In this document: in pieces, positions 1 to 64,000 of the stretch | How positions within the stretch are numbered: the first letter of the stretch is position 1 | Layout: every line of letters begins with the position of its first letter | Assembly (NCBI RefSeq): GCF_027023865.1 | Contig: NZ_JALVUC010000025.1 | Span: 135,826-199,825 of the forward strand | Reading direction: 5' to 3' | DNA from: Thermococcus sp. | GTDB lineage: Archaea; Methanobacteriota_B; Thermococci; Thermococcales; Thermococcaceae | DNA length: 64,000 nucleotides | Notes under the pieces: model-generated | The model's database searches: none | Told to the model about the DNA's origin: nothing | The model's input: the letters and a program-made list of their open reading frames with translations, nothing else | Position numbers and translations under genes: made by a program

Positions 1-102
1 AGGTAATTAACTAGATCCCCCCCAAGGAGTTTCCTTACCTCCTTCATCTTCCCACCAAAAGTAATTCCATGTACACCCTTATTAACTTATCGGACATTTC
101 TG

Positions 103-170
103 TATAAAAGTGCTCAAATTTTTGGGACGAAACCGTGATAAGGGAAATTGATGTATCACCCATGGTGAGA
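103..170 (+). promoter_or_regulatory. Promoter with Thermococcales glycolytic motif for the GH57 gene
   Basis: A good archaeal TATA box (TATAAAAG) lies at 103-110, giving an expected transcript start near 133. At 154-170 is TATCAC-CCATG-GTGAGA, which matches the Thermococcales glycolytic motif TATCAC-N5-GTGATA except for one base in the right arm. That motif is the operator of the sugar regulator TrmBL1/Tgr. Sites downstream of the TATA box are known to repress when sugar is absent, so induction by maltodextrins is the inference. The motif overlaps the ribosome binding site GGTGAG (164-169). Confidence 0.6.
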
Positions 171-178
171 TTATGTTC

Positions 179-1912
179 ATGAAGCATGCCCATCACTTTC
201 ACGCCTACCAGCCCGGTGATATAGTCTACATCAGGGATGGTAATGGCTCAAAACCCATAGAATATGAGGAAAGGAAAAGTCCGGTAGCGGTCAAAATCCG
301 CGGGGAGGAAGTCAGGGGTGAGAACTGGACGAGGGCAATGCTCTATTCCTACAGGTATATATCCGATACCCTTTCGCGGATGAGAGGAGTGAGCGTCGAT
401 GTTGAGCCTTTCACCTTCCTCATGCTCCTCCGCTACCACAGAAAAGCTTTTGAGGACGCTGTGAATCTCTTCGGGAGTATTGATGCGGTTCCTACAACGC
501 CTTTCCATCCAATAGTTCCCCACCTTAATGAGTTCGAGCAGCGGGTTCTAGCAAGGGTTTCCTTCGACTTTTATGCACCCCTGCTCGGTGAAAGAGATAT
601 TATCGGATACTGGCTTCCCGAGGCTGTGATAACGAGGGAGAGTGCCTCGATAGCTGAATCTTCGACGGACAAAAGGCTAATTTTTCTCCTCGATGGGAGG
701 CAACTCCTCTACGATATTCCTCAGGCAAGGCACTCATGCAACCGTTATCTTAACTCCTTCGTTTTTGGGAGGGAGTGGTCTCTGAGTGATTCCTTTGCCT
801 TTAACACCCTTGACGTTTCTGGCCTCGTTTCAGCCACTTTGAGCTACCGCGACGATTACAAAGAGGACGGGGGAATTCCGTACCTGGTCCTTACAGCAAG
901 TGATCTGGAAAGCCTCCTCGGCAATCCGCAACAGCTCGACCGCTTCACCGCATGGATGAGGGATCTTGAGGGGAGGGGTATAGAGCGCGTCTCGGTGATG
1001 GACTTTGTTCAGAAAAAGCTCTCTGGAGAGTTCAGAAGCATTGATGGAGAGTGTTACTTTGAGATCGGCGTCAAGGATTATTCCTCCTGGAGCGATTACT
1101 TTGATTTGAGCACGGGCGGTAAGACGAGCGACTCTCGGTGGCTTGGATACCGCAGGTCTGATGGAAGGGTCTTCGCGAGGGAAGTCAACGGGCAAAAAAT
1201 CTCACAGATATGGAAAGTGACCTTCACGCGCCTGTTTACCGAGCTTAACCGTGTGGTGAGGCTCGGCGTGCTGAGGGGCCTTGGAGACCTTGGCGTTGAA
1301 CCTTTAGAAGCTGAAGAGTTCCTCGTTCGCTACGCAAGGATCTTCTTCAAGGATTACTATGATCACTTTGGGACGGAGACCTCACTGGACTACGTTCTTG
1401 AGCCGGCTAATGGTGAGAGGGATGCCCTGAGGCTTGGGAGGGCCTATTACCTCATGCTCCTCGCCAACCACTCCTGCCCGCGCTTCTGGGAGAACCTTGA
1501 CACGAGGGTTGCCTTCGGCAATGTCTCGGTCATAGCCAAAGCCCTTATTGAGCTCATAAACTACTTCAACGGAAGCGAGCTTAGAAGCCTCTTCATCGAG
1601 ACTTATTTAAAGCTCCTCAATTTTAAAGAACTCTATCACACTTGGAACCTCGGCTCGATGGAGGGTCTTGAGGGTTGGGAGACGACCGAGAAGGCCTGGA
1701 AGGAAGCGCTTAAGCCGGAGGTCCCCAACAGCGGCTACAACGTGGTTGCTAGGGCGGCCCTCTACGTCGGAAAGCGCAATTTGAGGGGTGAACTAAGCTA
1801 CCTTCTTGAACCCTATCGCCTCGAATGGGCCGTCGCGGATACCGGCCATATCCCCGGGGAAGTTCATGGACTCTGGGACAATCCGAAATGGTGTGAGCAC
1901 AGAGAGTTGTAA
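179..1912 (+). CDS. Glycoside hydrolase family 57-like protein
   Basis: A 577-residue cytoplasmic protein (no signal peptide). The N-terminus carries the GH57 region-1 signature HxHxYQPGD at residues 5-13, and a second GH57-like block GYWLPEA appears about residue 145. GH57 enzymes act on alpha-glucans (amylases, 4-alpha-glucanotransferases, branching enzymes). I could not place the catalytic nucleophile and acid/base with confidence, so the exact reaction is open. GGTGAG at 164-169 is nine bases from ATG 179 but only three from ATG 173, so 179 is preferred. The upstream operator supports a role in sugar or glycogen metabolism. Confidence 0.75.
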   Translation: MKHAHHFHAYQPGDIVYIRDGNGSKPIEYEERKSPVAVKIRGEEVRGENWTRAMLYSYRYISDTLSRMRGVSVDVEPFTFLMLLRYHRKAFEDAVNLFGSIDAVPTTPFHPIVPHLNEFEQRVLARVSFDFYAPLLGERDIIGYWLPEAVITRESASIAESSTDKRLIFLLDGRQLLYDIPQARHSCNRYLNSFVFGREWSLSDSFAFNTLDVSGLVSATLSYRDDYKEDGGIPYLVLTASDLESLLGNPQQLDRFTAWMRDLEGRGIERVSVMDFVQKKLSGEFRSIDGECYFEIGVKDYSSWSDYFDLSTGGKTSDSRWLGYRRSDGRVFAREVNGQKISQIWKVTFTRLFTELNRVVRLGVLRGLGDLGVEPLEAEEFLVRYARIFFKDYYDHFGTETSLDYVLEPANGERDALRLGRAYYLMLLANHSCPRFWENLDTRVAFGNVSVIAKALIELINYFNGSELRSLFIETYLKLLNFKELYHTWNLGSMEGLEGWETTEKAWKEALKPEVPNSGYNVVARAALYVGKRNLRGELSYLLEPYRLEWAVADTGHIPGEVHGLWDNPKWCEHREL

Positions 1913-1950
1913 ATCTCCTAGAAATTTTCCTCTCTGTTAACAAACTGTAA

Positions 1951-1960
1951 GCTTTTTTGG
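1951..1960 (+). terminator. Oligo-T terminator after the GH57 gene
   Basis: A run of six T residues about 40 bases past the stop codon fits the T-tract terminators of Thermococcales. No stem is needed in this group and none is evident. Confidence 0.4.
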
Positions 1961-2024
1961 CAGTCCGAAAAAACTTAAAAATATCAAGCTGAAAACCATC
2001 ATAAAGGGTTAGTGGGTGGTGTAG

Positions 2025-2243
2025 ATGGAACCTGAGAAAGCAGGAAGCAAGGATAAAGCCATCACAGAACCACTGGTTGAGAAGCTCGGCTGGAAGGGGT
2101 ACATAGAGCTCAAATCCACCTTGAAAAAGCTTAACGCGGGGAAGAAAAAGGGGTTCTTATTGCTGCTTCTTGAGATTCCACTCCTCTTTGCTCAGGAAGA
2201 GATAAGCCCTCTGCTCCAGCTCTTTGGGTACATAGTCCACTAA
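2025..2243 (+). CDS. Small hypothetical protein with its own promoter
   Basis: A 72-residue ORF. TTAAAAATAT at 1975-1984 is a plausible TATA box and GGGTGGTG at 2013-2020 a ribosome binding site at good spacing, so it is better supported than a chance frame. Residues 1-44 are charged and Lys-rich; the last part is Leu-rich and overlaps, antisense, the 3' end of cca by 87 bp. The tail may therefore be read-through of a truncated gene rather than native sequence. No family recognised. Confidence 0.4.
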   Translation: MEPEKAGSKDKAITEPLVEKLGWKGYIELKSTLKKLNAGKKKGFLLLLLEIPLLFAQEEISPLLQLFGYIVH

Positions 2244-3530
2244 AACGTCGGTGTTCCTCACCGAATCCGTGATGCTTTTTCCGAGTGAGATTTGGTCCCG
2301 TCCGATAAGCCCTATAAGCACATTCATAACGTTTTCTTCAATGGTCTTTTCTGCGTAGAGTCTCTTCCCTTTAATCCAAACTCTCTCGTTCTTCCGATAG
2401 AAGTCAAGCCCGTTCCGGGTGAAGAACTCGGGGCCTTCCTTAATGGTAACCTTCTCCCTCTCCAGCCTGTCGAGTTCGAGCATTATGAAGGCCCAATCGC
2501 GGGCATAACCAACGTCCCAACCGAAGACTCTAAAGTTCTCTCTCTCAAGGACTTTCTCTATTCCCCTCGCGCTCCTCTCAAGCTGAGGCAGTAGAAGGTC
2601 GTCCACGAGGTTTGGTTTATTGAAAATCAGTGTAAGGATGTGGCTTCCTTTTCTACGGAGTTCTAGTCTGTAATCACCGTTATTGGATCTCCTTGGAAAG
2701 AAGAAGTTTATAGACGGTTCCTCTAGGAAGTTCATGGAGCCGAAGTAGAAAACCCCATAGCGCTCCCAGCTTAGGTTCGCGGAAACGTTCCTCCTCGGGT
2801 CAACGGGGTCAATGACAATGAGGGGTTTATCCCCTTCGGTCTCTCTTTTTATCGTTTTCATGGCAGACTCTGGCTCCTTTCTCAACCACCCCTCTGGATC
2901 TATTACCCTCTGCTTTAGCATGAGGTCAGCGTTCTTCACTACTTCTAGAAATGAACCGTATTTAATGATCAAGATCTCGGCCAGATATCCGGAAAAACCC
3001 CTAACGTAAATCTCACTGCCGTAGGCGTTTATCCCCTTCAGAAAGCGCTTGAGGAGCCTGACCTCGTCGTTTCTCCCATTGAGGTGTTCGTTCACCCACT
3101 TGGTGTGGAGTATAGAGCGGTCAACGGCTGTTTTCACGTCCTTCCAGCCCTTCACGTTGTAGCAGGGCACTAGGTCTACCTTCACCCCCCGATAAGTTGC
3201 CCTCACATACGGATGTTCGGCATAGGCTACCTCATGGGAGTCGAGCTTTTTCGCTATGGCTTTTCCAAGTTCAAGTCCCCTCTCCCTAAGCTCTTCCAAT
3301 GGTGTCTCGAGGGGAAACGCCAAGAAGAGGTCAACGTCGTGGTCGCCGGCAAGGTAAGTGTCCTTTGCTAGGGAGCCGACGAAGTGGGGGTTGGCGTTAA
3401 GACCGAGTTCCTCGATGGTTTCTTTTGAAAGGTCCTCAAGCTCCCTCATCAGCTCGTTGAGGAAGGCCCTCTCTCCCTCGGTTGGTCGTATTTTCTGGAG
3501 GATTCCCTCAATGACGGAATTAATGTCCAT
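2157..3530 (-). CDS. cca: CCA-adding enzyme (tRNA nucleotidyltransferase, archaeal class I)
   Basis: Adds or repairs the 3'-terminal CCA of tRNA. The 457-residue length is typical of archaeal class I enzymes. The nucleotidyltransferase signature is visible: HFVGSLAKDTYLAG followed by D-V-D-L-F (about residues 50-70) supplies two of the catalytic carboxylates, and VDLVPCY near residue 118 the third. ATG 3530 is preferred over GTG 3536, which lies within the likely ribosome binding site. The start sits just after the thpR stop, so the two RNA-end enzymes form an operon. Confidence 0.93.
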   Translation of the reverse strand: MDINSVIEGILQKIRPTEGERAFLNELMRELEDLSKETIEELGLNANPHFVGSLAKDTYLAGDHDVDLFLAFPLETPLEELRERGLELGKAIAKKLDSHEVAYAEHPYVRATYRGVKVDLVPCYNVKGWKDVKTAVDRSILHTKWVNEHLNGRNDEVRLLKRFLKGINAYGSEIYVRGFSGYLAEILIIKYGSFLEVVKNADLMLKQRVIDPEGWLRKEPESAMKTIKRETEGDKPLIVIDPVDPRRNVSANLSWERYGVFYFGSMNFLEEPSINFFFPRRSNNGDYRLELRRKGSHILTLIFNKPNLVDDLLLPQLERSARGIEKVLERENFRVFGWDVGYARDWAFIMLELDRLEREKVTIKEGPEFFTRNGLDFYRKNERVWIKGKRLYAEKTIEENVMNVLIGLIGRDQISLGKSITDSVRNTDVLVDYVPKELEQRAYLFLSKEEWNLKKQQ

Positions 3531-3539
3531 GTTCACCCC

Positions 3540-4094
3540 TCATTCTGCCAGCTCAAACCTCGCGACCGTCTCGTAAATAGGTCCCTTTGGCGTCAGCGTG
3601 CTCTTCTTCAGCTCTATTGCCTCAACGTTGAACTCCCCAAAGTCTTCGTTGGCGAGGTCTTTTAATGCCATCGCCAGCTCAAGCTTGTCGCGGACGAACT
3701 TGACGCGGCCAATGGTTATGTGTGCCACGAAGTCCTTCTCCTTCTTGAAGCCCAGGCGGCGCATCTCCCTCTCCACGTCGGTCGCTATCGCCTTTATGCC
3801 CTCATCGTTCTCTACTCCAGCCCAGATGACGCGGACGTAGTTAGGGTTTGGGAAGACGCCTATCCCCTTAACCCTAACGCGGTGCTTTTTGTGCCTTTTC
3901 GCTATCTCCGCAAGGGCTTTCTTGACCTCTTCAACGGTTGCATCGTCTATCTCCCCGAGGAACTTGAGTGTTACGTGAAGGTTCTCCCGCTCCACGAACT
4001 TTATCTTCGCTGATTTAGTCCCTATCCTCTCTTGGGCCTTCAGGAGGTTGCTCCTGACCTCGTCGCCAACCTCTATCGCTATGAACGCCCTCAT
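3540..4094 (-). CDS. thpR: RNA 2',3'-cyclic phosphodiesterase (LigT/ThpR, 2H family)
   Basis: A 184-residue 2H phosphoesterase. Both catalytic HxTx motifs are present: HVTLKFLG near residue 40 and HITIGRV near residue 127. Family members hydrolyse 2',3'-cyclic phosphate RNA ends to 2'-phosphates and can show 2'-5' ligase activity in vitro. It is the first gene of an operon with cca, which suits a role in tRNA end processing. Confidence 0.92.
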
Positions 4095-4151
4095 AGCACC
4101 ACCGGAAAAAGTTGGGGGAAGGGGTTAAAGGGGTTTTCGGGGGTCCATTCA

Positions 4152-4469
4152 TTAGTATCCACTGAGAAACCGTTCGACGATGATCACTATGCCCAGCTCG
4201 ATAATTAGGCCTAAGAGTGCAAAGTACTCTTCTTTGAGTGGGATGAGGAATGCCAAAGCAAGCCACAGGAGAGTGAAGGCTCCTATCACTGTTAATCCTG
4301 CTGTTGGAATGTTTCTGTCGAGGTAGTCCCCAAGCACTATCATGAATACTAACCCTCCAATTTGGATCCACATCCACTGGCGATTAATATATCTCGGAAA
4401 GTCCATGAATGCCAGTGCAAAAAGGAAGAGGAAATAAACGAATGGAAGAATGAAAGTCCAGCGCCTCAT
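4152..4469 (-). CDS. Small four-helix membrane protein
   Basis: A 105-residue protein with four predicted membrane segments covering nearly the whole chain and few charged residues. GAGGTG precedes ATG 4469 at good spacing. It is the last gene of the five-gene run that begins with the secreted protein at 5525-6199. No family recognised; its function should be read from that cassette. Confidence 0.65.
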   Translation of the reverse strand: MRRWTFILPFVYFLFLFALAFMDFPRYINRQWMWIQIGGLVFMIVLGDYLDRNIPTAGLTVIGAFTLLWLALAFLIPLKEEYFALLGLIIELGIVIIVERFLSGY

Positions 4470-4479
4470 GATTTTCACC

Positions 4480-4965
4480 TCAAAGGGGTACGGGAATTAG
4501 TACCCAAAACGCTAATGTTGCCAAGATGGGTGTAGTAATGTATGCGATCAATTTTCTTTTCCTTACCTCCAAATTTTTGGAGTAGTACATGATCAATCCA
4601 ACGACAAGAAGGACGAATCCTAAGATCAACAACAGTTGCTCTAAAAGAGTCCTAATCCCTATTCTCTGCAAAAGGCTCAATCGGAGTACTGCACTTCCGA
4701 TTCCCGCAATAGTCAAAGGGGTTGAATAAACAGCGTAAAGCTTGAGGGAAGGCGTCCTCTTTGAGACTAAGGCTAAAACTCCGAGTAGGATTAGGGACTG
4801 AAGGGTAAACCTGAGTCCGTTAATCAGTAGGGGTAACCACAAACGGGACATAGAAGCGTTGAAAACCCTGAGCATGTAATAAAAGCCCACCAGCTGGTAA
4901 GAGTATATAACCTCCCCCAGCGCCCAAAGAGCCAGCATCCATTTAATCACTCTTTTCAGCCTCAT
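4480..4965 (-). CDS. Five-helix membrane protein
   Basis: A 161-residue protein with about five membrane segments and a basic N-terminus (MRLKRVIK). The longest frame starts further upstream, but ATG 4965 follows AGGGGG at good spacing and overlaps the preceding gene by 23 bases, suggesting translational coupling. The sequence is Leu/Ile-rich and AT-rich like its neighbours. No known family recognised. Confidence 0.65.
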   Translation of the reverse strand: MRLKRVIKWMLALWALGEVIYSYQLVGFYYMLRVFNASMSRLWLPLLINGLRFTLQSLILLGVLALVSKRTPSLKLYAVYSTPLTIAGIGSAVLRLSLLQRIGIRTLLEQLLLILGFVLLVVGLIMYYSKNLEVRKRKLIAYITTPILATLAFWVLIPVPL

Positions 4966-5197
4966 CTTTAGGCCCCCTGAGGTTCCACCATTGAAGATAC
5001 TCTTTTCCAAACCCAATAAGGCCAAAGAGGATACCACTTATTGCACCAATTATAAAGATAATACTCGTTCTCTTTTCTGAATAATACCTATTCTCTCGTT
5101 TGGTTATGTACACTATAGCGCCAGCTATAATTGCAAGCCAGGGGTTGAAAGTTACTGAAAGTCCCTCAATGAAGGAAAATGCTTTCTTAACTTCCAT
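4943..5197 (-). CDS. Small two-helix membrane protein, paralog of the next upstream gene
   Basis: An 84-residue protein with two membrane segments and a charged tail. GGTGA lies eight bases before ATG 5197. It resembles the protein at 5187-5513: both share a hydrophobic first helix, a basic loop, a Gly-rich helix of the form II-G-x(3)-G-x(3)-GL and a following aromatic QW segment. This points to a tandem duplication. Function unknown. Confidence 0.65.
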   Translation of the reverse strand: MEVKKAFSFIEGLSVTFNPWLAIIAGAIVYITKRENRYYSEKRTSIIFIIGAISGILFGLIGFGKEYLQWWNLRGPKDEAEKSD

Positions 5198-5513
5198 TTT
5201 CCAGGTCACCTTTTGATTGATATATTGATATAATTATACCCGCCAGTGACCCGACAAACCATAGCATGGGTATCCACCAGAGTGAGTGCCACTGGCGTAT
5301 GTAAGGATCTGTGCCATAAACTATTAAGCCAGCCACCGTGCCAAATGCAAGGCCAATAATGGAGTTGATGGCATCTTTAGTCCTGAAGTGGTTTTTAATA
5401 CTCTTCGAGTATGCAAATGATAGAACAAATGCAACTATGACTCCAACTATTGCGGTGGGTGGGCTGAAGGATATTAAAAAACCTATTGAAATAGAAAATA
5501 GAGAGAAAAGCAT
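5187..5513 (-). CDS. Small three-helix membrane protein, paralog of the downstream gene
   Basis: A 108-residue protein with about three membrane segments, a basic loop after the first hairpin and a Trp-rich stretch near residue 80. ATG 5513 follows GAGGTGAT; an upstream GTG/ATG pair is also in frame. It starts 11 bases after the stop of the secreted-protein gene and overlaps the next gene by 11 bases. Tight packing suggests the membrane proteins are made with the secreted protein, perhaps for its export, anchoring or immunity. That is inference. Confidence 0.65.
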   Translation of the reverse strand: MLFSLFSISIGFLISFSPPTAIVGVIVAFVLSFAYSKSIKNHFRTKDAINSIIGLAFGTVAGLIVYGTDPYIRQWHSLWWIPMLWFVGSLAGIIISIYQSKGDLENGS

Positions 5514-5524
5514 TTGCATCACCT

Positions 5525-6199
5525 CTAAACTTCATCAAACATAGCGGCATCTATGTCAAGGCCGCTTAGGAGTAGACTAAGTGCATCTGCTAGGGCATCT
5601 GTGCTTCCATCGTAGACAAAGTCAAGGAGTTTCTTGCCAGCGTTTGTAAGTTTTCCTTTAACCCCAATTTTCTCGAGTAAGCTATCTAATATCGGCCATT
5701 CTGTCATCCCAACTGATATTATCCCATGGTGTCCATAACCAGCATTAAATTTAACCTTCTGCTCCCACCATCCTCCAAGACTAAGCCAACTGTCATAGTG
5801 GGCTACTAACACCTTGAATCTGCGACCGGCAACTCCATAGGAGTGAATGTAATCCTTCTTGAAGTGATCTCCATAGAAGCTGTACGTTGTCATGTCAGGC
5901 ATTACTGTCATTGTGACGTAGCCTCCAAGTGGTATCCATTTGAAAACCGAAACATGAATAGCGCCATATCCTTTGTGCTTAACTTTATATGTCTTAATGT
6001 ACGCTGATGCACCCGGAACCCAAATTTTCCCCTCACTTATAATGGCATCCCCTTTGAGCCATGTAAACACGACTGTCCCAAGTCCTACATGGTGCTGTGG
6101 GGCCGGCTGGTTGGGGATGGGCGCTGCCGCCGCGCTCCCAGCTGTCACTCCGATCATCAGCAGTCCCAACAGGACTGCGAACAACGGCTTCCACTTCAC
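5525..6199 (-). CDS. Secreted protein of unknown function, first gene of a membrane-protein cassette
   Basis: A 224-residue protein with a clear Sec signal peptide: basic start, Leu-rich core and an AGSAAAA cleavage region near residue 25. The mature part is rich in Gly, Tyr, His and Trp with a beta-like pattern, and ends in a Leu/Asp-rich helical tail (about residues 170-224). It has no cysteines and no recognised motif. GTG 6199 follows GAGGTGA better than GTG 6208. A secreted product followed by four small membrane proteins recalls bacteriocin or surface-protein cassettes, but no family was identified. Confidence 0.7.
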   Translation of the reverse strand: MKWKPLFAVLLGLLMIGVTAGSAAAAPIPNQPAPQHHVGLGTVVFTWLKGDAIISEGKIWVPGASAYIKTYKVKHKGYGAIHVSVFKWIPLGGYVTMTVMPDMTTYSFYGDHFKKDYIHSYGVAGRRFKVLVAHYDSWLSLGGWWEQKVKFNAGYGHHGIISVGMTEWPILDSLLEKIGVKGKLTNAGKKLLDFVYDGSTDALADALSLLLSGLDIDAAMFDEV

Positions 6200-6248
6200 G
6201 AGGTTCACCTCTTCACGATTTCTGCGTTACTCTATGGCCAACTTCTCC

Positions 6249-6256
6249 TTATAAGT
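6249..6256 (-). promoter_or_regulatory. TATA box of the secreted-protein cassette
   Basis: On the minus strand ACTTATAAGG, preceded by a purine-rich BRE-like stretch, lies about 53 bases before the GTG start at 6199. The rest of 6257-6406 is AT-rich and holds no gene I can support; TTTCGAGT occurs twice there (about 6295 and 6313). Confidence 0.5.
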
Positions 6257-6406
6257 TTTTCCTTTTATTTTTAGTAAAAATTCTTCCTTATTTTTTTCGA
6301 GTATAAATTCATTTCGAGTTGTATTTTCCTTTTAGAATGAGTCAAAAGAAGCCTGAGTAAAAGAGTTGCATGGAGTTGCAAGTGGGAGAGTCAAAAAGTT
6401 AAAACC

Positions 6407-6871
6407 TCACTCCCTCATCGCGACCGGGAACTCCTCCCAGGGGAAGACGATCCACTTGTCGGTTCTGAAGACGTAGAAGTCCGGAACGACCTTCGTCCAG
6501 GGCTTCATGCTGAGGCACACCACCTTAACCTCGCTCGCCCCGGCCTTCTTCACCTCGTCTATGACCACTTCGAGGGTCTTCCCAGTGTCGCTAACGTCGT
6601 CGACTATAACCACCTTCTTGTCATTCAGTGAGCCGTGGAGGGGTATGGTTATGACCGGTTTCTCCATCCTCTCGTTTATGTCCTTGTAGAACTTGACGTC
6701 GATGACTTTTACCTCGATGTCACCGAGGATGTGGCTTAACCTGACCGCTGGAATGAGTCCTCCCCTCGCGATTCCGACTATGAGATCTGGCGTGAAATGC
6801 TTCTTCATCTCATTTGCCAGCGCGAACATTGCTCTGTCAACCTGCCACCAAGTGAGATAAACTTTATCCAT
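6407..6871 (-). CDS. Purine (xanthine/guanine-type) phosphoribosyltransferase
   Basis: A 154-residue type I PRTase. The PRPP loop VVIVDDVSDTGKT is at about residues 86-98, and the flexible-loop region and a hydrophobic hood follow (VFPWEEFPV). It transfers ribose 5-phosphate from PRPP to a nucleobase; short archaeal members are annotated as xanthine-guanine or hypoxanthine PRTases, and base specificity cannot be read here. A TATA box CTTATAAAAAG lies at 6916-6927 on the minus strand. A T-rich tract just past the stop (6390-6402) is a likely terminator. Confidence 0.85.
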   Translation of the reverse strand: MDKVYLTWWQVDRAMFALANEMKKHFTPDLIVGIARGGLIPAVRLSHILGDIEVKVIDVKFYKDINERMEKPVITIPLHGSLNDKKVVIVDDVSDTGKTLEVVIDEVKKAGASEVKVVCLSMKPWTKVVPDFYVFRTDKWIVFPWEEFPVAMRE

Positions 6872-7023
6872 CTCAACACCTCCGAATATCCTGGATTGGT
6901 ACCTCCCTACCTTGGGGCTTTTTATAAGTACTAAAAGTTAAAATGTGGTCCTTAAAAAGAATGCTTTGACATAGAAATGTTAATATCCTAGGAAAGGTGG
7001 AGAAATAGGGAAAAGAGTTGGAC

Positions 7024-10917
<3,894 letters not shown>

Positions 10918-11091
10918 TTACACCTGTTCATCATAGCCTTCCCCGGTAAAAATATCAACTAGCCGATAGTGGCCCACTCCTAAATATACCTTGCCCCATC
11001 GAAAGTTGCCGGGGTGACGAATTTGCACTTTCAAATCCGCCCCTTTAAAGAGGGGGTAGAAAAAGGGAATGTCGGATAATTTATCCATCTA

Positions 11092-11526
11092 TCAAAGCCC
11101 CTCATAGACCAGTTTGAGCCTATATGCATGCTTAAGCTCCTCTTCAGCCATCATCCTAAATATCTGGCCCAGAGAACCCCCCAAGATGCTGGAAAGTTTC
11201 ATATAAAGCTCGTAGGAATGCTTCTCGCGTATGATCGCACCCACTATAAGCTCCTCTAGGGATTCGGGCGTTATCCTCTCATCAGTGAGGAGAGATTCAA
11301 TGGACAGGGAGTCGAGATAGTCTATGATCTTGGTTCCCCCTAAGCTCCCGTTGGACAGCATATCATCAAGTGTCCGTCGATGCCTCAGCTCCTCCTCGGC
11401 GAGGAGCTGGAAGGTGTCGACAAACTCGGGCCTCTCGTAGGTGGCAAATGTCTCCCCGAGCTTATAAAGGTTGTAAAGCTCGTTCTCCTGCCATATCATC
11501 TTTTCAAGGAGTTCGTTGAGTATCAT
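11092..11526 (-). CDS. Ferritin-like (rubrerythrin-type) di-iron protein
   Basis: A 144-residue all-helical protein with two ferritin-like halves. Each has a carboxylate/His iron motif: EEELRHR near residue 44 and EEELKHA near residue 128, with additional Glu residues at the starts of the partner helices. There is no rubredoxin domain. Such proteins handle iron or reduce peroxide in anaerobes. The start overlaps the end of the upstream HAD phosphatase gene by 23 bases, so the pair is co-transcribed. Confidence 0.8.
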   Translation of the reverse strand: MILNELLEKMIWQENELYNLYKLGETFATYERPEFVDTFQLLAEEELRHRRTLDDMLSNGSLGGTKIIDYLDSLSIESLLTDERITPESLEELIVGAIIREKHSYELYMKLSSILGGSLGQIFRMMAEEELKHAYRLKLVYEGL

Positions 11527-12331
11527 TTTGCTTCCTCCAGCCGGCCTCGATGTATCCTTTAAGCTCCCTTACGCTTGGGAGAACTATATCCGGACGCAGT
11601 TTACTCTTTTCAAGGTCCTCGAGCGTGCTAACGCCCGTTAGAACCATTATTGCCTTCATTCTAAATCGTTTCGCAAAGGCTATGTCAGTGTCCAGTCTGT
11701 CTCCTACCATCCAGACCTCGTCAATCCCCTGGAGACGCTCCACGGCCACCTCATAGGCAGGTTCATTTGGCTTTCCAATGACAAGGGGTTCTTCCCCTGT
11801 TGCTGCGGTTAATGCTGCCGCTATCGCCCCAGCCCCGGGGTAGAATCCATCCTCCGCGGGGTAGGTTGTGTCGGGGTTCGTGGCTATGAACTCTGCCCCG
11901 TTCTCGATGGCCAGTGCGGCGTACTTCAACTTCTCATAGGTTAAACAGGGGTCAAGGCCAACGACGACATACTTCGCGTCTTTCCAGCAACCCCTCCGAG
12001 CGTCATCAATGCTCACAATGCCCCACCCAAACTTTTCCATCTCCTCATGTAAGCCTCTTCCCCCCACCACGAATATTTTGCCCGGCTCCATGTGTTCTTT
12101 CATATAAACCCTCGTCGCAACCCCCGAGGTTACTATCCGGTCTTCAGAAACGTCGATACCCATCGACAGAAGGGTCTTCCGGTAACTCGCCGGGGTCTTT
12201 GTGGAGTTGTTAGTCAGGAAGAGAAACGGGATCCCCTCTTTTTTGATGAATTCAATGGTCTCTTCTGCACCTTCAACTGGCAGGTCACCGCGGTAGATTA
12301 CACCGTCCATATCAAATACGATCCCAAACAT
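11504..12331 (-). CDS. HAD superfamily phosphatase, NagD-like
   Basis: A 275-residue HAD hydrolase. Motif I DMDG is at residues 7-10 (catalytic Asp7 and Asp9), motif II LTNNST near residue 40, the motif III lysine in GKPNEPA, and motif IV GDRLDTDI. The cap is of C2 type, as in p-nitrophenyl phosphatases and phosphoglycolate phosphatases of the NagD group. The natural substrate is not evident. ATG 12331 follows GGTG at good spacing; the upstream GTG 12340 overlaps that site. Confidence 0.88.
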   Translation of the reverse strand: MFGIVFDMDGVIYRGDLPVEGAEETIEFIKKEGIPFLFLTNNSTKTPASYRKTLLSMGIDVSEDRIVTSGVATRVYMKEHMEPGKIFVVGGRGLHEEMEKFGWGIVSIDDARRGCWKDAKYVVVGLDPCLTYEKLKYAALAIENGAEFIATNPDTTYPAEDGFYPGAGAIAAALTAATGEEPLVIGKPNEPAYEVAVERLQGIDEVWMVGDRLDTDIAFAKRFRMKAIMVLTGVSTLEDLEKSKLRPDIVLPSVRELKGYIEAGWRKQNDTQRTP

Positions 12332-12379
12332 GAAAGACACCGGTAATGAAATTGAGGAGGGAGTTTAAAAGGCCACCCC

Positions 12380-12979
12380 TCACTGCTGGGCATCAAGGGT
12401 CATGTTGACCGAGACGCTGTCGGTTTGACACTCATTTCCCGCATTCTTTGAGAACCACACCCTCATCATCACCTTGGCAGTTTCTCCAGGAGCAAGCTTT
12501 CCACCGAGGGGAATAGATACGGGTTTTCCGTTTAAATCCTTCAGCGTTTTTCCAACCGCACTGCTCACGTTGATGGCCTTTCCCCCAACTTCCACTGTCA
12601 TCGATGTCACTACCAAATTGTCACTCAGCTCCCCAACGTCCGGAGTGTGATCCACCTTTGCTTCCGCCGGTGAGAGCGGACCGTCTTCAAGATCATTAAT
12701 GGTGAAGGCAATGGTTAACTTGGAGACGGCTACGTCACCGCGGTTTTTAACGTGGAACACTATCTCACGGCTGTCTCCAGGCTTCAAGTCAGAGAAATCG
12801 AACAGATGAAGGTCGTTGTAGAACCGGGAGCCATCCTTGCTTATCCCTATGTCAAACTCCCCAGAACTAATCGTGTTTTTGTTTGACGTCGCTCTGTCAG
12901 TGAAGATGGACCAGGCCGGTAAAACCAGCATCAGAACCATCAAAGTCGATGTAATTAGTACGACAGCCCATCGTCTCAT
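12380..12979 (-). CDS. Secreted TasA/camelysin-like protein (possible fibre subunit)
   Basis: A 199-residue protein with an N-terminal hydrophobic export helix (residues 5-25) ending in a WSIFTDRATSN stretch. This resembles the SipW-type leaders of TasA and camelysin proteins, followed by the typical SSGEFDIGIS strand. The mature part is a beta-rich fold with the repeated theme LKPGDSREIVFHVKN and LAPGETAKVMMRVWF. TasA-like proteins form biofilm fibres in bacteria, and archaeal relatives form bundling pili. Protease activity, once claimed for camelysins, is not supported by any motif here. ATG 12979 is chosen by its spacing to TTGGTGG. Confidence 0.65.
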   Translation of the reverse strand: MRRWAVVLITSTLMVLMLVLPAWSIFTDRATSNKNTISSGEFDIGISKDGSRFYNDLHLFDFSDLKPGDSREIVFHVKNRGDVAVSKLTIAFTINDLEDGPLSPAEAKVDHTPDVGELSDNLVVTSMTVEVGGKAINVSSAVGKTLKDLNGKPVSIPLGGKLAPGETAKVMMRVWFSKNAGNECQTDSVSVNMTLDAQQ

Positions 12980-13024
12980 GCTAACCACCAACTAAAGTCT
13001 TCGATAAAATTCAAACTCAATGCC

Positions 13025-13032
13025 TTATAAAT
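13025..13032 (-). promoter_or_regulatory. TATA box of the TasA-like gene
   Basis: Minus-strand ATTTATAAGG is about 48 bases before ATG 12979, giving a short leader of roughly 20 bases. Confidence 0.55.
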
Positions 13033-13116
13033 TTTTCTATATTAGATAATAAAGATCAGCCGAAGGCATAAAAAGAGTTGGATGTACCTACAAGGAGGTT
13101 AGGAAGGGATGGATTC

Positions 13117-13665
13117 ATGGGGGATAACCTTAAGCTAAAGCTCATCAAAAACGCGGGCTAGCTGTTCGAGGCCGAGATAGTTTCAAAGCTCTTCGCCTAC
13201 GGCATAATCATTATTCTCAGCAGAACGCTTGAGCCGGACGGGCTGGGACAGTATTCATTCATATTCTACTACGTTGGCCTCCTCGGAATATTCTCAGATC
13301 TAGGGGTTGGTTACTACTTCATGCGCGAGGTCGCAAGGGACAAGAGCAGGGCCGGAGAGCTTTTGCCAGACGTTCTGGGGTTTAAGATAATTCTAGCCCT
13401 GTTTAATTTCCTCGTGATCGTTGCCCTAACTTTACCCCTTCCAAAGCCAGGATGGATGAAGACCCTTATACTACTGGCCGGAGCAGAGGCCATGCTTACG
13501 TGGATCGCATACGTTTTTGTCAACATCATGCATGCCCATGAAGTCACCAAGTATGAGGCCCTGGCCCGAACGATCGAGAGAACTAGGCGTTTTTTGTTGG
13601 CGGTGTGGTCTTCTACGTTTATCCCTCTGATGAGCATCCGCCACAGAAAAAGCCCCCCAAGATAG
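13117..13665 (+). pseudogene. Flippase (Wzx-like polysaccharide exporter), broken
   Basis: From ATG 13117, after AAGGAGGT at 13092-13099, the frame encodes the N-terminus of a polysaccharide flippase. It has an in-frame TAG at 13159-13161 (residue 15), most simply a TGG Trp to TAG change. It continues to residue 182 with the family's RTLEPDGLGQY and LGVGYYFMREVA motifs and several membrane helices. After about 13590 the similarity fades and the frame ends at 13665, where a full flippase would run past 400 residues. It is therefore a doubly broken gene. Confidence 0.8.
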
Positions 13666-14024
13666 GGCTGTACCAACGGCCTCCGTTGGTTATAGACACA
13701 ACAAGAAGGTCTGTATCAGAAACAAATTCAAATCCATCTGCGCCTCGGAAGATAGTATTAAATGGTGGTTTAACCCCAAAAAAAGGCCCCGCAAATATGG
13801 GAGCCAATAACAGATGAGAAAGCGGTTAAAGTTCTTAGGGACAAGTTAAAGGGGACTCCTGTTCATTTAGTTGGATGAGGTTCACTAAGATTCTGAGAAT
13901 AAATTCATCACAGTCCATCCATCATTTCTCTCTTTCTAAACTTCATTCTCCAGCTGGAACGAACTAAGCAGGATAGAATAATCTTTTAAGGTATGCCATA
14001 TCGAAGAATCAAGTGGTGCATCCC
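13666..14024 (+). other. Degenerate stretch with gene remnants
   Basis: No intact gene. At 13801-13878 one frame reads EPITDEKAVKVLRDKLKG and on to a stop. It has the look of a real protein C-terminus, but the frame is closed upstream by a stop near 13771. The region is AT-rich and probably marks where the flippase 3' end and another gene were lost. Confidence 0.4.
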
Positions 14025-15095
14025 ATGGATCTTCCAAGGGTCTCTATAATTATACTCAACTGGAACGGCTGGAAGGACACAGTGGAATGTTTGGAATCAC
14101 TTTATAGAATCACTTATCCCAACTATGATGTTATCGTGATCGACAACGGATCAAAAGATGATTCAGTTCAAAAGATTAAAGAATATGCGCTGGGAAAAAT
14201 CCAGATTAGTTCAAAGTTCTTCGATTACACCTCACGCAATAAGCCGATTCGGATCTTTGAAATCGGAGAGGAAGATGCAAAGAGGGGCAGATTCCAAAAG
14301 CCCTTCTATGAGAAAACTGACCCGGAAAGGAGAATGATTCTAATCCGAAACAGGGACAACTACGGCTTTGCTGGCGGGAATAATGTGGGCATAAAGTTTG
14401 CACTAAGTAGCTTAAATTCAGAGTATATACTACTTTTAAACAATGATACTGTTGTCCACCCGGACTTTTTAATGGAACTAGTTCGGATAGCCGAGATTGA
14501 TAAAAGGATTGGAGTTGTAGGACCTAAGATATTATATTATAAGAATCCAAAGACTATCAACTCGGTTGGTGCTAGAGTAAATTGGATATTTGGGTCTAGT
14601 GAAAATATTGGGGAAGGTGCAGAAGATCATGGACAATATGACTTAGTAGGAGAGAGAAATGCCATTTTAGGAGCATGCATGCTTATAAGAAAAACATCCT
14701 TGTTTGATGCCAAACTTTTTGACGAGAATTTTTTCATTTTATTAGAAGAGACAGATCTTTGTATTAGAATAAAGAATCATAAATACAGAGTGATGTATAC
14801 TCCCTCAGCAAAAGTATACCACAAGGGGGAGCAAAGTAGAAAAAAAATGTCTTCACGTAGTTTATATTATAGTTATAGAAACAGGATGTTATTCATAAAG
14901 AATCACTTTACCAGCATCCGGAAAATAATAGGATTTAGCAGCAACTTTTTTCTAGTATTATTCAAGGGAATAACTCTTGCTCTAGAATCAAAGATCGATT
15001 ATTCAATTATTGTACTAAAAGCATATTTTGACGGAATTCTTGCTAGGTCACAAGATGACTGGAGGAGAGGCTATGAAAGTATGCCTAATTGCTAG
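14025..15095 (+). CDS. Family 2 glycosyltransferase (GT-A fold)
   Basis: A 356-residue protein. The opening VSIIILNWNGWKDTVECLESL and VIVIDNGSKDDS are hallmarks of GT2 rhamnosyl- or hexosyltransferases, with the metal-binding region ILLLNNDTVV near residue 140 and EETDLCIRI near residue 243. A hydrophobic C-terminal segment may attach it to the membrane. It likely adds sugars to a surface polysaccharide or lipid-linked glycan. ATG 14025 is seven bases past GGTG; two upstream GTG codons are alternatives. The gene is clearly more AT-rich than its surroundings, suggesting acquisition. Confidence 0.88.
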   Translation: MDLPRVSIIILNWNGWKDTVECLESLYRITYPNYDVIVIDNGSKDDSVQKIKEYALGKIQISSKFFDYTSRNKPIRIFEIGEEDAKRGRFQKPFYEKTDPERRMILIRNRDNYGFAGGNNVGIKFALSSLNSEYILLLNNDTVVHPDFLMELVRIAEIDKRIGVVGPKILYYKNPKTINSVGARVNWIFGSSENIGEGAEDHGQYDLVGERNAILGACMLIRKTSLFDAKLFDENFFILLEETDLCIRIKNHKYRVMYTPSAKVYHKGEQSRKKMSSRSLYYSYRNRMLFIKNHFTSIRKIIGFSSNFFLVLFKGITLALESKIDYSIIVLKAYFDGILARSQDDWRRGYESMPNC

Positions 15096-16170
15096 ATATT
15101 TTAACTTGAAGAACGGGGGCATTGGGAGATACTCTCTTGAAATACTTAAAGGGCTAAAACAAAAAGGAGTTCATGTAGTCCCCATAAGTGAGGATAATAT
15201 GCCCCTGCCGGTAGTAGATATTCCTTCCCTTGTATTCGTGAGATATGTTCTATATTATACGTTTTATGTACCTATTAGTACTCCAAAAAATTGTAGTATA
15301 TACCATATAACACATTTGCCTGAGAGTACAAATATAAACTTTAAAAATAAAAATATCATCATTACAGTGCATGATTTGATCCCCATGTATTTTAAAAAAT
15401 CTAATAACGTACATGAAGTTTTAAGTAGATTATTTATTCAAAAAACATTCATAAAAACATTAAAGAAAATAGAAAATGCAGGAAACAATGTGAAAATTAT
15501 CTCAGTAAGCCATCAAACTAGGGATGAGATTCTATCCTTAGTAAACATTGACCCGGAGAGGATTACTGTAATTCCAAATGGAATCCCTGATTACCTATCT
15601 CCTTGTAAAAAAAGTAACCCCATTCCTAGGGTTGGAACTCTTTCCTATTTGGGGCCTCGTAAGAGAATCGACCTATTAATTAAAGCATATAAAGAGTCAT
15701 CTCATAAAGGAGAACTATGGATAGGAGGCACAACGCAGAATAAATCTTATAAGAATTACCTGACATCTTTAGTTGGCGAAGATTCGAGAGTTAAATTTTT
15801 AGGTTTTATTCCTGAGAGCTCAATATTGAACTTTTTTACCAACATAGATGTCTTTGTATTTCCTTCAAAGATTGAAGGGTATGGTCTTCCAATTGTAGAA
15901 GCACTGGCTTGTGGAAAACCTGTAATAACATTAGAAGATGCTCGAATTCCAATTGAAGTTAAAGAACACACCTATGTTATCTCAAAAGAAGACTTGCCAG
16001 CTGTACTGGAAGATCCTCCCCAGAAAATCAGAAAGAGAGACATTAAGTGGGCACAGGAGCATAAATGGAGCAAGGTGGTCGATAAGGTTATGGGGGTATA
16101 TAAACAGACAATGGAAGAAAGCCGACTTATCCCCGCCCCGAAGGGTGAGGTGTTCAAAAGGAGAAGATAA
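15073..16170 (+). CDS. Family 4 glycosyltransferase (GT-B fold), AT-rich
   Basis: A 365-residue GT4 protein. The N-terminus MKVCLIARYFNLKNGGIGRYS is the donor-lobe start with its Gly-rich loop. VIPNGIPD is mid-protein, and the nucleotide-sugar motif FPSKIEGYGLPIVEALACG lies near residue 270, with the EGYGLPIVE glutamates. ATG 15073 follows GGAGGAGAGG and overlaps the GT2 gene by 23 bases, so the two are coupled. The gene shares the strong AT bias of its partner. Its C-terminal half resembles the convergent neighbour at 16189-17160. Confidence 0.9.
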   Translation: MKVCLIARYFNLKNGGIGRYSLEILKGLKQKGVHVVPISEDNMPLPVVDIPSLVFVRYVLYYTFYVPISTPKNCSIYHITHLPESTNINFKNKNIIITVHDLIPMYFKKSNNVHEVLSRLFIQKTFIKTLKKIENAGNNVKIISVSHQTRDEILSLVNIDPERITVIPNGIPDYLSPCKKSNPIPRVGTLSYLGPRKRIDLLIKAYKESSHKGELWIGGTTQNKSYKNYLTSLVGEDSRVKFLGFIPESSILNFFTNIDVFVFPSKIEGYGLPIVEALACGKPVITLEDARIPIEVKEHTYVISKEDLPAVLEDPPQKIRKRDIKWAQEHKWSKVVDKVMGVYKQTMEESRLIPAPKGEVFKRRR

Positions 16171-16188
16171 CATTCCCGAAATAAAAAA

Positions 16189-17160
16189 TCAGCGAAAGAG
16201 ATTTTTACCAGCTTTCGAATTTAAAATGGAGAATTTCTTAACGAGCTTTCGGTTTTTAAAAAGTTCATTAAGTTCCAAACAGGAATTCTTGGAAGGAAGA
16301 CCCAAACACAGCCCCTTGACTTCCCCCGGTATTTCAGCATCCTCAAACACAACAACTGGCTTTCCCCTTGCGATTGCCTCCACAATCGGCAACCCCCACC
16401 CCTCGTATTTAGAGGCGTGAACGTAGACATCGAGGGAGTCGTAGAATTCTATCAGCTCCTCATCCCGGATAAAGCCGAGGAGCTTTATTCTGTCATCACC
16501 TTCAGCCAGCCTTTTGACTCTCTCAAACTCCTCTCCAGTTCCAGCTAAAAGTAGCCTCGCGTTCGGGTTGTCCCAGCGCTTGAAGAGTTCAACGAGGAGT
16601 GTGTGTCTCTTATGGTAGTCCATCCTCGAAATGTAGCCAAGGATAAACCTCCCGGGTTCCCTGAACTTTCCGGCTTTAGGTGGCTCTCTAAGAAAGCGCT
16701 CGTCTATCGGCTGGCGAACGACCTTTATCTTGTCCTCCGGAACACCAAACCTCACAAGATCAACCTTCGTCAAGTGTGAAACCGCGTAAATTACATCACA
16801 TTTTCTAGCCGAGAGAAGTCCGAGACGGATGAAAAGACGCTCAAAGAGTCCCTTGAGTCCATTCCTTGGGTGTTTCAGCGGGATGAGGTCGTGAACCGTT
16901 ATCCTTTTCTCTGGTTGTGGCTTGAAAAGCGGAAGAGTTATGCCCTCAATAACTCCAACGGCATGGTAAGTGTCACACCCTGAGCGAACAAGCCAGAGGG
17001 GGACTTTAAAGAACTGCCAGAGAAGGTAGGAAACCCCCTCACATGGAGAGAGCTCAACTTCGTGCCCCCCCCTCTCAAGCGTTCTAATGAGGTTTCGGGT
17101 GTAGACCGCTATTCCACCGGCCTTTGTGTTCAACCGCCGAACGATTAGACAAACCTTCAT
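16189..17160 (-). CDS. Family 4 glycosyltransferase
   Basis: A 323-residue GT4 protein: MKVCLIVRRLNTKAGGIAVY at the start, ITVHDLIPLKHP, FILGYISRMDYHKRH, and the EGWGLPIVEAIARGKP motif near residue 255. It is somewhat shorter than most GT4 enzymes at the C-terminus, ending about 40 residues after that motif. It directly abuts the upstream GT4 gene, forming an operon. It resembles the AT-rich GT4 across the convergent junction, suggesting an old duplication or parallel acquisition. Confidence 0.9.
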   Translation of the reverse strand: MKVCLIVRRLNTKAGGIAVYTRNLIRTLERGGHEVELSPCEGVSYLLWQFFKVPLWLVRSGCDTYHAVGVIEGITLPLFKPQPEKRITVHDLIPLKHPRNGLKGLFERLFIRLGLLSARKCDVIYAVSHLTKVDLVRFGVPEDKIKVVRQPIDERFLREPPKAGKFREPGRFILGYISRMDYHKRHTLLVELFKRWDNPNARLLLAGTGEEFERVKRLAEGDDRIKLLGFIRDEELIEFYDSLDVYVHASKYEGWGLPIVEAIARGKPVVVFEDAEIPGEVKGLCLGLPSKNSCLELNELFKNRKLVKKFSILNSKAGKNLFR

Positions 17161-18276
17161 TCAATCCCCCCTGTAAACCCTGATGAGGACTTTAACAATC
17201 CGGTCCCAGTCGTAGCGCTCTGCCCTTTTCTGCGCAAAGGTTCCGAGTTTTTTGGAGTTATGATATGCAGTTAGAAGCGCCTCGGCAAATCCCTCCAAGC
17301 TGACATCAGCGACAAAGCCATCTCTTCCACTCTCCATCAAGTACCTCGAGGCATTCATTGGGTGATTCATAGTAACCACCGGGATTCCCGAGGCCATTGC
17401 CTCAAGGACAACCATGCCAAAGCCCTCCCTTCTAGAAGGAAAAGCAAAGACCTTCGATGCTTTCATGAGAGCTAGGACGTCCCGATAATCGCCTAGGAAT
17501 CCTGTAAAAGTTGTGTTTTTCTCAATCCCCAATTTCCGCGCGAGGAGTTCGAGCTTTGCCTTCTCTGGACCATCTCCAACTATGATAACCCTAAAATCGG
17601 GTAGCTCCCGTTTGAGTAATGCCAGGGAGTGGAGGAGAAAGTCAACCCCCTTCTCAGGGATAAGTCTGCCAACGAAGAGGAAATCAGATTCAAGGGGTGA
17701 CGGTTTAAGGGAATGAATCAGGTTGGTATCTATGCCGTTCGGAACGAGGTGAATTAGCTTTCTAAGGCCGGAGTTGAATAGATCAGTTCTCGTTTTCTGA
17801 GAGACAGAGATGTGCCTCTCGAAGGAGAAGAGGCCTCTCTCGGCGATCTTCCCTATAATACCCACCTTACCAAGGTAGTCAAACCAGTAATCCCCCCAGA
17901 ACTCATGCCATGTTATGAGGACATTCTCCAACCCGGCTAGCCTGAGTGAATGGGCCGGGAGATATGGACTCGCTTGGCAGTCGATCACATCAAACCGCTC
18001 CCCTCTGAACTCAGAAAGAAGAGCGATAGAATGAATAAGAGGGGGGGTTACTGAGCGTCTTGAACCATAGTAAAGCCTGTTAACTCTGACTGTCCCATGA
18101 TAGTGAATCCCCTCACGCTCTATCTCTGACTTTCCTTTCCAGAGTTTGTAGCCGTAAACATGAACCTCGTGATTAACAGATAACCTCCTTGCAAGTTCAT
18201 AGATTCTCCTTTCAACTCCACCCTTCACCCATGGATAGATCACGTCATAGACGAACGCTATTCTGAGGGTCTCCAT
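17161..18276 (-). CDS. Family 4 glycosyltransferase
   Basis: A 371-residue GT4 protein. The Gly-rich loop VKGGVERRIYEL is near residue 18, VPNGID is central, FVGRLIPEKGVDFLL marks the start of the second Rossmann lobe, and PSRREGFGMVVLEAMASG is the donor motif. ATG 18276 lies 26 bases from the centre of the TATA box at 18299-18306 and lacks a good ribosome binding site, so the message is probably leaderless. Confidence 0.9.
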   Translation of the reverse strand: METLRIAFVYDVIYPWVKGGVERRIYELARRLSVNHEVHVYGYKLWKGKSEIEREGIHYHGTVRVNRLYYGSRRSVTPPLIHSIALLSEFRGERFDVIDCQASPYLPAHSLRLAGLENVLITWHEFWGDYWFDYLGKVGIIGKIAERGLFSFERHISVSQKTRTDLFNSGLRKLIHLVPNGIDTNLIHSLKPSPLESDFLFVGRLIPEKGVDFLLHSLALLKRELPDFRVIIVGDGPEKAKLELLARKLGIEKNTTFTGFLGDYRDVLALMKASKVFAFPSRREGFGMVVLEAMASGIPVVTMNHPMNASRYLMESGRDGFVADVSLEGFAEALLTAYHNSKKLGTFAQKRAERYDWDRIVKVLIRVYRGD

Positions 18277-18298
18277 CACTCAGGATTGTCCGCTAACG

Positions 18299-18306
18299 TT
18301 TATAAG
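18299..18306. promoter_or_regulatory. Symmetric TATA box shared by divergent genes
   Basis: The sequence TTTATAAG reads as a TATA box on both strands. On the minus strand its centre is 26 bases from ATG 18276 of the glycosyltransferase. On the plus strand it is 47 bases from ATG 18350 of the site-2 protease, leaving a leader of about 20 bases that contains GGGGTG. No second TATA box is evident in the 73-bp gap. Confidence 0.5.
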
Positions 18307-18349
18307 ACCATCCAATGAAGTCAGCCCAGTGGAAAAGGGGTGTCGAACC

Positions 18350-19483
18350 ATGGTTAGCACACTTATTGCAGTCACCGCTATCATCATTGCCTTCTGGGCC
18401 GTCATATACGCCCTCTTCAAAGACAGGAGCAACGAGGAGGAAGGGCTATCTGTTGATTTCTTCATTGCAATGTGGCGCACCAAGAGACTACTGGGCTTCA
18501 TAGACAGGCTGGCCCGGAAAAACGGGAAATTCTGGAAGGTTTACGCGGATATAGGAATTGCCCTCGGCTTTATGGGAATGGCCTACGTCTTCTACGCCCT
18601 CTTTAAAACGGCTATGGCCACACTCCAAACCCACGGGAAGCAGGCCGGTGTCCAGCTCGTCATTCCAGGTCTCACCATACCCCTCTGGTACGGCTTGGTG
18701 GGCCTTGCCGTGGTCATGGTGGTCCACGAGCTGAGCCACGGTGTCACAGCAAGGGCCGACGGCCTCCCGCTGAAATCAGTTGGACTCGTTCTCCTCGCCG
18801 TCATCCCCGGTGCCTTCGTCGAGCCGGATGAAGAGGCACTGTCAAAGGCATCGCTGAGGACCAGGCTCAGGGTTTACGGTGCAGGTTCCCTGGCCAACAT
18901 CGCGACAGCCTTAATAACACTCCTTATAATCAACTTCGCCGTCTCCCCCCTCCTCCAACCATCCGGGGTTCTGGTGTCAGGGGTCTTAGAAAACGGTCCG
19001 TCCCACGGGATCCTCCAGAAAGGGGATGTAATAACGGCCATGGACGGAATGCACGTCAAAACCCTCGACCAGTTCATCGAATTTATGAACAAAACGAAGC
19101 CGGGCCAGGTGGTCATACTGACGGTCCTGAGGGATGGAAAGATGATAAATATCAACGTGAAGCTTGGAAAACATCCAGATAAACCCGGGGAGGGCTTCCT
19201 TGGAATATACCCAGCGCAGAACGTCGTGTCGAAGATTGGGATGGAGTGGCTTATACTGCCCCTGTTCTTCTCGCTCTACTGGATATACGTGCTCAACATC
19301 GGCATAGGCCTGATGAACCTCTTCCCGCTCGTCCCACTCGACGGGGGCAGGATGCTCGACGACGTATTCAAGCGCTATCTGCCGGAAGGGATAGCGAACC
19401 CCGTGCGGTATTTAACAATAGGAATAGGACTCTTCCTGCTTGCCCTGAACCTCTGGCCGGCACTGGCGAACCTCGCGGGATGA
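18350..19483 (+). CDS. Site-2 protease family (M50) intramembrane zinc metalloprotease with PDZ domain
   Basis: A 377-residue membrane protein. The zinc site HELSH is at residues 126-130 within a helix. A PDZ domain follows (about residues 210-285, with GDVITAMDG and the LTVLRDGK strand), inserted between the core helices. The second metal motif PLDGGRML is near residue 334. Site-2 proteases cut membrane-bound regulators or leftover signal peptides. ATG 18350 is eight bases after GGGGTG. Its target is not evident from the neighbours. Confidence 0.92.
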   Translation: MVSTLIAVTAIIIAFWAVIYALFKDRSNEEEGLSVDFFIAMWRTKRLLGFIDRLARKNGKFWKVYADIGIALGFMGMAYVFYALFKTAMATLQTHGKQAGVQLVIPGLTIPLWYGLVGLAVVMVVHELSHGVTARADGLPLKSVGLVLLAVIPGAFVEPDEEALSKASLRTRLRVYGAGSLANIATALITLLIINFAVSPLLQPSGVLVSGVLENGPSHGILQKGDVITAMDGMHVKTLDQFIEFMNKTKPGQVVILTVLRDGKMININVKLGKHPDKPGEGFLGIYPAQNVVSKIGMEWLILPLFFSLYWIYVLNIGIGLMNLFPLVPLDGGRMLDDVFKRYLPEGIANPVRYLTIGIGLFLLALNLWPALANLAG

Positions 19484-19508
19484 GAAGGGTTAACGGAAAG
19501 AACGCCAA

Positions 19509-20279
19509 TCAAAGGGGGCGTATCTCAATATTTCCGTGCTCAAAGCGGAACTCCGCCTCCGACGGGGTGAAACTGGGAAGAAGTGATTTCCTTGCTATCA
19601 TCCTCTCCACACCGGAGATGCTGGTGGACCTGAACTCCACGATGTGCTCCGCGTACTGCGAGAGCCACTCTATAAAGCGCCGGCTGGCCCGCTCCCTATT
19701 GAGCAAGAGGATGTTTATGGGCCGCTCCCGCTCCTCCCGCATGAGGGCCAGCTCCTTCATAAGGAGGTTTCTCCTGAGGATTCTCATGGCAACGTCCTCA
19801 CCAAACAGGTCGGGAAGTGCATCTACGGTCACAGATATGCCCACGGGCTTTCTACTATCAGCACGCTCCTTCATTATTCTGCGGTAGACCGCTTCCATCT
19901 TAGCCAAGAAAGTCTCCGAGTCAATTGAACCCGGGTAGTAAACAAAGGGCAGGTTGACGTTGAGGTTGTAGATGGAGCCTATGACGTCGACTATGGCTAG
20001 GTTTCCTTCAGCCCCATCCCTAAGAAAGTCGTACTGCATTGTCAGCGCGTACTTTTCAAGGAGGCTGATGGGGAAGGAGTAGCTCGTGATGACCCCAAAG
20101 CCGCCCAACTCTATCATGCGCCTAAAGACCTGAACGCCAATGGTCCATCCGAATGATGAAGCATCGTAGATAACGAGCAGGGTGCTGTCATCAAGCAGTC
20201 CGCTACCCATCATCTCATCCAGCTCTTTGATACCTGTGCTGACTACGCGGGGCTTGAACTTCTTTAGAACTTCTTCCAT
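19509..20279 (-). CDS. RecA/KaiC-like protein with eroded P-loop (paralog 1)
   Basis: A 256-residue RecA-fold protein. The N-terminal STGIKELDEMMGSGL is the usual entry to a KaiC or RadA ATPase domain, but the Walker A position reads IYDASSFGWTIG and lacks the GKT residues. A Walker-B-like strand ends in VDALPDLFG. The C-terminus has the FEHGNIEI motif shared with the paralog at 22816-23559. ATP hydrolysis is doubtful; a binding or regulatory role is inferred. ATG 20279 follows AGGTGAG, whereas the longer frame would begin inside the TATA box. Confidence 0.75.
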   Translation of the reverse strand: MEEVLKKFKPRVVSTGIKELDEMMGSGLLDDSTLLVIYDASSFGWTIGVQVFRRMIELGGFGVITSYSFPISLLEKYALTMQYDFLRDGAEGNLAIVDVIGSIYNLNVNLPFVYYPGSIDSETFLAKMEAVYRRIMKERADSRKPVGISVTVDALPDLFGEDVAMRILRRNLLMKELALMREERERPINILLLNRERASRRFIEWLSQYAEHIVEFRSTSISGVERMIARKSLLPSFTPSEAEFRFEHGNIEIRPL

Positions 20280-20311
20280 CACTCTCACCTGCGGTATTTT
20301 GGGGGCAATCC

Positions 20312-20320
20312 TTTTTAAAC
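20312..20320. promoter_or_regulatory. Symmetric TATA box shared by divergent genes
   Basis: TTTTTAAAC contains TTTAAA, readable on both strands. Its centre (20316) is 26 bases from ATG 20342 of ttuA on the plus strand, which implies a leaderless transcript. It is about 37 bases from ATG 20279 on the minus strand, leaving an 11-base leader with AGGTGAG. The 62-bp gap holds no other candidate. Confidence 0.5.
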
Positions 20321-20341
20321 GCATCCACCGTCATGCCAACC

Positions 20342-21319
20342 ATGGCAATGAAGTGCTCGAAGTGCGGCAGACCCGCAGTCTACCACGCGCGCTACAGTGG
20401 CCTTTATTACTGTCACAAGCATTTCAACGAGATGGTGGAGAAGAAGTTCAAGGAGACTGTCAAGAAGTACCGCCTCATTGAAAGGGGCGAGAGGATAGCG
20501 GTTGGTGTCTCCGGAGGAAAGGACAGCGTAGTCCTGATGCACCTCCTGGCGAAGCTCCGCGAGAAGTTCCCCTTCGAGCTTGTCGCGATAACGATTGACG
20601 AAGGCATAGCCGGCTACCGCCCGCCGAGCGTTGAAATAGCGAAGAGAAACGCAAAGAAGCTCGGGATAGAGCACAGGGTTTATTCCTTCAAAGAGTACAC
20701 AGGCTTCACCCTCGACGAAACCGTCGAGATAATGGGGAGCTTTGAGAAGGGCGAGAGAGTCGGAGCCTGCTCCTACTGCGGCGTCTGGAGGCGCTGGCTT
20801 TTGAACTACGCGGCCAAAGATGTGGAGGCAGACAAATTGGCAGTGGGCCACAATTTGGATGATGAGGTCCAGATGTTCATAATGAACATCATGCGGGGCG
20901 ACATAGCGCGCCTCGGGAGGACCGGCCCCTACTACGAGGAGATACACCCAGACCTGGTTCCGAGGATAAAACCCCTCCGCGAGATTCCGGAGAAGGAAAC
21001 GGTGCTCTATGCGGTTTTGAACAACATCGAGGTCGACCTGAGTGAGTGCCCCTACGCGGTCGAAGCCTTCCGCGCCGAAATTCGCGACTGGCTCAACGAG
21101 ATGGAGGAGAGGCATCCCGGGACAAAGTACCAGATTCTCAGGAGCTACGACAAGCTGTTTCCCCTCATCGCGAAGGCCTACACCAAAAAAACGGGCGAGC
21201 TTAATCGCTGTAAAATATGCGGCCAGCCAACGACTGGCGAGATATGCAAGGCCTGCCAGTTCCGCCTCCAGGTGGAGAGGAAGGCAAGAGAGAAGGGGCT
21301 GACCTTCAGGATCGAATGA
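20342..21319 (+). CDS. ttuA: tRNA 2-thiolation protein TtuA (Ncs6/CTU1 family)
   Basis: A 325-residue enzyme that thiolates U54 (or wobble U34) of tRNA, using a ubiquitin-like sulfur carrier; thiolated T-loops stabilise tRNA in thermophiles. An N-terminal zinc finger (CSKCG...CHKH) is followed by the PP-loop SGGKDS near residue 55, the CSYC pair plus a later cysteine that together hold a 4Fe-4S cluster, and a C-terminal zinc finger (CKICG...CKAC). ATG 20333 is also in frame but is too close to the TATA box; 20342 or 20348 fits better. Confidence 0.92.
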   Translation: MAMKCSKCGRPAVYHARYSGLYYCHKHFNEMVEKKFKETVKKYRLIERGERIAVGVSGGKDSVVLMHLLAKLREKFPFELVAITIDEGIAGYRPPSVEIAKRNAKKLGIEHRVYSFKEYTGFTLDETVEIMGSFEKGERVGACSYCGVWRRWLLNYAAKDVEADKLAVGHNLDDEVQMFIMNIMRGDIARLGRTGPYYEEIHPDLVPRIKPLREIPEKETVLYAVLNNIEVDLSECPYAVEAFRAEIRDWLNEMEERHPGTKYQILRSYDKLFPLIAKAYTKKTGELNRCKICGQPTTGEICKACQFRLQVERKAREKGLTFRIE

Positions 21320-21325
21320 TGAAGG

Positions 21326-21375
21326 GCCAGTACACTAAACAGGAATTTATAAAAAGCTGTTTAGTATACTGAACA
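21326..21375 (+). promoter_or_regulatory. Twin palindromes flanking a TATA box
   Basis: The right copy at 21358-21375, TGTTTAGTATACTGAACA, is an 18-bp palindrome with one mismatched pair. The left copy at 21326-21343 shares its AGTAxACTAAACA half. They are centred 32 bp apart, about three helical turns, with ATTTATAAAAAG between. This is the layout of a repressor site over the promoter of the following ATPase gene, now broken. The start codon is at 21409. Confidence 0.5.
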
Positions 21376-21408
21376 ACCCTTATAACCTATGAACACATAT
21401 TACCGACC

Positions 21409-22684
21409 ATGAAGAAGGAACTCGCGAAAGTGTTAACAGAATGGCAGGAAACCTGGACACCCGAACTCATTGGGAGGGACTTTGACCTCTCCCTCCTTCC
21501 ACGGGAGCTCAACAAGGTTGTAACCTTCGCGGGATGCAGGAGGACGGGAAAGACCTAACCTGATGTTCCAGCTCATTAACGAGCTTAAGAAGACCACCGA
21601 AAGGAAATCGATATTCTACATCAACTTCGAGGATGAGAGGCTCGAAAAGAGCAGTGAAACCCTGACCGAGCTCATACCTTCGATTGAAGAACTCTACGGG
21701 AAGAAGGAGAGGCTTTACCTTTTCCTCGACGAGATTCAGAACATTGAAAACTGGGACTCCTAGGCGAGGCGGGTAAACGATTCCAGAAGGGACGTGAGGC
21801 TCTTTCTAAGCGGTTCCTCCTCAAAGCTCTCCAGTCGGGAAATTCCAACGTCCTTACGGGGGAGGGTACTAACCTTCGAGGTTTTTCCGCTGAGCTTCCG
21901 GGAGTTTCTGAGGTTCAGGGAATTCGAAGTTCCCAAGAGAGTTGAGTTCAGCAGGAAAAAGCCAGAACTCCTGAACCTGATGAGAGAATACGTTCTCTTC
22001 GGGGGCTTTCCGGAGGTCGCCCTGACCAATGACGTTAGAATAAAGAGGATGCTCGTTAGGGATTACTTCAACACGATAATAGCCCTTGACGTGGTGGAAC
22101 GCTACGGCATCAGAAACCCGGAGGAACTCAGGGCATTCATTAGGCTTCTCCTGAATTCCGAATACTTCAGCCTCAGCAAGCTGGAGCGCACTATGCGGAG
22201 CCTCGGATACTCCATAAGTAAAGCGACGCTCTCAAACTATCTACGCTATCTCCAGGAGTGCTACTTCGCGTTTCCAGTGGAAGTTTACTCCCCCAAAGTC
22301 AAGCTGAAGCTCCAGCATCCAAAAAAGGTGTACTTTGTTGACAGCTCCTTCATAACGTTCCTCAGCGTAAAGTTCAGCGAGAACTTTGGAAGGCTGATGA
22401 AGAACACCGTATTTATCGAACTCCTTAGGAGGGAAAAGGAGGTGAACTACGTCCTTGGTGACAACTGGGAGGTTAGCTTTGTCCTGCCGGATGAGGAGAC
22501 ACTGATTCAGGTAAGCTACGACGTTTCAAACCCCGAGACGATAGAACGTGAGCTGAAAGCCCTGAAAAAAGCAAAGAAACTTTTCCATTGGGAAAAAGCG
22601 GTGTTGATAACGTGGGACACGGAGAAGAAGGTCGATGGAATCGAAATCGTCCCGCTGTGGAGGTTCCTCCTCGGGGATTATTGA
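21409..22684 (+). pseudogene. Archaeal DEXX-type AAA ATPase (DUF4143 class), broken
   Basis: Reading from ATG 21409 gives a normal N-terminus through the Walker A region GCRRTGKT, then an immediate stop at 21557. A one-base insertion explains it, because the next frame continues LMFQLINELKK. The Walker B FLDEIQNIENWDS is followed by an in-frame TAG at 21761-21763, most simply TGG (Trp) to TAG, after which the frame continues ARRVNDSRRDVRLFLSGSSS to 22684. The restored protein would be about 424 residues, normal for the family. Two disabling changes make it a recent pseudogene. Confidence 0.85.
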
Positions 22685-22815
22685 GGCACCGGTTTCCATC
22701 GAAGAATCCCGAAGAAATCCACGAGAAGAGCGAGGCGAGGACTGAGCTGGTTCCCACCGGAAGATTCAGGGAATAGAGTGCTTCATAGAGTTTCTCATGC
22801 GTTCAAGGGTCGGGG

Positions 22816-23559
22816 CTATTCTATAACGATATTCCCGTGTTCCACCCTGAAGGTGTAACCGCCATCACGGGGGCTGAACTCCGGAAGTGGCGACTTCCTG
22901 ACTATCATTTTCTCAACCGTGGAATCCGGGGAGGAGAAGAACTCGATTACATACTGACTGTAGAGGGCTATCCAAGAGATAACCCCACTCGATATCCTGT
23001 CCCTGTTGAGGAGGAATATGTTGATGGGCCTCTTACGCTTCTCAACGAGCCTGGCCTTCTCTTTCGAAGCCATGAGGTTCTGAAATACCTTTATGAAGTT
23101 CCTTTCACCAAGGAGAAAGGCCATGCCGTCGATTGTGAAGTCTATGCCAATTGGCCTCCGGTCTTTAATCTTCTCGGTCAAAACACGCCTGTAGAGGTGG
23201 GAGTACTTGGGGAGGAAAGTGGCGGCGTCCATCGTCTCGTCGGTGTAGATAAAGCCCGCATCGTACTCTACCCTGTAAAACGAGGCAAACATATCGATTA
23301 TCGCCAAGTTACCCCTCCTGCCCTCCTCCGTGGGATCAAAACCAATGGAATTGATTTCGACCCTGAGCGAGGAGAAAGGAAGGACGGAGTTTATCATGAC
23401 TCCAAAGTCCCCCTCGGCTATTCGGTTGCGCAGTATCTCAAAGGCCAGTGCCCAGCCGGATGAGTATGTATCATAAATTATCAGGAGGTTTGTGTCCTCG
23501 AGGATGCCGCCTCCGAGGGCGTTATCGAGAACCCGAATCCCAGTCTTTAAGATTCCCAC
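22816..23559 (-). CDS. RecA/KaiC-like protein with eroded P-loop (paralog 2)
   Basis: A 247-residue paralog of the protein at 19509-20279. They share KTGIRVLDNALGGGI-type entry, IYDTYSSGWALA where Walker A should be, a GNLAIIDMF strand, RPINIFLLNRDR, and a final EHGNI motif. The canonical GKT is missing in both. The GTG start at 23559 follows GGTGA. The two copies flank ttuA and the ATPase pseudogene, consistent with a local duplication. The 131-bp gap before it (22685-22815) holds no gene I can support. Confidence 0.75.
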   Translation of the reverse strand: MGILKTGIRVLDNALGGGILEDTNLLIIYDTYSSGWALAFEILRNRIAEGDFGVMINSVLPFSSLRVEINSIGFDPTEEGRRGNLAIIDMFASFYRVEYDAGFIYTDETMDAATFLPKYSHLYRRVLTEKIKDRRPIGIDFTIDGMAFLLGERNFIKVFQNLMASKEKARLVEKRKRPINIFLLNRDRISSGVISWIALYSQYVIEFFSSPDSTVEKMIVRKSPLPEFSPRDGGYTFRVEHGNIVIE

Positions 23560-23635
23560 AACTCTTCACCACATTACAGTCGTGCCCAACGTATTTAACT
23601 TTAACCCGGCTCTGAGATTCAGAAAGACTCCACGG

Positions 23636-23643
23636 TATAAATA
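23636..23643 (+). promoter_or_regulatory. TATA box of the membrane protein/regulator pair
   Basis: TATAAATA, preceded by CGG, lies 33-40 bases before ATG 23676 and is followed by the ribosome binding site GAGGTGAG. Confidence 0.55.
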
Positions 23644-23675
23644 GGTTGGGAGTATAACTATTCTGAGGTGAGAGC

Positions 23676-24293
23676 ATGGAGGACGTGAAGGCCCTTCGGG
23701 AGACGCTCGAGAGGGTTGAGGGCAGGCTTATAGCGGCAGGCAAAGTTTACTCCGCTATGAATTTCGCCTTCTGGCTAACCGTGATGGCGATTTACTACGC
23801 GCTGGAAGGAGTCGTAAACATGAGGGGTGCGGCATCCACCGTTTATTGGAGCGGTGCCATACTCATCGGAATCCCCCTGACCATACGAATATGGAGAAGG
23901 TTTGAGAGGCTCTGTGCAACATCCCATCCCGGAGCAGGGAGGGCTGGAAGGGGAACCGCAATTCAGATAGCCCTCGCCTGGGTCCTTGGGAGTGTAATCG
24001 GGTTCTTCGTCATACCATCGATGACCGCCATAGGCGTAAACGCCGATGTCAGGTTCGCCACAGGATTGCTCAGTTTTATCGGAATTGCCCTCCTCAGTCA
24101 GTGGCTCATAACAACAGGGGGCCGGAGTGAGTTCGAGATGATCCCGGCCTTCCTCCTCCCGGCAATTGCGATACCCGTTGTGTGGAACATGGAGTCCGGG
24201 GCGATTACCTGGGCTGGCTTCGTGATAGTGACGGGCTTCAGCATCACCATCTTATGGTACCTCTACTCAGCGTTTAAAGCGATAGTGCGGTGA
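23676..24293 (+). CDS. Six-helix membrane protein
   Basis: A 205-residue protein: a short N-terminal coiled-coil-like helix (residues 1-22), then about six membrane segments with a basic loop near residue 75. No catalytic motif. It is followed four bases later by a winged-helix regulator. Membrane protein plus regulator pairs of this kind are common in Thermococcales, and the regulator may control its own operon. Function unknown. Confidence 0.75.
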   Translation: MEDVKALRETLERVEGRLIAAGKVYSAMNFAFWLTVMAIYYALEGVVNMRGAASTVYWSGAILIGIPLTIRIWRRFERLCATSHPGAGRAGRGTAIQIALAWVLGSVIGFFVIPSMTAIGVNADVRFATGLLSFIGIALLSQWLITTGGRSEFEMIPAFLLPAIAIPVVWNMESGAITWAGFVIVTGFSITILWYLYSAFKAIVR

Positions 24294-24297
24294 TAAG

Positions 24298-24594
24298 ATG
24301 GAATCCCTGCGGGAGCTGGCCAAGAACCACATCCTGGGCAACCCCACACGGCTGGCGATAATGCTCTACCTCCTGCCGAGGGACAGGGTTCTATTCAAAG
24401 ACCTCTTGGGGGTTCTTGAGCTGACCCCCGGGAACCTCGACTCCCACCTAAGGGCACTCCAGACGGCCGGCTATGTGGAGGTTTACAAGGTGATAGCGGA
24501 CAGACCAAGGACCGCCGTGAGGATAACGGAGAAAGGTGCAGAAGAGACCGGAAAATACCTCCGAACGCTGAAGGGAATCCTCAGCTCCCTTTAG
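24298..24594 (+). CDS. Winged-helix transcriptional regulator
   Basis: A 98-residue protein with the winged-helix pattern GNPTRLAIMLYLLP, DLLGVLELTPGNLDSHLRALQTAGYVE (recognition helix) and a wing ending AVRITEKG. It has no sensor domain, like small ArsR/MarR-type archaeal regulators. It is coupled to the membrane protein upstream. Its 3' end overlaps the convergent DUF460 gene by 14 bp. Confidence 0.85.
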   Translation: MESLRELAKNHILGNPTRLAIMLYLLPRDRVLFKDLLGVLELTPGNLDSHLRALQTAGYVEVYKVIADRPRTAVRITEKGAEETGKYLRTLKGILSSL

Positions 24595-26575
24595 ACTCCT
24601 CCTCAGCTTTTCTCCTAAGCTCCTTAACCCTCTCAATTCTGTATTCATCCACCAGTCTAAGCAACCTCTCCGCCTCCCTCTCCTCGTCCTCTTTTGTCCA
24701 CCTCTCAAGCAACCCCTCAATGGCCTTCTCAAGGGTCTCACGCTCCACAACAGCGAACTCGTCAACCCTTTTAACGTCCAGCTCTTCGGAAAAGAAGAAC
24801 GGAACGTGGGCCTCGCGGAGGACCTCCGCAACTGGATGAGGGAGGGGGCCTTCGGTTATAACTGCCCGGATTCCATTCGCAACAAGCTCCTCGGCGATTG
24901 CCTTCCCCGCCCCTGCGGGATTGAGAACAAAGAGCACGTCACCTTTCCTGAGGCCAACCTCGCGCTCGATTCTCTCAAGCTCGCGCCAGCTGAGAACCCT
25001 TAGGACTTTCAGCGGAACCGCACTACCACGAACCTCGACCACGTTCATTCTCTTGACCTTCACAAGGTCCCTACCCAGCCTCTCTATGACCGCCTTGGCT
25101 TCCCTCAGCTGTTTCTCGAGGGTTTCAATGCGCTTCACCTTCGCCTCAAGCTCCCTCTCGCGGAGGACCTTCCTCCTGACCTCGTCATCGTAATCAACCA
25201 GCCTCCGCTCCAGCCTCTCTATAGTTTTCCTCTGTTGCCGTATGGTCTCCCTCAGCTCGCGGTTCTCGCTCTCAAGCATCTCAACGCGCTTTTCAAGCTC
25301 CCTTATACGCTTAATGAAAGGGGAAAAGTCAACGTTCTCCCTAGCCTGCTCCACGGGTTTCTCTTCCACCTTTCTCTCCCGAAAGGAAACCCTCTGCATC
25401 GCCTCGCCGAGGTTGTATCCACCTATCACTAGGGCCTTCACTTCCTCGGACTTTTTTGTTAGACCTGCCTCCCTGAGGCGCGCATCTATGTGCTCCAGCT
25501 TCGGCTTGAGCCGGAGGTAGGCCTTATACGCGGCCGCCAAAGCGTCACGCTGGTGGTCATCCTCGACCGAAATCCCAAGATTTCGCAGGAGTTCGTTCTT
25601 CTCCTCTATCCTCAGGTTCTCCCTTGGGGCGAAAAGGTTTGCCTTAAATGAGCGGGCTATCTTTTCTACGAAGCCCGGGGCAGGGGTAACGTCGGTCGCA
25701 ACTACAACCGGATGTCCAATCTCACTCACGAAGCGGAAGACCTCACCGATGGGCATGTTCCTCTCGCTGTGGAGGCCAACGATTCTCCCGTTCAAATCAA
25801 CGGCCGCTATCCCAACCGTTATCCCCGGGTCGATACCCACTATGATGCTCCTCCTCGCTCTGACTGCCTCTTCGCCATTGAGTGGGGCGAAACCAAGTTC
25901 AGACCTCTCAACCGGCTGAATCCTGACCTCGACGTCCCCACCGCGCATCGGCCTTATTAACCCTGCCAGCTCTTCCCGTGAAGCGTAAACCCTAAACTCC
26001 CCCCTAGAGAGACCATAGTCCCTCTCCTCAGTCTCCAGGTCAAAGGGTACCTCCGCCCGTTTCAGCCTTTCCTCTATCTCCCTCACCTTGTCGCGAACGA
26101 GGTTGTGCACCCTCTTTCTGTAGCGATCCTGGCTCCAACCGCCCTTGCCATGACTCCTCCCCCGGGTCACCTTGACGATGACCTCGTCCTCGAAGGCTAA
26201 AACCTCGTAACCGACCCCCCTGCTCGCGAGCAAAGCAGAGAGTTTAGCCTCCTCGTAGGGGTCGAAACGGTCAACCGTCCTTATTCCATGCTCCTTGGCG
26301 AGGCTCTGAAGGCTTCTCTGCTCGCCCGGCCTCCCGGTGACCTGGACGAGCTTCGTTTCAGGTGGAAGTGAGCGGAGGAACTTCCTGAGGTCTCCCCCAA
26401 GCTCGGTAACGCTGTCGATTGCAACGATATCCGGCCTCCTACTCTGGATGAAGCGAATCAGCCGATAGAGTGTAAACTCACCCTTTCGCTCCAGTATACC
26501 GTTGAACCAGCCCACCACCGCGAACCTCTTAGGGTTCTCCCCGACTACATCAACCCCCACTATCAGAATAGGCAT
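24581..26575 (-). CDS. DUF460 protein (RuvC/YqgF-like RNase H fold with coiled coil)
   Basis: A 664-residue archaeal protein. Two RNase H-like segments are visible: IVGVDVVGENPKRFAVVGWF at the N-terminus and IVGIDPGITVGIAAVDLNG near residue 247, the second with the acidic residues of a RuvC-type site. A long Arg/Glu-rich coiled coil spans about residues 415-510, then a small C-terminal domain. The family (COG2433) is predicted to be a nuclease; its biological role is not established. The 1995-bp gene appears intact. Confidence 0.85.
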   Translation of the reverse strand: MPILIVGVDVVGENPKRFAVVGWFNGILERKGEFTLYRLIRFIQSRRPDIVAIDSVTELGGDLRKFLRSLPPETKLVQVTGRPGEQRSLQSLAKEHGIRTVDRFDPYEEAKLSALLASRGVGYEVLAFEDEVIVKVTRGRSHGKGGWSQDRYRKRVHNLVRDKVREIEERLKRAEVPFDLETEERDYGLSRGEFRVYASREELAGLIRPMRGGDVEVRIQPVERSELGFAPLNGEEAVRARRSIIVGIDPGITVGIAAVDLNGRIVGLHSERNMPIGEVFRFVSEIGHPVVVATDVTPAPGFVEKIARSFKANLFAPRENLRIEEKNELLRNLGISVEDDHQRDALAAAYKAYLRLKPKLEHIDARLREAGLTKKSEEVKALVIGGYNLGEAMQRVSFRERKVEEKPVEQARENVDFSPFIKRIRELEKRVEMLESENRELRETIRQQRKTIERLERRLVDYDDEVRRKVLRERELEAKVKRIETLEKQLREAKAVIERLGRDLVKVKRMNVVEVRGSAVPLKVLRVLSWRELERIEREVGLRKGDVLFVLNPAGAGKAIAEELVANGIRAVITEGPLPHPVAEVLREAHVPFFFSEELDVKRVDEFAVVERETLEKAIEGLLERWTKEDEEREAERLLRLVDEYRIERVKELRRKAEEESKGS

Positions 26576-26665
26576 CAACCCAGCTAAGCTCGCACCGTGA
26601 CTTTAAAAACCTCACCATGCCAAAACCGTTATTTACCCTCAGAACGTAAAACCCCCGGTGATGGG

Positions 26666-26992
26666 ATGAAGATGCGGCTCGTTTTTGACAAGGAGTACGA
26701 CATAGTGACTGGGAAGTATAGGGTCAGGGTAAGGGAGCTTGACCTTGACGACGAGCTAAAGGCCGTTGTTGACGGCTTTGAACCCACGGTGAAGATAAGG
26801 GGCGAGGAGATTGGACTGAGTGAGCTTTTGGACAGGTCCTTCGAATCTCCCACGAGGGAAGATGCGGAGAAAACAATGGGAGAGATAAGGGGAGCACTGA
26901 TAGAGGCCCTGAGTGCACTGATAGCAAGATTCAAGGAGGCCCAGAACTTCAACGGCTCTGTAGTTTACGAGATAGACTTCAATGAGCTGTGA
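26666..26992 (+). CDS. Conserved hypothetical protein, acidic
   Basis: A 108-residue soluble acidic protein with no cysteines and no recognised domain; an N-terminal beta region is followed by a helix-rich C-terminal half. ATG 26666 follows GGTGATG at good spacing, so the longer upstream frame is discarded. Its 3' end overlaps the convergent pcp gene by 28 bp. Confidence 0.7.
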   Translation: MKMRLVFDKEYDIVTGKYRVRVRELDLDDELKAVVDGFEPTVKIRGEEIGLSELLDRSFESPTREDAEKTMGEIRGALIEALSALIARFKEAQNFNGSVVYEIDFNEL

Positions 26993-27600
26993 CCCAAATC
27001 CCCTCCAATTGAAACCTCCACCACTCTCTTGATGGCCTCGTCTATTGTTTCCTGCGCCATCGAAGGCCTCGGTTTGTCTAGGGCCTGGGCGTGGCTGAAG
27101 GGCACGTGTACAAAGCCCGCCCTCGCTTCCATCCCCGCGACGGCTATCGTATGGAGTGCTGTGAACATCGCAGTATTGCAGACGTAGGTTCCTGCAGTAT
27201 TGGAGACAGAGGCAGGTATTCCCGCGTTTCTTAAGGCCCTTACAATGGCCTTTATCGGAAGCGTTGCAAAGTAAGCGGCCGGGGCACCATCGAAGACCGG
27301 CTCATCCTCCTGCGTAACCCCCTCGTTGTCGGGCATCTTGCTGTCCATGACGTTTATTGCAACGCGCTCGACTGTGATGTTCGGCCTTCCGCCGGCTTGA
27401 CCAGTCAGAACCACCACGTCTGGCTTTTCCTCAACGATCAACCTCGGGAGGATCTTCCTGACACCGTTGAACGTCACGGGGAGCCGGTGTTTTACTACTT
27501 CAGCACCGCTAATCTCCCCGGGGAGCGCTTTAACAGCCTCCCAAGAGGGGTTGATTTTCTCACCGCCGAAGGGTTCAAAACCCGTAACCAGTACCTTCAT
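26965..27600 (-). CDS. pcp: Pyroglutamyl-peptidase I
   Basis: A 211-residue cysteine peptidase (C15) that removes N-terminal pyroglutamate. The family signature GFEPFGG is at residues 7-13. The catalytic triad can be placed at Glu78 (in NITVERVAIN), Cys141 (in TYVCNTAM) and His165 (in FVHVPF). This matches the spacing of characterised Thermococcus and Pyrococcus enzymes with a two-residue offset. Confidence 0.95.
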   Translation of the reverse strand: MKVLVTGFEPFGGEKINPSWEAVKALPGEISGAEVVKHRLPVTFNGVRKILPRLIVEEKPDVVVLTGQAGGRPNITVERVAINVMDSKMPDNEGVTQEDEPVFDGAPAAYFATLPIKAIVRALRNAGIPASVSNTAGTYVCNTAMFTALHTIAVAGMEARAGFVHVPFSHAQALDKPRPSMAQETIDEAIKRVVEVSIGGDLGHSSLKSIS

Positions 27601-27662
27601 GGAACCACCGGAAAGGTTAGGTTTTTAGGCTTTAAAAACCACTTCCACCGAGAGGGGTGAGG

Positions 27663-28775
27663 ATGAAGTACGACGTTCTTATAATCGGCGGGGGCCCTGC
27701 CGGCAACTACCTGGCGAACCTGCTCGCAAGGGACTTCAGCGTCGCGATCGTCGAGAAGAAAGGCTCTTTTGGTGGAAAAGCCTGCACTGGTATAATCGGG
27801 ACGAAGAACTACGAGAGACTCGGCTTTCCGGAGGAGGCGATACTTAACCAACTCCGTGGTGCGGTCTTCTACTCGCGAATACAGAGCTTCGAAATCGAGA
27901 GAAAGAAGCCGCAGGCTTATCTGGTCGACAGAAAAGTCCTAGAAAAGGCCTTGGCGGAGAGGGCCGTGAGTAGGGGCGTGGAATACTATATGGCCACCGC
28001 GTTCCAGGGCTTCAAAGGGGGGAAGGCAATCCTCCAGCACCTTGGAGAGAGGATCGAGGTGGAGGCTGACTTCTACGTTGGGGCCGATGGGGTTTCGAGC
28101 ACGGTTGCGAAGGAGATGGGTGCAAAGACAAACGCGGAATTCCTGAGCGGCTATGAGGTCGAAGTCGTCGGCGATTTTAAGAAAGATTTCGTCGAGGTGT
28201 GGATCAACAAGGAGATAAATGGAGACTTCTTCATGTGGGTGGCGCCCGTGAATAAAGGTCTCGCGAGGGTTGGAACACTGGGGAGCATTGAAGCCCTGAA
28301 CAGGTTCCTGAGGTTAAGGCGGCTCAAACCGACCTCCGTTGTTGAGTTCAAAGCAGGTTCAGTTGGCTTGGGCTGGAGGAAGCCCTGGGTTAGGGGAAAC
28401 GTGGCCCTACTGGGAGACGCCGCACTCCAGATAAAGCCAACGACCGCCGGGGGGATAGTCTTCGGAGGAATATGCGCCCACGCGCTGAGGGAGGCACTCC
28501 TCTCGGGAAGGTTCAGTGATTACGAGAAGGTCTGTGGAGAAATAAGGAGGCAGATAAGCTTTGGCATGCGCTTCAGGAGAATATTCCTGGGAATGAGTCA
28601 GGGCGATGTGGAGAAGGTTTTCGAGGTTCTGGGGAGCAGGGAGGCCAGGGAGATCATAGAGGAACAGGCTGACTTCGATGACCACATTAAGACCGCCAAG
28701 GCACTCCTGAAGAGACCGAAGCTCCTCGCAAAGCTCATAAGGATAAGCCCATCGATAGTCCGCTACCTCGTGTGA
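27663..28775 (+). CDS. Geranylgeranyl reductase family flavoprotein
   Basis: A 370-residue FAD protein. The dinucleotide motif VLIIGGGPAGNYLA is at residues 5-18, the GR2-type motif YVGADGVSSTVAKEMG near residue 138, and the FAD-binding LLGDAALQIKPTTAGG near residue 250. Relatives reduce the double bonds of archaeal digeranylgeranyl lipids or act on other isoprenoids; several paralogs exist per genome, so the precise substrate is open. A GGGGTGA ribosome binding site supports ATG 27663. Confidence 0.85.
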   Translation: MKYDVLIIGGGPAGNYLANLLARDFSVAIVEKKGSFGGKACTGIIGTKNYERLGFPEEAILNQLRGAVFYSRIQSFEIERKKPQAYLVDRKVLEKALAERAVSRGVEYYMATAFQGFKGGKAILQHLGERIEVEADFYVGADGVSSTVAKEMGAKTNAEFLSGYEVEVVGDFKKDFVEVWINKEINGDFFMWVAPVNKGLARVGTLGSIEALNRFLRLRRLKPTSVVEFKAGSVGLGWRKPWVRGNVALLGDAALQIKPTTAGGIVFGGICAHALREALLSGRFSDYEKVCGEIRRQISFGMRFRRIFLGMSQGDVEKVFEVLGSREAREIIEEQADFDDHIKTAKALLKRPKLLAKLIRISPSIVRYLV

Positions 28776-28790
28776 ACCGGGGGTAATAGA

Positions 28791-29144
28791 ATGGGAACGT
28801 GGAGAATGGGCCTCCAAGGGGAGTACCTGAGGGCGATAGCCGAAGGAGGGAAGAAGATAGAAGGTCGCCTATACGACGAGAAGAGACAGAAAATAAGGCC
28901 GGGCGACACGATAATCTTTGAGAACAGGCTGATGTGCGTTGTCAAGGATATCCGCGTCTACTCGTCGTTCGGGGAGATGCTTGAAAAGGAGGGTCTGGAG
29001 AACGTTCTGCCCGGAGTAGAAAGCATTGAAGAGGGCGTTAGAGTTTACAGGCGCTTTTATAGTGAGGAGAGGGAGAGGAAGTACGGTGTTGCTGCCATAG
29101 AGGTCGAGCCTGTTGGGTGGGTTGGGAACCAGGCTACTGAATAA
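28791..29144 (+). CDS. ASCH-domain protein
   Basis: A 117-residue protein with the ASCH/PUA-like pattern: LQGEYLRAIAEGGKKIEGRL at the start, RPGDTIIF in the centre, and VYRRFYSEERERKYGVAAIEV near the end. ASCH proteins are RNA-binding or have amidohydrolase/RNase activity in bacteria. It follows the reductase gene by 15 bases and is probably co-transcribed, though no functional link is obvious. Confidence 0.85.
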   Translation: MGTWRMGLQGEYLRAIAEGGKKIEGRLYDEKRQKIRPGDTIIFENRLMCVVKDIRVYSSFGEMLEKEGLENVLPGVESIEEGVRVYRRFYSEERERKYGVAAIEVEPVGWVGNQATE

Positions 29145-29224
29145 TCCCTCAGCTCTTTAAAGTTCACAGGATTATCCTAAGTACGCATCCACGAGGACAA
29201 AATAAGAATAGCAAAAATGTAAAA

Positions 29225-30730
29225 TCACAGGTACTTCTCTTTCACCCACTTTACGAAGTAGTCCGGGTTCAGTTCCTCGCCGATGGCCTTCTTCAGGAGT
29301 TCCTTCGGCGGGTAGATGCTTCCCCAGCGGTGGATCCTCTCGCGGAGCCAGGCCTTTATCGGCTCGAACTCGGCTTTAGCAACCTTCTCCTCGAAGTCTG
29401 GGATGTCGCGCTTGATGTGGTAGTAATACTGGGCCGCGAGGAGGGTTCCGATGCTGTAGGTCGGGAAGTAACCAATGGTTCCGTGCGCCCAGTGGATGTC
29501 CTGGAGGATTCCTTCTGCGTAGGTCTTTGGCCTTATGCCCAAAAGACGCTCCATCTCCTCGTTCCAGAGTTCTGGCAGGTCTTTCGCCTTAACGCCCTCA
29601 TTGAGCATCATCCTCTCCAGCTTGAAGCGGAGGAGTATGTGGAAGTTGTAGGTAACGACATCTGCCTCCGTCCTAATGAAGTCGGGTCTGACTATGTTGA
29701 AGTAGAGGTAAACGTCCTCGGGTGTGTAGTTCCCCATGAACGGGAGGTTCTCCTTAAGCGTCGGGTAGATAAGCCCAGCGAACTCCCTTGACCTCCCTAT
29801 GATGTTCTCCCAGAAGCGGCTCTGGCTCTCGTGGATTCCGAGGGAAACGCCACCCACTATCGGGCTGAACATGAAGCGTTCATCCTGCTGGAGTTCGTAG
29901 AGTGAATGCCCGAACTCGTGAACCGTGCTGAGTATCGTCCTCCTGAAGTCGTAGCCCTCGTATCTGGTGGTTATCCTGACGTCGCGGATGCCAAACTCGG
30001 TCGTGAATGGGTGGGCTGAAACATCTAAGCGAGAGCGGACTCCGAGCGGGAAGCCGAACTTCTGGAGAATCCAGAGGTTTACACGCTCCATCTGCTCTTT
30101 CTCGTACTTCTCCTTCTCGAGCGGGTGCTCCCTGGGAACCTTACCCTCTTCCATTATCTTCTCGACGAGGGGCTTGAGTTCCTTTTCAAGCTTGTCGAAC
30201 ATCCTCTCGACTTCTTTGGTGGTAGTTCCTTCCTCGAACATGTCGAGAAGGGCATCGTAAGGCTCCTCTTCATAGCCGAGATAATCAGCGGCCCGCTTGG
30301 CCAAATCAATGATTCTGTCGAGCCAAGGTTCGAACTTGGAGTAGTCGTTACTCTTCTTCGCCTCCTCCCAAGCCTTAGTTGCCTGGCTGGTTACCTCGCT
30401 CATCTCCCTAAGGAACTCCGGCGGGAATGATCTGCTTATCCTTATGTCCCTGTCAAGGACGCGAACAACGCCGTGCTCGTACTCGTTGAGACCTTCGATT
30501 CCCTTTGCCTTCTCCACAAGCTCGACGAACTCGGGCCTAAGGAGAAACTCCTGACCCATAACCGAAAGCTCGCCCTGGGCAACGCTCCTCTCAAGGATGC
30601 CCTCCTTTGGCATGTTAACCTCCATATCCCAGCCAAGGACACTCTGGGCGTGGTTTATTGCCCATATCCTCCTGTACTTCTCAAGAATCGTTTTAATGGT
30701 CTCGTTCTGGAAAACCTGCTCCATTTCCAT
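29225..30730 (-). CDS. Carboxypeptidase Taq (M32 family)
   Basis: A 501-residue metallocarboxypeptidase. The zinc motif HEFGH is at about residues 271-275, with the conserved downstream GIHESQSRFWENIIGR block supplying the third zinc ligand (Glu). Family enzymes trim C-terminal residues from peptides and are typical of thermophiles. The start is MEMEQ at 30730 after GGAG; an upstream GTG is also in frame. A TATA box TTTAAAAG lies at about 30777-30784 on the minus strand. Confidence 0.95.
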   Translation of the reverse strand: MEMEQVFQNETIKTILEKYRRIWAINHAQSVLGWDMEVNMPKEGILERSVAQGELSVMGQEFLLRPEFVELVEKAKGIEGLNEYEHGVVRVLDRDIRISRSFPPEFLREMSEVTSQATKAWEEAKKSNDYSKFEPWLDRIIDLAKRAADYLGYEEEPYDALLDMFEEGTTTKEVERMFDKLEKELKPLVEKIMEEGKVPREHPLEKEKYEKEQMERVNLWILQKFGFPLGVRSRLDVSAHPFTTEFGIRDVRITTRYEGYDFRRTILSTVHEFGHSLYELQQDERFMFSPIVGGVSLGIHESQSRFWENIIGRSREFAGLIYPTLKENLPFMGNYTPEDVYLYFNIVRPDFIRTEADVVTYNFHILLRFKLERMMLNEGVKAKDLPELWNEEMERLLGIRPKTYAEGILQDIHWAHGTIGYFPTYSIGTLLAAQYYYHIKRDIPDFEEKVAKAEFEPIKAWLRERIHRWGSIYPPKELLKKAIGEELNPDYFVKWVKEKYL

Positions 30731-30881
30731 CACGCTCCTTTCCTTGGGTAACTCCGTTTTCTATTCGCAGAGAAACTTTTAAACCTTTTCGATGGACATC
30801 TAAACGGAGGATTAGAAACTTTTTACTACACCCTCAATCCGGGCAGTAGTTGGAAATGGGACAAAAGACTGCAATCAACCG

Positions 30882-31960
30882 TTACATTAATCTTTTCCTC
30901 AAGAGAAGGGCACTGAGAGTTATCAGAACTATAAACGCAGGTCCGCAGATGCTCTTTTTGGTGGGTATTGAAGTCGTGGTTGTGTTCGCGTGGAGTGAAG
31001 TGGTATTCCCTCCAGCAGTGCGTGATGACCATGTCGTGTTCACTAACCTAATTGAAGTGACCGTTTCATTCGTTTTCTCGCTGGTGTTCGTGATGTTAAG
31101 CGTGGCGTTCTCCGGAATGGTTGTTTGGGCTATAGTCTCATTCGAGGTGGCGTTTTCTGGAGTAACAACCGGTTTGCAGAACGTTACGTTAACGATTTTA
31201 ACGCTACTCGGAAACCAGAAGCCGGTTAAGTTCTCAGTCGCGTTGATGTAGAAGAGCGTCACGTTTTTCACTTGGCCATCCTTTTCAAGGAGGAAGTAAA
31301 CCGGGAGCTTTGAGTGGGGGGTATTGCCAGGAACGGTGGAACGCTCGTGGGTTTCGTGACGCTTGAATTAACCCCAACGAAGAAGTAGGCTTTAAAAGGC
31401 CCGTAGTCAGGAGAAGGCAAAAACTCCTTCGGAACTACGATTTTCCAACCGTTTATTGTCCCGCGGGTTCTCATTATCGGAATGTTGGGGGATGTGACGT
31501 TAGTCTGTTCAACGCAGGAGGTATTCAGATTGAGGTGGTAAACGTATTTTTTGTTAAAACTTTCAACGGTTTCTGGAGAGTATGCGGAAAAGCTTACGTT
31601 AACGAACCAAGAACCGTTGGCGTAGTAAACCCAGTTGAAGTAAACGTAAGTTATGTTTTTGGGGGCGTAAGGCGGCAGGGATGCCTCCAACGCGGGAGTA
31701 AAGTTGAGGAGGTAGAACACAGAGCCGGTGTAATAGAATAAGTAATCATATACTTCATAAACTGACATCCAGCAGTTTCCTTTCATGTCGCAGGTGGTTC
31801 CCGTGTTGTCGATTTCGGCATTGATTAATGCCGCTGTCCCGTTGGAGTAAACCTTGTAGCTGACAACGTAGAAGTAACCGTTGAGCTTTACAGAGTAAAC
31901 CGCCGAAGCAACCGGGGCAAAAAGAAGGAGGATTAAAAGAGGAATCACCATTCGGGACAT
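30882..31960 (-). pseudogene. CGP-CTERM surface protein split by a frameshift in a C6 tract
   Basis: Two overlapping frames form one protein. The first (31960-31268) has a Sec signal peptide and a Tyr/Asn-rich beta-like ectodomain. At the tract of six C residues (31315-31320, G on the plus strand) the frame must shift by one to continue TPHSKLPVYFLLEKDGQVK and the rest. This ends in a Thr/Asn-rich stalk and ICGPAFIVLITLSALLLRKR, a CGP-CTERM sorting signal. One missing C, or -1 slippage, reconciles them into about 359 residues. The second frame has no good start of its own. It may be phase-variable, slippage-decoded, or broken. Confidence 0.8.
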
Positions 31961-31984
31961 CTCCCCCTCACCACGTCCACAACC

Positions 31985-32200
31985 TTAGCGACCATCCTCG
32001 TACCCGTCCCCGGTGTAGTTGATTCTTTTACCTTCACCACCAAGGAAAACAACCCTGTCAAAACCCCTGTCCTTGAACCACTGAACTACCTCGTAGTAAG
32101 AAGTTGGCCCCCTTCCCCCAAGGGTCATCCTCGATTCATACCCCCAAGAGACCCATCCCACCGAACCCACCACAAACCAAACTTCGACATAAGGAATCAT
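31985..32200 (-). CDS. Small hypothetical protein, probably leaderless
   Basis: A 71-residue ORF from ATG 32200. It begins with a short hydrophobic stretch and continues with YEVVQWFKDRGFDRVVFLGG, which reads like genuine folded protein. The TATA box at 32224-32231 is about 27 bases upstream, so the transcript should start at the ATG. It ends 24 bases before the CGP-CTERM gene and probably shares its transcript. It could instead be the remnant of a larger gene. No family recognised. Confidence 0.45.
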   Translation of the reverse strand: MIPYVEVWFVVGSVGWVSWGYESRMTLGGRGPTSYYEVVQWFKDRGFDRVVFLGGEGKRINYTGDGYEDGR

Positions 32201-32228
32201 CAATTCTCAATAGTTAATTAGTGTATAA

Positions 32229-32255
32229 AAACCTATTGGTTAAACAAATAGGTTT
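32229..32255. promoter_or_regulatory. 27-bp near-perfect palindrome over the CGP-CTERM operon promoter
   Basis: Two 13-bp arms around a single central A, 12 of 13 pairs complementary: left AAACCTATTGGTT, right AACAAATAGGTTT. It overlaps the upstream edge (BRE/TATA) of the minus-strand promoter TTTTTATAC at 32224-32231. It is about 80 bp upstream of the plus-strand pfkB-type promoter. A dimeric repressor or activator site is the natural reading. Confidence 0.6.
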
Positions 32256-32333
32256 AAATCTGACTAAAAGTTCCAAAACAATCGAATTCAAGGAGAGTAA
32301 AGAATTACAATAGTCTAAACAACAACCGCTTGA

Positions 32334-32341
32334 CTTAAAAC
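32334..32341 (+). promoter_or_regulatory. TATA box of the PfkB kinase gene
   Basis: ACTTAAAAC lies 43-50 bases before ATG 32384. The leader carries GGAGGGG at 32370-32376. Confidence 0.45.
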
Positions 32342-32383
32342 TTGAAAGAACGTAAAGGCTGCAATTAATGGAGGGGCGATAAA

Positions 32384-33208
32384 ATGATCGAGCTAGTTGT
32401 CCTCGGTCACGTTTCGATAGATACAATAGTTTTTCCTGATGGAAGAAAACTAGACATGCCCGGCGGTGCCGCTGCGGCCGTTGCTACTTCCGCTTCACTG
32501 GCCGGTGCAAAGGTGGGATTGGTTACAAAGGTGGGCGAGGATTTCCCGAGGGAGTGGCTGGAGAAACTCGCCCAGTACGTTGACATAAGGGGCTTTCAAA
32601 TCCTGTCTGGAAGGACGATACACATCTGGGTGATCTATAGAGAAGATGGGAGCGTCGAGTCGCCCGTTGAGATGGGCGTTGCCGAGAGGATGGGTGAGAC
32701 GCCGATTCCGGAGGAATACCTGAACGCGAAGATCTTTCACATAGCTCCGATTCCACCGGAGGAACAGCTGAAGGTTATTAAGAGGCTCGAGGGGAAGAGG
32801 GTAAGCCTCGACTTCAACCCGACGTACATAGACGACTACCGGAGCAGGACGGACCTCGTGAGGGAGATCGTTTCCCGCGTTGAGGTGCTCTTCCCAAACG
32901 AGAGGGAGGCATTGATCATAACCGGAGCGGAGACGGTTGAGGAAGCCGCGGAGGTTCTCCACGAGTGGGGGGCAAAGCTCGTCGTGATAACGCGCGGTGA
33001 GAAGGGGGTTCTGCTCTACGATGGCGACTTTCACAACTTCTCCGCTCTCCCCGTAGAGGGCGACGTAGACCCCACCGGAGCTGGGGACGCCTTTGCAGGC
33101 GGCTTCCTCGCCGGTTACTCGCGCGGGAACCCGCTGGAGGAGTGTGTGAGGCTCGGTCTCGAAAGGGCGAGGGAGGTTCTAAAAAAGGAGGGCAGTTGGA
33201 GCATCTAA
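32384..33208 (+). CDS. PfkB-family sugar or nucleoside kinase
   Basis: A 274-residue ribokinase-fold enzyme. The Gly-rich substrate motif MPGGAAAAVATSASLAGAKVG is near residue 27, and the catalytic/anion-hole motif DPTGAGDAFAGGFLAGY near residue 229 carries the base Asp. Phosphoryl donor and acceptor cannot be read from sequence. In Thermococcus, PfkB relatives include nucleoside kinases and the ADP-dependent ribose-1-phosphate kinase of the pentose bisphosphate pathway. It converges on the MoxR operon with a 4-bp overlap. Confidence 0.88.
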   Translation: MIELVVLGHVSIDTIVFPDGRKLDMPGGAAAAVATSASLAGAKVGLVTKVGEDFPREWLEKLAQYVDIRGFQILSGRTIHIWVIYREDGSVESPVEMGVAERMGETPIPEEYLNAKIFHIAPIPPEEQLKVIKRLEGKRVSLDFNPTYIDDYRSRTDLVREIVSRVEVLFPNEREALIITGAETVEEAAEVLHEWGAKLVVITRGEKGVLLYDGDFHNFSALPVEGDVDPTGAGDAFAGGFLAGYSRGNPLEECVRLGLERAREVLKKEGSWSI

Positions 33209-33627
33209 TCCGTCGTCATCCTTAGGAAGAGGTAGAGGACGACGAGGAAGAGCGCCGCAACCCCCGTGACCTCCAGGCGGGGGGTAAAGCGGGCGAGAAA
33301 GACCATCAGAGTGTAGATGGGGAACGCCAGAAGTACCGCACCCAAGAGGATTAGGTAGTGCTCCTTGGGGGCACCCTTCCTGTCGAGGTATGCCATTTCA
33401 GCGGTCAACAGCGCCAGTGAGATAACACTCAAACCGTAGATGCCCCCTATTCTGTGGTAGATGAGGTAGAGCGAAACCGACAGGAAGAGAGCGAGACCCA
33501 TCGAGTACCACCGGAGGGCCAACAGGCCTATCGGGAGGAGGATGAGGGTCCAGAGGTTCAGCCCGGCCAGTATAGCAAAGAGCAGCGCAAGTGGAATAAG
33601 CGAGTAGAGGCGCCTTTTGAGCTTCAT
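33205..33627 (-). CDS. Membrane protein, last gene of the MoxR operon
   Basis: A 140-residue protein with about six closely spaced membrane segments. Its ATG overlaps the stop codon of the DUF58 gene (ATGA), so it belongs to the MoxR-DUF58 operon. No family recognised. Confidence 0.75.
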   Translation of the reverse strand: MKLKRRLYSLIPLALLFAILAGLNLWTLILLPIGLLALRWYSMGLALFLSVSLYLIYHRIGGIYGLSVISLALLTAEMAYLDRKGAPKEHYLILLGAVLLAFPIYTLMVFLARFTPRLEVTGVAALFLVVLYLFLRMTTD

Positions 33628-34922
33628 GGGCCAACCACCTCCGCCATGGCAACCTTGAGGGGCTTCCCCACGTCCCAGTCAACCACCACCCCATAGGAAG
33701 ACATTTTCCTGAGAAGGGCCTTCCGCTCCAGTTTGAGGAGCCTTAATGCAATCTCTTCCTCACGGCTCTTCGGCTCAACGGCGGTGTAGGGATTCGGGCT
33801 TATCACGACGACGTTGTAGCCGAAGGAAGCCATTGTCTTGAGGGCCTTCCTGCTTTCCTCCGTCAGAAGGGGTGAGAGGTAAACCAGCTGCGCCCTCGGT
33901 GGGAAGTGGGAGCGTATGAGGTGCTCAACCTGGTAGGCTATCATGTTGTTCTTATCGGGTTTTGCAGTGCTCAGGAAGTCTATGCACTTGAAGAAGTGTC
34001 TCTTGCCGTAGTCAGGCCTTACCCAGAGGGGAACATCTTCAGCCAAGAGAAGGCCGAAGCTCGTGCCGTCGTTCAGGGCGTTGAGCATCAACGATGCCGC
34101 GGCCCTTATGAGGTGGTCGAACACAAGCTCCCCACGGTAGGACGCGTCGACGATGAAGACGACGTCCACCTTTCTCTCACTTTCGTACTCATTGACCATT
34201 ACCCTCCCGGTTCTCGCGGTCGCCTTCCAGTTGATTATCCTGAGCGGATCACCCGGTTGATACTCCCTTATCGCGTGGAACTCAACGCCCTCACCGACCC
34301 TCGGTGATGGAAGGGCACCAACGGTTATCTTGGTTCCCCTTGTAGAGTAGGGAGTGGGAACATCCTCTATAGCGGGAACGCCGATCACCTCGGTGTAAAG
34401 GTCAATCCGTTCCGTAAAGTGGAAGAGGCCGAAGGGGTCGAGGTAGCTTAGCTCGACCCAGTTAAACTCGTGAACCCCGCGCTTCACCCTGATCGTGTAG
34501 CGAAGGCTCTTGGATTCACCCTTGGAGAGCGAGATGAGCCACTCCCTCCTTCCGGAGGTGAGGCCAAGGCCTTCCGGAAGGTCGTCTCTTACCCTAAGAC
34601 CCACGATGCGCTCTTCAGAGCTTATCCTCAGGATTACCTCGACCTCGCTCCCCTCAAGGAAGCGGTTGTGGGGAAGAATTCTCTCAACCTCGACCCTGAT
34701 CCGCGGCTTGAAGAAGAAGACCGCCGTGAAGAGGGGCAGGAGGAGGGGAAGAACCAGGTAGGCGAGAGACCAGCGGACCATGAGGAAATCCACGACTACG
34801 ATTCCCCATATCGTAACGAGCAGGCCCCACGCTTTTCCGGTGGGAACCATCCTGCCTTCAAGCTCGACCTTTTTCTCGCGGCGGTTGGGGTCGTAAGGAA
34901 AGGTGATGGAAAGCTGCTGCAC
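33624..34922 (-). CDS. DUF58 protein (MoxR-associated)
   Basis: A 432-residue protein. Two N-terminal membrane helices (about residues 33-70) are followed by a beta-rich domain and the DUF58 core, including GEGVEFHAIREYQPGDPLRIINWKATART, the family signature, near residue 213. The C-terminal part is vWA-like (VDVVFIVDASYRGE). DUF58 proteins accompany MoxR ATPases and are thought to help assemble or mature surface or metal-containing complexes. The GTG start follows AGGTGAGG. Confidence 0.9.
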   Translation of the reverse strand: MQQLSITFPYDPNRREKKVELEGRMVPTGKAWGLLVTIWGIVVVDFLMVRWSLAYLVLPLLLPLFTAVFFFKPRIRVEVERILPHNRFLEGSEVEVILRISSEERIVGLRVRDDLPEGLGLTSGRREWLISLSKGESKSLRYTIRVKRGVHEFNWVELSYLDPFGLFHFTERIDLYTEVIGVPAIEDVPTPYSTRGTKITVGALPSPRVGEGVEFHAIREYQPGDPLRIINWKATARTGRVMVNEYESERKVDVVFIVDASYRGELVFDHLIRAAASLMLNALNDGTSFGLLLAEDVPLWVRPDYGKRHFFKCIDFLSTAKPDKNNMIAYQVEHLIRSHFPPRAQLVYLSPLLTEESRKALKTMASFGYNVVVISPNPYTAVEPKSREEEIALRLLKLERKALLRKMSSYGVVVDWDVGKPLKVAMAEVVGP

Positions 34923-34938
34923 TCAACCTCACCTGATC

Positions 34939-35892
34939 TCACTCGAATTTGGGAACAGGAACCTTTTCGAGGAGTTTCTCCATTATCCTCTCGGGGCTGA
35001 CCTTTGTGTACCAGAGCTCCCTCTTTAGGATGAGCCTGTGGCTCAAAGCCGGAACTGCAACGGCCTTGACGTCGTCCGGGATAATGTAGTCCCTGCCCTC
35101 GAGTGCCGCGTACGCCCGGGAGAGCTTCAAAAGGGCCAGGGAACCCCTCGGAGAGGCACCTATCTCGACCTCCCTCTTGTCCTCCCTCGTGGCTGTCACG
35201 ATATCGGTTATGTACTCCAGTATGGCGTCGCTGACGTAGACGTCCTCTATCGTTTGCTGCATCTCAACGACCTCTTCCTCGCTCAACATCCTTTTAACGT
35301 CCGCTTCCTCCTTCTTCCTCGCCATTCTCCTGCGGAGTATCTCCACCTCCTCACCCTTAGTGGGGTAGCCAACGCGGAGCCTGACGAGAAAGCGATCGAG
35401 CTGGGCTTCCGGCAGGGGATATGTCCCCTCCTGCTCTATGGGGTTCTGGGTGGCTATGACGATGAAAGGCGTTGGAAGGGCGTAGGTGTTTCCCTCAACC
35501 GTTACCTGCCTCTCCTGCATGGCCTCAAGCAGGGCCGACTGCGTCTTCGGCGGGGCACGGTTTATCTCGTCCGCGAGGAGGAAGTTGGTGAAGACAGGCC
35601 CCCGTCTGAACTCAAACTCCAGCGATTTCTGGTTGAAGACCGAAACGCCGAGGATGTCGCTTGGCAGGAGGTCGGGCGTGAACTGGACGCGCGTGAACCG
35701 CACTCCCATTGCGCTCGCAAAGCTCTTTGCCATCAGCGTCTTGGCCAGCCCAGGCAGGTCCTCAAGCAGGATGTGGCCGTTGGCCAGGATCGTCGTCAGC
35801 ATGAGCTTCAGCACGTTCTCCTTTCCGACTATCACTTTGCTAACCTCGTTCAAGACGGCGGTTCCCTTCTCGTGTATCTCCTCAATCTTCAT
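34939..35892 (-). CDS. MoxR-family AAA+ ATPase
   Basis: A 317-residue AAA+ protein. Walker A is GLAKT (DLPGLAKTLMAKSFA, near residue 50), Walker B FLLADEINRAPPKTQSALLEAMQE near residue 103, sensor 1 FIVIATQNPIEQEGTYPLPEAQLDRF, and a sensor 2/lid region follows. MoxR proteins act as chaperones for the products of neighbouring genes. It overlaps the end of the upstream gene by 11 bases. Confidence 0.95.
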   Translation of the reverse strand: MKIEEIHEKGTAVLNEVSKVIVGKENVLKLMLTTILANGHILLEDLPGLAKTLMAKSFASAMGVRFTRVQFTPDLLPSDILGVSVFNQKSLEFEFRRGPVFTNFLLADEINRAPPKTQSALLEAMQERQVTVEGNTYALPTPFIVIATQNPIEQEGTYPLPEAQLDRFLVRLRVGYPTKGEEVEILRRRMARKKEEADVKRMLSEEEVVEMQQTIEDVYVSDAILEYITDIVTATREDKREVEIGASPRGSLALLKLSRAYAALEGRDYIIPDDVKAVAVPALSHRLILKRELWYTKVSPERIMEKLLEKVPVPKFE

Positions 35893-36313
35893 TCAGATCA
35901 TCCTCCACAATCTTAAGTGCCCTCTCAAGGTTGTCCAGGAAGTCCCCCTCAGAGAGGAGGGCCTTTAAAGCCCCGTTAGGCTCGTTCATTAGGGATTGAA
36001 AAGTTGAACCGTAATCGTCCGAGAGAGTGGCATATATCCCCGCTATCTGCTCCGCAACGAGGGAGCGGGCCACCTTCCCGGTTTTGGCTTTCTTTATCAG
36101 CGTCACGGTGCGTTCAATGTCCGTCTTTACTTCAGTCTGAGCCGAGCGGCCCAGCCGAGGGATAACCCCAGCCATATCCATGTTGAAGAGGATAACGCCA
36201 AACAGGATGCCAATTGAAAGTACAGCAAGCCAGCGGGCAACGTAGGGGGCGGGGAATATCGCAAGTGCTACAAGGAGAGCCACTATGACCGCTATGCCCA
36301 GGTTAGTCCTCAT
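35882..36313 (-). CDS. Membrane protein of the MoxR operon
   Basis: A 143-residue protein: two N-terminal membrane helices (about residues 5-45) and a cytoplasmic helical domain. ATG 36313 has GGGGTG nine bases upstream and overlaps the end of the DUF4129 gene by 11 bases. No family recognised; its position suggests a partner of MoxR and DUF58. Confidence 0.75.
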   Translation of the reverse strand: MRTNLGIAVIVALLVALAIFPAPYVARWLAVLSIGILFGVILFNMDMAGVIPRLGRSAQTEVKTDIERTVTLIKKAKTGKVARSLVAEQIAGIYATLSDDYGSTFQSLMNEPNGALKALLSEGDFLDNLERALKIVEDDLNED

Positions 36314-37163
36314 CGATAACACCCCTCATCCTCCGGTACACTTCAAGTGCTCTCTTCGCGTCCTCCCAGGTGACTCTCTCGGGCGCGTACTTCGCCTTCT
36401 CGAAGAGCCTCGTTAGAGTTGTGAAAGCCTTTCTGAAGATGTTAACGTGCTCAACGTGCTCCCAGTGAGTCCAGCTCTCACTATAGGGGATTCCAAGCAC
36501 CTCAAGCCAGAGAACGGCGTTCTTGTATATCCCAACCACAGCCTCCTTCGGGTCGGAGAAGGCATCCAAACCGAGTTCTTCGACTTTCCTGTCGAACTTC
36601 AGGGCTTTTTCGCGCATCTCCTTTCTCTTCCGCTTTTTGAGTGCATCGCGGTAGTATACCACACCGAAGTAGATGAAACCCAGCGCTATAATGATGAAAC
36701 CTGTGTAGAGCAGGTAGTCCGGTGGAATAGAACCCGTAGCGGTGGTGTTCGTAACATTCCCGAAACCGTGGGCGTTCAGGGGGTGATAGTTGGCTAGAGC
36801 AGTTCCGTTTGTGATGTTGGAGGTGTTGTTCAGGATTATGGTTATGTGCTCCCCTTTCTGACGGGAGGCAAAGAAGTAAAGCGCAACTATTCCTCCAACC
36901 AGCATCAGGAGCCAGCCAAGGGTATAGTTCCCATCAGTGTTTACGATGCGCTTGTGGGGAATGTCGCGCCAGCTCATAAGAACGAGCGCGGCCACGATGA
37001 GGCCTATGACATCGAGGACGAAAAGCCCCTTGGTGATCGTCCACATAGATGTTCCAAGAGGATGCTTCTCAAGCTGCCCAGTCTCCGCACTGTAATTCAT
37101 CAGGAGAGTCATGAATGCGATAACAAGTCCGAACAGTGTTGCTATCTTAACCCTGATGGACAT
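36303..37163 (-). CDS. DUF4129-domain membrane protein
   Basis: A 286-residue protein, first in the MoxR operon. It has membrane helices near residues 7-25, 43-63, 82-100 and 150-172, with an Asn/Thr-rich extracytoplasmic loop bearing several NxT/S sequons between the third and fourth. A cytoplasmic DUF4129-like C-terminus follows, with YKNAVLWLEVLGIPYSESWTHWEH. DUF4129 is frequently found with MoxR, DUF58 and transglutaminases; no transglutaminase is present here. Confidence 0.8.
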   Translation of the reverse strand: MSIRVKIATLFGLVIAFMTLLMNYSAETGQLEKHPLGTSMWTITKGLFVLDVIGLIVAALVLMSWRDIPHKRIVNTDGNYTLGWLLMLVGGIVALYFFASRQKGEHITIILNNTSNITNGTALANYHPLNAHGFGNVTNTTATGSIPPDYLLYTGFIIIALGFIYFGVVYYRDALKKRKRKEMREKALKFDRKVEELGLDAFSDPKEAVVGIYKNAVLWLEVLGIPYSESWTHWEHVEHVNIFRKAFTTLTRLFEKAKYAPERVTWEDAKRALEVYRRMRGVIDED

Positions 37164-37230
37164 TTCTACCGAGTGATGTACTCAGGTCAGCTTTAAAAGC
37201 TTTTACCCCTAAGTAAAAGAGGTGATAAAA

Positions 37231-37725
37231 ATGGAGAGGATGCCGAGGCTTTACGTTGAGGGAAGCGCGGAGGAGTGTGTTGAAGGCGGGAAGGCCAAAA
37301 GTGAGTGCGTCATTCTCCAGGGAAACGTCGAGGTATGGCTTGAGAGTGGAGGGGACGTTCCCGAGTGTATAAACCTTGAGACTGCGGAGTTCCTTGTGAA
37401 GGAAGTCTACGACCGCTTTTACCAGTACGTTGACGGTTCAACGGGCAGAATGAAGGCCGACGCGGTTCTCGTCCTCCCGGATGGAAGAACCAGGATATAT
37501 CTCAGAAAAGGCGATGGGCTTCTCCTCCTCCCGGTAGAAGGTTACACCAAGACGATAATAGCGAACGTTGGCAACCGCGTCAGGAAAGGGGATGCCTTCG
37601 CGGCAGTAACAACCAAGAAGGGGGAAGTCCACTACCTCAAGCCGCCAAAGAGCGGAACGGTGGTGTTCATAGACGAGATAACCCAGAGACCGCACTACGT
37701 TTATTACATCCTCCCCGAGGAGTGA
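37231..37725 (+). CDS. DUF2118 protein (biotinyl-lipoyl-like fold)
   Basis: A 164-residue protein resembling archaeal DUF2118. The C-terminal half has the hammerhead pattern GNRVRKGDAFAAVTTKKGEVHYLKPPKSGTVVFI of biotin/lipoyl carriers, but the usual modified lysine motif (MKM) is absent. GAGGTGAT precedes ATG 37231. Role unknown. Confidence 0.75.
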   Translation: MERMPRLYVEGSAEECVEGGKAKSECVILQGNVEVWLESGGDVPECINLETAEFLVKEVYDRFYQYVDGSTGRMKADAVLVLPDGRTRIYLRKGDGLLLLPVEGYTKTIIANVGNRVRKGDAFAAVTTKKGEVHYLKPPKSGTVVFIDEITQRPHYVYYILPEE

Positions 37726-38016
37726 TCACTCCATCCCCTCCATCATGGCGTCTATACTCGATCGTATGGCCAGTTTTATCCCCTTTTCCTTATCCATGCC
37801 TTTAAGAGTTCGAGTGTTGTTGGGGCTCGTTATTATAAGCGACCACCGGTACACGTCGTCCTTCAGCGGGCTACTCTGGAACATCGCTATAAACCTCTTT
37901 TTCCCCGCTGACACTTCCACTATCTCAACGTCCGTTTCCCCGAGCTTCGACCGGTAGACTTCCTTAACATCGAGGTTTCCGTACTCCCCTTGGAGCATCT
38001 CAGAAAAATATCCCAT
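37726..38016 (-). CDS. Small conserved hypothetical protein
   Basis: A 96-residue soluble protein with an alternating beta pattern and a C-terminal helix; no motif recognised. GGGTGAT precedes ATG 38016. The TATA-like TTAATATACTATAAA lies at about 38040-38055 on the minus strand. Its stop directly abuts the convergent DUF2118 gene. Confidence 0.65.
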   Translation of the reverse strand: MGYFSEMLQGEYGNLDVKEVYRSKLGETDVEIVEVSAGKKRFIAMFQSSPLKDDVYRWSLIITSPNNTRTLKGMDKEKGIKLAIRSSIDAMMEGME

Positions 38017-38148
38017 ATTATCACCCACATCAACTTGAACTTTATAGTATATTAACTTTTCCGCTCTTCCCACGTATGTTTCACGATGGCCAAAACTTTA
38101 TAAGAGGGCCGGGCAACTCCAACCGAGGAAGTTTTGGAGTTGAAGAAA

Positions 38149-38646
38149 ATGAAGGTTGAAGCTGGAGATTTTGTAAAGTTCCACTACGTTGGAAGGTTTG
38201 AGAACGGTGAGGTTTTTGACACCAGTTACGAGGACATCGCAAAGGAGAACGGCATATTGGTTGAGGATAGAGAATACGGGCCCCTTGGGGTGAACATAGG
38301 AGCGGGAGAAATAATCCCCGGACTCGACGAGGCTATAATTGGAATGGAACCCGGCGAGAAGAAGACCGTAACGGTCCCCCCAGAAAAGGCCTATGGAATG
38401 CCCAACCCGGAGCTTGTGGTCACGGTGCCCGTATCCGAGTTCACGCAGGTCGGCCTTGAACCGGTTGAAGGTATGTACGTCATGACCGACTCGGGAATAG
38501 CCAAGATAGTGAAGGTGGCAGAGGACGGTGTTGAACTCGACTTCAACCACCCGCTGGCTGGGAAAATCCTCTTCTTTGAGGTTGAGGTGGTGGAAGTCAA
38601 AAAAGAAGGGGCATCAGATGCCCATTCCGCTGAAGTTGAGGGTTAA
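38149..38646 (+). CDS. FKBP-type peptidyl-prolyl cis-trans isomerase (SlyD-like)
   Basis: A 165-residue folding helper. FKBP core motifs are present: VKFHYVGRFENGEVFDTSYED at the start, GEIIPGLDEAIIGMEPGEKKTVTVPPEKAYG, and an IF (insert-in-flap) domain between, as in archaeal short-type FKBPs. ATG 38149 follows GGAGTTG; the longer frame starts with TTG. A TATA box CTTTATAAG lies at about 38095-38103. It overlaps the convergent secretion gene by 33 bp. Confidence 0.92.
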   Translation: MKVEAGDFVKFHYVGRFENGEVFDTSYEDIAKENGILVEDREYGPLGVNIGAGEIIPGLDEAIIGMEPGEKKTVTVPPEKAYGMPNPELVVTVPVSEFTQVGLEPVEGMYVMTDSGIAKIVKVAEDGVELDFNHPLAGKILFFEVEVVEVKKEGASDAHSAEVEG

Positions 38647-39525
38647 AGTACCCTTGAATATAGCGACTCCCATAAGGACGAGCAGCAGGCTGTACTTTAT
38701 GCCCGCTGTGTATTTTCCCTCTCTTATTATCCCGATTCCAAGACCAGAGATTACGGCCTGAGCCACAACAAACCCCAAGATAATCGTGTTTATTGTGTCT
38801 ACTGGAAAGGTAATTGAAGCCGAACTGACGTTCTTCATGACCTGAGCCACGATGCCAAGGATTAACGGTCCGATAAAACCGCTGGTGATTATGAAGAACA
38901 TCATCTGCATACCAGTCGAGGCTTTTCTCTCCTGCTTTATCCTGAGTACCTCCCTGACATCATTTCCAACGTAAACTAGGACCTCGCTCATTGGAGCGCC
39001 CCTTTCGAGTGCCTCTATGATAATCATCATTGAACGATAAAGAACGGTGGACTTCCTGTTCCTGAGGGCAAAGGCTCTGAGAGCCTCAACGGTGGGACGA
39101 CCCTTCTTTATCTCCGAGACGGTCTTCTTGAATTCCTCCGTCAGGGCACCGAATTTCGCGGTGGTAAGCTCCTCAAGGGCCTCTGAGAAGGAAATCCCGG
39201 CCCGGAGTGAGCTGGCCAGGTAAAAGAAGGCATCAGGAAGGTTCCTTTCCATCTCCTCGGTGCGCTTCATCACGCGCCAATAGGGATAGCCGAAGACCAT
39301 GCCAAGGAAAACCACAATGAAAGTTCCGAGGGTGTAGAGCCAGCTGCTGAACATGGCGACCATAACAGCAAATATAACCCCCAAGAGCAGGGATACTACC
39401 AGATACTCTGCGGCGAGGAAGTTAATCCCCGAGGAGTATATAAAAAGCTCGTAACGTTTCATCCATTTGGACGGAACGAGCTTGTTGACGAGTGAGATGA
39501 GAGACAATGATAATCCGCTCGCCAT
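38614..39525 (-). CDS. Type II/IV pilus GspF/TadC-family membrane protein
   Basis: A 303-residue inner-membrane platform protein: a cytoplasmic T2SSF domain (LPDAFFYLASSLRAGISFSEALEEL near residue 115) between membrane helices near residues 40-85 and a helix pair at the C-terminus. ATG 39525 follows CAGGTGAT. With the next upstream gene it forms the TadB/TadC-like pair that anchors a secretion ATPase. Confidence 0.88.
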   Translation of the reverse strand: MASGLSLSLISLVNKLVPSKWMKRYELFIYSSGINFLAAEYLVVSLLLGVIFAVMVAMFSSWLYTLGTFIVVFLGMVFGYPYWRVMKRTEEMERNLPDAFFYLASSLRAGISFSEALEELTTAKFGALTEEFKKTVSEIKKGRPTVEALRAFALRNRKSTVLYRSMMIIIEALERGAPMSEVLVYVGNDVREVLRIKQERKASTGMQMMFFIITSGFIGPLILGIVAQVMKNVSSASITFPVDTINTIILGFVVAQAVISGLGIGIIREGKYTAGIKYSLLLVLMGVAIFKGTLTLNFSGMGI

Positions 39526-39530
39526 GTTTA

Positions 39531-40595
39531 TCACCTGGGCTCTCCCTTCTTTATCATGTTGATTATTATGAGCGAGAGGGCAGGGAAAGCAAGCAAGAGC
39601 ATTATGGCTATCGTTGATGGTGGCATGATGAGGCCCTGCGCCATCACCGAACCGGCGAGGATTCCTACGACAAACATCGTGGGCGTGACTATTGTAAGGA
39701 ACATGTAGATGAAGGATACACCATTGACCTTCTGGACGTACTCAACAAGCTTCATCCTGTACTCAAAGGAGAAGTCCTCCGCCATCTTGTACATTATGTC
39801 CGCGAGGTTTCCCCCGAACTTAACCGCCCTGAGCATCTGCTTAACGACCCTGCTAACGCTCTCGGAATCCATCTTCTGCTCGAACCTCGTCATCGCATCC
39901 TCAAAGGAGGAACCTGTTCTCATGTCCATCAGGACGAGTTCAAACTCCTCAGATATGGGACCGTAGTCCGCCTTTGCAACGGAGAGCATTGACTCCGCGA
40001 CACCAACGCCGGCACTGAGGAGCGACGCCATATGCCTGAGGGCGTAGGGAAGAGCCCTCTCAACCTCCATAACACGCCTCCTCCACACCATCTTTGGGTA
40101 CTGACGCATGTACATGAAGCCACCCACGAAGCCGAGGAAGCCGAGTAGCAGTATGTTTTCAAAGGACAAAAAAAGGAGGTAGCCAGTTATCATCAGGAAG
40201 AACGCCGCGAAGACCGAAACCACAACCATCGTAGCCACGTACTTCTCCTTGGGGGTGTTTATGTTGGCGCGGTAGAGGTCCTGGTCAAGACCCTTAAGGG
40301 AGTTGGTGAGCGATGTTATCGGCCCTTTGAAGTAGCGGAGGAGGGCCTCAGCGAGCCTATCTGAGAACGAGGACTGCATCTCTCTCTTTCTCCACTCCAG
40401 CATCTCTTCCATCTGCTTCTCCCGCTCGTCCTCGAAGCTCTCCTTCTCTACTTCTTTCTGGAGCTGTTTGAGTGCTCTAAGCCTCTCCTGAACGCTCTTT
40501 CCCTGAGGAATTCTCCTCATCGGCTTCTCAGTTACCTCTATCGTCTTACCGCCGAGCCTCTCGAGGAAGTTCATGAATCCATCGACCACTCCCAT
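39531..40595 (-). CDS. Type II/IV pilus GspF/TadB-family membrane protein
   Basis: A 354-residue protein. An N-terminal charged cytoplasmic segment (1-110, coiled-coil prone around residues 35-75) is followed by paired helices and the T2SSF domain ALPYALRHMASLLSAGVGVAESMLSVA near residue 185, then C-terminal helices. It lies 9 bases after the ATPase gene. Together they are the core of a Tad-type or archaeal type IV pilus machine. Confidence 0.88.
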   Translation of the reverse strand: MGVVDGFMNFLERLGGKTIEVTEKPMRRIPQGKSVQERLRALKQLQKEVEKESFEDEREKQMEEMLEWRKREMQSSFSDRLAEALLRYFKGPITSLTNSLKGLDQDLYRANINTPKEKYVATMVVVSVFAAFFLMITGYLLFLSFENILLLGFLGFVGGFMYMRQYPKMVWRRRVMEVERALPYALRHMASLLSAGVGVAESMLSVAKADYGPISEEFELVLMDMRTGSSFEDAMTRFEQKMDSESVSRVVKQMLRAVKFGGNLADIMYKMAEDFSFEYRMKLVEYVQKVNGVSFIYMFLTIVTPTMFVVGILAGSVMAQGLIMPPSTIAIMLLLAFPALSLIIINMIKKGEPR

Positions 40596-40604
40596 GCTAC
40601 CACC

Positions 40605-42608
40605 TCACATCACGGTCTTTATCTGCTTGCTGGCCTCGGTGTTGCCCTCCGCCTCTATCTTCCTGAGAAGTGCATCTTCATCGATGTAGAACTGACTTAT
40701 GTAGTAACCGACCTTCTCTATATTCCTTATGCCCCTCTCTATCATCCAGTCAAGGATTATCTTTCTCTTCTCCTTTTCAAGCTCAATCTCAGCGATGCTC
40801 ATGCCGGTATGATGGGCAAGGTTGTTGAGGGTTCTGCTCGGGACGCCTGTCGGGACAAGCTCGTCCTTTGCCGGGTCGTACTTGTAGAGTTTGTTGAGCT
40901 GGATGCTCTCACCTTCCATTCCGGAAATCTCCGCTATCTCCGTTATGCGCCTTATAGTACCCTTCTTTCTGCTATGGAAACGGATCTGCATTAGGATTAT
41001 GTCCAATGCAGGGATCATTATCCTTGGAACGTTCATTGGGGGACTTTCAAGCCTGATTATAGTCTCACGGGCACTGTTGGAGTGAATTGTGCTCATACAG
41101 CCGTCATGTCCCGTGTTCATTGCGGTGAACATCGTTCTTGCCTCCGAGCCACGAACCTCACCGACGATGATTCTATCCGGACGCATACGGAGGGTGTTCC
41201 TCACGAGGTCGTCCATGGTTATCTCACCCTTGCCCTCAAGGTTCGGCGGCCTCGTCTCAAGCCGTACCCAGTGCTCAACGGGGAGCTGAAGCTCAGCGGT
41301 GTCCTCTATGCTTATGACGCGCTCACTCGGAGGGATAAACATGCCAAGTGAGTTTAGGGTGGTCGTTTTTCCGGAACCGGTTCCTCCAGCTACGAGAATG
41401 TTGGCGGGCTTAACACCAAGACCGTCGACGAGGATCCATAGAAAGGCCGCTATCTCGGTGTTCATAGTGCCGTACTTTATGAGGTCGATTATGGTGAGGG
41501 GATCACGCTTGAACTTACGGATTGTTATCGTAGGCCCATCAAGGCTTATCGGGGATATCGTGGCGTTGACACGGCTCCCATCCGGAAGGCGAGCATCGAG
41601 GAGTGGACTCTGCTGATCAATCCTCCTGCCGACTTCCCTCGCTATTCTCTCTATAATGTTGAGTATTCCCCTGTCCTCCCGGAAGACGATGTTTGTTTTA
41701 CACATGCTGAAGCGCCTGTGCCACACGTAGACGGGCTTGTTGGTTCCGATCACCATTATCTCCTCAAGGTTGTCGTCGCGAACCAGCGGGTCGAGCTTGT
41801 CGTAGCCTATCATGGCCTGAACTATCATATCTGCAAGAACCTCAACCCTGCCCTCCGAGAACTGGGGGGCCTCTGCCTTTATCATCTTCCTGACCGCGTT
41901 CATGAAGACCCTTCTGCGCTCTTCAGAGTCAGGGAAAGCAGTGGGGTCGATTTGAAGTTCAGTTATCGCCCTGTCTCTTATCTTCCCGAGAAGCTCTTCC
42001 TCCTCGCGGCTGAGCTTGGGCATGCGAATCTCATAGACAGGAACTGGTTCACCCTTGACCTTGAGGATGCGAACGTTGCCGTAAGCGTCGAGAACCTCGG
42101 CCCTGCCAGCGTAGTTCATCTCCTCAGGGCGGGTCGAGGAGCCCAGTATGTCCTGAAGGGTAGAGACGGGTTTCGGCTTGGGCTGGGGGGTGGGGGATGG
42201 TTTTGTAGGGAGTGAAGAGCCGCCGAGTATTCCACTGAGCAGGTCAGAACCCGTTGGTCTATCTTTGGTTGCTTCCTCAGGCATCGTCGGCTTGCTCAGT
42301 ATATTCTGAAGATCCAGCCCCCCTCCACCACTCGGGGAAGGAAGCTCTGAGGATTCAGATTGTTTGGGAGACTTGCTTTCAGACTTCTTCTCCGGCTTTT
42401 TGGATTCTTCTCCACCACCAAGGATTGACAGCAGAGGGTTCTCAGAGGAGGTCTCACTAGGGGAGCTAGATCCAATGGTCGAGTCGGAGGGTTTGGACTT
42501 TGAGCCACCCTTGAGCATGTTCTCAAGTAGGTCATCCTCCCCACTAAGTATTTCATCTATCCATGAGGTGGGCTTCTTTTTCTTCCTCTCATCTTCGTCG
42601 AAGAGCAA
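40605..42608 (-). CDS. Type II/IV secretion ATPase (TadA/CpaF/VirB11-like)
   Basis: A 667-residue ATPase that should power assembly of a pilus or secretion fibre. The first 160 residues are a Ser/Pro/Lys-rich disordered region with repeated DxLLSxILGG-like segments. The motor follows: Walker [13 protein letters not shown] near residue 410, the Asp box and [10 protein letters not shown] Walker B region, and the His box [14 protein letters not shown]. The unusually long low-complexity N-terminus is not typical of TadA. It starts with TTG, supported by a G-rich ribosome binding site. Confidence 0.92.
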
Positions 42609-42611
42609 AAC

Positions 42612-43613
42612 TCAGCCCCCCGCATTCCATTCAACATGATATCTTATTTCAACGCTGTTTCCAAGGAATATTATCCAGACCGGGAAATTGATGCCGGCCT
42701 CTTTCGGGGGTTTCACTACGGGAGACCCAACCTTAACCCCAGTTAGGAGGGTGTTTGACAACTGGAACAAGTTCGAGGTGGCCAGAAGGGACTGAGTCTG
42801 GACCTGGTGCCTCTCCGGCGGCTTAAGTCCCCTGTACTTCCAAACGAATTCGTCCATGTACTCCCTGTAGGTCATTGTGTAGTTTGGGGTAAAGCCATAC
42901 ATCTTTGCGCCTTGGAATATGATGGGGATGGACACCGCGAAGAACGTGTTAAAGACACCCGCCTTGTTGGGAGCGTTTGTGAGACGGAATGTGACGGTTC
43001 CCCGATAGCTAAGAACCCGGATGTATCCGTCATCAAGGGGGAACATCGACTTGACCGAGAGTATCAGGGGGGTGTTCACGAGCTGGGGGTAGATGACGCC
43101 GCACCCGAGGGGTGAAAGCTTGTCCGCTGTCACAATGTGGCCGGTGTAGTTATCACTCCCGTTGTATGTTATATCGGTCAACCTAGAAGAGTCCCCGCAG
43201 GCGGACTTGTAGTCCCTCATCCGCAGGAGGTAGGAGTTGTTGTAGGGGATGCGGAAGTTCACGACAACGGTCTCATAGGGCATGAGCCAGAAACCGATGT
43301 AGTAATTCAGGGAAGTCATCTCCAAGTTGGAGGGGATATGATAGGAAGTGCCGTTGGAGCGGTAGGAGGTCATCCCCTCATTGCCGGAGAGTCTTATAAC
43401 GTGAAAGTCATACCTAGGGTTAACGACGACGAACTTGGGGAAGGGGGCGGTGTTGACGACGGTGACGTTTAGATCAACCATGACCTCCCCGAGAATGCCT
43501 ATGTTGTTGTATGGCTTCCCATCCGGGGTTGTGCCTGGGAGGGTGTAAGTCTCTGCACTAACCAGAGAAGAGACTAACAAAAGGATAAAGAAAGTTGCTA
43601 AGAGGCGCTTCAC
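42612..43613 (-). CDS. Secreted accessory protein of the pilus-like operon
   Basis: A 333-residue protein with a Sec signal peptide (LLATFFILLLVSSLVSA) and a long beta-rich extracytoplasmic domain with several NxS/T sequons and paired cysteines near residues 140 and 172. A hydrophobic stretch precedes the end. GTG 43613 follows GAGGTGG. No family recognised. Its place between the ATPase and the membrane-anchored partner suggests a surface component. Confidence 0.75.
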   Translation of the reverse strand: MKRLLATFFILLLVSSLVSAETYTLPGTTPDGKPYNNIGILGEVMVDLNVTVVNTAPFPKFVVVNPRYDFHVIRLSGNEGMTSYRSNGTSYHIPSNLEMTSLNYYIGFWLMPYETVVVNFRIPYNNSYLLRMRDYKSACGDSSRLTDITYNGSDNYTGHIVTADKLSPLGCGVIYPQLVNTPLILSVKSMFPLDDGYIRVLSYRGTVTFRLTNAPNKAGVFNTFFAVSIPIIFQGAKMYGFTPNYTMTYREYMDEFVWKYRGLKPPERHQVQTQSLLATSNLFQLSNTLLTGVKVGSPVVKPPKEAGINFPVWIIFLGNSVEIRYHVEWNAGG

Positions 43614-43623
43614 TTCCACCACC

Positions 43624-45063
43624 TCACGTTGAAACCTTGGCTATGTACACGTAGTTCTGGTTCTGGAGTATATCTGGCACGAATATTGAGGGAACCTTGA
43701 TGATAACGAGCATTGGGGTGTTTGAGTCAAAGGTCTCAAGGGCCGTGCTCTTCTCGAGATCGAGAACCTTCCAACCGTAGGCGTTGAGTTCGGCTTTCAC
43801 TTGGTCGCTCGACTGTATCTTTCCAGCGGCTATGGCCTTAAGTATCTCGGCGAGGTTGACGTTGTAGGAGTAGCTTGCGGAGGAACTCTGACTACTGCTC
43901 TGGCTGTTGGAGTAGGTGTTCTGTGAAGAGGAGCTGTCAGACATGGTGTTCCCTCCCGGCGAAACGGAGCTTGACTGGGTCTCACCGTAGGTGGTAGATG
44001 AGGAGGTGGAGCTTGAACCAGACTGGCTCTGGGATTCACTAACGGAGATCGTGCCTTCCTGAACCGGGAGGAGGACGAGTTCAAAGTAGCCATCGATTGA
44101 GGTAGTATTCCTGCCCTGGATGTAAATCTCTATCTTGTCACCAGGGGACAAGAACGCGCCGTCTATATTCTTCCTTGGAAGGACGAGCGAAAGCTCAACC
44201 CACTGAACCTTGAGAACTCTATACTTCATAAGTTCCTTGTAGTCGAGTATTCCACCGAGGATTGCCTTGGCGTCAGCCGCGGAAACTAACTCCCTGACCC
44301 CATTGTATTCAAGGATAACACTACCATGGCCCTGCTCCGCGAGCTGATCTATGCGCCAGAACTTGTAATCCCTCCAAAGCTCAAGGAGGTACGGGTCTGG
44401 GTTAACCGCGTTAACCTCCCCTGGGGTCGTGGCGGAGTTAACCCTGTCTTCAAGGGAATTCATGTACGTTACAGCTTTGTTCTTTATGGCATCCGGCAGT
44501 GGCATCGAGAGAAACGGCTGGAAGGAGGCCTCAATCTCCGTAATCTTCTGCGCTTTGGTTATGTTAAGCTGCTTCTCAGACTCGACCTGCTGAATGTGCT
44601 CAATGCAGGCGTTATACTTCTTCAGCGCGAAGTCGTAGTAGTCCCTAACGTCTATAGCGTTAAGCTCCCCCAGGGTCTTGGCGTTGACGATCTGGTTGAC
44701 GAGCTTCGTCCTTATCACTATAACATCCTTAGTACAGTTTGTGTTATTGAAAACGGAGGACTTGAAATAGGTGTTAACCTCCGCGAGTTTCTTGGCGCGG
44801 GCCTTGCTTATCTCGCTTGCAGTGCGGTTCTGAAGGTACATGTAAGCACCAGCGGAGACTGCGAGGATTATTATTAATATTATAGCCGCCCCAAGGATAA
44901 CCCTCTTCTTCCGCTCCTTGGCGCGTATACTCCCTATGGAACGGGGTCTTCTGGGGGGTTTCTTAGCTGGAGCGGGTTTTGGGGCAATGGGCGGCTCAGG
45001 TTCCGCACTGGCTTTACCAAGCTCTCTCAGGCGGCGAATCTTCGCCTCGATATCCTCAGACAC
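43624..45063 (-). CDS. Membrane-anchored protein of the pilus-like operon (possibly DUF515)
   Basis: A 479-residue protein, first in the operon. A Pro/Ala/Lys-rich cytoplasmic N-terminus is followed by one membrane helix (VILGAAIILIIILAVSAGAY, about residues 55-75), two similar helical repeats each ending ANTPGEVNAV or LGELNAI, a Ser/Gln-rich linker (about residues 340-400), and a C-terminal domain. I recall a resemblance to the archaeal DUF515 family but cannot verify it. GTG 45063 follows GGTGGTG. Confidence 0.7.
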   Translation of the reverse strand: MSEDIEAKIRRLRELGKASAEPEPPIAPKPAPAKKPPRRPRSIGSIRAKERKKRVILGAAIILIIILAVSAGAYMYLQNRTASEISKARAKKLAEVNTYFKSSVFNNTNCTKDVIVIRTKLVNQIVNAKTLGELNAIDVRDYYDFALKKYNACIEHIQQVESEKQLNITKAQKITEIEASFQPFLSMPLPDAIKNKAVTYMNSLEDRVNSATTPGEVNAVNPDPYLLELWRDYKFWRIDQLAEQGHGSVILEYNGVRELVSAADAKAILGGILDYKELMKYRVLKVQWVELSLVLPRKNIDGAFLSPGDKIEIYIQGRNTTSIDGYFELVLLPVQEGTISVSESQSQSGSSSTSSSTTYGETQSSSVSPGGNTMSDSSSSQNTYSNSQSSSQSSSASYSYNVNLAEILKAIAAGKIQSSDQVKAELNAYGWKVLDLEKSTALETFDSNTPMLVIIKVPSIFVPDILQNQNYVYIAKVST

Positions 45064-45153
45064 GTTGAGCACCACCATCAAAGTTATCGTAAGTTATTCC
45101 TCATGCTTGATAGCTTTTTGAACTCCAATCTTTATTTAGATTTCGGTAAAATT

Positions 45154-45222
45154 GTGGAGAGATTGAAAGTCAAAGTCGTTGAAATACGCGGGAAATGCCC
45201 CCGTTTTCGAACTCGAGAGTAG
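45154..45222 (+). pseudogene. Remnant of a TIGR04076-like gene
   Basis: A 22-codon frame reads VERLKVKVVEIRGKCP and four more residues to a stop. This resembles the conserved N-terminus of small TIGR04076-type proteins, in which a Cys-Pro follows a beta strand. A TATA-like CTTTATTTAG is at 45130-45139. The rest of the 45082-45349 gap shows no gene. Confidence 0.35.
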
Positions 45223-45349
45223 AATAGTAATCAAGGACTAATAATAGCTGACTATGATAACTAATAAAGAGACAGATGTGATATGCATCCATCTTTGCCC
45301 CCTTATACGGATGGAGAAATGGTCATATTTGAGATAACGGTGAGGAGAA

Positions 45350-47526
<2,177 letters not shown>

Positions 47527-47532
47527 ACAACT

Positions 47533-47620
47533 CTATAGAAACTATAAAAAACATACAGATATTTAGAGTTATATAGAAGCATGATCTAAACTATATTCTA
47601 TTGCGACAAAATTTATAATT
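47533..47620 (+). promoter_or_regulatory. pst operon promoter with repeated ATAGAA motifs
   Basis: AAAATTTATAAT at 47609-47620 is the TATA box, about 35 bases before the pstS ATG. Upstream, ATAGAA appears at 47535-47540 and 47573-47578 and inverted (TTCTAT) at about 47596-47601, each in an AT-rich CTATA context. Such repeats could bind a phosphate-responsive regulator, which is unknown in this group. Confidence 0.4.
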
Positions 47621-47651
47621 AAGCCGAGGAAGATGCCCACCGGTGGGGCCT

Positions 47652-48773
47652 ATGAAACGGATTATAGCCTTGTCCGCGATTTTCCTACTGGTCGCTACCG
47701 TGGCGGCCAGCGGATGCATAGGGCAGAGTAGCACTGCACTCACTTCAAGCAGATCAACTCAAACTATATCCCTCCGCACAACAGGTGCCACATTTCCCAT
47801 GTACCAAATTCAGAAATGGATTAAGACTTATCAGAGCTCCCATCCCAACATCAAAATTGAATATCAAGGGGGGGGAAGTGGATACGGTCAGGAAACGTTT
47901 CTAAAAGGGCTTACCGACATCGGCCGAAGCGACCCTGCTGTCAGCGCCGATATGTGGAAAAAATTCTTATCAACCGGGGATCAGCCCCTCCAGTTCCCGG
48001 AAATAGTCGGTGCTGTTGTTGTAGTGTACAACGTGCCTGGAATTGGAACAGGGTTAAGGTTAAGCCGGGCCGTTCTTGCCAAAATATTCCTCGGAGAAAT
48101 TCAATACTGGGATGACCCGTCCATAAAGAGCCTCAACCCGAACCTAAAGCTCCCCCATAAGAGGATAATAGTCATTCACAGAAGTGATGCCAGCGGGACA
48201 ACGAAGATATTCACCACATACCTCAGCCTCATAAGTAGCGAATGGGCCAAGAAAGTTGGAGCAGGTCTGGTAGTAAACTGGCCGGTTGACAGGCTCGGAA
48301 GGGGATTGGCCGGGAAGGGCAACCCCGGGGTTGTGGCCATACTTAAAAACACCCCGTACAGCATAGCGTACACGGAACTCTCCTATGCTATAAAAGACAA
48401 CCTGACGGTTGCGGCCCTACAAAACAAGGCGGGAAACTTCGTTCTGCCAACGAACACAACCATAAAATCTGCAGTTTTAGCGATTAAATCTTACATCCCC
48501 TCACCAACCGAGGGCTATAAAGAAAACCTCACGCAACTCCTGGATGCACCGGGGAAGAACTCCTACCCGATAGTCGCCTTTACTCACCTCCTCGTGTGGG
48601 AAAACAAAGATGGGAAGCACTACAGCAAGGAGAAGGCTGAGGCGATAAAAGCATTTCTAAAGTGGATACTCACCGAAGGACAGAAGCCCCAGAACCTCGC
48701 GCCCGGCTACGTCGGCCTACCGAAGGAGGTGGCAGAGATCGGCCTTAAAGCCGTTGACATGATCAAAACTTGA
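47652..48773 (+). CDS. pstS: Phosphate-binding lipoprotein PstS
   Basis: A 373-residue solute-binding protein. A lipobox at ATVAASGC makes Cys22 the likely lipid anchor. The mature protein starts with TTGATFPMYQIQKWIKTY, the PstS phosphate-site loop, and contains HRSDASGTTKIFTTYL, another phosphate-binding signature. It is the first gene of a complete pst operon. Confidence 0.95.
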   Translation: MKRIIALSAIFLLVATVAASGCIGQSSTALTSSRSTQTISLRTTGATFPMYQIQKWIKTYQSSHPNIKIEYQGGGSGYGQETFLKGLTDIGRSDPAVSADMWKKFLSTGDQPLQFPEIVGAVVVVYNVPGIGTGLRLSRAVLAKIFLGEIQYWDDPSIKSLNPNLKLPHKRIIVIHRSDASGTTKIFTTYLSLISSEWAKKVGAGLVVNWPVDRLGRGLAGKGNPGVVAILKNTPYSIAYTELSYAIKDNLTVAALQNKAGNFVLPTNTTIKSAVLAIKSYIPSPTEGYKENLTQLLDAPGKNSYPIVAFTHLLVWENKDGKHYSKEKAEAIKAFLKWILTEGQKPQNLAPGYVGLPKEVAEIGLKAVDMIKT

Positions 48774-48813
48774 GTTGTCCCTTTTTTATTCTAGAAAATC
48801 GGGAAGTGATAGC

Positions 48814-49743
48814 ATGGAAGTAATGAGGAAACTGGATGTGTTTGACATAGTATCCTTCCCCGTAATCCTAGTAATATTCCTGCTCTTTGCTGGAATGCTC
48901 TTTGTGTTTTTCAAAAACGCCCTTCCTGCACTGGAACATTTTGGAATAGATTTGTACATCAAGAACATCTGGCAAGCCGCCTCAGTTCCGCAGAAGGAGG
49001 TATACGGTATAGCCGCAGCCCTCTGGGGAAGCTTTTACACGTCCCTCATTGCGATCCTGATTTCCCTTCCCATATCAGCCGCGTTTTCTGTCTTTATCGT
49101 TGATTACGCTCCCAGGGGACTGAAAAACACCCTCGCGATACTCTCCGACGTGATGGCTGGCCTGCCCACCATAATATACGGTATATGGGGGGCCTTTATC
49201 CTAGTGCCGTTCCTGAGGCACTGGGTCATGGAACCCCTCTACAGGTATTTTTCATTTATACCCTTCATCCACTATCCTCCCGTTGGGGGGTACAGTTACT
49301 TCTCTGCTGGAGTTCTTCTGGCAATAATGATCACCCCCTTTGTCTCAGCAATTATACGCGAGGCATATCAGATGATCCCATTTACATACAGGGAAGCGGC
49401 ATACGCCGTTGGGGCCACCAAGTTTGAGGCCACGCGGATACTCCTCGGCTACATCAAGCCAGCGATGGTCTCCGGGATAATCCTGGGGTTTGGAAGGGCA
49501 GTTGGGGAGACTATAGCGGTGAGTCTCGTCATAGGCAACACGTTCAACCTGACCTACAAACTCTTCGCACCGGGGTATACCATCTCCTCACTCATAGCCA
49601 ATCAATTTGGCAACGCTTTTCTCTACACCTACATGACGTCCACCCTGTTTGCCGCTGGCCTAGCGCTCTTCGCCATAGGGCTTACTGTCAACATAATAGG
49701 GATTCACATGCTCAGGAGGTGGGAGAAGAATGTTCAGGTTTAA
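48814..49743 (+). CDS. pstC: Phosphate ABC transporter permease PstC
   Basis: A 309-residue permease with six membrane helices and the ABC-coupling EAA loop EAAYAVGATKFEATRILLGY near residue 190, followed by GFGRAVGETIAVSLVIGN, typical of PstC. AAGTGAT supports ATG 48814. Its end overlaps pstA by 14 bases. Confidence 0.95.
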   Translation: MEVMRKLDVFDIVSFPVILVIFLLFAGMLFVFFKNALPALEHFGIDLYIKNIWQAASVPQKEVYGIAAALWGSFYTSLIAILISLPISAAFSVFIVDYAPRGLKNTLAILSDVMAGLPTIIYGIWGAFILVPFLRHWVMEPLYRYFSFIPFIHYPPVGGYSYFSAGVLLAIMITPFVSAIIREAYQMIPFTYREAAYAVGATKFEATRILLGYIKPAMVSGIILGFGRAVGETIAVSLVIGNTFNLTYKLFAPGYTISSLIANQFGNAFLYTYMTSTLFAAGLALFAIGLTVNIIGIHMLRRWEKNVQV

Positions 49744-50566
49744 TCCCAACCGAAAAGCGGTGGAAAAAGGTTTTCTGTTTACCATCGGCCTCCTTACAGT
49801 GGTCGCCGTGCTCCCCCTCTTTTACATACTATACACCGTAACCCTGAAGGGACTGCCGGTGATCCTAAAAAGGGGAACCATATTTTTTACGGGGACGTTC
49901 TCGGAGGGGGGTATAGGCCCTGCCATAGCAGGAACCTTCCTTCTGACGTTCCTGTCGAGCTTAATCGGGGTGCCCCTCGCACTGATGGTGGGTATGTACT
50001 CCTATGAAAATCCGAGAAGTGTGTTAGGGCGGTGGACTAAGGCCCTTCTCGAAATAATGATGGAGTTTCCCACGATACTGGTGGGAATTTTTGTCATGGC
50101 AGTTCTTGTCATTCCTATGGGGACATACTCGGCCATGGCAGGTGCCTTTGCCCTAGTCATAATCCTCCTCCCCTATGTTGCTGTCTACACCCACGAGGCC
50201 ATGAGGGGGATACCCTTCACATACAAAGAGGCAGGCTACGCCCTCGGCCTTACAAGAATCAAAGTGTTATTCAGAATACTCGCCCCGATGGCAAAGCGGG
50301 GGGTGCTGACAGGAGTCCTAATAGGCATTGCAAAGGCCGCGGGAGAGACCGCTCCATTGCTGTTCACTGCAGGGGGGCTCTACGAGAGCTACCCAACATC
50401 GATAACCAAACCTGTGGGCACTATCCCCCTCTTAATATATCAACTAATCCAGAGTCCAAGCCCCCAAGATCACGCGACCGCATGGGGTGCCTCCCTTGTC
50501 CTAATGGTGATTTTCATCGCCGTTTTCATCCCCCTAAGGATGAGCCTTAAGGAGGTGAAACTGTGA
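49730..50566 (+). CDS. pstA: Phosphate ABC transporter permease PstA
   Basis: A 278-residue permease with six membrane helices. The EAA loop [21 protein letters not shown] is near residue 165, then [18 protein letters not shown], the PstA signature. It overlaps pstC at the start and pstB at the end (GTGA). Confidence 0.95.
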
Positions 50567-51324
50567 ACTTCGCAATAGAAACTGTTGACCTGAATGTTTA
50601 CTACGGCAAGAACCACGTAATAAAAGATGTCAACCTGCAGATTCCGGAGAAGGGCATTTTCGCCCTTATGGGACCCAGTGGCTGTGGAAAGAGCACGATG
50701 CTGAGGACTTTCAACAGGATCCTTGAGTTAAAAGAGGATACCCGGGTTGAGGGGGAGGTTCGTCTCTTTGGAAAAAACGTATACTCCCCAGAGGTTGACC
50801 CTATCGAGGTCAGAAGACAGGTGGGTATGGTCTTCCAGTATCCCAACCCCTTTCCCCACATGACGATATACGAAAACGTCGCCATCGGGCTGAAGCTCAA
50901 CGGGCTTGTAAAGTCAAAAGAAGACTTGGACGAAAGGGTTGAGTGGGCACTCAAAAAAGCGGCTCTATGGGACGAGGTTAAGGATCGCCTGAACGACTAC
51001 CCCCGCAACCTGAGCGGTGGTCAGAAGCAGAGGCTTGTGATAGCGAGGGCCCTGGCGATGAAGCCAAAAATACTCCTGATGGACGAACCTACTGCCAACA
51101 TTGACCCAGTCGGGACGGCCAAAATAGAGGAGCTTCTCTTAGAGCTCAAGGAGGATTACACAATAGTTTTAGTTACCCATCTGCCTGCCCAAGCCGCTAG
51201 AGCCAGCGATTATGTTGGTTTCCTGTATCTGGGTGAGCTAATAGAAGCGGGCCCAACGAGAAAGGTGTTTGAAAGCCCGGAGCATGAACTAACCGAGAAA
51301 TACATCACGGGTGCCCTGGGGTGA
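50563..51324 (+). CDS. pstB: Phosphate ABC transporter ATPase PstB
   Basis: A 253-residue ABC ATPase. Walker [10 protein letters not shown] is near residue 37, the Q-loop [19 protein letters not shown] is PstB-specific, the signature is LSGGQKQR, and Walker [13 protein letters not shown]. The GTG start overlaps the pstA stop and follows GGAGGTG. Confidence 0.96.
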
Positions 51325-51328
51325 TAGG

Positions 51329-51928
51329 ATGAGAAAACTCCTCGACATGGGAATTGAACAGCTTAAAAAACTCATAAGGGAAATGGGAAATGATGCCCTA
51401 TCCTCCCTCCAACGGGCGAGTAAAAGCCTTAATGGAGGGGTTGAATCAATAGCGGATATATCAAGTGAACTCCACATCCTCCATGGAGATGTGCTGAACA
51501 TCGCAACAGAGCTACTCGTCCGCTACTCACCGGTGGCAGGCGACCTGCGCTTCATCCAGAGCGCCATAGACGTCTCCTACGACCTTTACCGGATCTCCCG
51601 ATACGCTATGGAGATAGAGAGAACGGCCAAAGTTGTAGGGCCTTTTGAGATGACGCCACTCCTGAGCAGGGGCTTTAATCTGACACTAGAAGCACTCAAA
51701 ACCGCAGTAGAGGCCTTCGAGAACCTCGACGAGGTAGCCACAGGAAGGCTCCTTGAGCTTGACAGGGAGATAGACGATCTTTACATACACTCCTTACAAG
51801 GGATAAAGAACCCAGAAACGTGCTCACCGGTGGAGGCACTCATCATGAGGCACCTAGAAAGGATAAGTGACCATGCGAAGGACATAGGAGCACAGGTTAT
51901 TTACATTAAAGAGGGGAAAAGGGTTTAG
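51329..51928 (+). CDS. phoU: PhoU phosphate-uptake regulator
   Basis: A 199-residue helical protein with two PhoU repeats, the second containing EVATGRLLELDREIDDLY, a metal-binding E/DxxxD motif. The first repeat is partly degenerate. PhoU tempers the Pst transporter when phosphate is plentiful. Last gene of the operon. No PhoR/PhoB-type kinase is nearby. Confidence 0.9.
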   Translation: MRKLLDMGIEQLKKLIREMGNDALSSLQRASKSLNGGVESIADISSELHILHGDVLNIATELLVRYSPVAGDLRFIQSAIDVSYDLYRISRYAMEIERTAKVVGPFEMTPLLSRGFNLTLEALKTAVEAFENLDEVATGRLLELDREIDDLYIHSLQGIKNPETCSPVEALIMRHLERISDHAKDIGAQVIYIKEGKRV

Positions 51929-52007
51929 TGGAATTTCCAGCCATGAACCCCAGGATAAGGCCGTTTTGGACGCCTCCTCGTTAGGGATGCAATAAAAAGA
52001 AAGGGAA

Positions 52008-53159
52008 CTAATGCAACACCTCAGGAACCGCCCTGTCCCACTGCTCTCTGGCGAGTTCACCCGTGTACTTGAACTCCTCGACCTTCTTTTCCGCCTTCTT
52101 GCGCTTCTTCTGGTGCTCCCTGAGGAATTCCTGAACCTTCCTGATGAGGTAGCGCTTGCACTCCCCGCAGGTCAGCTCTCCAGCTTTGCACGCCCTATAG
52201 CGCTCCATCAGCTTCTCGTCGTCCGGTTCAAAGAATACCTCAAGCCATTTGAAGACGACGCACCTGTCGGGGTTTCCGCCCTTTTCACGTTGCTCCTTAA
52301 GCGTTGGCTGGCCACCGGTTAGAGCGAACCTCCATATCTTCTTGCCAGCCTCCTCCGGGTCGTCGGTGAGGTAGACGGCCGTTTCAGGCTTGCTCGCACT
52401 CATCTTGCCGCCGAGGCCGGTCAATCCAGGAACAAACTTGGAATGTATAGCGGCGGTCTTGTAGTAGCCAAGACTCTCAGCGAAGTCCCTCTGGAGCCTC
52501 CAGTAGGGATCCTGGTCAATCGCCGCCGGAATCAGACAGCGCTTCTTCTCGAAGAAAGTTGGTGCTGCCTGTATGGCCGGGTAGAAAATCATACCAATCT
52601 TGCTCTGGTCGGTGAAACCGAAAACAGCTTTGGCCATTGAGAAGTTTATCTTCTTGGCTATTGGAATGGCCATCTCGTAGATCTTCGTGAACTCGCTGTT
52701 CTGGAAGATGAAGGTCCTGTCCGGGTCGAAGCCAACGGCGATGATGTCGAGGATGTTATCGTAGGCCCACCTCTTCGTGTCATTAAAGGTGAGCTTCTCT
52801 TTGAAAAAGAACTTCTCATCATCGGTTATCTGGATGTAGAGGTTTACACCAAACTTCTCTTGGAGCCACTTGGTCGCGTAGAACGGGATTATGTGGCCAA
52901 TGTGCATAGGCCCGCTCGGACCCCTCCCGGTGTAGAGGAAGAAGCCTCTCCCATTCTCGTAGTCGGCAAGGATTTTGTCGTAGTCCCTATGGGAGAAGAA
53001 AAAGCGCCTCCTGAAGTATATCGGAAGTTCGCTCTTGGTAAGTTCTACCGTCTTCTCAATAAGCTCGTCCGTCAGCGGGCTGGTTCCAAACTGTTCTATC
53101 AGCTTCGCGTAGTCCACAACGCCTTCAACGTCCCAGGGGGTAACCTTAAAGTCATCCAT
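52008..53159 (-). CDS. trpS: Tryptophanyl-tRNA synthetase
   Basis: A 383-residue class I synthetase of the archaeal/eukaryotic type. The HIGH motif is in SGPMHIGHIIPF near residue 82, and the KMSKS equivalent GGKMSASKPE near residue 258. The C-terminus has a Lys-rich helix. A perfect palindrome TTTCCACTGGAAA at 53173-53185 sits just upstream, in or near the leader. Confidence 0.95.
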   Translation of the reverse strand: MDDFKVTPWDVEGVVDYAKLIEQFGTSPLTDELIEKTVELTKSELPIYFRRRFFFSHRDYDKILADYENGRGFFLYTGRGPSGPMHIGHIIPFYATKWLQEKFGVNLYIQITDDEKFFFKEKLTFNDTKRWAYDNILDIIAVGFDPDRTFIFQNSEFTKIYEMAIPIAKKINFSMAKAVFGFTDQSKIGMIFYPAIQAAPTFFEKKRCLIPAAIDQDPYWRLQRDFAESLGYYKTAAIHSKFVPGLTGLGGKMSASKPETAVYLTDDPEEAGKKIWRFALTGGQPTLKEQREKGGNPDRCVVFKWLEVFFEPDDEKLMERYRACKAGELTCGECKRYLIRKVQEFLREHQKKRKKAEKKVEEFKYTGELAREQWDRAVPEVLH

Positions 53160-53291
53160 TCAAACACCTCCATTTCCACTGGAAACGAAACTCCAGACTA
53201 AGGCGGTCGAGAAGAGGGGTTCACCAGGGCCAAAAGCGACCACCGTGCATGGGGTAGAAAGGGAAGGAAGGAGATTTAAAGTTTTTGGATA

Positions 53292-54110
53292 CTATCCATT
53301 GTTTTTCATTGTCAGTTTTTTGTATTTCACCACTATGGTATCTCGGCTTGCCCCTTCAATTATTATTTCCTTTGGAAGCCCCCTCGAGTTAACCCAAATT
53401 TTGTAATGTGGCAAAGTGCGTGTTTTGGGTGTTAAAACCCGGAGGTCTCCCCTTTTGGAGATATTGAACTGTTCAAGATTGAGAATCACTAACGCGAATG
53501 GATCAATGGCATCTGTGTTCGTCCAAGTTACGTTGAATGTAAAAGTACCATTGGTAGTTATGACTTTCTCGATGTTACCGTTAATAACAATTTTCTGAAT
53601 GAATTTGCCATTTGGCCAATAGTCCGCCCTGCTTATATAATCCGGTTTGGTGAAGTTAACATAGCTCTTAAAAGTATGGTTACCAATTATAACGACCTCT
53701 TGAGCTTTAAAGGACGTTATCGATTGCCAGTTAATATCCTGTGCTTGAGTCAAGACATATACGCCGATTAGAATGCCTAAAAAACTAACAAGGGTCAGGA
53801 TAATTAGATTTCGCCTTTTCACTCCCCGTAAACCAACCAAATACAAATAAGTGACGGCATAAACAACCAGAGAAGATATGTACGCAGGATTTAACCCCCA
53901 CAGTATAAACACCACGGCAAAGGAAAGCAGCACACCACAGCAAATCCACATGGAATACACCATTGAGGTAAGTCCAATAAACAGTATCAGCGCGATCTGA
54001 ATGGCACCTATAATATCGTGAAAAACTAAAAAATAGAGTAAAAAGCCGAATACAGGTCCAATTGCGGATAAGATCATTGCCAGCCTGCGGTTTTGGACTA
54101 TAGTCCCCAT
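53292..54110 (-). CDS. Membrane protein downstream of the halocin-like gene (candidate immunity protein)
   Basis: A 272-residue protein with about four to five membrane helices in residues 10-125 and an extracytoplasmic beta-rich domain (about 130-272) with several NxT/S sequons. It begins 15 bases after the bacteriocin-like gene, with no promoter between, so the two are co-transcribed. No family recognised. Immunity or export are reasonable roles by position only. The 132-bp gap to trpS holds a promoter region and no other gene. Confidence 0.7.
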   Translation of the reverse strand: MGTIVQNRRLAMILSAIGPVFGFLLYFLVFHDIIGAIQIALILFIGLTSMVYSMWICCGVLLSFAVVFILWGLNPAYISSLVVYAVTYLYLVGLRGVKRRNLIILTLVSFLGILIGVYVLTQAQDINWQSITSFKAQEVVIIGNHTFKSYVNFTKPDYISRADYWPNGKFIQKIVINGNIEKVITTNGTFTFNVTWTNTDAIDPFALVILNLEQFNISKRGDLRVLTPKTRTLPHYKIWVNSRGLPKEIIIEGASRDTIVVKYKKLTMKNNG

Positions 54111-54125
54111 ATGGAATCACACCCC

Positions 54126-54893
54126 TCAACACTTGCCTAGGGCATGGCATGCAGTCTTGCTCATATCATAACACGAGTATGCACTGCCCAGAATGACTGC
54201 TGTTTCACATATTATAAAGCACAGACCAACGGCAAGTGGACCCAGCACCGAGAACATTGGGCATCCAGTCCAACAGCCCATGCTTCCAGCAAATGCCATG
54301 GCACTCCCGCAGACAAAGGTTCCCAGAGCTATACATCTGGCACATGATAACCAGCCGAACAGTCCGAGTACCTTGATGTGCTCACCGTCCTTTATTACTT
54401 TGAGTGTTTTAACGGCTGTTCCATTGGTTATGTATATCATTGCTGAGTTGTTTTTGAGAATCACGATGGCCGAGGAGCTACCTCTTTCACTGTTGATATG
54501 ATAATACCTTCCAATTACCTTTCCCTGGCCGTTAGTGATGGACACAACCAGCGCTCTGGCAGAAAAATTGTTCGCTTTCACAAGAACATCTTTTGCCGTA
54601 CTGTACTGCGGTACGAGAGTCACGCCGTGGAGCTGACGCCTCAGAAGCCGTGAATCGTCACCATTAAAAGCCAAAGCAGCCTCAAAAGCGGCCACGGGAC
54701 CTCTCAGTACGGCGGCCTGCCTGCTGTGTATTCCCCCTTCCAATGCAGCACAGGGGGACTTTATCTCCACGGAGGTAGTGGTACCGTTCTGAACTTCAAC
54801 TGCAGCATTCAACGGGGCGCTAAAAACCAACCCAACAACAAGGATAAAAAACCCAAACGCCAGGAACTTCTTAAACTGAGGTTTTTCTATCAT
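54126..54893 (-). CDS. Halocin C8-like bacteriocin precursor
   Basis: A 255-residue precursor in three parts. A Sec-type signal peptide (residues 1-30, ending SAPLNA) is followed by a middle domain of about 150 residues, and then a C-terminal domain (181-255) with ten cysteines at 184, 187, 195, 207, 211, 225, 229, 241, 249 and 255, ending ACHALGKC. Halocin C8 also has ten cysteines, begins with C-x2-C-x7-C, has an x13 spacing in the middle, and ends C-x7-C-x5-C with AC-x3-G-x-C. Its precursor likewise carries an N-terminal part that confers immunity. The Gly/Ala/aromatic composition between cysteines also matches. The family call is strong; activity is untested. Confidence 0.85.
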   Translation of the reverse strand: MIEKPQFKKFLAFGFFILVVGLVFSAPLNAAVEVQNGTTTSVEIKSPCAALEGGIHSRQAAVLRGPVAAFEAALAFNGDDSRLLRRQLHGVTLVPQYSTAKDVLVKANNFSARALVVSITNGQGKVIGRYYHINSERGSSSAIVILKNNSAMIYITNGTAVKTLKVIKDGEHIKVLGLFGWLSCARCIALGTFVCGSAMAFAGSMGCWTGCPMFSVLGPLAVGLCFIICETAVILGSAYSCYDMSKTACHALGKC

Positions 54894-54918
54894 TTTCTCA
54901 CCCTAAAACAAAAATATC

Positions 54919-54948
54919 GCTATGCTCAACATAGCCTGTTAAATAAAT
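54919..54948 (-). promoter_or_regulatory. Promoter and palindrome of the halocin-like operon
   Basis: Minus-strand TTTATTTA at 54941-54948 is the TATA box, giving a transcript start near 54918. A perfect 6-bp inverted repeat, GCTATG-CTCAA-CATAGC, occupies 54919-54935, between the TATA box and the expected start: a repressor-like position. GGTGAG precedes ATG 54893. Confidence 0.5.
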
Positions 54949-55011
54949 GGAGTGATATCATCTAAGTGGAGAAACAAAGAGTAAAGATACTATTCGAACT
55001 AAAAGTGACTA

Positions 55012-56421
55012 TCAGAGCTTCCCGTTCTCCTTCAACCACTCGCCATACTTAACGAGGGCGTAGACGGCATCAACCGCATCCTCGGTGGTCTCGTAGACCG
55101 GGATGCCCCTCTGTTCGATGTTCCTCGCCATCTTGTGCGGGTAGTCTCCACCCGGTGCGATGAAAACTATCGGCTTGCCGTAGGCCTTCATCCTCTCCAT
55201 GGCACTGACGATTCCCTCATCTATGGCAGGACTCTGGAAGAGCGTTATAACGACGAGAAGGTCGACGTTCGGATCCTCAAGGGCGTAACGCATTGCTATC
55301 TCATACCTGCTTGAGGGGGCGTCACCTATGACGTCAATCGGGTTCTTGTAGCTCATGTGGCGCGGGAGCTTGCCCTCCTCGATGTCCTTCCTAAAGCGCC
55401 CGTTGGTCTCGTCGCTGAGGCTGGCCAGCTTCATTCCGCGCTCAAGTAAGCCGTCACTCATCATGACGCCGGCGCCGCCACCGTTCGTGACTATGGCAAC
55501 GCGGTCACCCTTTGCAGGATTCTGCATCGCCAAAGCTTTGGCGTAGTTGAAGAGCTGGCGCATAGTTTTGGCCTCTAAAACGCCGGCCTGCTCAAACGCC
55601 GCCTGATATATCTTGTATGCACCGGCGAGGGAACCAGTGTGTGAAGCGGCGGCCTTTGCTCCCGCCTCCGTCCTGCCGCTCTTGAGTACCACGACGGGCT
55701 TCTTCAGAGTGACCTCTTTGGCGGCCTTGAAGAACTTCCGCCCGTCCTTAACTCCCTCAATATAGCCGGTTATGACGCCGGTCTTCGGATCGTCACCCAG
55801 GTAGGCCATGAAGTCGCTCTCGTCGAGGTCGGCCATGTTGCCGAGGCTGATAAACTTGCTCATTCCAATCTTCTCGCGCGCTGCCCAGTCAAGGATTGCC
55901 GCTCCGAAGGCACCGCTCTGGCTCATGAATGCAACCTTTCCAAAGGGCGGTCTGGCCTGCCTCTCCGGTGGGTTGAAGTTGCAGTCAAAGCCGTTCTCAA
56001 GGTTTGTGACACCGAGGCAGTTCGGGCCGACAACCCGTATGCCCCACTTCTTGGCCCTCTTAACAAGTTCATCCTCGAGGTCGGTCCTTCCTGCCTCCTT
56101 GAAGCCGGCGCTTATGACAACCGCGGCCTTAACACTCTTCTTACCGCAGTCGTCTATAACGTCGGGGACGAACCTGGCAGGAACCGCTACGACGGCAACA
56201 TCTATCTCATCTTGGATATCATGGATGCTCTTGTAAACGGGAAACCTCTTTCCATTGACCTCTATATCACCGCCCCTGACATTGACGGCGTAGACCTTTC
56301 CGTCGTAACGGAGCGTTATGGAGTGCATTATGGCGTTTCCAACCTTTCCAGGCACGTTTGATGCACCTATAACAGCCACACTCTTTGGGTAAAACAAGAA
56401 GTCAAGATTTGGAGTCTCCAT
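55012..56421 (-). CDS. Acyl-CoA synthetase (ADP-forming) alpha subunit
   Basis: A 469-residue alpha subunit that makes ATP from acyl-CoA, ADP and phosphate at the end of sugar or peptide fermentation in Thermococcales. The CoA-binding Rossmann domain (VAVIGASNVPGKVG, residues 15-28), the succinyl-CoA ligase-like domain with the phospho-histidine in AAASHTGSLAG near residue 258, and a third domain are all present. The beta subunit is not in this window. ATG 56421 follows GGTGG. Substrate (acetate versus aryl or branched acids) cannot be told. Confidence 0.93.
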   Translation of the reverse strand: METPNLDFLFYPKSVAVIGASNVPGKVGNAIMHSITLRYDGKVYAVNVRGGDIEVNGKRFPVYKSIHDIQDEIDVAVVAVPARFVPDVIDDCGKKSVKAAVVISAGFKEAGRTDLEDELVKRAKKWGIRVVGPNCLGVTNLENGFDCNFNPPERQARPPFGKVAFMSQSGAFGAAILDWAAREKIGMSKFISLGNMADLDESDFMAYLGDDPKTGVITGYIEGVKDGRKFFKAAKEVTLKKPVVVLKSGRTEAGAKAAASHTGSLAGAYKIYQAAFEQAGVLEAKTMRQLFNYAKALAMQNPAKGDRVAIVTNGGGAGVMMSDGLLERGMKLASLSDETNGRFRKDIEEGKLPRHMSYKNPIDVIGDAPSSRYEIAMRYALEDPNVDLLVVITLFQSPAIDEGIVSAMERMKAYGKPIVFIAPGGDYPHKMARNIEQRGIPVYETTEDAVDAVYALVKYGEWLKENGKL

Positions 56422-56640
56422 GGCAACCACCTCCGAAGGTTTTTCGGGAGCGCTTATTTAAGCCTTCCTCCCCCTAGCGGGCAACATCGGAAATGGATAT
56501 TGTATCGTCCACGGGGAAATCGTTTGGAACACTACCTTTACATATATAAACCTACCGGGGTTCGCGAGACGCACCAGGGCAAAAGAGTTAAATTCCCGAA
56601 CGTTCAAAGAATGGTTAAAACGTTAAAATGGGTGAGTGCC

Positions 56641-57216
56641 ATGTCAAAGGTTAAGGTCGTCACCGACCCCGAAGTTATAAAACTGATGCTCGAGGACACG
56701 CGGAGGAAAATACTCAGCCTGCTCCGCAACAGGGAGATGACCATCTCCCAGCTCAGCGAAATCCTTGGGAAGACGCCCCAGACAATATACCACCACATCG
56801 AGAAGCTCAAGGAAGCGGGTTTAGTCGAGGTCAAGAGGACGGAGATGAAGGGCAACCTCGTGGAGAAGTACTACGGTAGGACGGCGGATGCATTCTACAT
56901 CAACCTCTACCTCGGGGACGAGGAGCTTCGCTACTTCGCCCGCTCAAGGTTGAAGACAAAGCTGGAGATATTCAAAGCCCTCGGCTACGAGTTCAACGAC
57001 GAAGAGCTACTAAACGTCATGGACGAACTTCTAAAGAAGGAGTATGAATGTAAAACGAACATCTCAGAGGAGATAGAAGCTAAGGAAGAGGAACTCAAGG
57101 ACTTCTCCAACGAGGACATAATCCACGCGATAGAGTGGCTCGCTATGGCCAGGATGGGCCGCGACGGGGAGACAATGGAACTGCTGAAGAAACTGGGAGA
57201 GGTACTGAAGAAGTGA
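56641..57216 (+). CDS. ArsR-type winged-helix regulator
   Basis: A 191-residue regulator. The winged helix spans about residues 10-85 with ILSLLRNREMTISQLSEIL and a recognition helix KTPQTIYHHIEKLKEAGLVE. The C-terminal half is helical and acidic, perhaps for dimerisation or sensing. ATG 56641 follows GGGTGAG, so the longer frame is discarded. A TATA box lies at about 56533-56543, and two AACGTT boxes (56599-56604 and 56619-56624) in the leader could be an autoregulatory site. Confidence 0.88.
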   Translation: MSKVKVVTDPEVIKLMLEDTRRKILSLLRNREMTISQLSEILGKTPQTIYHHIEKLKEAGLVEVKRTEMKGNLVEKYYGRTADAFYINLYLGDEELRYFARSRLKTKLEIFKALGYEFNDEELLNVMDELLKKEYECKTNISEEIEAKEEELKDFSNEDIIHAIEWLAMARMGRDGETMELLKKLGEVLKK

Positions 57217-57228
57217 GCCGGTGGGAGC

Positions 57229-57531
57229 ATGGCAAGGGGTATAAGGCTTCTCGTTCTGGACGTTCTGAAACCGCACCAGCCAATAGTGACGGAGCTGGCC
57301 CTGGGACTGAGCGAGCTCGGCGGGGTTGATGGAGTTAACATAACCCTCGTGGAGATAGACAAGGAGACCGAAAACGTCAAGATAACAGTGATGGGCGATG
57401 ACTTGGACTACGATGAGATAACCCGGACAATAGAAGAGTTTGGCGGCGTGGTGCACAGTATAGATATGGTCGCGGCCGGAAAGAAAATTGTGGAAGAAGG
57501 TGAAACACCGCAGGACAAGCTGGAGGAGTAG
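57229..57531 (+). CDS. DUF211 protein
   Basis: A 100-residue protein of the archaeal DUF211 family, a small ferredoxin-like fold. RLLVLDVLKPHQPIVTELA opens it and GVDGVNITLVEID follows. It sits between two ArsR-type regulators with gaps of 12 and 2 bases. The family has been suggested to sense small ligands or metals; its role is not established. Confidence 0.88.
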   Translation: MARGIRLLVLDVLKPHQPIVTELALGLSELGGVDGVNITLVEIDKETENVKITVMGDDLDYDEITRTIEEFGGVVHSIDMVAAGKKIVEEGETPQDKLEE

Positions 57532-57533
57532 GT

Positions 57534-58091
57534 GTGAAGGAAGTTATTATAATCACAAAACCAGAAACCGTCAAAGTTCTCTCAGAGGAAACACGCTTTA
57601 AAATTCTCCAGTTCCTGCGAGAGAGGCCCATGAGCATCAACGAGCTGAGTGAGAGACTGGAGAGAGACAGGACGACGGTTTACAGGCACATCAAGGTCCT
57701 CCAGAAAGTGGGGCTCGTTGAGGAATTTGAGAGTCATGGAAACGAGAAGGTCTACTCAAGGAGCGCCCGCCTCTTCCTCATAAAGGCCGACCCCGACGAG
57801 AGCATAGAGCAGTTTCGACAGGCATACATTCAGGTGGAGGCCGAGAAGCTCGTGGACATACTTGAGAAAGCGGGGTTCAAGATAAAAGATCGTTCTGAGC
57901 TGATAAAACTAGCAAGGGAGGTCCTCGACGAGATCGAGGTACGCTCCCAACCGGTTCTTAAGAGAATATCTCAGGCGGATATAGAACTCACAGAGATCGA
58001 GCTGTTCCACCTCCTCAACATGCTGGTCTTCATTCAAAGTCCAGAACTTCAAGAAAAGGCCAAAAAGGCCAGGGAACTGATGAAGCTCTGA
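57534..58091 (+). CDS. ArsR-type winged-helix regulator
   Basis: A 185-residue regulator similar in layout to the one at 56641: FKILQFLRERPMSINELSERL, recognition helix DRTTVYRHIKVLQKVGLVE, and a helical C-terminus. It starts with GTG 57534 just two bases after the DUF211 stop, so the three genes are an operon. Confidence 0.88.
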   Translation: MKEVIIITKPETVKVLSEETRFKILQFLRERPMSINELSERLERDRTTVYRHIKVLQKVGLVEEFESHGNEKVYSRSARLFLIKADPDESIEQFRQAYIQVEAEKLVDILEKAGFKIKDRSELIKLAREVLDEIEVRSQPVLKRISQADIELTEIELFHLLNMLVFIQSPELQEKAKKARELMKL

Positions 58092-58111
58092 GAGGGAAAA
58101 TCAAATGAACC

Positions 58112-59554
58112 TCAAAACTCATCCACCCATTTCACAGCCTCCTGGACTTTTTTAGCCACCTCAAGCGCGGTAAAGTTCTCTCCCAGCTCTTCCTTTGCCA
58201 TGTCACCGGCGAGGCCGTTCAGGAACGCACCAACCGAAGCGGCCCTCAGCGGCTCATTGCCGAGGGCGAGGAGAGCGCCGACGAGGCCTGCCAGAACGTC
58301 TCCAGTTCCGCCGGTTGTCATGCCCCTGTTTCCGGTTTTATTGTACTTCCAGGTTTTCTCGTCGCTGATGATGTCGTATGCTCCCTTAAGCAGGACAACA
58401 CCCCCAACCTCACTGGCCTTTTCCTCAACAACCTTAACCATGTCCACGAACGAACCTTCGGGCTTCACGCCAAAGAGAAGCTTGAATTCACCGGTGTGCG
58501 GCGTCAGGACGAAGGTCTTACCCTTGAGAACGCTTAAGTCCTCAGCGAGGGCCTTCAGCCCGTCCGCATCAATCACCATCGGCTTCTCACATCTCTTGAT
58601 AAGCTCCCGTACAAAGACCTTTGTTTCCTCTGTGAGGCCTATTCCTGGACCAATAACGACCGCATTGACCTTCTCGGCGAGTTCGATTAGATTACCAGCG
58701 TGCTCCGGCTTGAAATTCCTCCCCTCGACCGGACGGAGAATTAAATCGGGGTCGCCTATTCTCCTCGCCGAATATTCGGGCATCGTGAGGTAAACCAAGT
58801 CAACCAGGTACGAAGCGGCCTTCGATGCTAAATAGGGTGCCCCAAAGTAGTCCTCGCTTCCGCCTATTACGAGCAGCTTTCCGTTCTGCCCCTTGTGCTC
58901 GCCCGTCTTTCTCAGTGCGAACTTTGCATCACCCGGCCCGACGAGGTGGTGAAGCTCCCTTGGATAGCCTATCTTGGTTATTACCCTTTCGAAGTCCCCG
59001 TAGTCCTCCTTGTCCCACTGGAACGTCACCGCGAAGTCGGCCCTAACGCGGATTTTTGAAGGATAGCCACTCGGAAGGTCGATGCTGACGATTTTAACCC
59101 TCCCAGAGTACTCGTTTATCTTTTCAATCGCCGAGCGTATCGGTTCGCGGGGTTCTCCCCTCGTTCCGGCCCCGAGGAGGGCGTCGACTATAACGTCGTA
59201 ACCGCTCAGGTCAAGGGGCTTTATCTGTGAGGAGTCCTTAAGAACAGTTATTTTCACAAAGTCCAGCCCCTTCAGTGTCTCCCAGTTGTGCCTCGCCTCC
59301 TCACTCCTTATCTTCGTCCCGTCGCCAACGAGGAAGAGGGTAACCTTGTTGTCAAAGCTGAGATGCCTCGCGGCAACAAAGCCGTCGCCACCGTTGTTGC
59401 CCGTTCCTGAGAAGACTGCTATCCTGAGGCCTTTTCCGAATTTTTCTTCTATCGTCCGTGCAATGCCCGCTCCGGCGTTCTCCATGAGCTGAAGTGGAGA
59501 AATCCCAAGCCATTTGGCATTGATATCCCAGATGTAAACATCCTCTATGCGCAT
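58112..59554 (-). CDS. nnr: Bifunctional NAD(P)H-hydrate repair enzyme
   Basis: A 480-residue fusion. The N-terminal YjeF_N epimerase (1-210) has GNNGGDGFVAARHL near residue 52. The C-terminal ADP-dependent dehydratase has the ribokinase-like MTTGGTGDVLAGLVGALLALG near residue 428. It repairs heat-damaged NAD(P)H, which matters in hyperthermophiles. ATG 59554 follows GGTGGTG. The promoter leader holds ATTCCAGTGGAAA. Confidence 0.95.
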   Translation of the reverse strand: MRIEDVYIWDINAKWLGISPLQLMENAGAGIARTIEEKFGKGLRIAVFSGTGNNGGDGFVAARHLSFDNKVTLFLVGDGTKIRSEEARHNWETLKGLDFVKITVLKDSSQIKPLDLSGYDVIVDALLGAGTRGEPREPIRSAIEKINEYSGRVKIVSIDLPSGYPSKIRVRADFAVTFQWDKEDYGDFERVITKIGYPRELHHLVGPGDAKFALRKTGEHKGQNGKLLVIGGSEDYFGAPYLASKAASYLVDLVYLTMPEYSARRIGDPDLILRPVEGRNFKPEHAGNLIELAEKVNAVVIGPGIGLTEETKVFVRELIKRCEKPMVIDADGLKALAEDLSVLKGKTFVLTPHTGEFKLLFGVKPEGSFVDMVKVVEEKASEVGGVVLLKGAYDIISDEKTWKYNKTGNRGMTTGGTGDVLAGLVGALLALGNEPLRAASVGAFLNGLAGDMAKEELGENFTALEVAKKVQEAVKWVDEF

Positions 59555-59564
59555 GAGCACCACC

Positions 59565-59841
59565 GGTTGAAATTCCAGTGGAAAGGATAAAAGACTATCC
59601 TTCTCCGCGGGAGGAGTATTAGAGAAACACGATGAAAGGGCCTAGAAGAAGACAACGCTGGCCTCTTCCAGCCTTAAAGGCAAGGCTTTCAGAAGAAAAA
59701 TGTAAGCATATCAACGGCTGTAGAATACTAACATCCGCGGGCAAGGTACGTTCAAATATGATCCTTATAAGCGACCGTCCGAGTGGCGCAAAGCCCTAGA
59801 ATAAGAGGACAATCGAGGAAGCGATCTTCTTTACGAATTCC
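59565..59841. other. Intergenic region, nothing recognised
   Basis: The 277 bases between nnr and the next gene hold the nnr promoter (TCTTTTATCC on the minus strand at about 59586-59597) and the 59572-59584 palindrome. I see no tRNA, C/D-box RNA or coding frame I can support here. Confidence 0.4.
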
Positions 59842-60282
59842 TCAGGCTCTCTCCAAGAGATGACATAGCTCTCCTCTTTCAGTTTTTACGACCAAAAATG
59901 CCATAATCACTAGAGAGCCATACCATAGCAAAGCCCAAAGCAGAAAAGATAAGAGAGTGGAAAAATCTGCCTCCCAGATGGCGGAGGGAAACTCAAGGAA
60001 GAGGGCTAAAACAACGTAGGCCTTCAGGAGGATCTTTGAAAAGGGTCTACCCGCAAACAGTCCGAGGGCGAGCTCAAAGATGACCATAAGGGCCACATAA
60101 CCAATCCAGAGGGCCATGGGTAATCTTCCGAAGACCCAGAAGTTGTACATTACTGTAAGGGAAAGGGGATACGAAAAGGCAAAAAGCCTCAGGAAGAACC
60201 TCAGAAAGAGCAGAAGCCGAAGGGAGTACCTCCTACCCCCTAGGGGAAGAGGCCTACCGTTCTCTGCATGTTCATCTGCCAT
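59842..60282 (-). CDS. Small membrane protein
   Basis: A 146-residue protein with an Arg-rich N-terminus and four membrane segments. ATG 60282 fits TTGGGGA and the TATA-like TATTTAGA at 60314-60321 better than the two upstream starts. No family recognised. Confidence 0.6.
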   Translation of the reverse strand: MADEHAENGRPLPLGGRRYSLRLLLFLRFFLRLFAFSYPLSLTVMYNFWVFGRLPMALWIGYVALMVIFELALGLFAGRPFSKILLKAYVVLALFLEFPSAIWEADFSTLLSFLLWALLWYGSLVIMAFLVVKTERGELCHLLERA

Positions 60283-60361
60283 TCCCCAAGCCATGGACGG
60301 CACCGAACGGGGTCTAAATACCTATGAGGTTTGATTGTAAACATTATAAGGCTTTTGGCAG

Positions 60362-60916
60362 TTAGAGGTTAGGGCCGCGAAGCGCCTTTAGCGCTCTCCC
60401 ATAATCCCTTTCCGAGTACAGCACGAGGTAAACCCGCTCAACGCTCTTCGCTTTCCCTGAGAACTCCCCAACGACCTCCTCGAAAGTTTTAACGACCGCC
60501 TCAAGAGGACAGCCGTAGATGCCGGCGCTTACCGCAGGAAAGGCTATGCTCCTAACACCAAGCTCCTCTGCTTTCCACAGCGCCCCCAGAATGGCTTTTT
60601 TCAGCTTTTCCTTCTTGTCCCCGTCCCAAACTCCACCGCAGCAAGGTCCAACCGTGTGGATGACGTAGCGGATTCCGTATCTCTCAAGCCTCAGTGCGGG
60701 AGTTACAACGACCTCGCCGTGGTTGATGGAGGTTTTTCCAAGCTGTTCGCGCATGGCTTTCTTGCTTATCCTGATGTACTCCATTGCATCTCCAGCCGCA
60801 GCCTTGGCTATCGCATAGGCAACACCGCCGCCGTGCTCCAAATAGCGGTTTGCAGCGTTCACTATCGCCTCAGCCGGGAATCTCGTTATATCTCCTTTAA
60901 CAACCTCGAACTCCAC
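60362..60916 (-). CDS. Macro-domain ADP-ribose-binding protein
   Basis: A 184-residue macro domain. ADP-ribose signatures are AEAIVNAANRYLEHGGGVA near residue 15 and the phosphate loop FPAVSAGIYGCPLEAV near residue 140. Members bind or hydrolyse ADP-ribose, its 1''-phosphate, or O-acetyl-ADP-ribose. GTG 60916 has a better-spaced ribosome binding site than GTG 60925, which overlaps the DUF835 stop. Last gene of the deaminase operon. Confidence 0.92.
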   Translation of the reverse strand: MEFEVVKGDITRFPAEAIVNAANRYLEHGGGVAYAIAKAAAGDAMEYIRISKKAMREQLGKTSINHGEVVVTPALRLERYGIRYVIHTVGPCCGGVWDGDKKEKLKKAILGALWKAEELGVRSIAFPAVSAGIYGCPLEAVVKTFEEVVGEFSGKAKSVERVYLVLYSERDYGRALKALRGPNL

Positions 60917-60921
60917 AGGGA

Positions 60922-61881
60922 TCACCCCATGAGCCTCTTCAATAGAGTGCGCTCCTTCCCATCCAAGAAGGAATCATCACCAACCAGAATAACAGTGCCG
61001 CCGTGGAGGTGGGCGTAGTCGCGGAGAGTGGTGAGAAACTTCAGAACGGGGATGAAGCCGTTCTCTAACATGAGGTATTCGAGGCCGTCTATAACGACCA
61101 CAGGCCTTACGCCTTTCTCCTCCGCCCGGGCCATGAACTTGACGGCCATGTCAAGCATCCTAGCGAGGTTCGTGGGACTAACAGACCTCTCTCCGGAAAC
61201 TTTGGTTATCCAGAAGCGGTTGGGGCCGTCACCGCGGGAGCGGGAGAAGACCAGGGCGCCGTCGAGAACCCCCTCTGGGACGGAAGACATCATCAGGAGA
61301 CCGGTCTTCACATCCAGGCGGGAATCAGTGAACTCGAAGTCCTCAAATAAGGACGCACCCATGAAAACATCGAGGACAACGTAGGCCATCAAGAACGCCC
61401 CCAAAGCCGCCGAGAGTTCGGCGTAGACGCTGGAAAAGAGAAACCCCCACACGGTCGCCGTACTGGAGAAAATCAACTCTGTGAGGCCCACACGGCGGAG
61501 GTCATTGCTTTTGACAAACATGAGGTAGAACCCAGCCCCAGCAATGCTCCCGACGAGGATGAAGAGGGTCACGGTCGGATGTCCCGGAAAGAGGAATATG
61601 AGGCCCGCGAGGGGAACGAGGGCCAGGTAGCGGAACTCCCTGGCGTTTGGCAGGGGTTTGAAAAGCTCGTCGGCGGCCTCGATGTTGGCCAGCCACAGAA
61701 AGGCTGCTGAGAATGCAAGGGATGCAGAATAAACACTGGCGTCCCTCACGAAGAAGGGGACCGCGAGGGCGAAGAGGGCGAGGGAGTAGTAGGCCAAGGA
61801 GCGGCGGTTGGTGAAGTGATACCTGTAGAAGAGAAGAACATAGGCAACGAGCAGGGCCACCCCAAAGGCGAACTCAATCAT
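60922..61881 (-). CDS. Seven-helix membrane protein with C-terminal DUF835 domain
   Basis: A 319-residue protein. About seven membrane helices (1-190) are followed by a cytoplasmic DUF835 domain (about 195-319) with VVIDGLEYLMLENGF and GTVILVGDDSFLDGKE. DUF835 resembles a RecA-like fold without a P-loop and is common in Thermococcales, where its role is unknown. The ATG overlaps the stop of the deaminase gene (ATGA). Confidence 0.85.
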   Translation of the reverse strand: MIEFAFGVALLVAYVLLFYRYHFTNRRSLAYYSLALFALAVPFFVRDASVYSASLAFSAAFLWLANIEAADELFKPLPNAREFRYLALVPLAGLIFLFPGHPTVTLFILVGSIAGAGFYLMFVKSNDLRRVGLTELIFSSTATVWGFLFSSVYAELSAALGAFLMAYVVLDVFMGASLFEDFEFTDSRLDVKTGLLMMSSVPEGVLDGALVFSRSRGDGPNRFWITKVSGERSVSPTNLARMLDMAVKFMARAEEKGVRPVVVIDGLEYLMLENGFIPVLKFLTTLRDYAHLHGGTVILVGDDSFLDGKERTLLKRLMG

Positions 61882-63152
61882 GCCAGCTCACCGATGACCC
61901 TTTCCGCATCGCTGAGAATTTTCTCCTCGTCCAGTGTCAGTACTTCCCCGTCGAGCATTAAAACCCTTCCGTCCACTATCGTAGTCTCGACGTCGTTTCC
62001 GTTGGCGGAATAGACAAGGTGGCTTATCACGTTGTTCACCGGCCTGAGGTGTGGCCTGGTGAAGTTGATTACCGCCAGATCGGCCAGATAACCCTCCCTT
62101 ATTACTCCAGCCTCGATTCCGAGTGCCTTCGCACCGTTGGCAGTCGCCATCCTAAAGACGGTTTTGGCATCGGCAACGGTCGGATCGAGGTTGTGAACCT
62201 TGTGAAGAAGCGCTGCCAACTTCATCTCCTCAAGCATGTCTAGGTTGTTGTTGCTTGCCGCTCCGTCGGTACCGAGGGCGACGTTGACACCAGCGTTGAG
62301 CAACTTTTGAATGGGCATGACACCGCTCGCCAGCTTCATGTTACTCCCTGGGTTGTGGACGACGGTAACCCCGTCCCTCGCGAGTATCTGGATGTCTCTG
62401 CTGTCGAGCCAGACACCGTGGGCGATGATGACGTCCCTTCCAAAAAAGCCGATTTCGTCGAGCAGAACAACGGGACTTTTGCCATAGCGCTCGGTTATCT
62501 GGCCTATCTCCGCCATCGTCTCACTTACGTGGATGGTTATCATCTTGCCGTGTTCGCTCGCGAGCCTTCTGACCTCTCCCAGCAGTGCTATCGAGCAGGT
62601 GTAGGGCGCGTGCGGTCCGAAGACAAAGTTAACCCTGTCAGAGTTGAGCCTCTCCATGAACTCCATCGTGCGAAGGGCTTCCTTGATTTCCTTCTCGGTT
62701 CTCTCCGGGTCGCCGAGGTCTATCATGCCATAGGAGAGGTAACCGCGGAGACCGCTCTCGAGCGTCACCTCAGCTACGGCATCCATGTTGAAGTACATGT
62801 CGAGGAAGGTTCCGGTTCCCGACGTTATCATCTCAAGCGCGCCGAGATATGCCCCGACTTTCGTGTATTCCCGCGTCAGCTTTGCCTCGCGTGGCCAGAT
62901 GTAGTTCTGGAGCCAGTCCATAAGAGGCAGGTCATCGGCCAAACCCCTGAAAAGGCCCATCGGCGAGTGGGTGTGGAGGTTAATGAAGGCAGGAGAAACG
63001 ATTCTTCCTTTGGCGTCTATGACGGTATCGGTGCTTTCGTTTATGCCCTTCGCGACCTTTGCTATCCTGTTTCCCTCGATTAAAACGTCGGCCTCAACGA
63101 CCTCAAAGTTCCTCCCGTAGATGACCTTACCATTCTTGATGAGAATGCTCAT
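61878..63152 (-). CDS. Amidohydrolase: 5'-deoxyadenosine/MTA/SAH deaminase type
   Basis: A 424-residue metal-dependent deaminase. The metal motif NLHTHSPMGLFRGLADDLPL is near residue 55, later ligands are in FVFGPHAPYTCS, ITIHVSETMAE and VVHNPGSNMKLASG, and the catalytic Asp is in ALGTDGAASNNNLDMLEE. These motifs match the MtaD/DadD family, which deaminates methylthioadenosine, S-adenosylhomocysteine or 5'-deoxyadenosine. ATG 63152 follows GGGGTGAT. Next to the MTA phosphorylase gene, it suggests salvage of SAM by-products. Confidence 0.9.
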   Translation of the reverse strand: MSILIKNGKVIYGRNFEVVEADVLIEGNRIAKVAKGINESTDTVIDAKGRIVSPAFINLHTHSPMGLFRGLADDLPLMDWLQNYIWPREAKLTREYTKVGAYLGALEMITSGTGTFLDMYFNMDAVAEVTLESGLRGYLSYGMIDLGDPERTEKEIKEALRTMEFMERLNSDRVNFVFGPHAPYTCSIALLGEVRRLASEHGKMITIHVSETMAEIGQITERYGKSPVVLLDEIGFFGRDVIIAHGVWLDSRDIQILARDGVTVVHNPGSNMKLASGVMPIQKLLNAGVNVALGTDGAASNNNLDMLEEMKLAALLHKVHNLDPTVADAKTVFRMATANGAKALGIEAGVIREGYLADLAVINFTRPHLRPVNNVISHLVYSANGNDVETTIVDGRVLMLDGEVLTLDEEKILSDAERVIGELA

Positions 63153-63215
63153 GAGCATCACCCCTTTTGAAGAGGTGTGTTTCCAGTGGAAGTTAAAAAG
63201 GTTGGGGAGAAGAGG

Positions 63216-63989
63216 TCAGACGAACATGCTCTTCAGCACATCAGCGCAACCGCAGTGCCTCTCCTCTGGGATTTTTGGAACGGCCTTCTTAAGAAGCTCC
63301 TGGACCTTGGCGTTGTTCTCGGCCATGACCCTGATGACCTCCTGCGCATCCACGGGCTTGTCGGCCCAGACGTCGTAGTCGGTGACGGTTGCGAGGTTCG
63401 CGTAGCACATTCCGAGCTCGCGCGCGAGATTTATCTCCGGGACGAGCGTCATCCCAATGATATGGGCATATTGCTTGAACATCATCGACTCGGCGCGAGT
63501 TGAGAAGCGCGGGCCTTCAATGCAGACGTAGGTGCCCTTCTCGTGGACGGGGAAGCCGAGTTCTTTAGCCGTCTCGTAAAATATCCTCCTCAGCTCGGGG
63601 CAGAAGGGGTCAGCCATCGAGACGTGGGCCACCTTAGGTCCGTTGTAGAAGGTGTAGTCGCGCTTTTTGGTAAAGTCTATGAACTGATCCGTTATGACTA
63701 TGTCCCCCGGTTTATACCCCTCCCTGAGGGAGCCAACGGCGGTAACGCCTATAACGCGCTCGATGCCAAGCTCGTGAAGCGCCCAAATGTTCGCCCGGTA
63801 TGGAACCTCATGCGGCGGGAATTCATGGTGCTTGCCGTGCCGTGGGATGAATGCGACCTCAACACCCTCAATCTCCCCGATTTGCACCGGAGCCGACGGC
63901 CTGCCGTAGGGGGTGTGCATTTTTACCGTCTCTTTTGGCTCAAAGACACCATAGACGCCGGAGCCGCCGATGATACCGATTTTCACCAT
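63216..63989 (-). CDS. mtnP: S-methyl-5'-thioadenosine phosphorylase
   Basis: A 257-residue trimeric-type purine nucleoside phosphorylase. The phosphate site [10 protein letters not shown] is at residues 4-13, the [25 protein letters not shown] block near residue 48, the base-binding [16 protein letters not shown] near residue 172, and the C-terminal purine-site Asp in VTDYDVW. It splits MTA to adenine and methylthioribose 1-phosphate. ATG 63989 follows GGGTGATG. Confidence 0.94.
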
Positions 63990-64000
63990 AGACATCACCC

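What the first reader, a model, noticed from the sequence alone, without database searches (positions are those of the whole stretch)
54126..54893. A halocin C8-like bacteriocin in a hyperthermophile
The 72-residue C-terminal region of this exported protein has ten cysteines with spacing 2-7-11-3-13-3-11-7-5 and ends ACHALGKC. Halocin C8, a peptide antibiotic of haloarchaea, also has ten cysteines, starts C-x2-C-x7-C, keeps an x13 gap, and ends C-x7-C-x5-C. The whole precursor plan (signal peptide, about 150-residue middle part, Cys-rich tail) is the same. If mature, it would be a compact, multiply disulfide-bonded, heat-stable antimicrobial in Thermococcales, where such peptides are little known.
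Basis: partly seen in the sequence, partly recalled or inferred. Interest (0 to 1): 0.9.

Follow-up and report, generated by a model that had tools for sequence, protein, structure and literature searches.

The report
Swappable cysteine-rich toxin peptide of Thermococcales
The gene encodes an exported protein whose cysteine-rich tail looks like one interchangeable warhead of a large, previously unlabelled peptide-toxin and immunity system in heat-loving archaea, which would give this group a testable means of killing its competitors.

Summary
A 255-aa exported protein (minus strand, 54893-54126) ends in 72 residues with ten cysteines spaced 2-7-11-3-13-3-11-7-5. On its own the tail misses the halocin C8 cut-off (TIGR04449, 15.8 bits against 24). 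A sibling with a homologous leader passes (41.6 bits) and shares 7 of the 9 gaps, and another passing copy lies 6.3 kb left of the window.

Two unrelated exported leader families in this order (94 genomes) carry a shared pool of cysteine-rich tails. I collected 56 precursors in 10 tail classes. Most are followed by a small membrane protein whose family tracks the tail (no partner class spans two tail classes; tail-partner r 0.75) and not the leader (r 0.15). Truncated tail cassettes and orphan partner genes occur. This is the anatomy of a polymorphic toxin system with immunity genes.

The window module is a 1.7-kb insertion between two genes that lie adjacent in four relatives. Its partner gene fuses a membrane half to a lipoprotein domain found almost only with this leader family. 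Mirror-image cysteine gaps suggest nested disulfides. Toxicity, processing and immunity are inferred, not shown.

The parts
54126..54893 (-). Precursor P0001, 255 aa (family I leader + ten-cysteine tail)
   Evidence: homologs in 11 other genomes of the order plus one broken copy
54898..54902 (-). Ribosome-binding site GGTGA, 4 bases before the ATG
   Evidence: sequence
54804..54893 (-). Sec-type signal peptide, about aa 1-30 (cleavage point inferred)
   Evidence: sequence; hydrophobic run aa 9-25, no RR motif
54345..54803 (-). Family I leader domain, aa 31-183, conserved across different tails (L..GP.A...A...F)
   Evidence: alignments; search
54129..54344 (-). Cysteine-rich tail C184-C255, predicted mature peptide; ten Cys, palindromic gaps; predicted four-helix hairpin with nested disulfides
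   Evidence: TIGR04449 15.8 bits full length
53292..54110 (-). Partner gene, 272 aa, starts 15 bases after the precursor's stop (one transcript inferred)
53742..54110 (-). Membrane half of the partner (aa 1-123, about 4-5 TM): candidate immunity protein, by position
53295..53741 (-). Lipoprotein-like domain (aa 124-272), 51% identical to stand-alone lipoproteins downstream of other family I precursors
53160..55011 (.). 1852-bp interval between TrpRS and the acyl-CoA synthetase-like gene that holds the module; about 120 bp in four relatives (empty site)
63162..63215 (.). Empty canonical site: in most relatives the module follows the MTA phosphorylase gene; here that gene is followed directly by the amidohydrolase
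   Evidence: one search compared

Best explanation
P0001 is the precursor of a secreted, disulfide-rich peptide toxin (archaeocin) aimed at close relatives. A Sec signal exports it. The conserved leader (aa ~31-183) acts as carrier or chaperone. The ten-cysteine tail folds into a helical hairpin stapled by nested disulfides (C184-C255, C187-C249, C195-C241, C207-C229, C211-C225), is cut off outside the cell and attacks the membrane of non-immune neighbours. The producer is protected by the membrane half of the gene directly downstream. The fused lipoprotein domain is a common accessory of this leader family, perhaps binding the peptide at the cell surface. The tail and its protector move as a cassette: across the order, tails are swapped between copies of one leader and between two unrelated leader families. 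Shown: gene anatomy, conserved leader with variable tails, tail-partner co-segregation in other loci, cassettes, insertion. Inferred: cleavage, disulfide pairing, toxicity, immunity, and that the window's own pair is a toxin-immunity pair.
For: (1) The tail aligns to the full TIGR04449 profile. It scores 15.1 bits to tail class T1, 20.5 with haloarchaeal tails added, and at most 0.5 to the other tail classes with a model. (2) Sibling P0002, with a homologous leader, passes the cut-off (41.6 bits) and shares 7 of 9 cysteine gaps. (3) In 56 precursors no partner class spans two tail classes (homogeneity 1.00, permutation maximum 0.62). Correlations are tail-partner 0.75, leader-tail 0.22, leader-partner 0.15. 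(4) Across leader families, G018 family I and G070 family II share both tail and partner type. (5) Orphans: G070 carries a truncated precursor plus partner and a tail remnant plus the matching partner; G029 keeps partner genes without an intact precursor; G061 keeps a membrane gene and lipoprotein with no precursor. (6) Insertion between genes that are adjacent in relatives. (7) Gap palindrome p=0.003; four predicted helices, pLDDT 69.
Against: P0001's tail is below the curated cut-off, and once the cysteines are held fixed its resemblance is modest (43-52 of 3000 shuffles do as well with two of the models). Its tail and its membrane half are both singletons in the set, so their co-segregation cannot be tested. 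No dedicated transporter or maturation protease was identified beside it (none was searched for elsewhere in the genome). No killing data exist. The structure model is of medium confidence from four sequences, and Foldseek finds no significant solved structure.
Confidence: 0.72

Rival explanations
1. Leader as immunity, as in halocin C8: the N-terminal part (HalI-like) itself neutralises the tail, and the downstream gene has another role.
For: In halocin C8 one gene gives both toxin and immunity protein (PMC3831642; PMC8628083). The precursor outline is similar.
Against: Leaders 85-93% identical carry unrelated tails, so tail-specific protection cannot lie in the leader; the downstream gene is what tracks the tail. 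No leader similarity to HalI. Halobacterium and Haloferax larsenii loci also have a 68-aa two-TM ORF right downstream.
Confidence: 0.1
2. Hypervariable surface or self-recognition proteins, not toxins: tails are displayed for kin recognition and partners anchor them, as proposed among the options for VARTIG.
For: VARTIG is a PTS-like hypervariable module in the same order with matched membrane proteins and no known toxin domain (PMC8416519).
Against: Tails of class T1 belong to a family named after an experimentally antimicrobial peptide. Orphan partner genes persist after loss of the precursor (G029, G061), which fits immunity better than anchoring.
Confidence: 0.13
3. A cysteine-rich secreted metal- or redox-binding protein that resembles halocin C8 by convergence.
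For: Sub-threshold profile score; much of the match is the cysteine pattern.
Against: Tail swapping, matched membrane partners and remnant cassettes have no place in a housekeeping metalloprotein. Tails are mostly hydrophobic, and the gap pattern is palindromic.
Confidence: 0.05

Closest known systems
Halocin C8 family / TIGR04449 halocin_C8_dom
   Same: Exported precursor; C-terminal about 70-76 aa with ten Cys; starts C-x2-C-x7-C; a sibling and a same-genome paralog pass the cut-off
   Different: P0001 scores below the cut-off. Different middle spacing (lacks the C6/C7 pair, whereas halocin C8 lacks C5/C8). Sec-like signal instead of Tat. Unrelated leader. Separate candidate immunity gene.
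Polymorphic toxin systems (PTS)
   Same: Conserved N-terminal carrier, exchangeable C-terminal warheads, matched downstream partner genes, truncated cassettes and orphan partners
   Different: Short precursors (255-380 aa) with a plain signal peptide and no recognised contact-dependent delivery apparatus; warheads are Cys-rich peptides with no family hit other than TIGR04449
VARTIG module of Thermococcales (PMC8416519)
   Same: Same order, hypervariable C-terminus, downstream membrane proteins that follow the variant
   Different: Large immunoglobulin-domain proteins and no Cys-rich peptide tails; a different gene family
Saposin-like Cys-stapled helical peptides
   Same: Helical, nested disulfides (inferred here)
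   Different: Foldseek hit to saposin B is not significant (E 9.4); analogy only

Membership tests
Halocin C8 family (TIGR04449) | Score above curated cut-off (24 bits) | tested here: not met
   P0001 15.8 bits, 18.5 in the single-genome search; sibling P0002 41.6 and same-genome L014 33.1-36.4 pass
Halocin C8 family (TIGR04449) | Match over the whole domain, with ten cysteines | tested here: met
   aa 184-255 align to 1-69/69; ten Cys
Halocin C8 family (TIGR04449) | Halocin C8 cysteine spacing 2-7-3-7-13-7-8-8-5 | tested here: not met
   2-7-11-3-13-3-11-7-5; both fit subsets of a 12-Cys framework
Halocin C8 family (TIGR04449) | HalI-type leader with Tat signal | tested here: not met
   hhalign finds no domain similarity; Sec-like signal
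Halocin C8 family (TIGR04449) | Released peptide with antimicrobial activity | not testable with these tools
   needs culture and mass spectrometry
Polymorphic toxin system | Conserved N-terminal part with exchangeable C-terminal domains | tested here: met
   family I leader in 12 genomes, family II in 29; 10 tail classes
Polymorphic toxin system | Partner gene specific to the C-terminal domain | tested here: met
   no partner class spans two tail classes at the main thresholds; the window's own pair is a singleton and cannot be tested
Polymorphic toxin system | Orphan cassettes or orphan immunity genes | tested here: met
   G070 array, G029, G061
Polymorphic toxin system | Dedicated delivery apparatus | tested here: inconclusive
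   only a signal peptide seen; none next to the genes; not searched genome-wide
Polymorphic toxin system | Toxic activity neutralised by the partner | not testable with these tools
   needs expression tests

The most novel reading that the evidence does not exclude
Thermococcales carry a Sec-exported polymorphic archaeocin system. Two unrelated exported leaders (families I and II) are interchangeable carriers for a common, recombining pool of at least ten classes of disulfide-stapled helical-hairpin peptides, of which halocin C8-like peptides are one class. Each peptide travels with its own membrane immunity protein, and family I adds a dedicated lipoprotein.
Probability: 0.55. Interest if true: 0.82.

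Novelty: new variant of a known kind. Interest (0 to 1): 0.68.

Why it matters
Few antimicrobial peptides are known outside haloarchaea, and in Thermococcales I found none described in the papers searchable here. A system with about fifty precursors, matched candidate immunity genes and visible tail swapping gives a direct, testable route to inter-strain warfare in hyperthermophiles, and a source of very heat-stable disulfide peptides. It also explains how halocin C8-like domains could spread between unrelated carriers. The nested-disulfide model can be checked on a single purified peptide.

Tried and rejected
Genome-contig scan with P0001 found nothing. Plasmid and phage collections hold no relatives of P0002 or of a family II precursor, respectively. 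Pfam, PADLOC and PDB profile searches gave no credible hit for leader, lipoprotein or partner. Folding P0001 from the single sequence is useless (pLDDT 46). Foldseek on the tail model is not significant. The idea that the leader equals HalI was tested and dropped. The idea that the window's membrane half belongs to another partner class rested on weak hydrophobic matches and was dropped. The weak A2 hits of aa 6-60 in many genomes are signal-peptide matches and were ignored. The mBio 2019 paper on archaeal toxins (Makarova et al.) is not held, so how far it already covers these proteins is unknown to me; I recall only that it enlarged the halocin C8 family.

Full report
OBSERVATION. The frame at 54126-54893 is real but on the minus strand: 255 codons, ATG at 54893, ribosome-binding site GGTGA. 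It begins with a Sec-type signal, has a middle part of about 150 residues, and ends in 72 residues with ten cysteines (gaps 2-7-11-3-13-3-11-7-5). The next gene on the same strand (54110-53292, 272 aa) starts 15 bases after the stop, so the two are probably one transcript. That second gene is AT-rich (GC 40% against 51% for the window).

HALOCIN C8 TEST. Against NCBIfam the tail hits TIGR04449 over its full length but at 15.8 bits, below the curated 24. True halocin C8, read from Natrinema altunense, has gaps 2-7-3-7-13-7-8-8-5. A search of 94 genomes of the order with P0001 found eight homologs. A profile of the leader raises this to 12 genomes, the window's included, plus one broken copy. 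One of them, P0002, passes the cut-off (41.6 bits) and its gaps are 2-7-11-3-20-3-8-7-5, seven of nine identical to P0001. The window's own genome holds further halocin C8-like precursors, one of them 6.3 kb left of the window (36.4 bits). Shuffle tests show that the cysteine positions carry most of P0001's match (0 of 3000 with cysteines moved) and the other residues a smaller part (43 of 3000, or 5 of 3000 with the larger model). P0001 scores at most 0.5 bits to the other tail classes for which a model could be built. So the tail is a divergent relative of the halocin C8 domain. It is not a curated member.

THE SYSTEM. TIGR04449 led to a second, unrelated leader family (315-330 aa precursors). 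A profile of that leader is found in 29 of 94 genomes and three genera, with more than 40 copies, four of them (one a remnant) in the window's genome. The tails attached to it are nearly all cysteine-rich (6 to 20 Cys), while the leaders stay 48-98% identical. I assembled 56 precursors of both families, with 10 tail classes by BLAST. With partner proteins clustered at E 1e-5 there are 19 partner classes and none spans two tail classes (homogeneity 1.00; permutation maximum 0.62). With finer tail classes, one or two partner classes span two related sub-classes. Among full-length family II precursors, tail and partner similarity correlate at 0.75, leader and tail at 0.22, leader and partner at 0.15. 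Extreme cases: leaders 54% alike with tails 97% alike, and leaders 93% alike with tails 30% alike. One tail-partner type occurs under both leaders (G018 and G070 family I, G070 family II).

RELICS. In G070 a full precursor and its partner are followed by a truncated precursor with another tail and its partner, then by a bare tail remnant (ending in GAGVYTACQIGGAHICEKAGLC) and the partner type that follows this tail in G072. G029 has lost an intact precursor but keeps two partner-type genes and a broken lipoprotein. G061 keeps an 85-aa membrane gene and the lipoprotein without a precursor. Relics of this kind are expected of toxin-immunity cassettes.

THE WINDOW MODULE. In most relatives the family I locus follows the MTA phosphorylase gene and contains precursor, small membrane protein and a 170-175 aa lipoprotein. 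The lipoprotein occurs almost only in genomes that carry the family I leader. In the window the membrane protein and the lipoprotein domain are fused in the 272-aa gene (51% identity of the C-terminal part). The canonical site is empty here (MTA phosphorylase 63216-63998 is followed at once by the amidohydrolase 61878-63161). The module instead lies between an acyl-CoA synthetase-like gene and tryptophanyl-tRNA synthetase, 1852 bp apart here and about 120 bp apart in four relatives. It is therefore an insertion of about 1.7 kb.

STRUCTURE INFERENCE. Aligned tails of class T1 share a 12-cysteine framework, 2-7-x-3-3-y-3-3-z-7-5. Cysteines are missing in pairs that are mirror images: P0001, P0002 and L128 lack the innermost pair (C6, C7); halocin C8 lacks C5 and C8; G018 family I lacks C3 and C10; class T3 appears to lack C1 and C12 as well. 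This suggests a nested ladder C1-C12 to C6-C7. The T3 reading was made by eye, since T3 is a separate BLAST class. P0001's gaps are palindromic (permutation p=0.003; T1 median 0.0075; all classes combined 7e-6, with the caveat that classes may be related). AlphaFold on the tail with three haloarchaeal tails gives four helices (aa 4-20, 24-37, 39-55, 59-72 of the tail), pLDDT 69, pTM 0.51, in register with such pairing.

MECHANISM. Most likely a secreted disulfide-stapled helical peptide that damages membranes of related cells, with the downstream membrane protein as specific immunity. What is shown is genetic architecture and co-inheritance; toxicity, processing and immunity are inferred. The window's own tail and membrane half are singletons, so for this pair the assignment rests on position and on the rule seen elsewhere.

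LITERATURE. Halocin C8 gives toxin and immunity protein from one gene (PMC3831642; PMC8628083; PMC11509114). VARTIG is a different hypervariable module of the same order (PMC8416519). No searchable paper described Cys-rich archaeocins of Thermococcales. The mBio 2019 survey of archaeal toxins is not held and may already list some of these proteins, which is why I rate this a new variant of a known kind and not categorically new.

Noticed in passing
own genome, contig C25:128523-129503 (L073 6521-7507), 6.3 kb left of the window: A second, family II precursor with a 12-Cys halocin C8-like tail over the TIGR04449 cut-off, its 103-aa membrane partner, and a further 94-aa membrane gene whose relatives follow a different tail (WSC/WGCISSIISC): an orphan immunity gene candidate.
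   Followed up: yes
own genome, contig C23:22627-23584 (L126) and contig C1:57800-58732 (L074): Two more family II precursors with other tails, each with a partner gene; the C1 copy is cut by the contig end.
   Followed up: partly
L094 3304-3510, L095 3299-3505 (Halobacterium and Haloferax plasmids): A 68-aa two-TM ORF follows the halocin C8-like gene directly, although halocin C8 is said to carry its immunity in its own leader; possible second immunity gene in haloarchaea.
   Followed up: partly
L076 7296-7673, L073 4949-5320: PIN-domain-like toxin and small antitoxin-like ORFs lie close to family II loci at the IleRS site, suggesting a conflict-gene island.
   Followed up: no
window 7024-10902: Ribonucleotide reductase-like gene of 1292 aa that appears to contain an intein with a homing-endonuclease-like part.
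   Followed up: no
window 5525-6208 and 31268-31960: Two exported proteins of unknown family (227 and 230 aa) with signal peptides.
   Followed up: no
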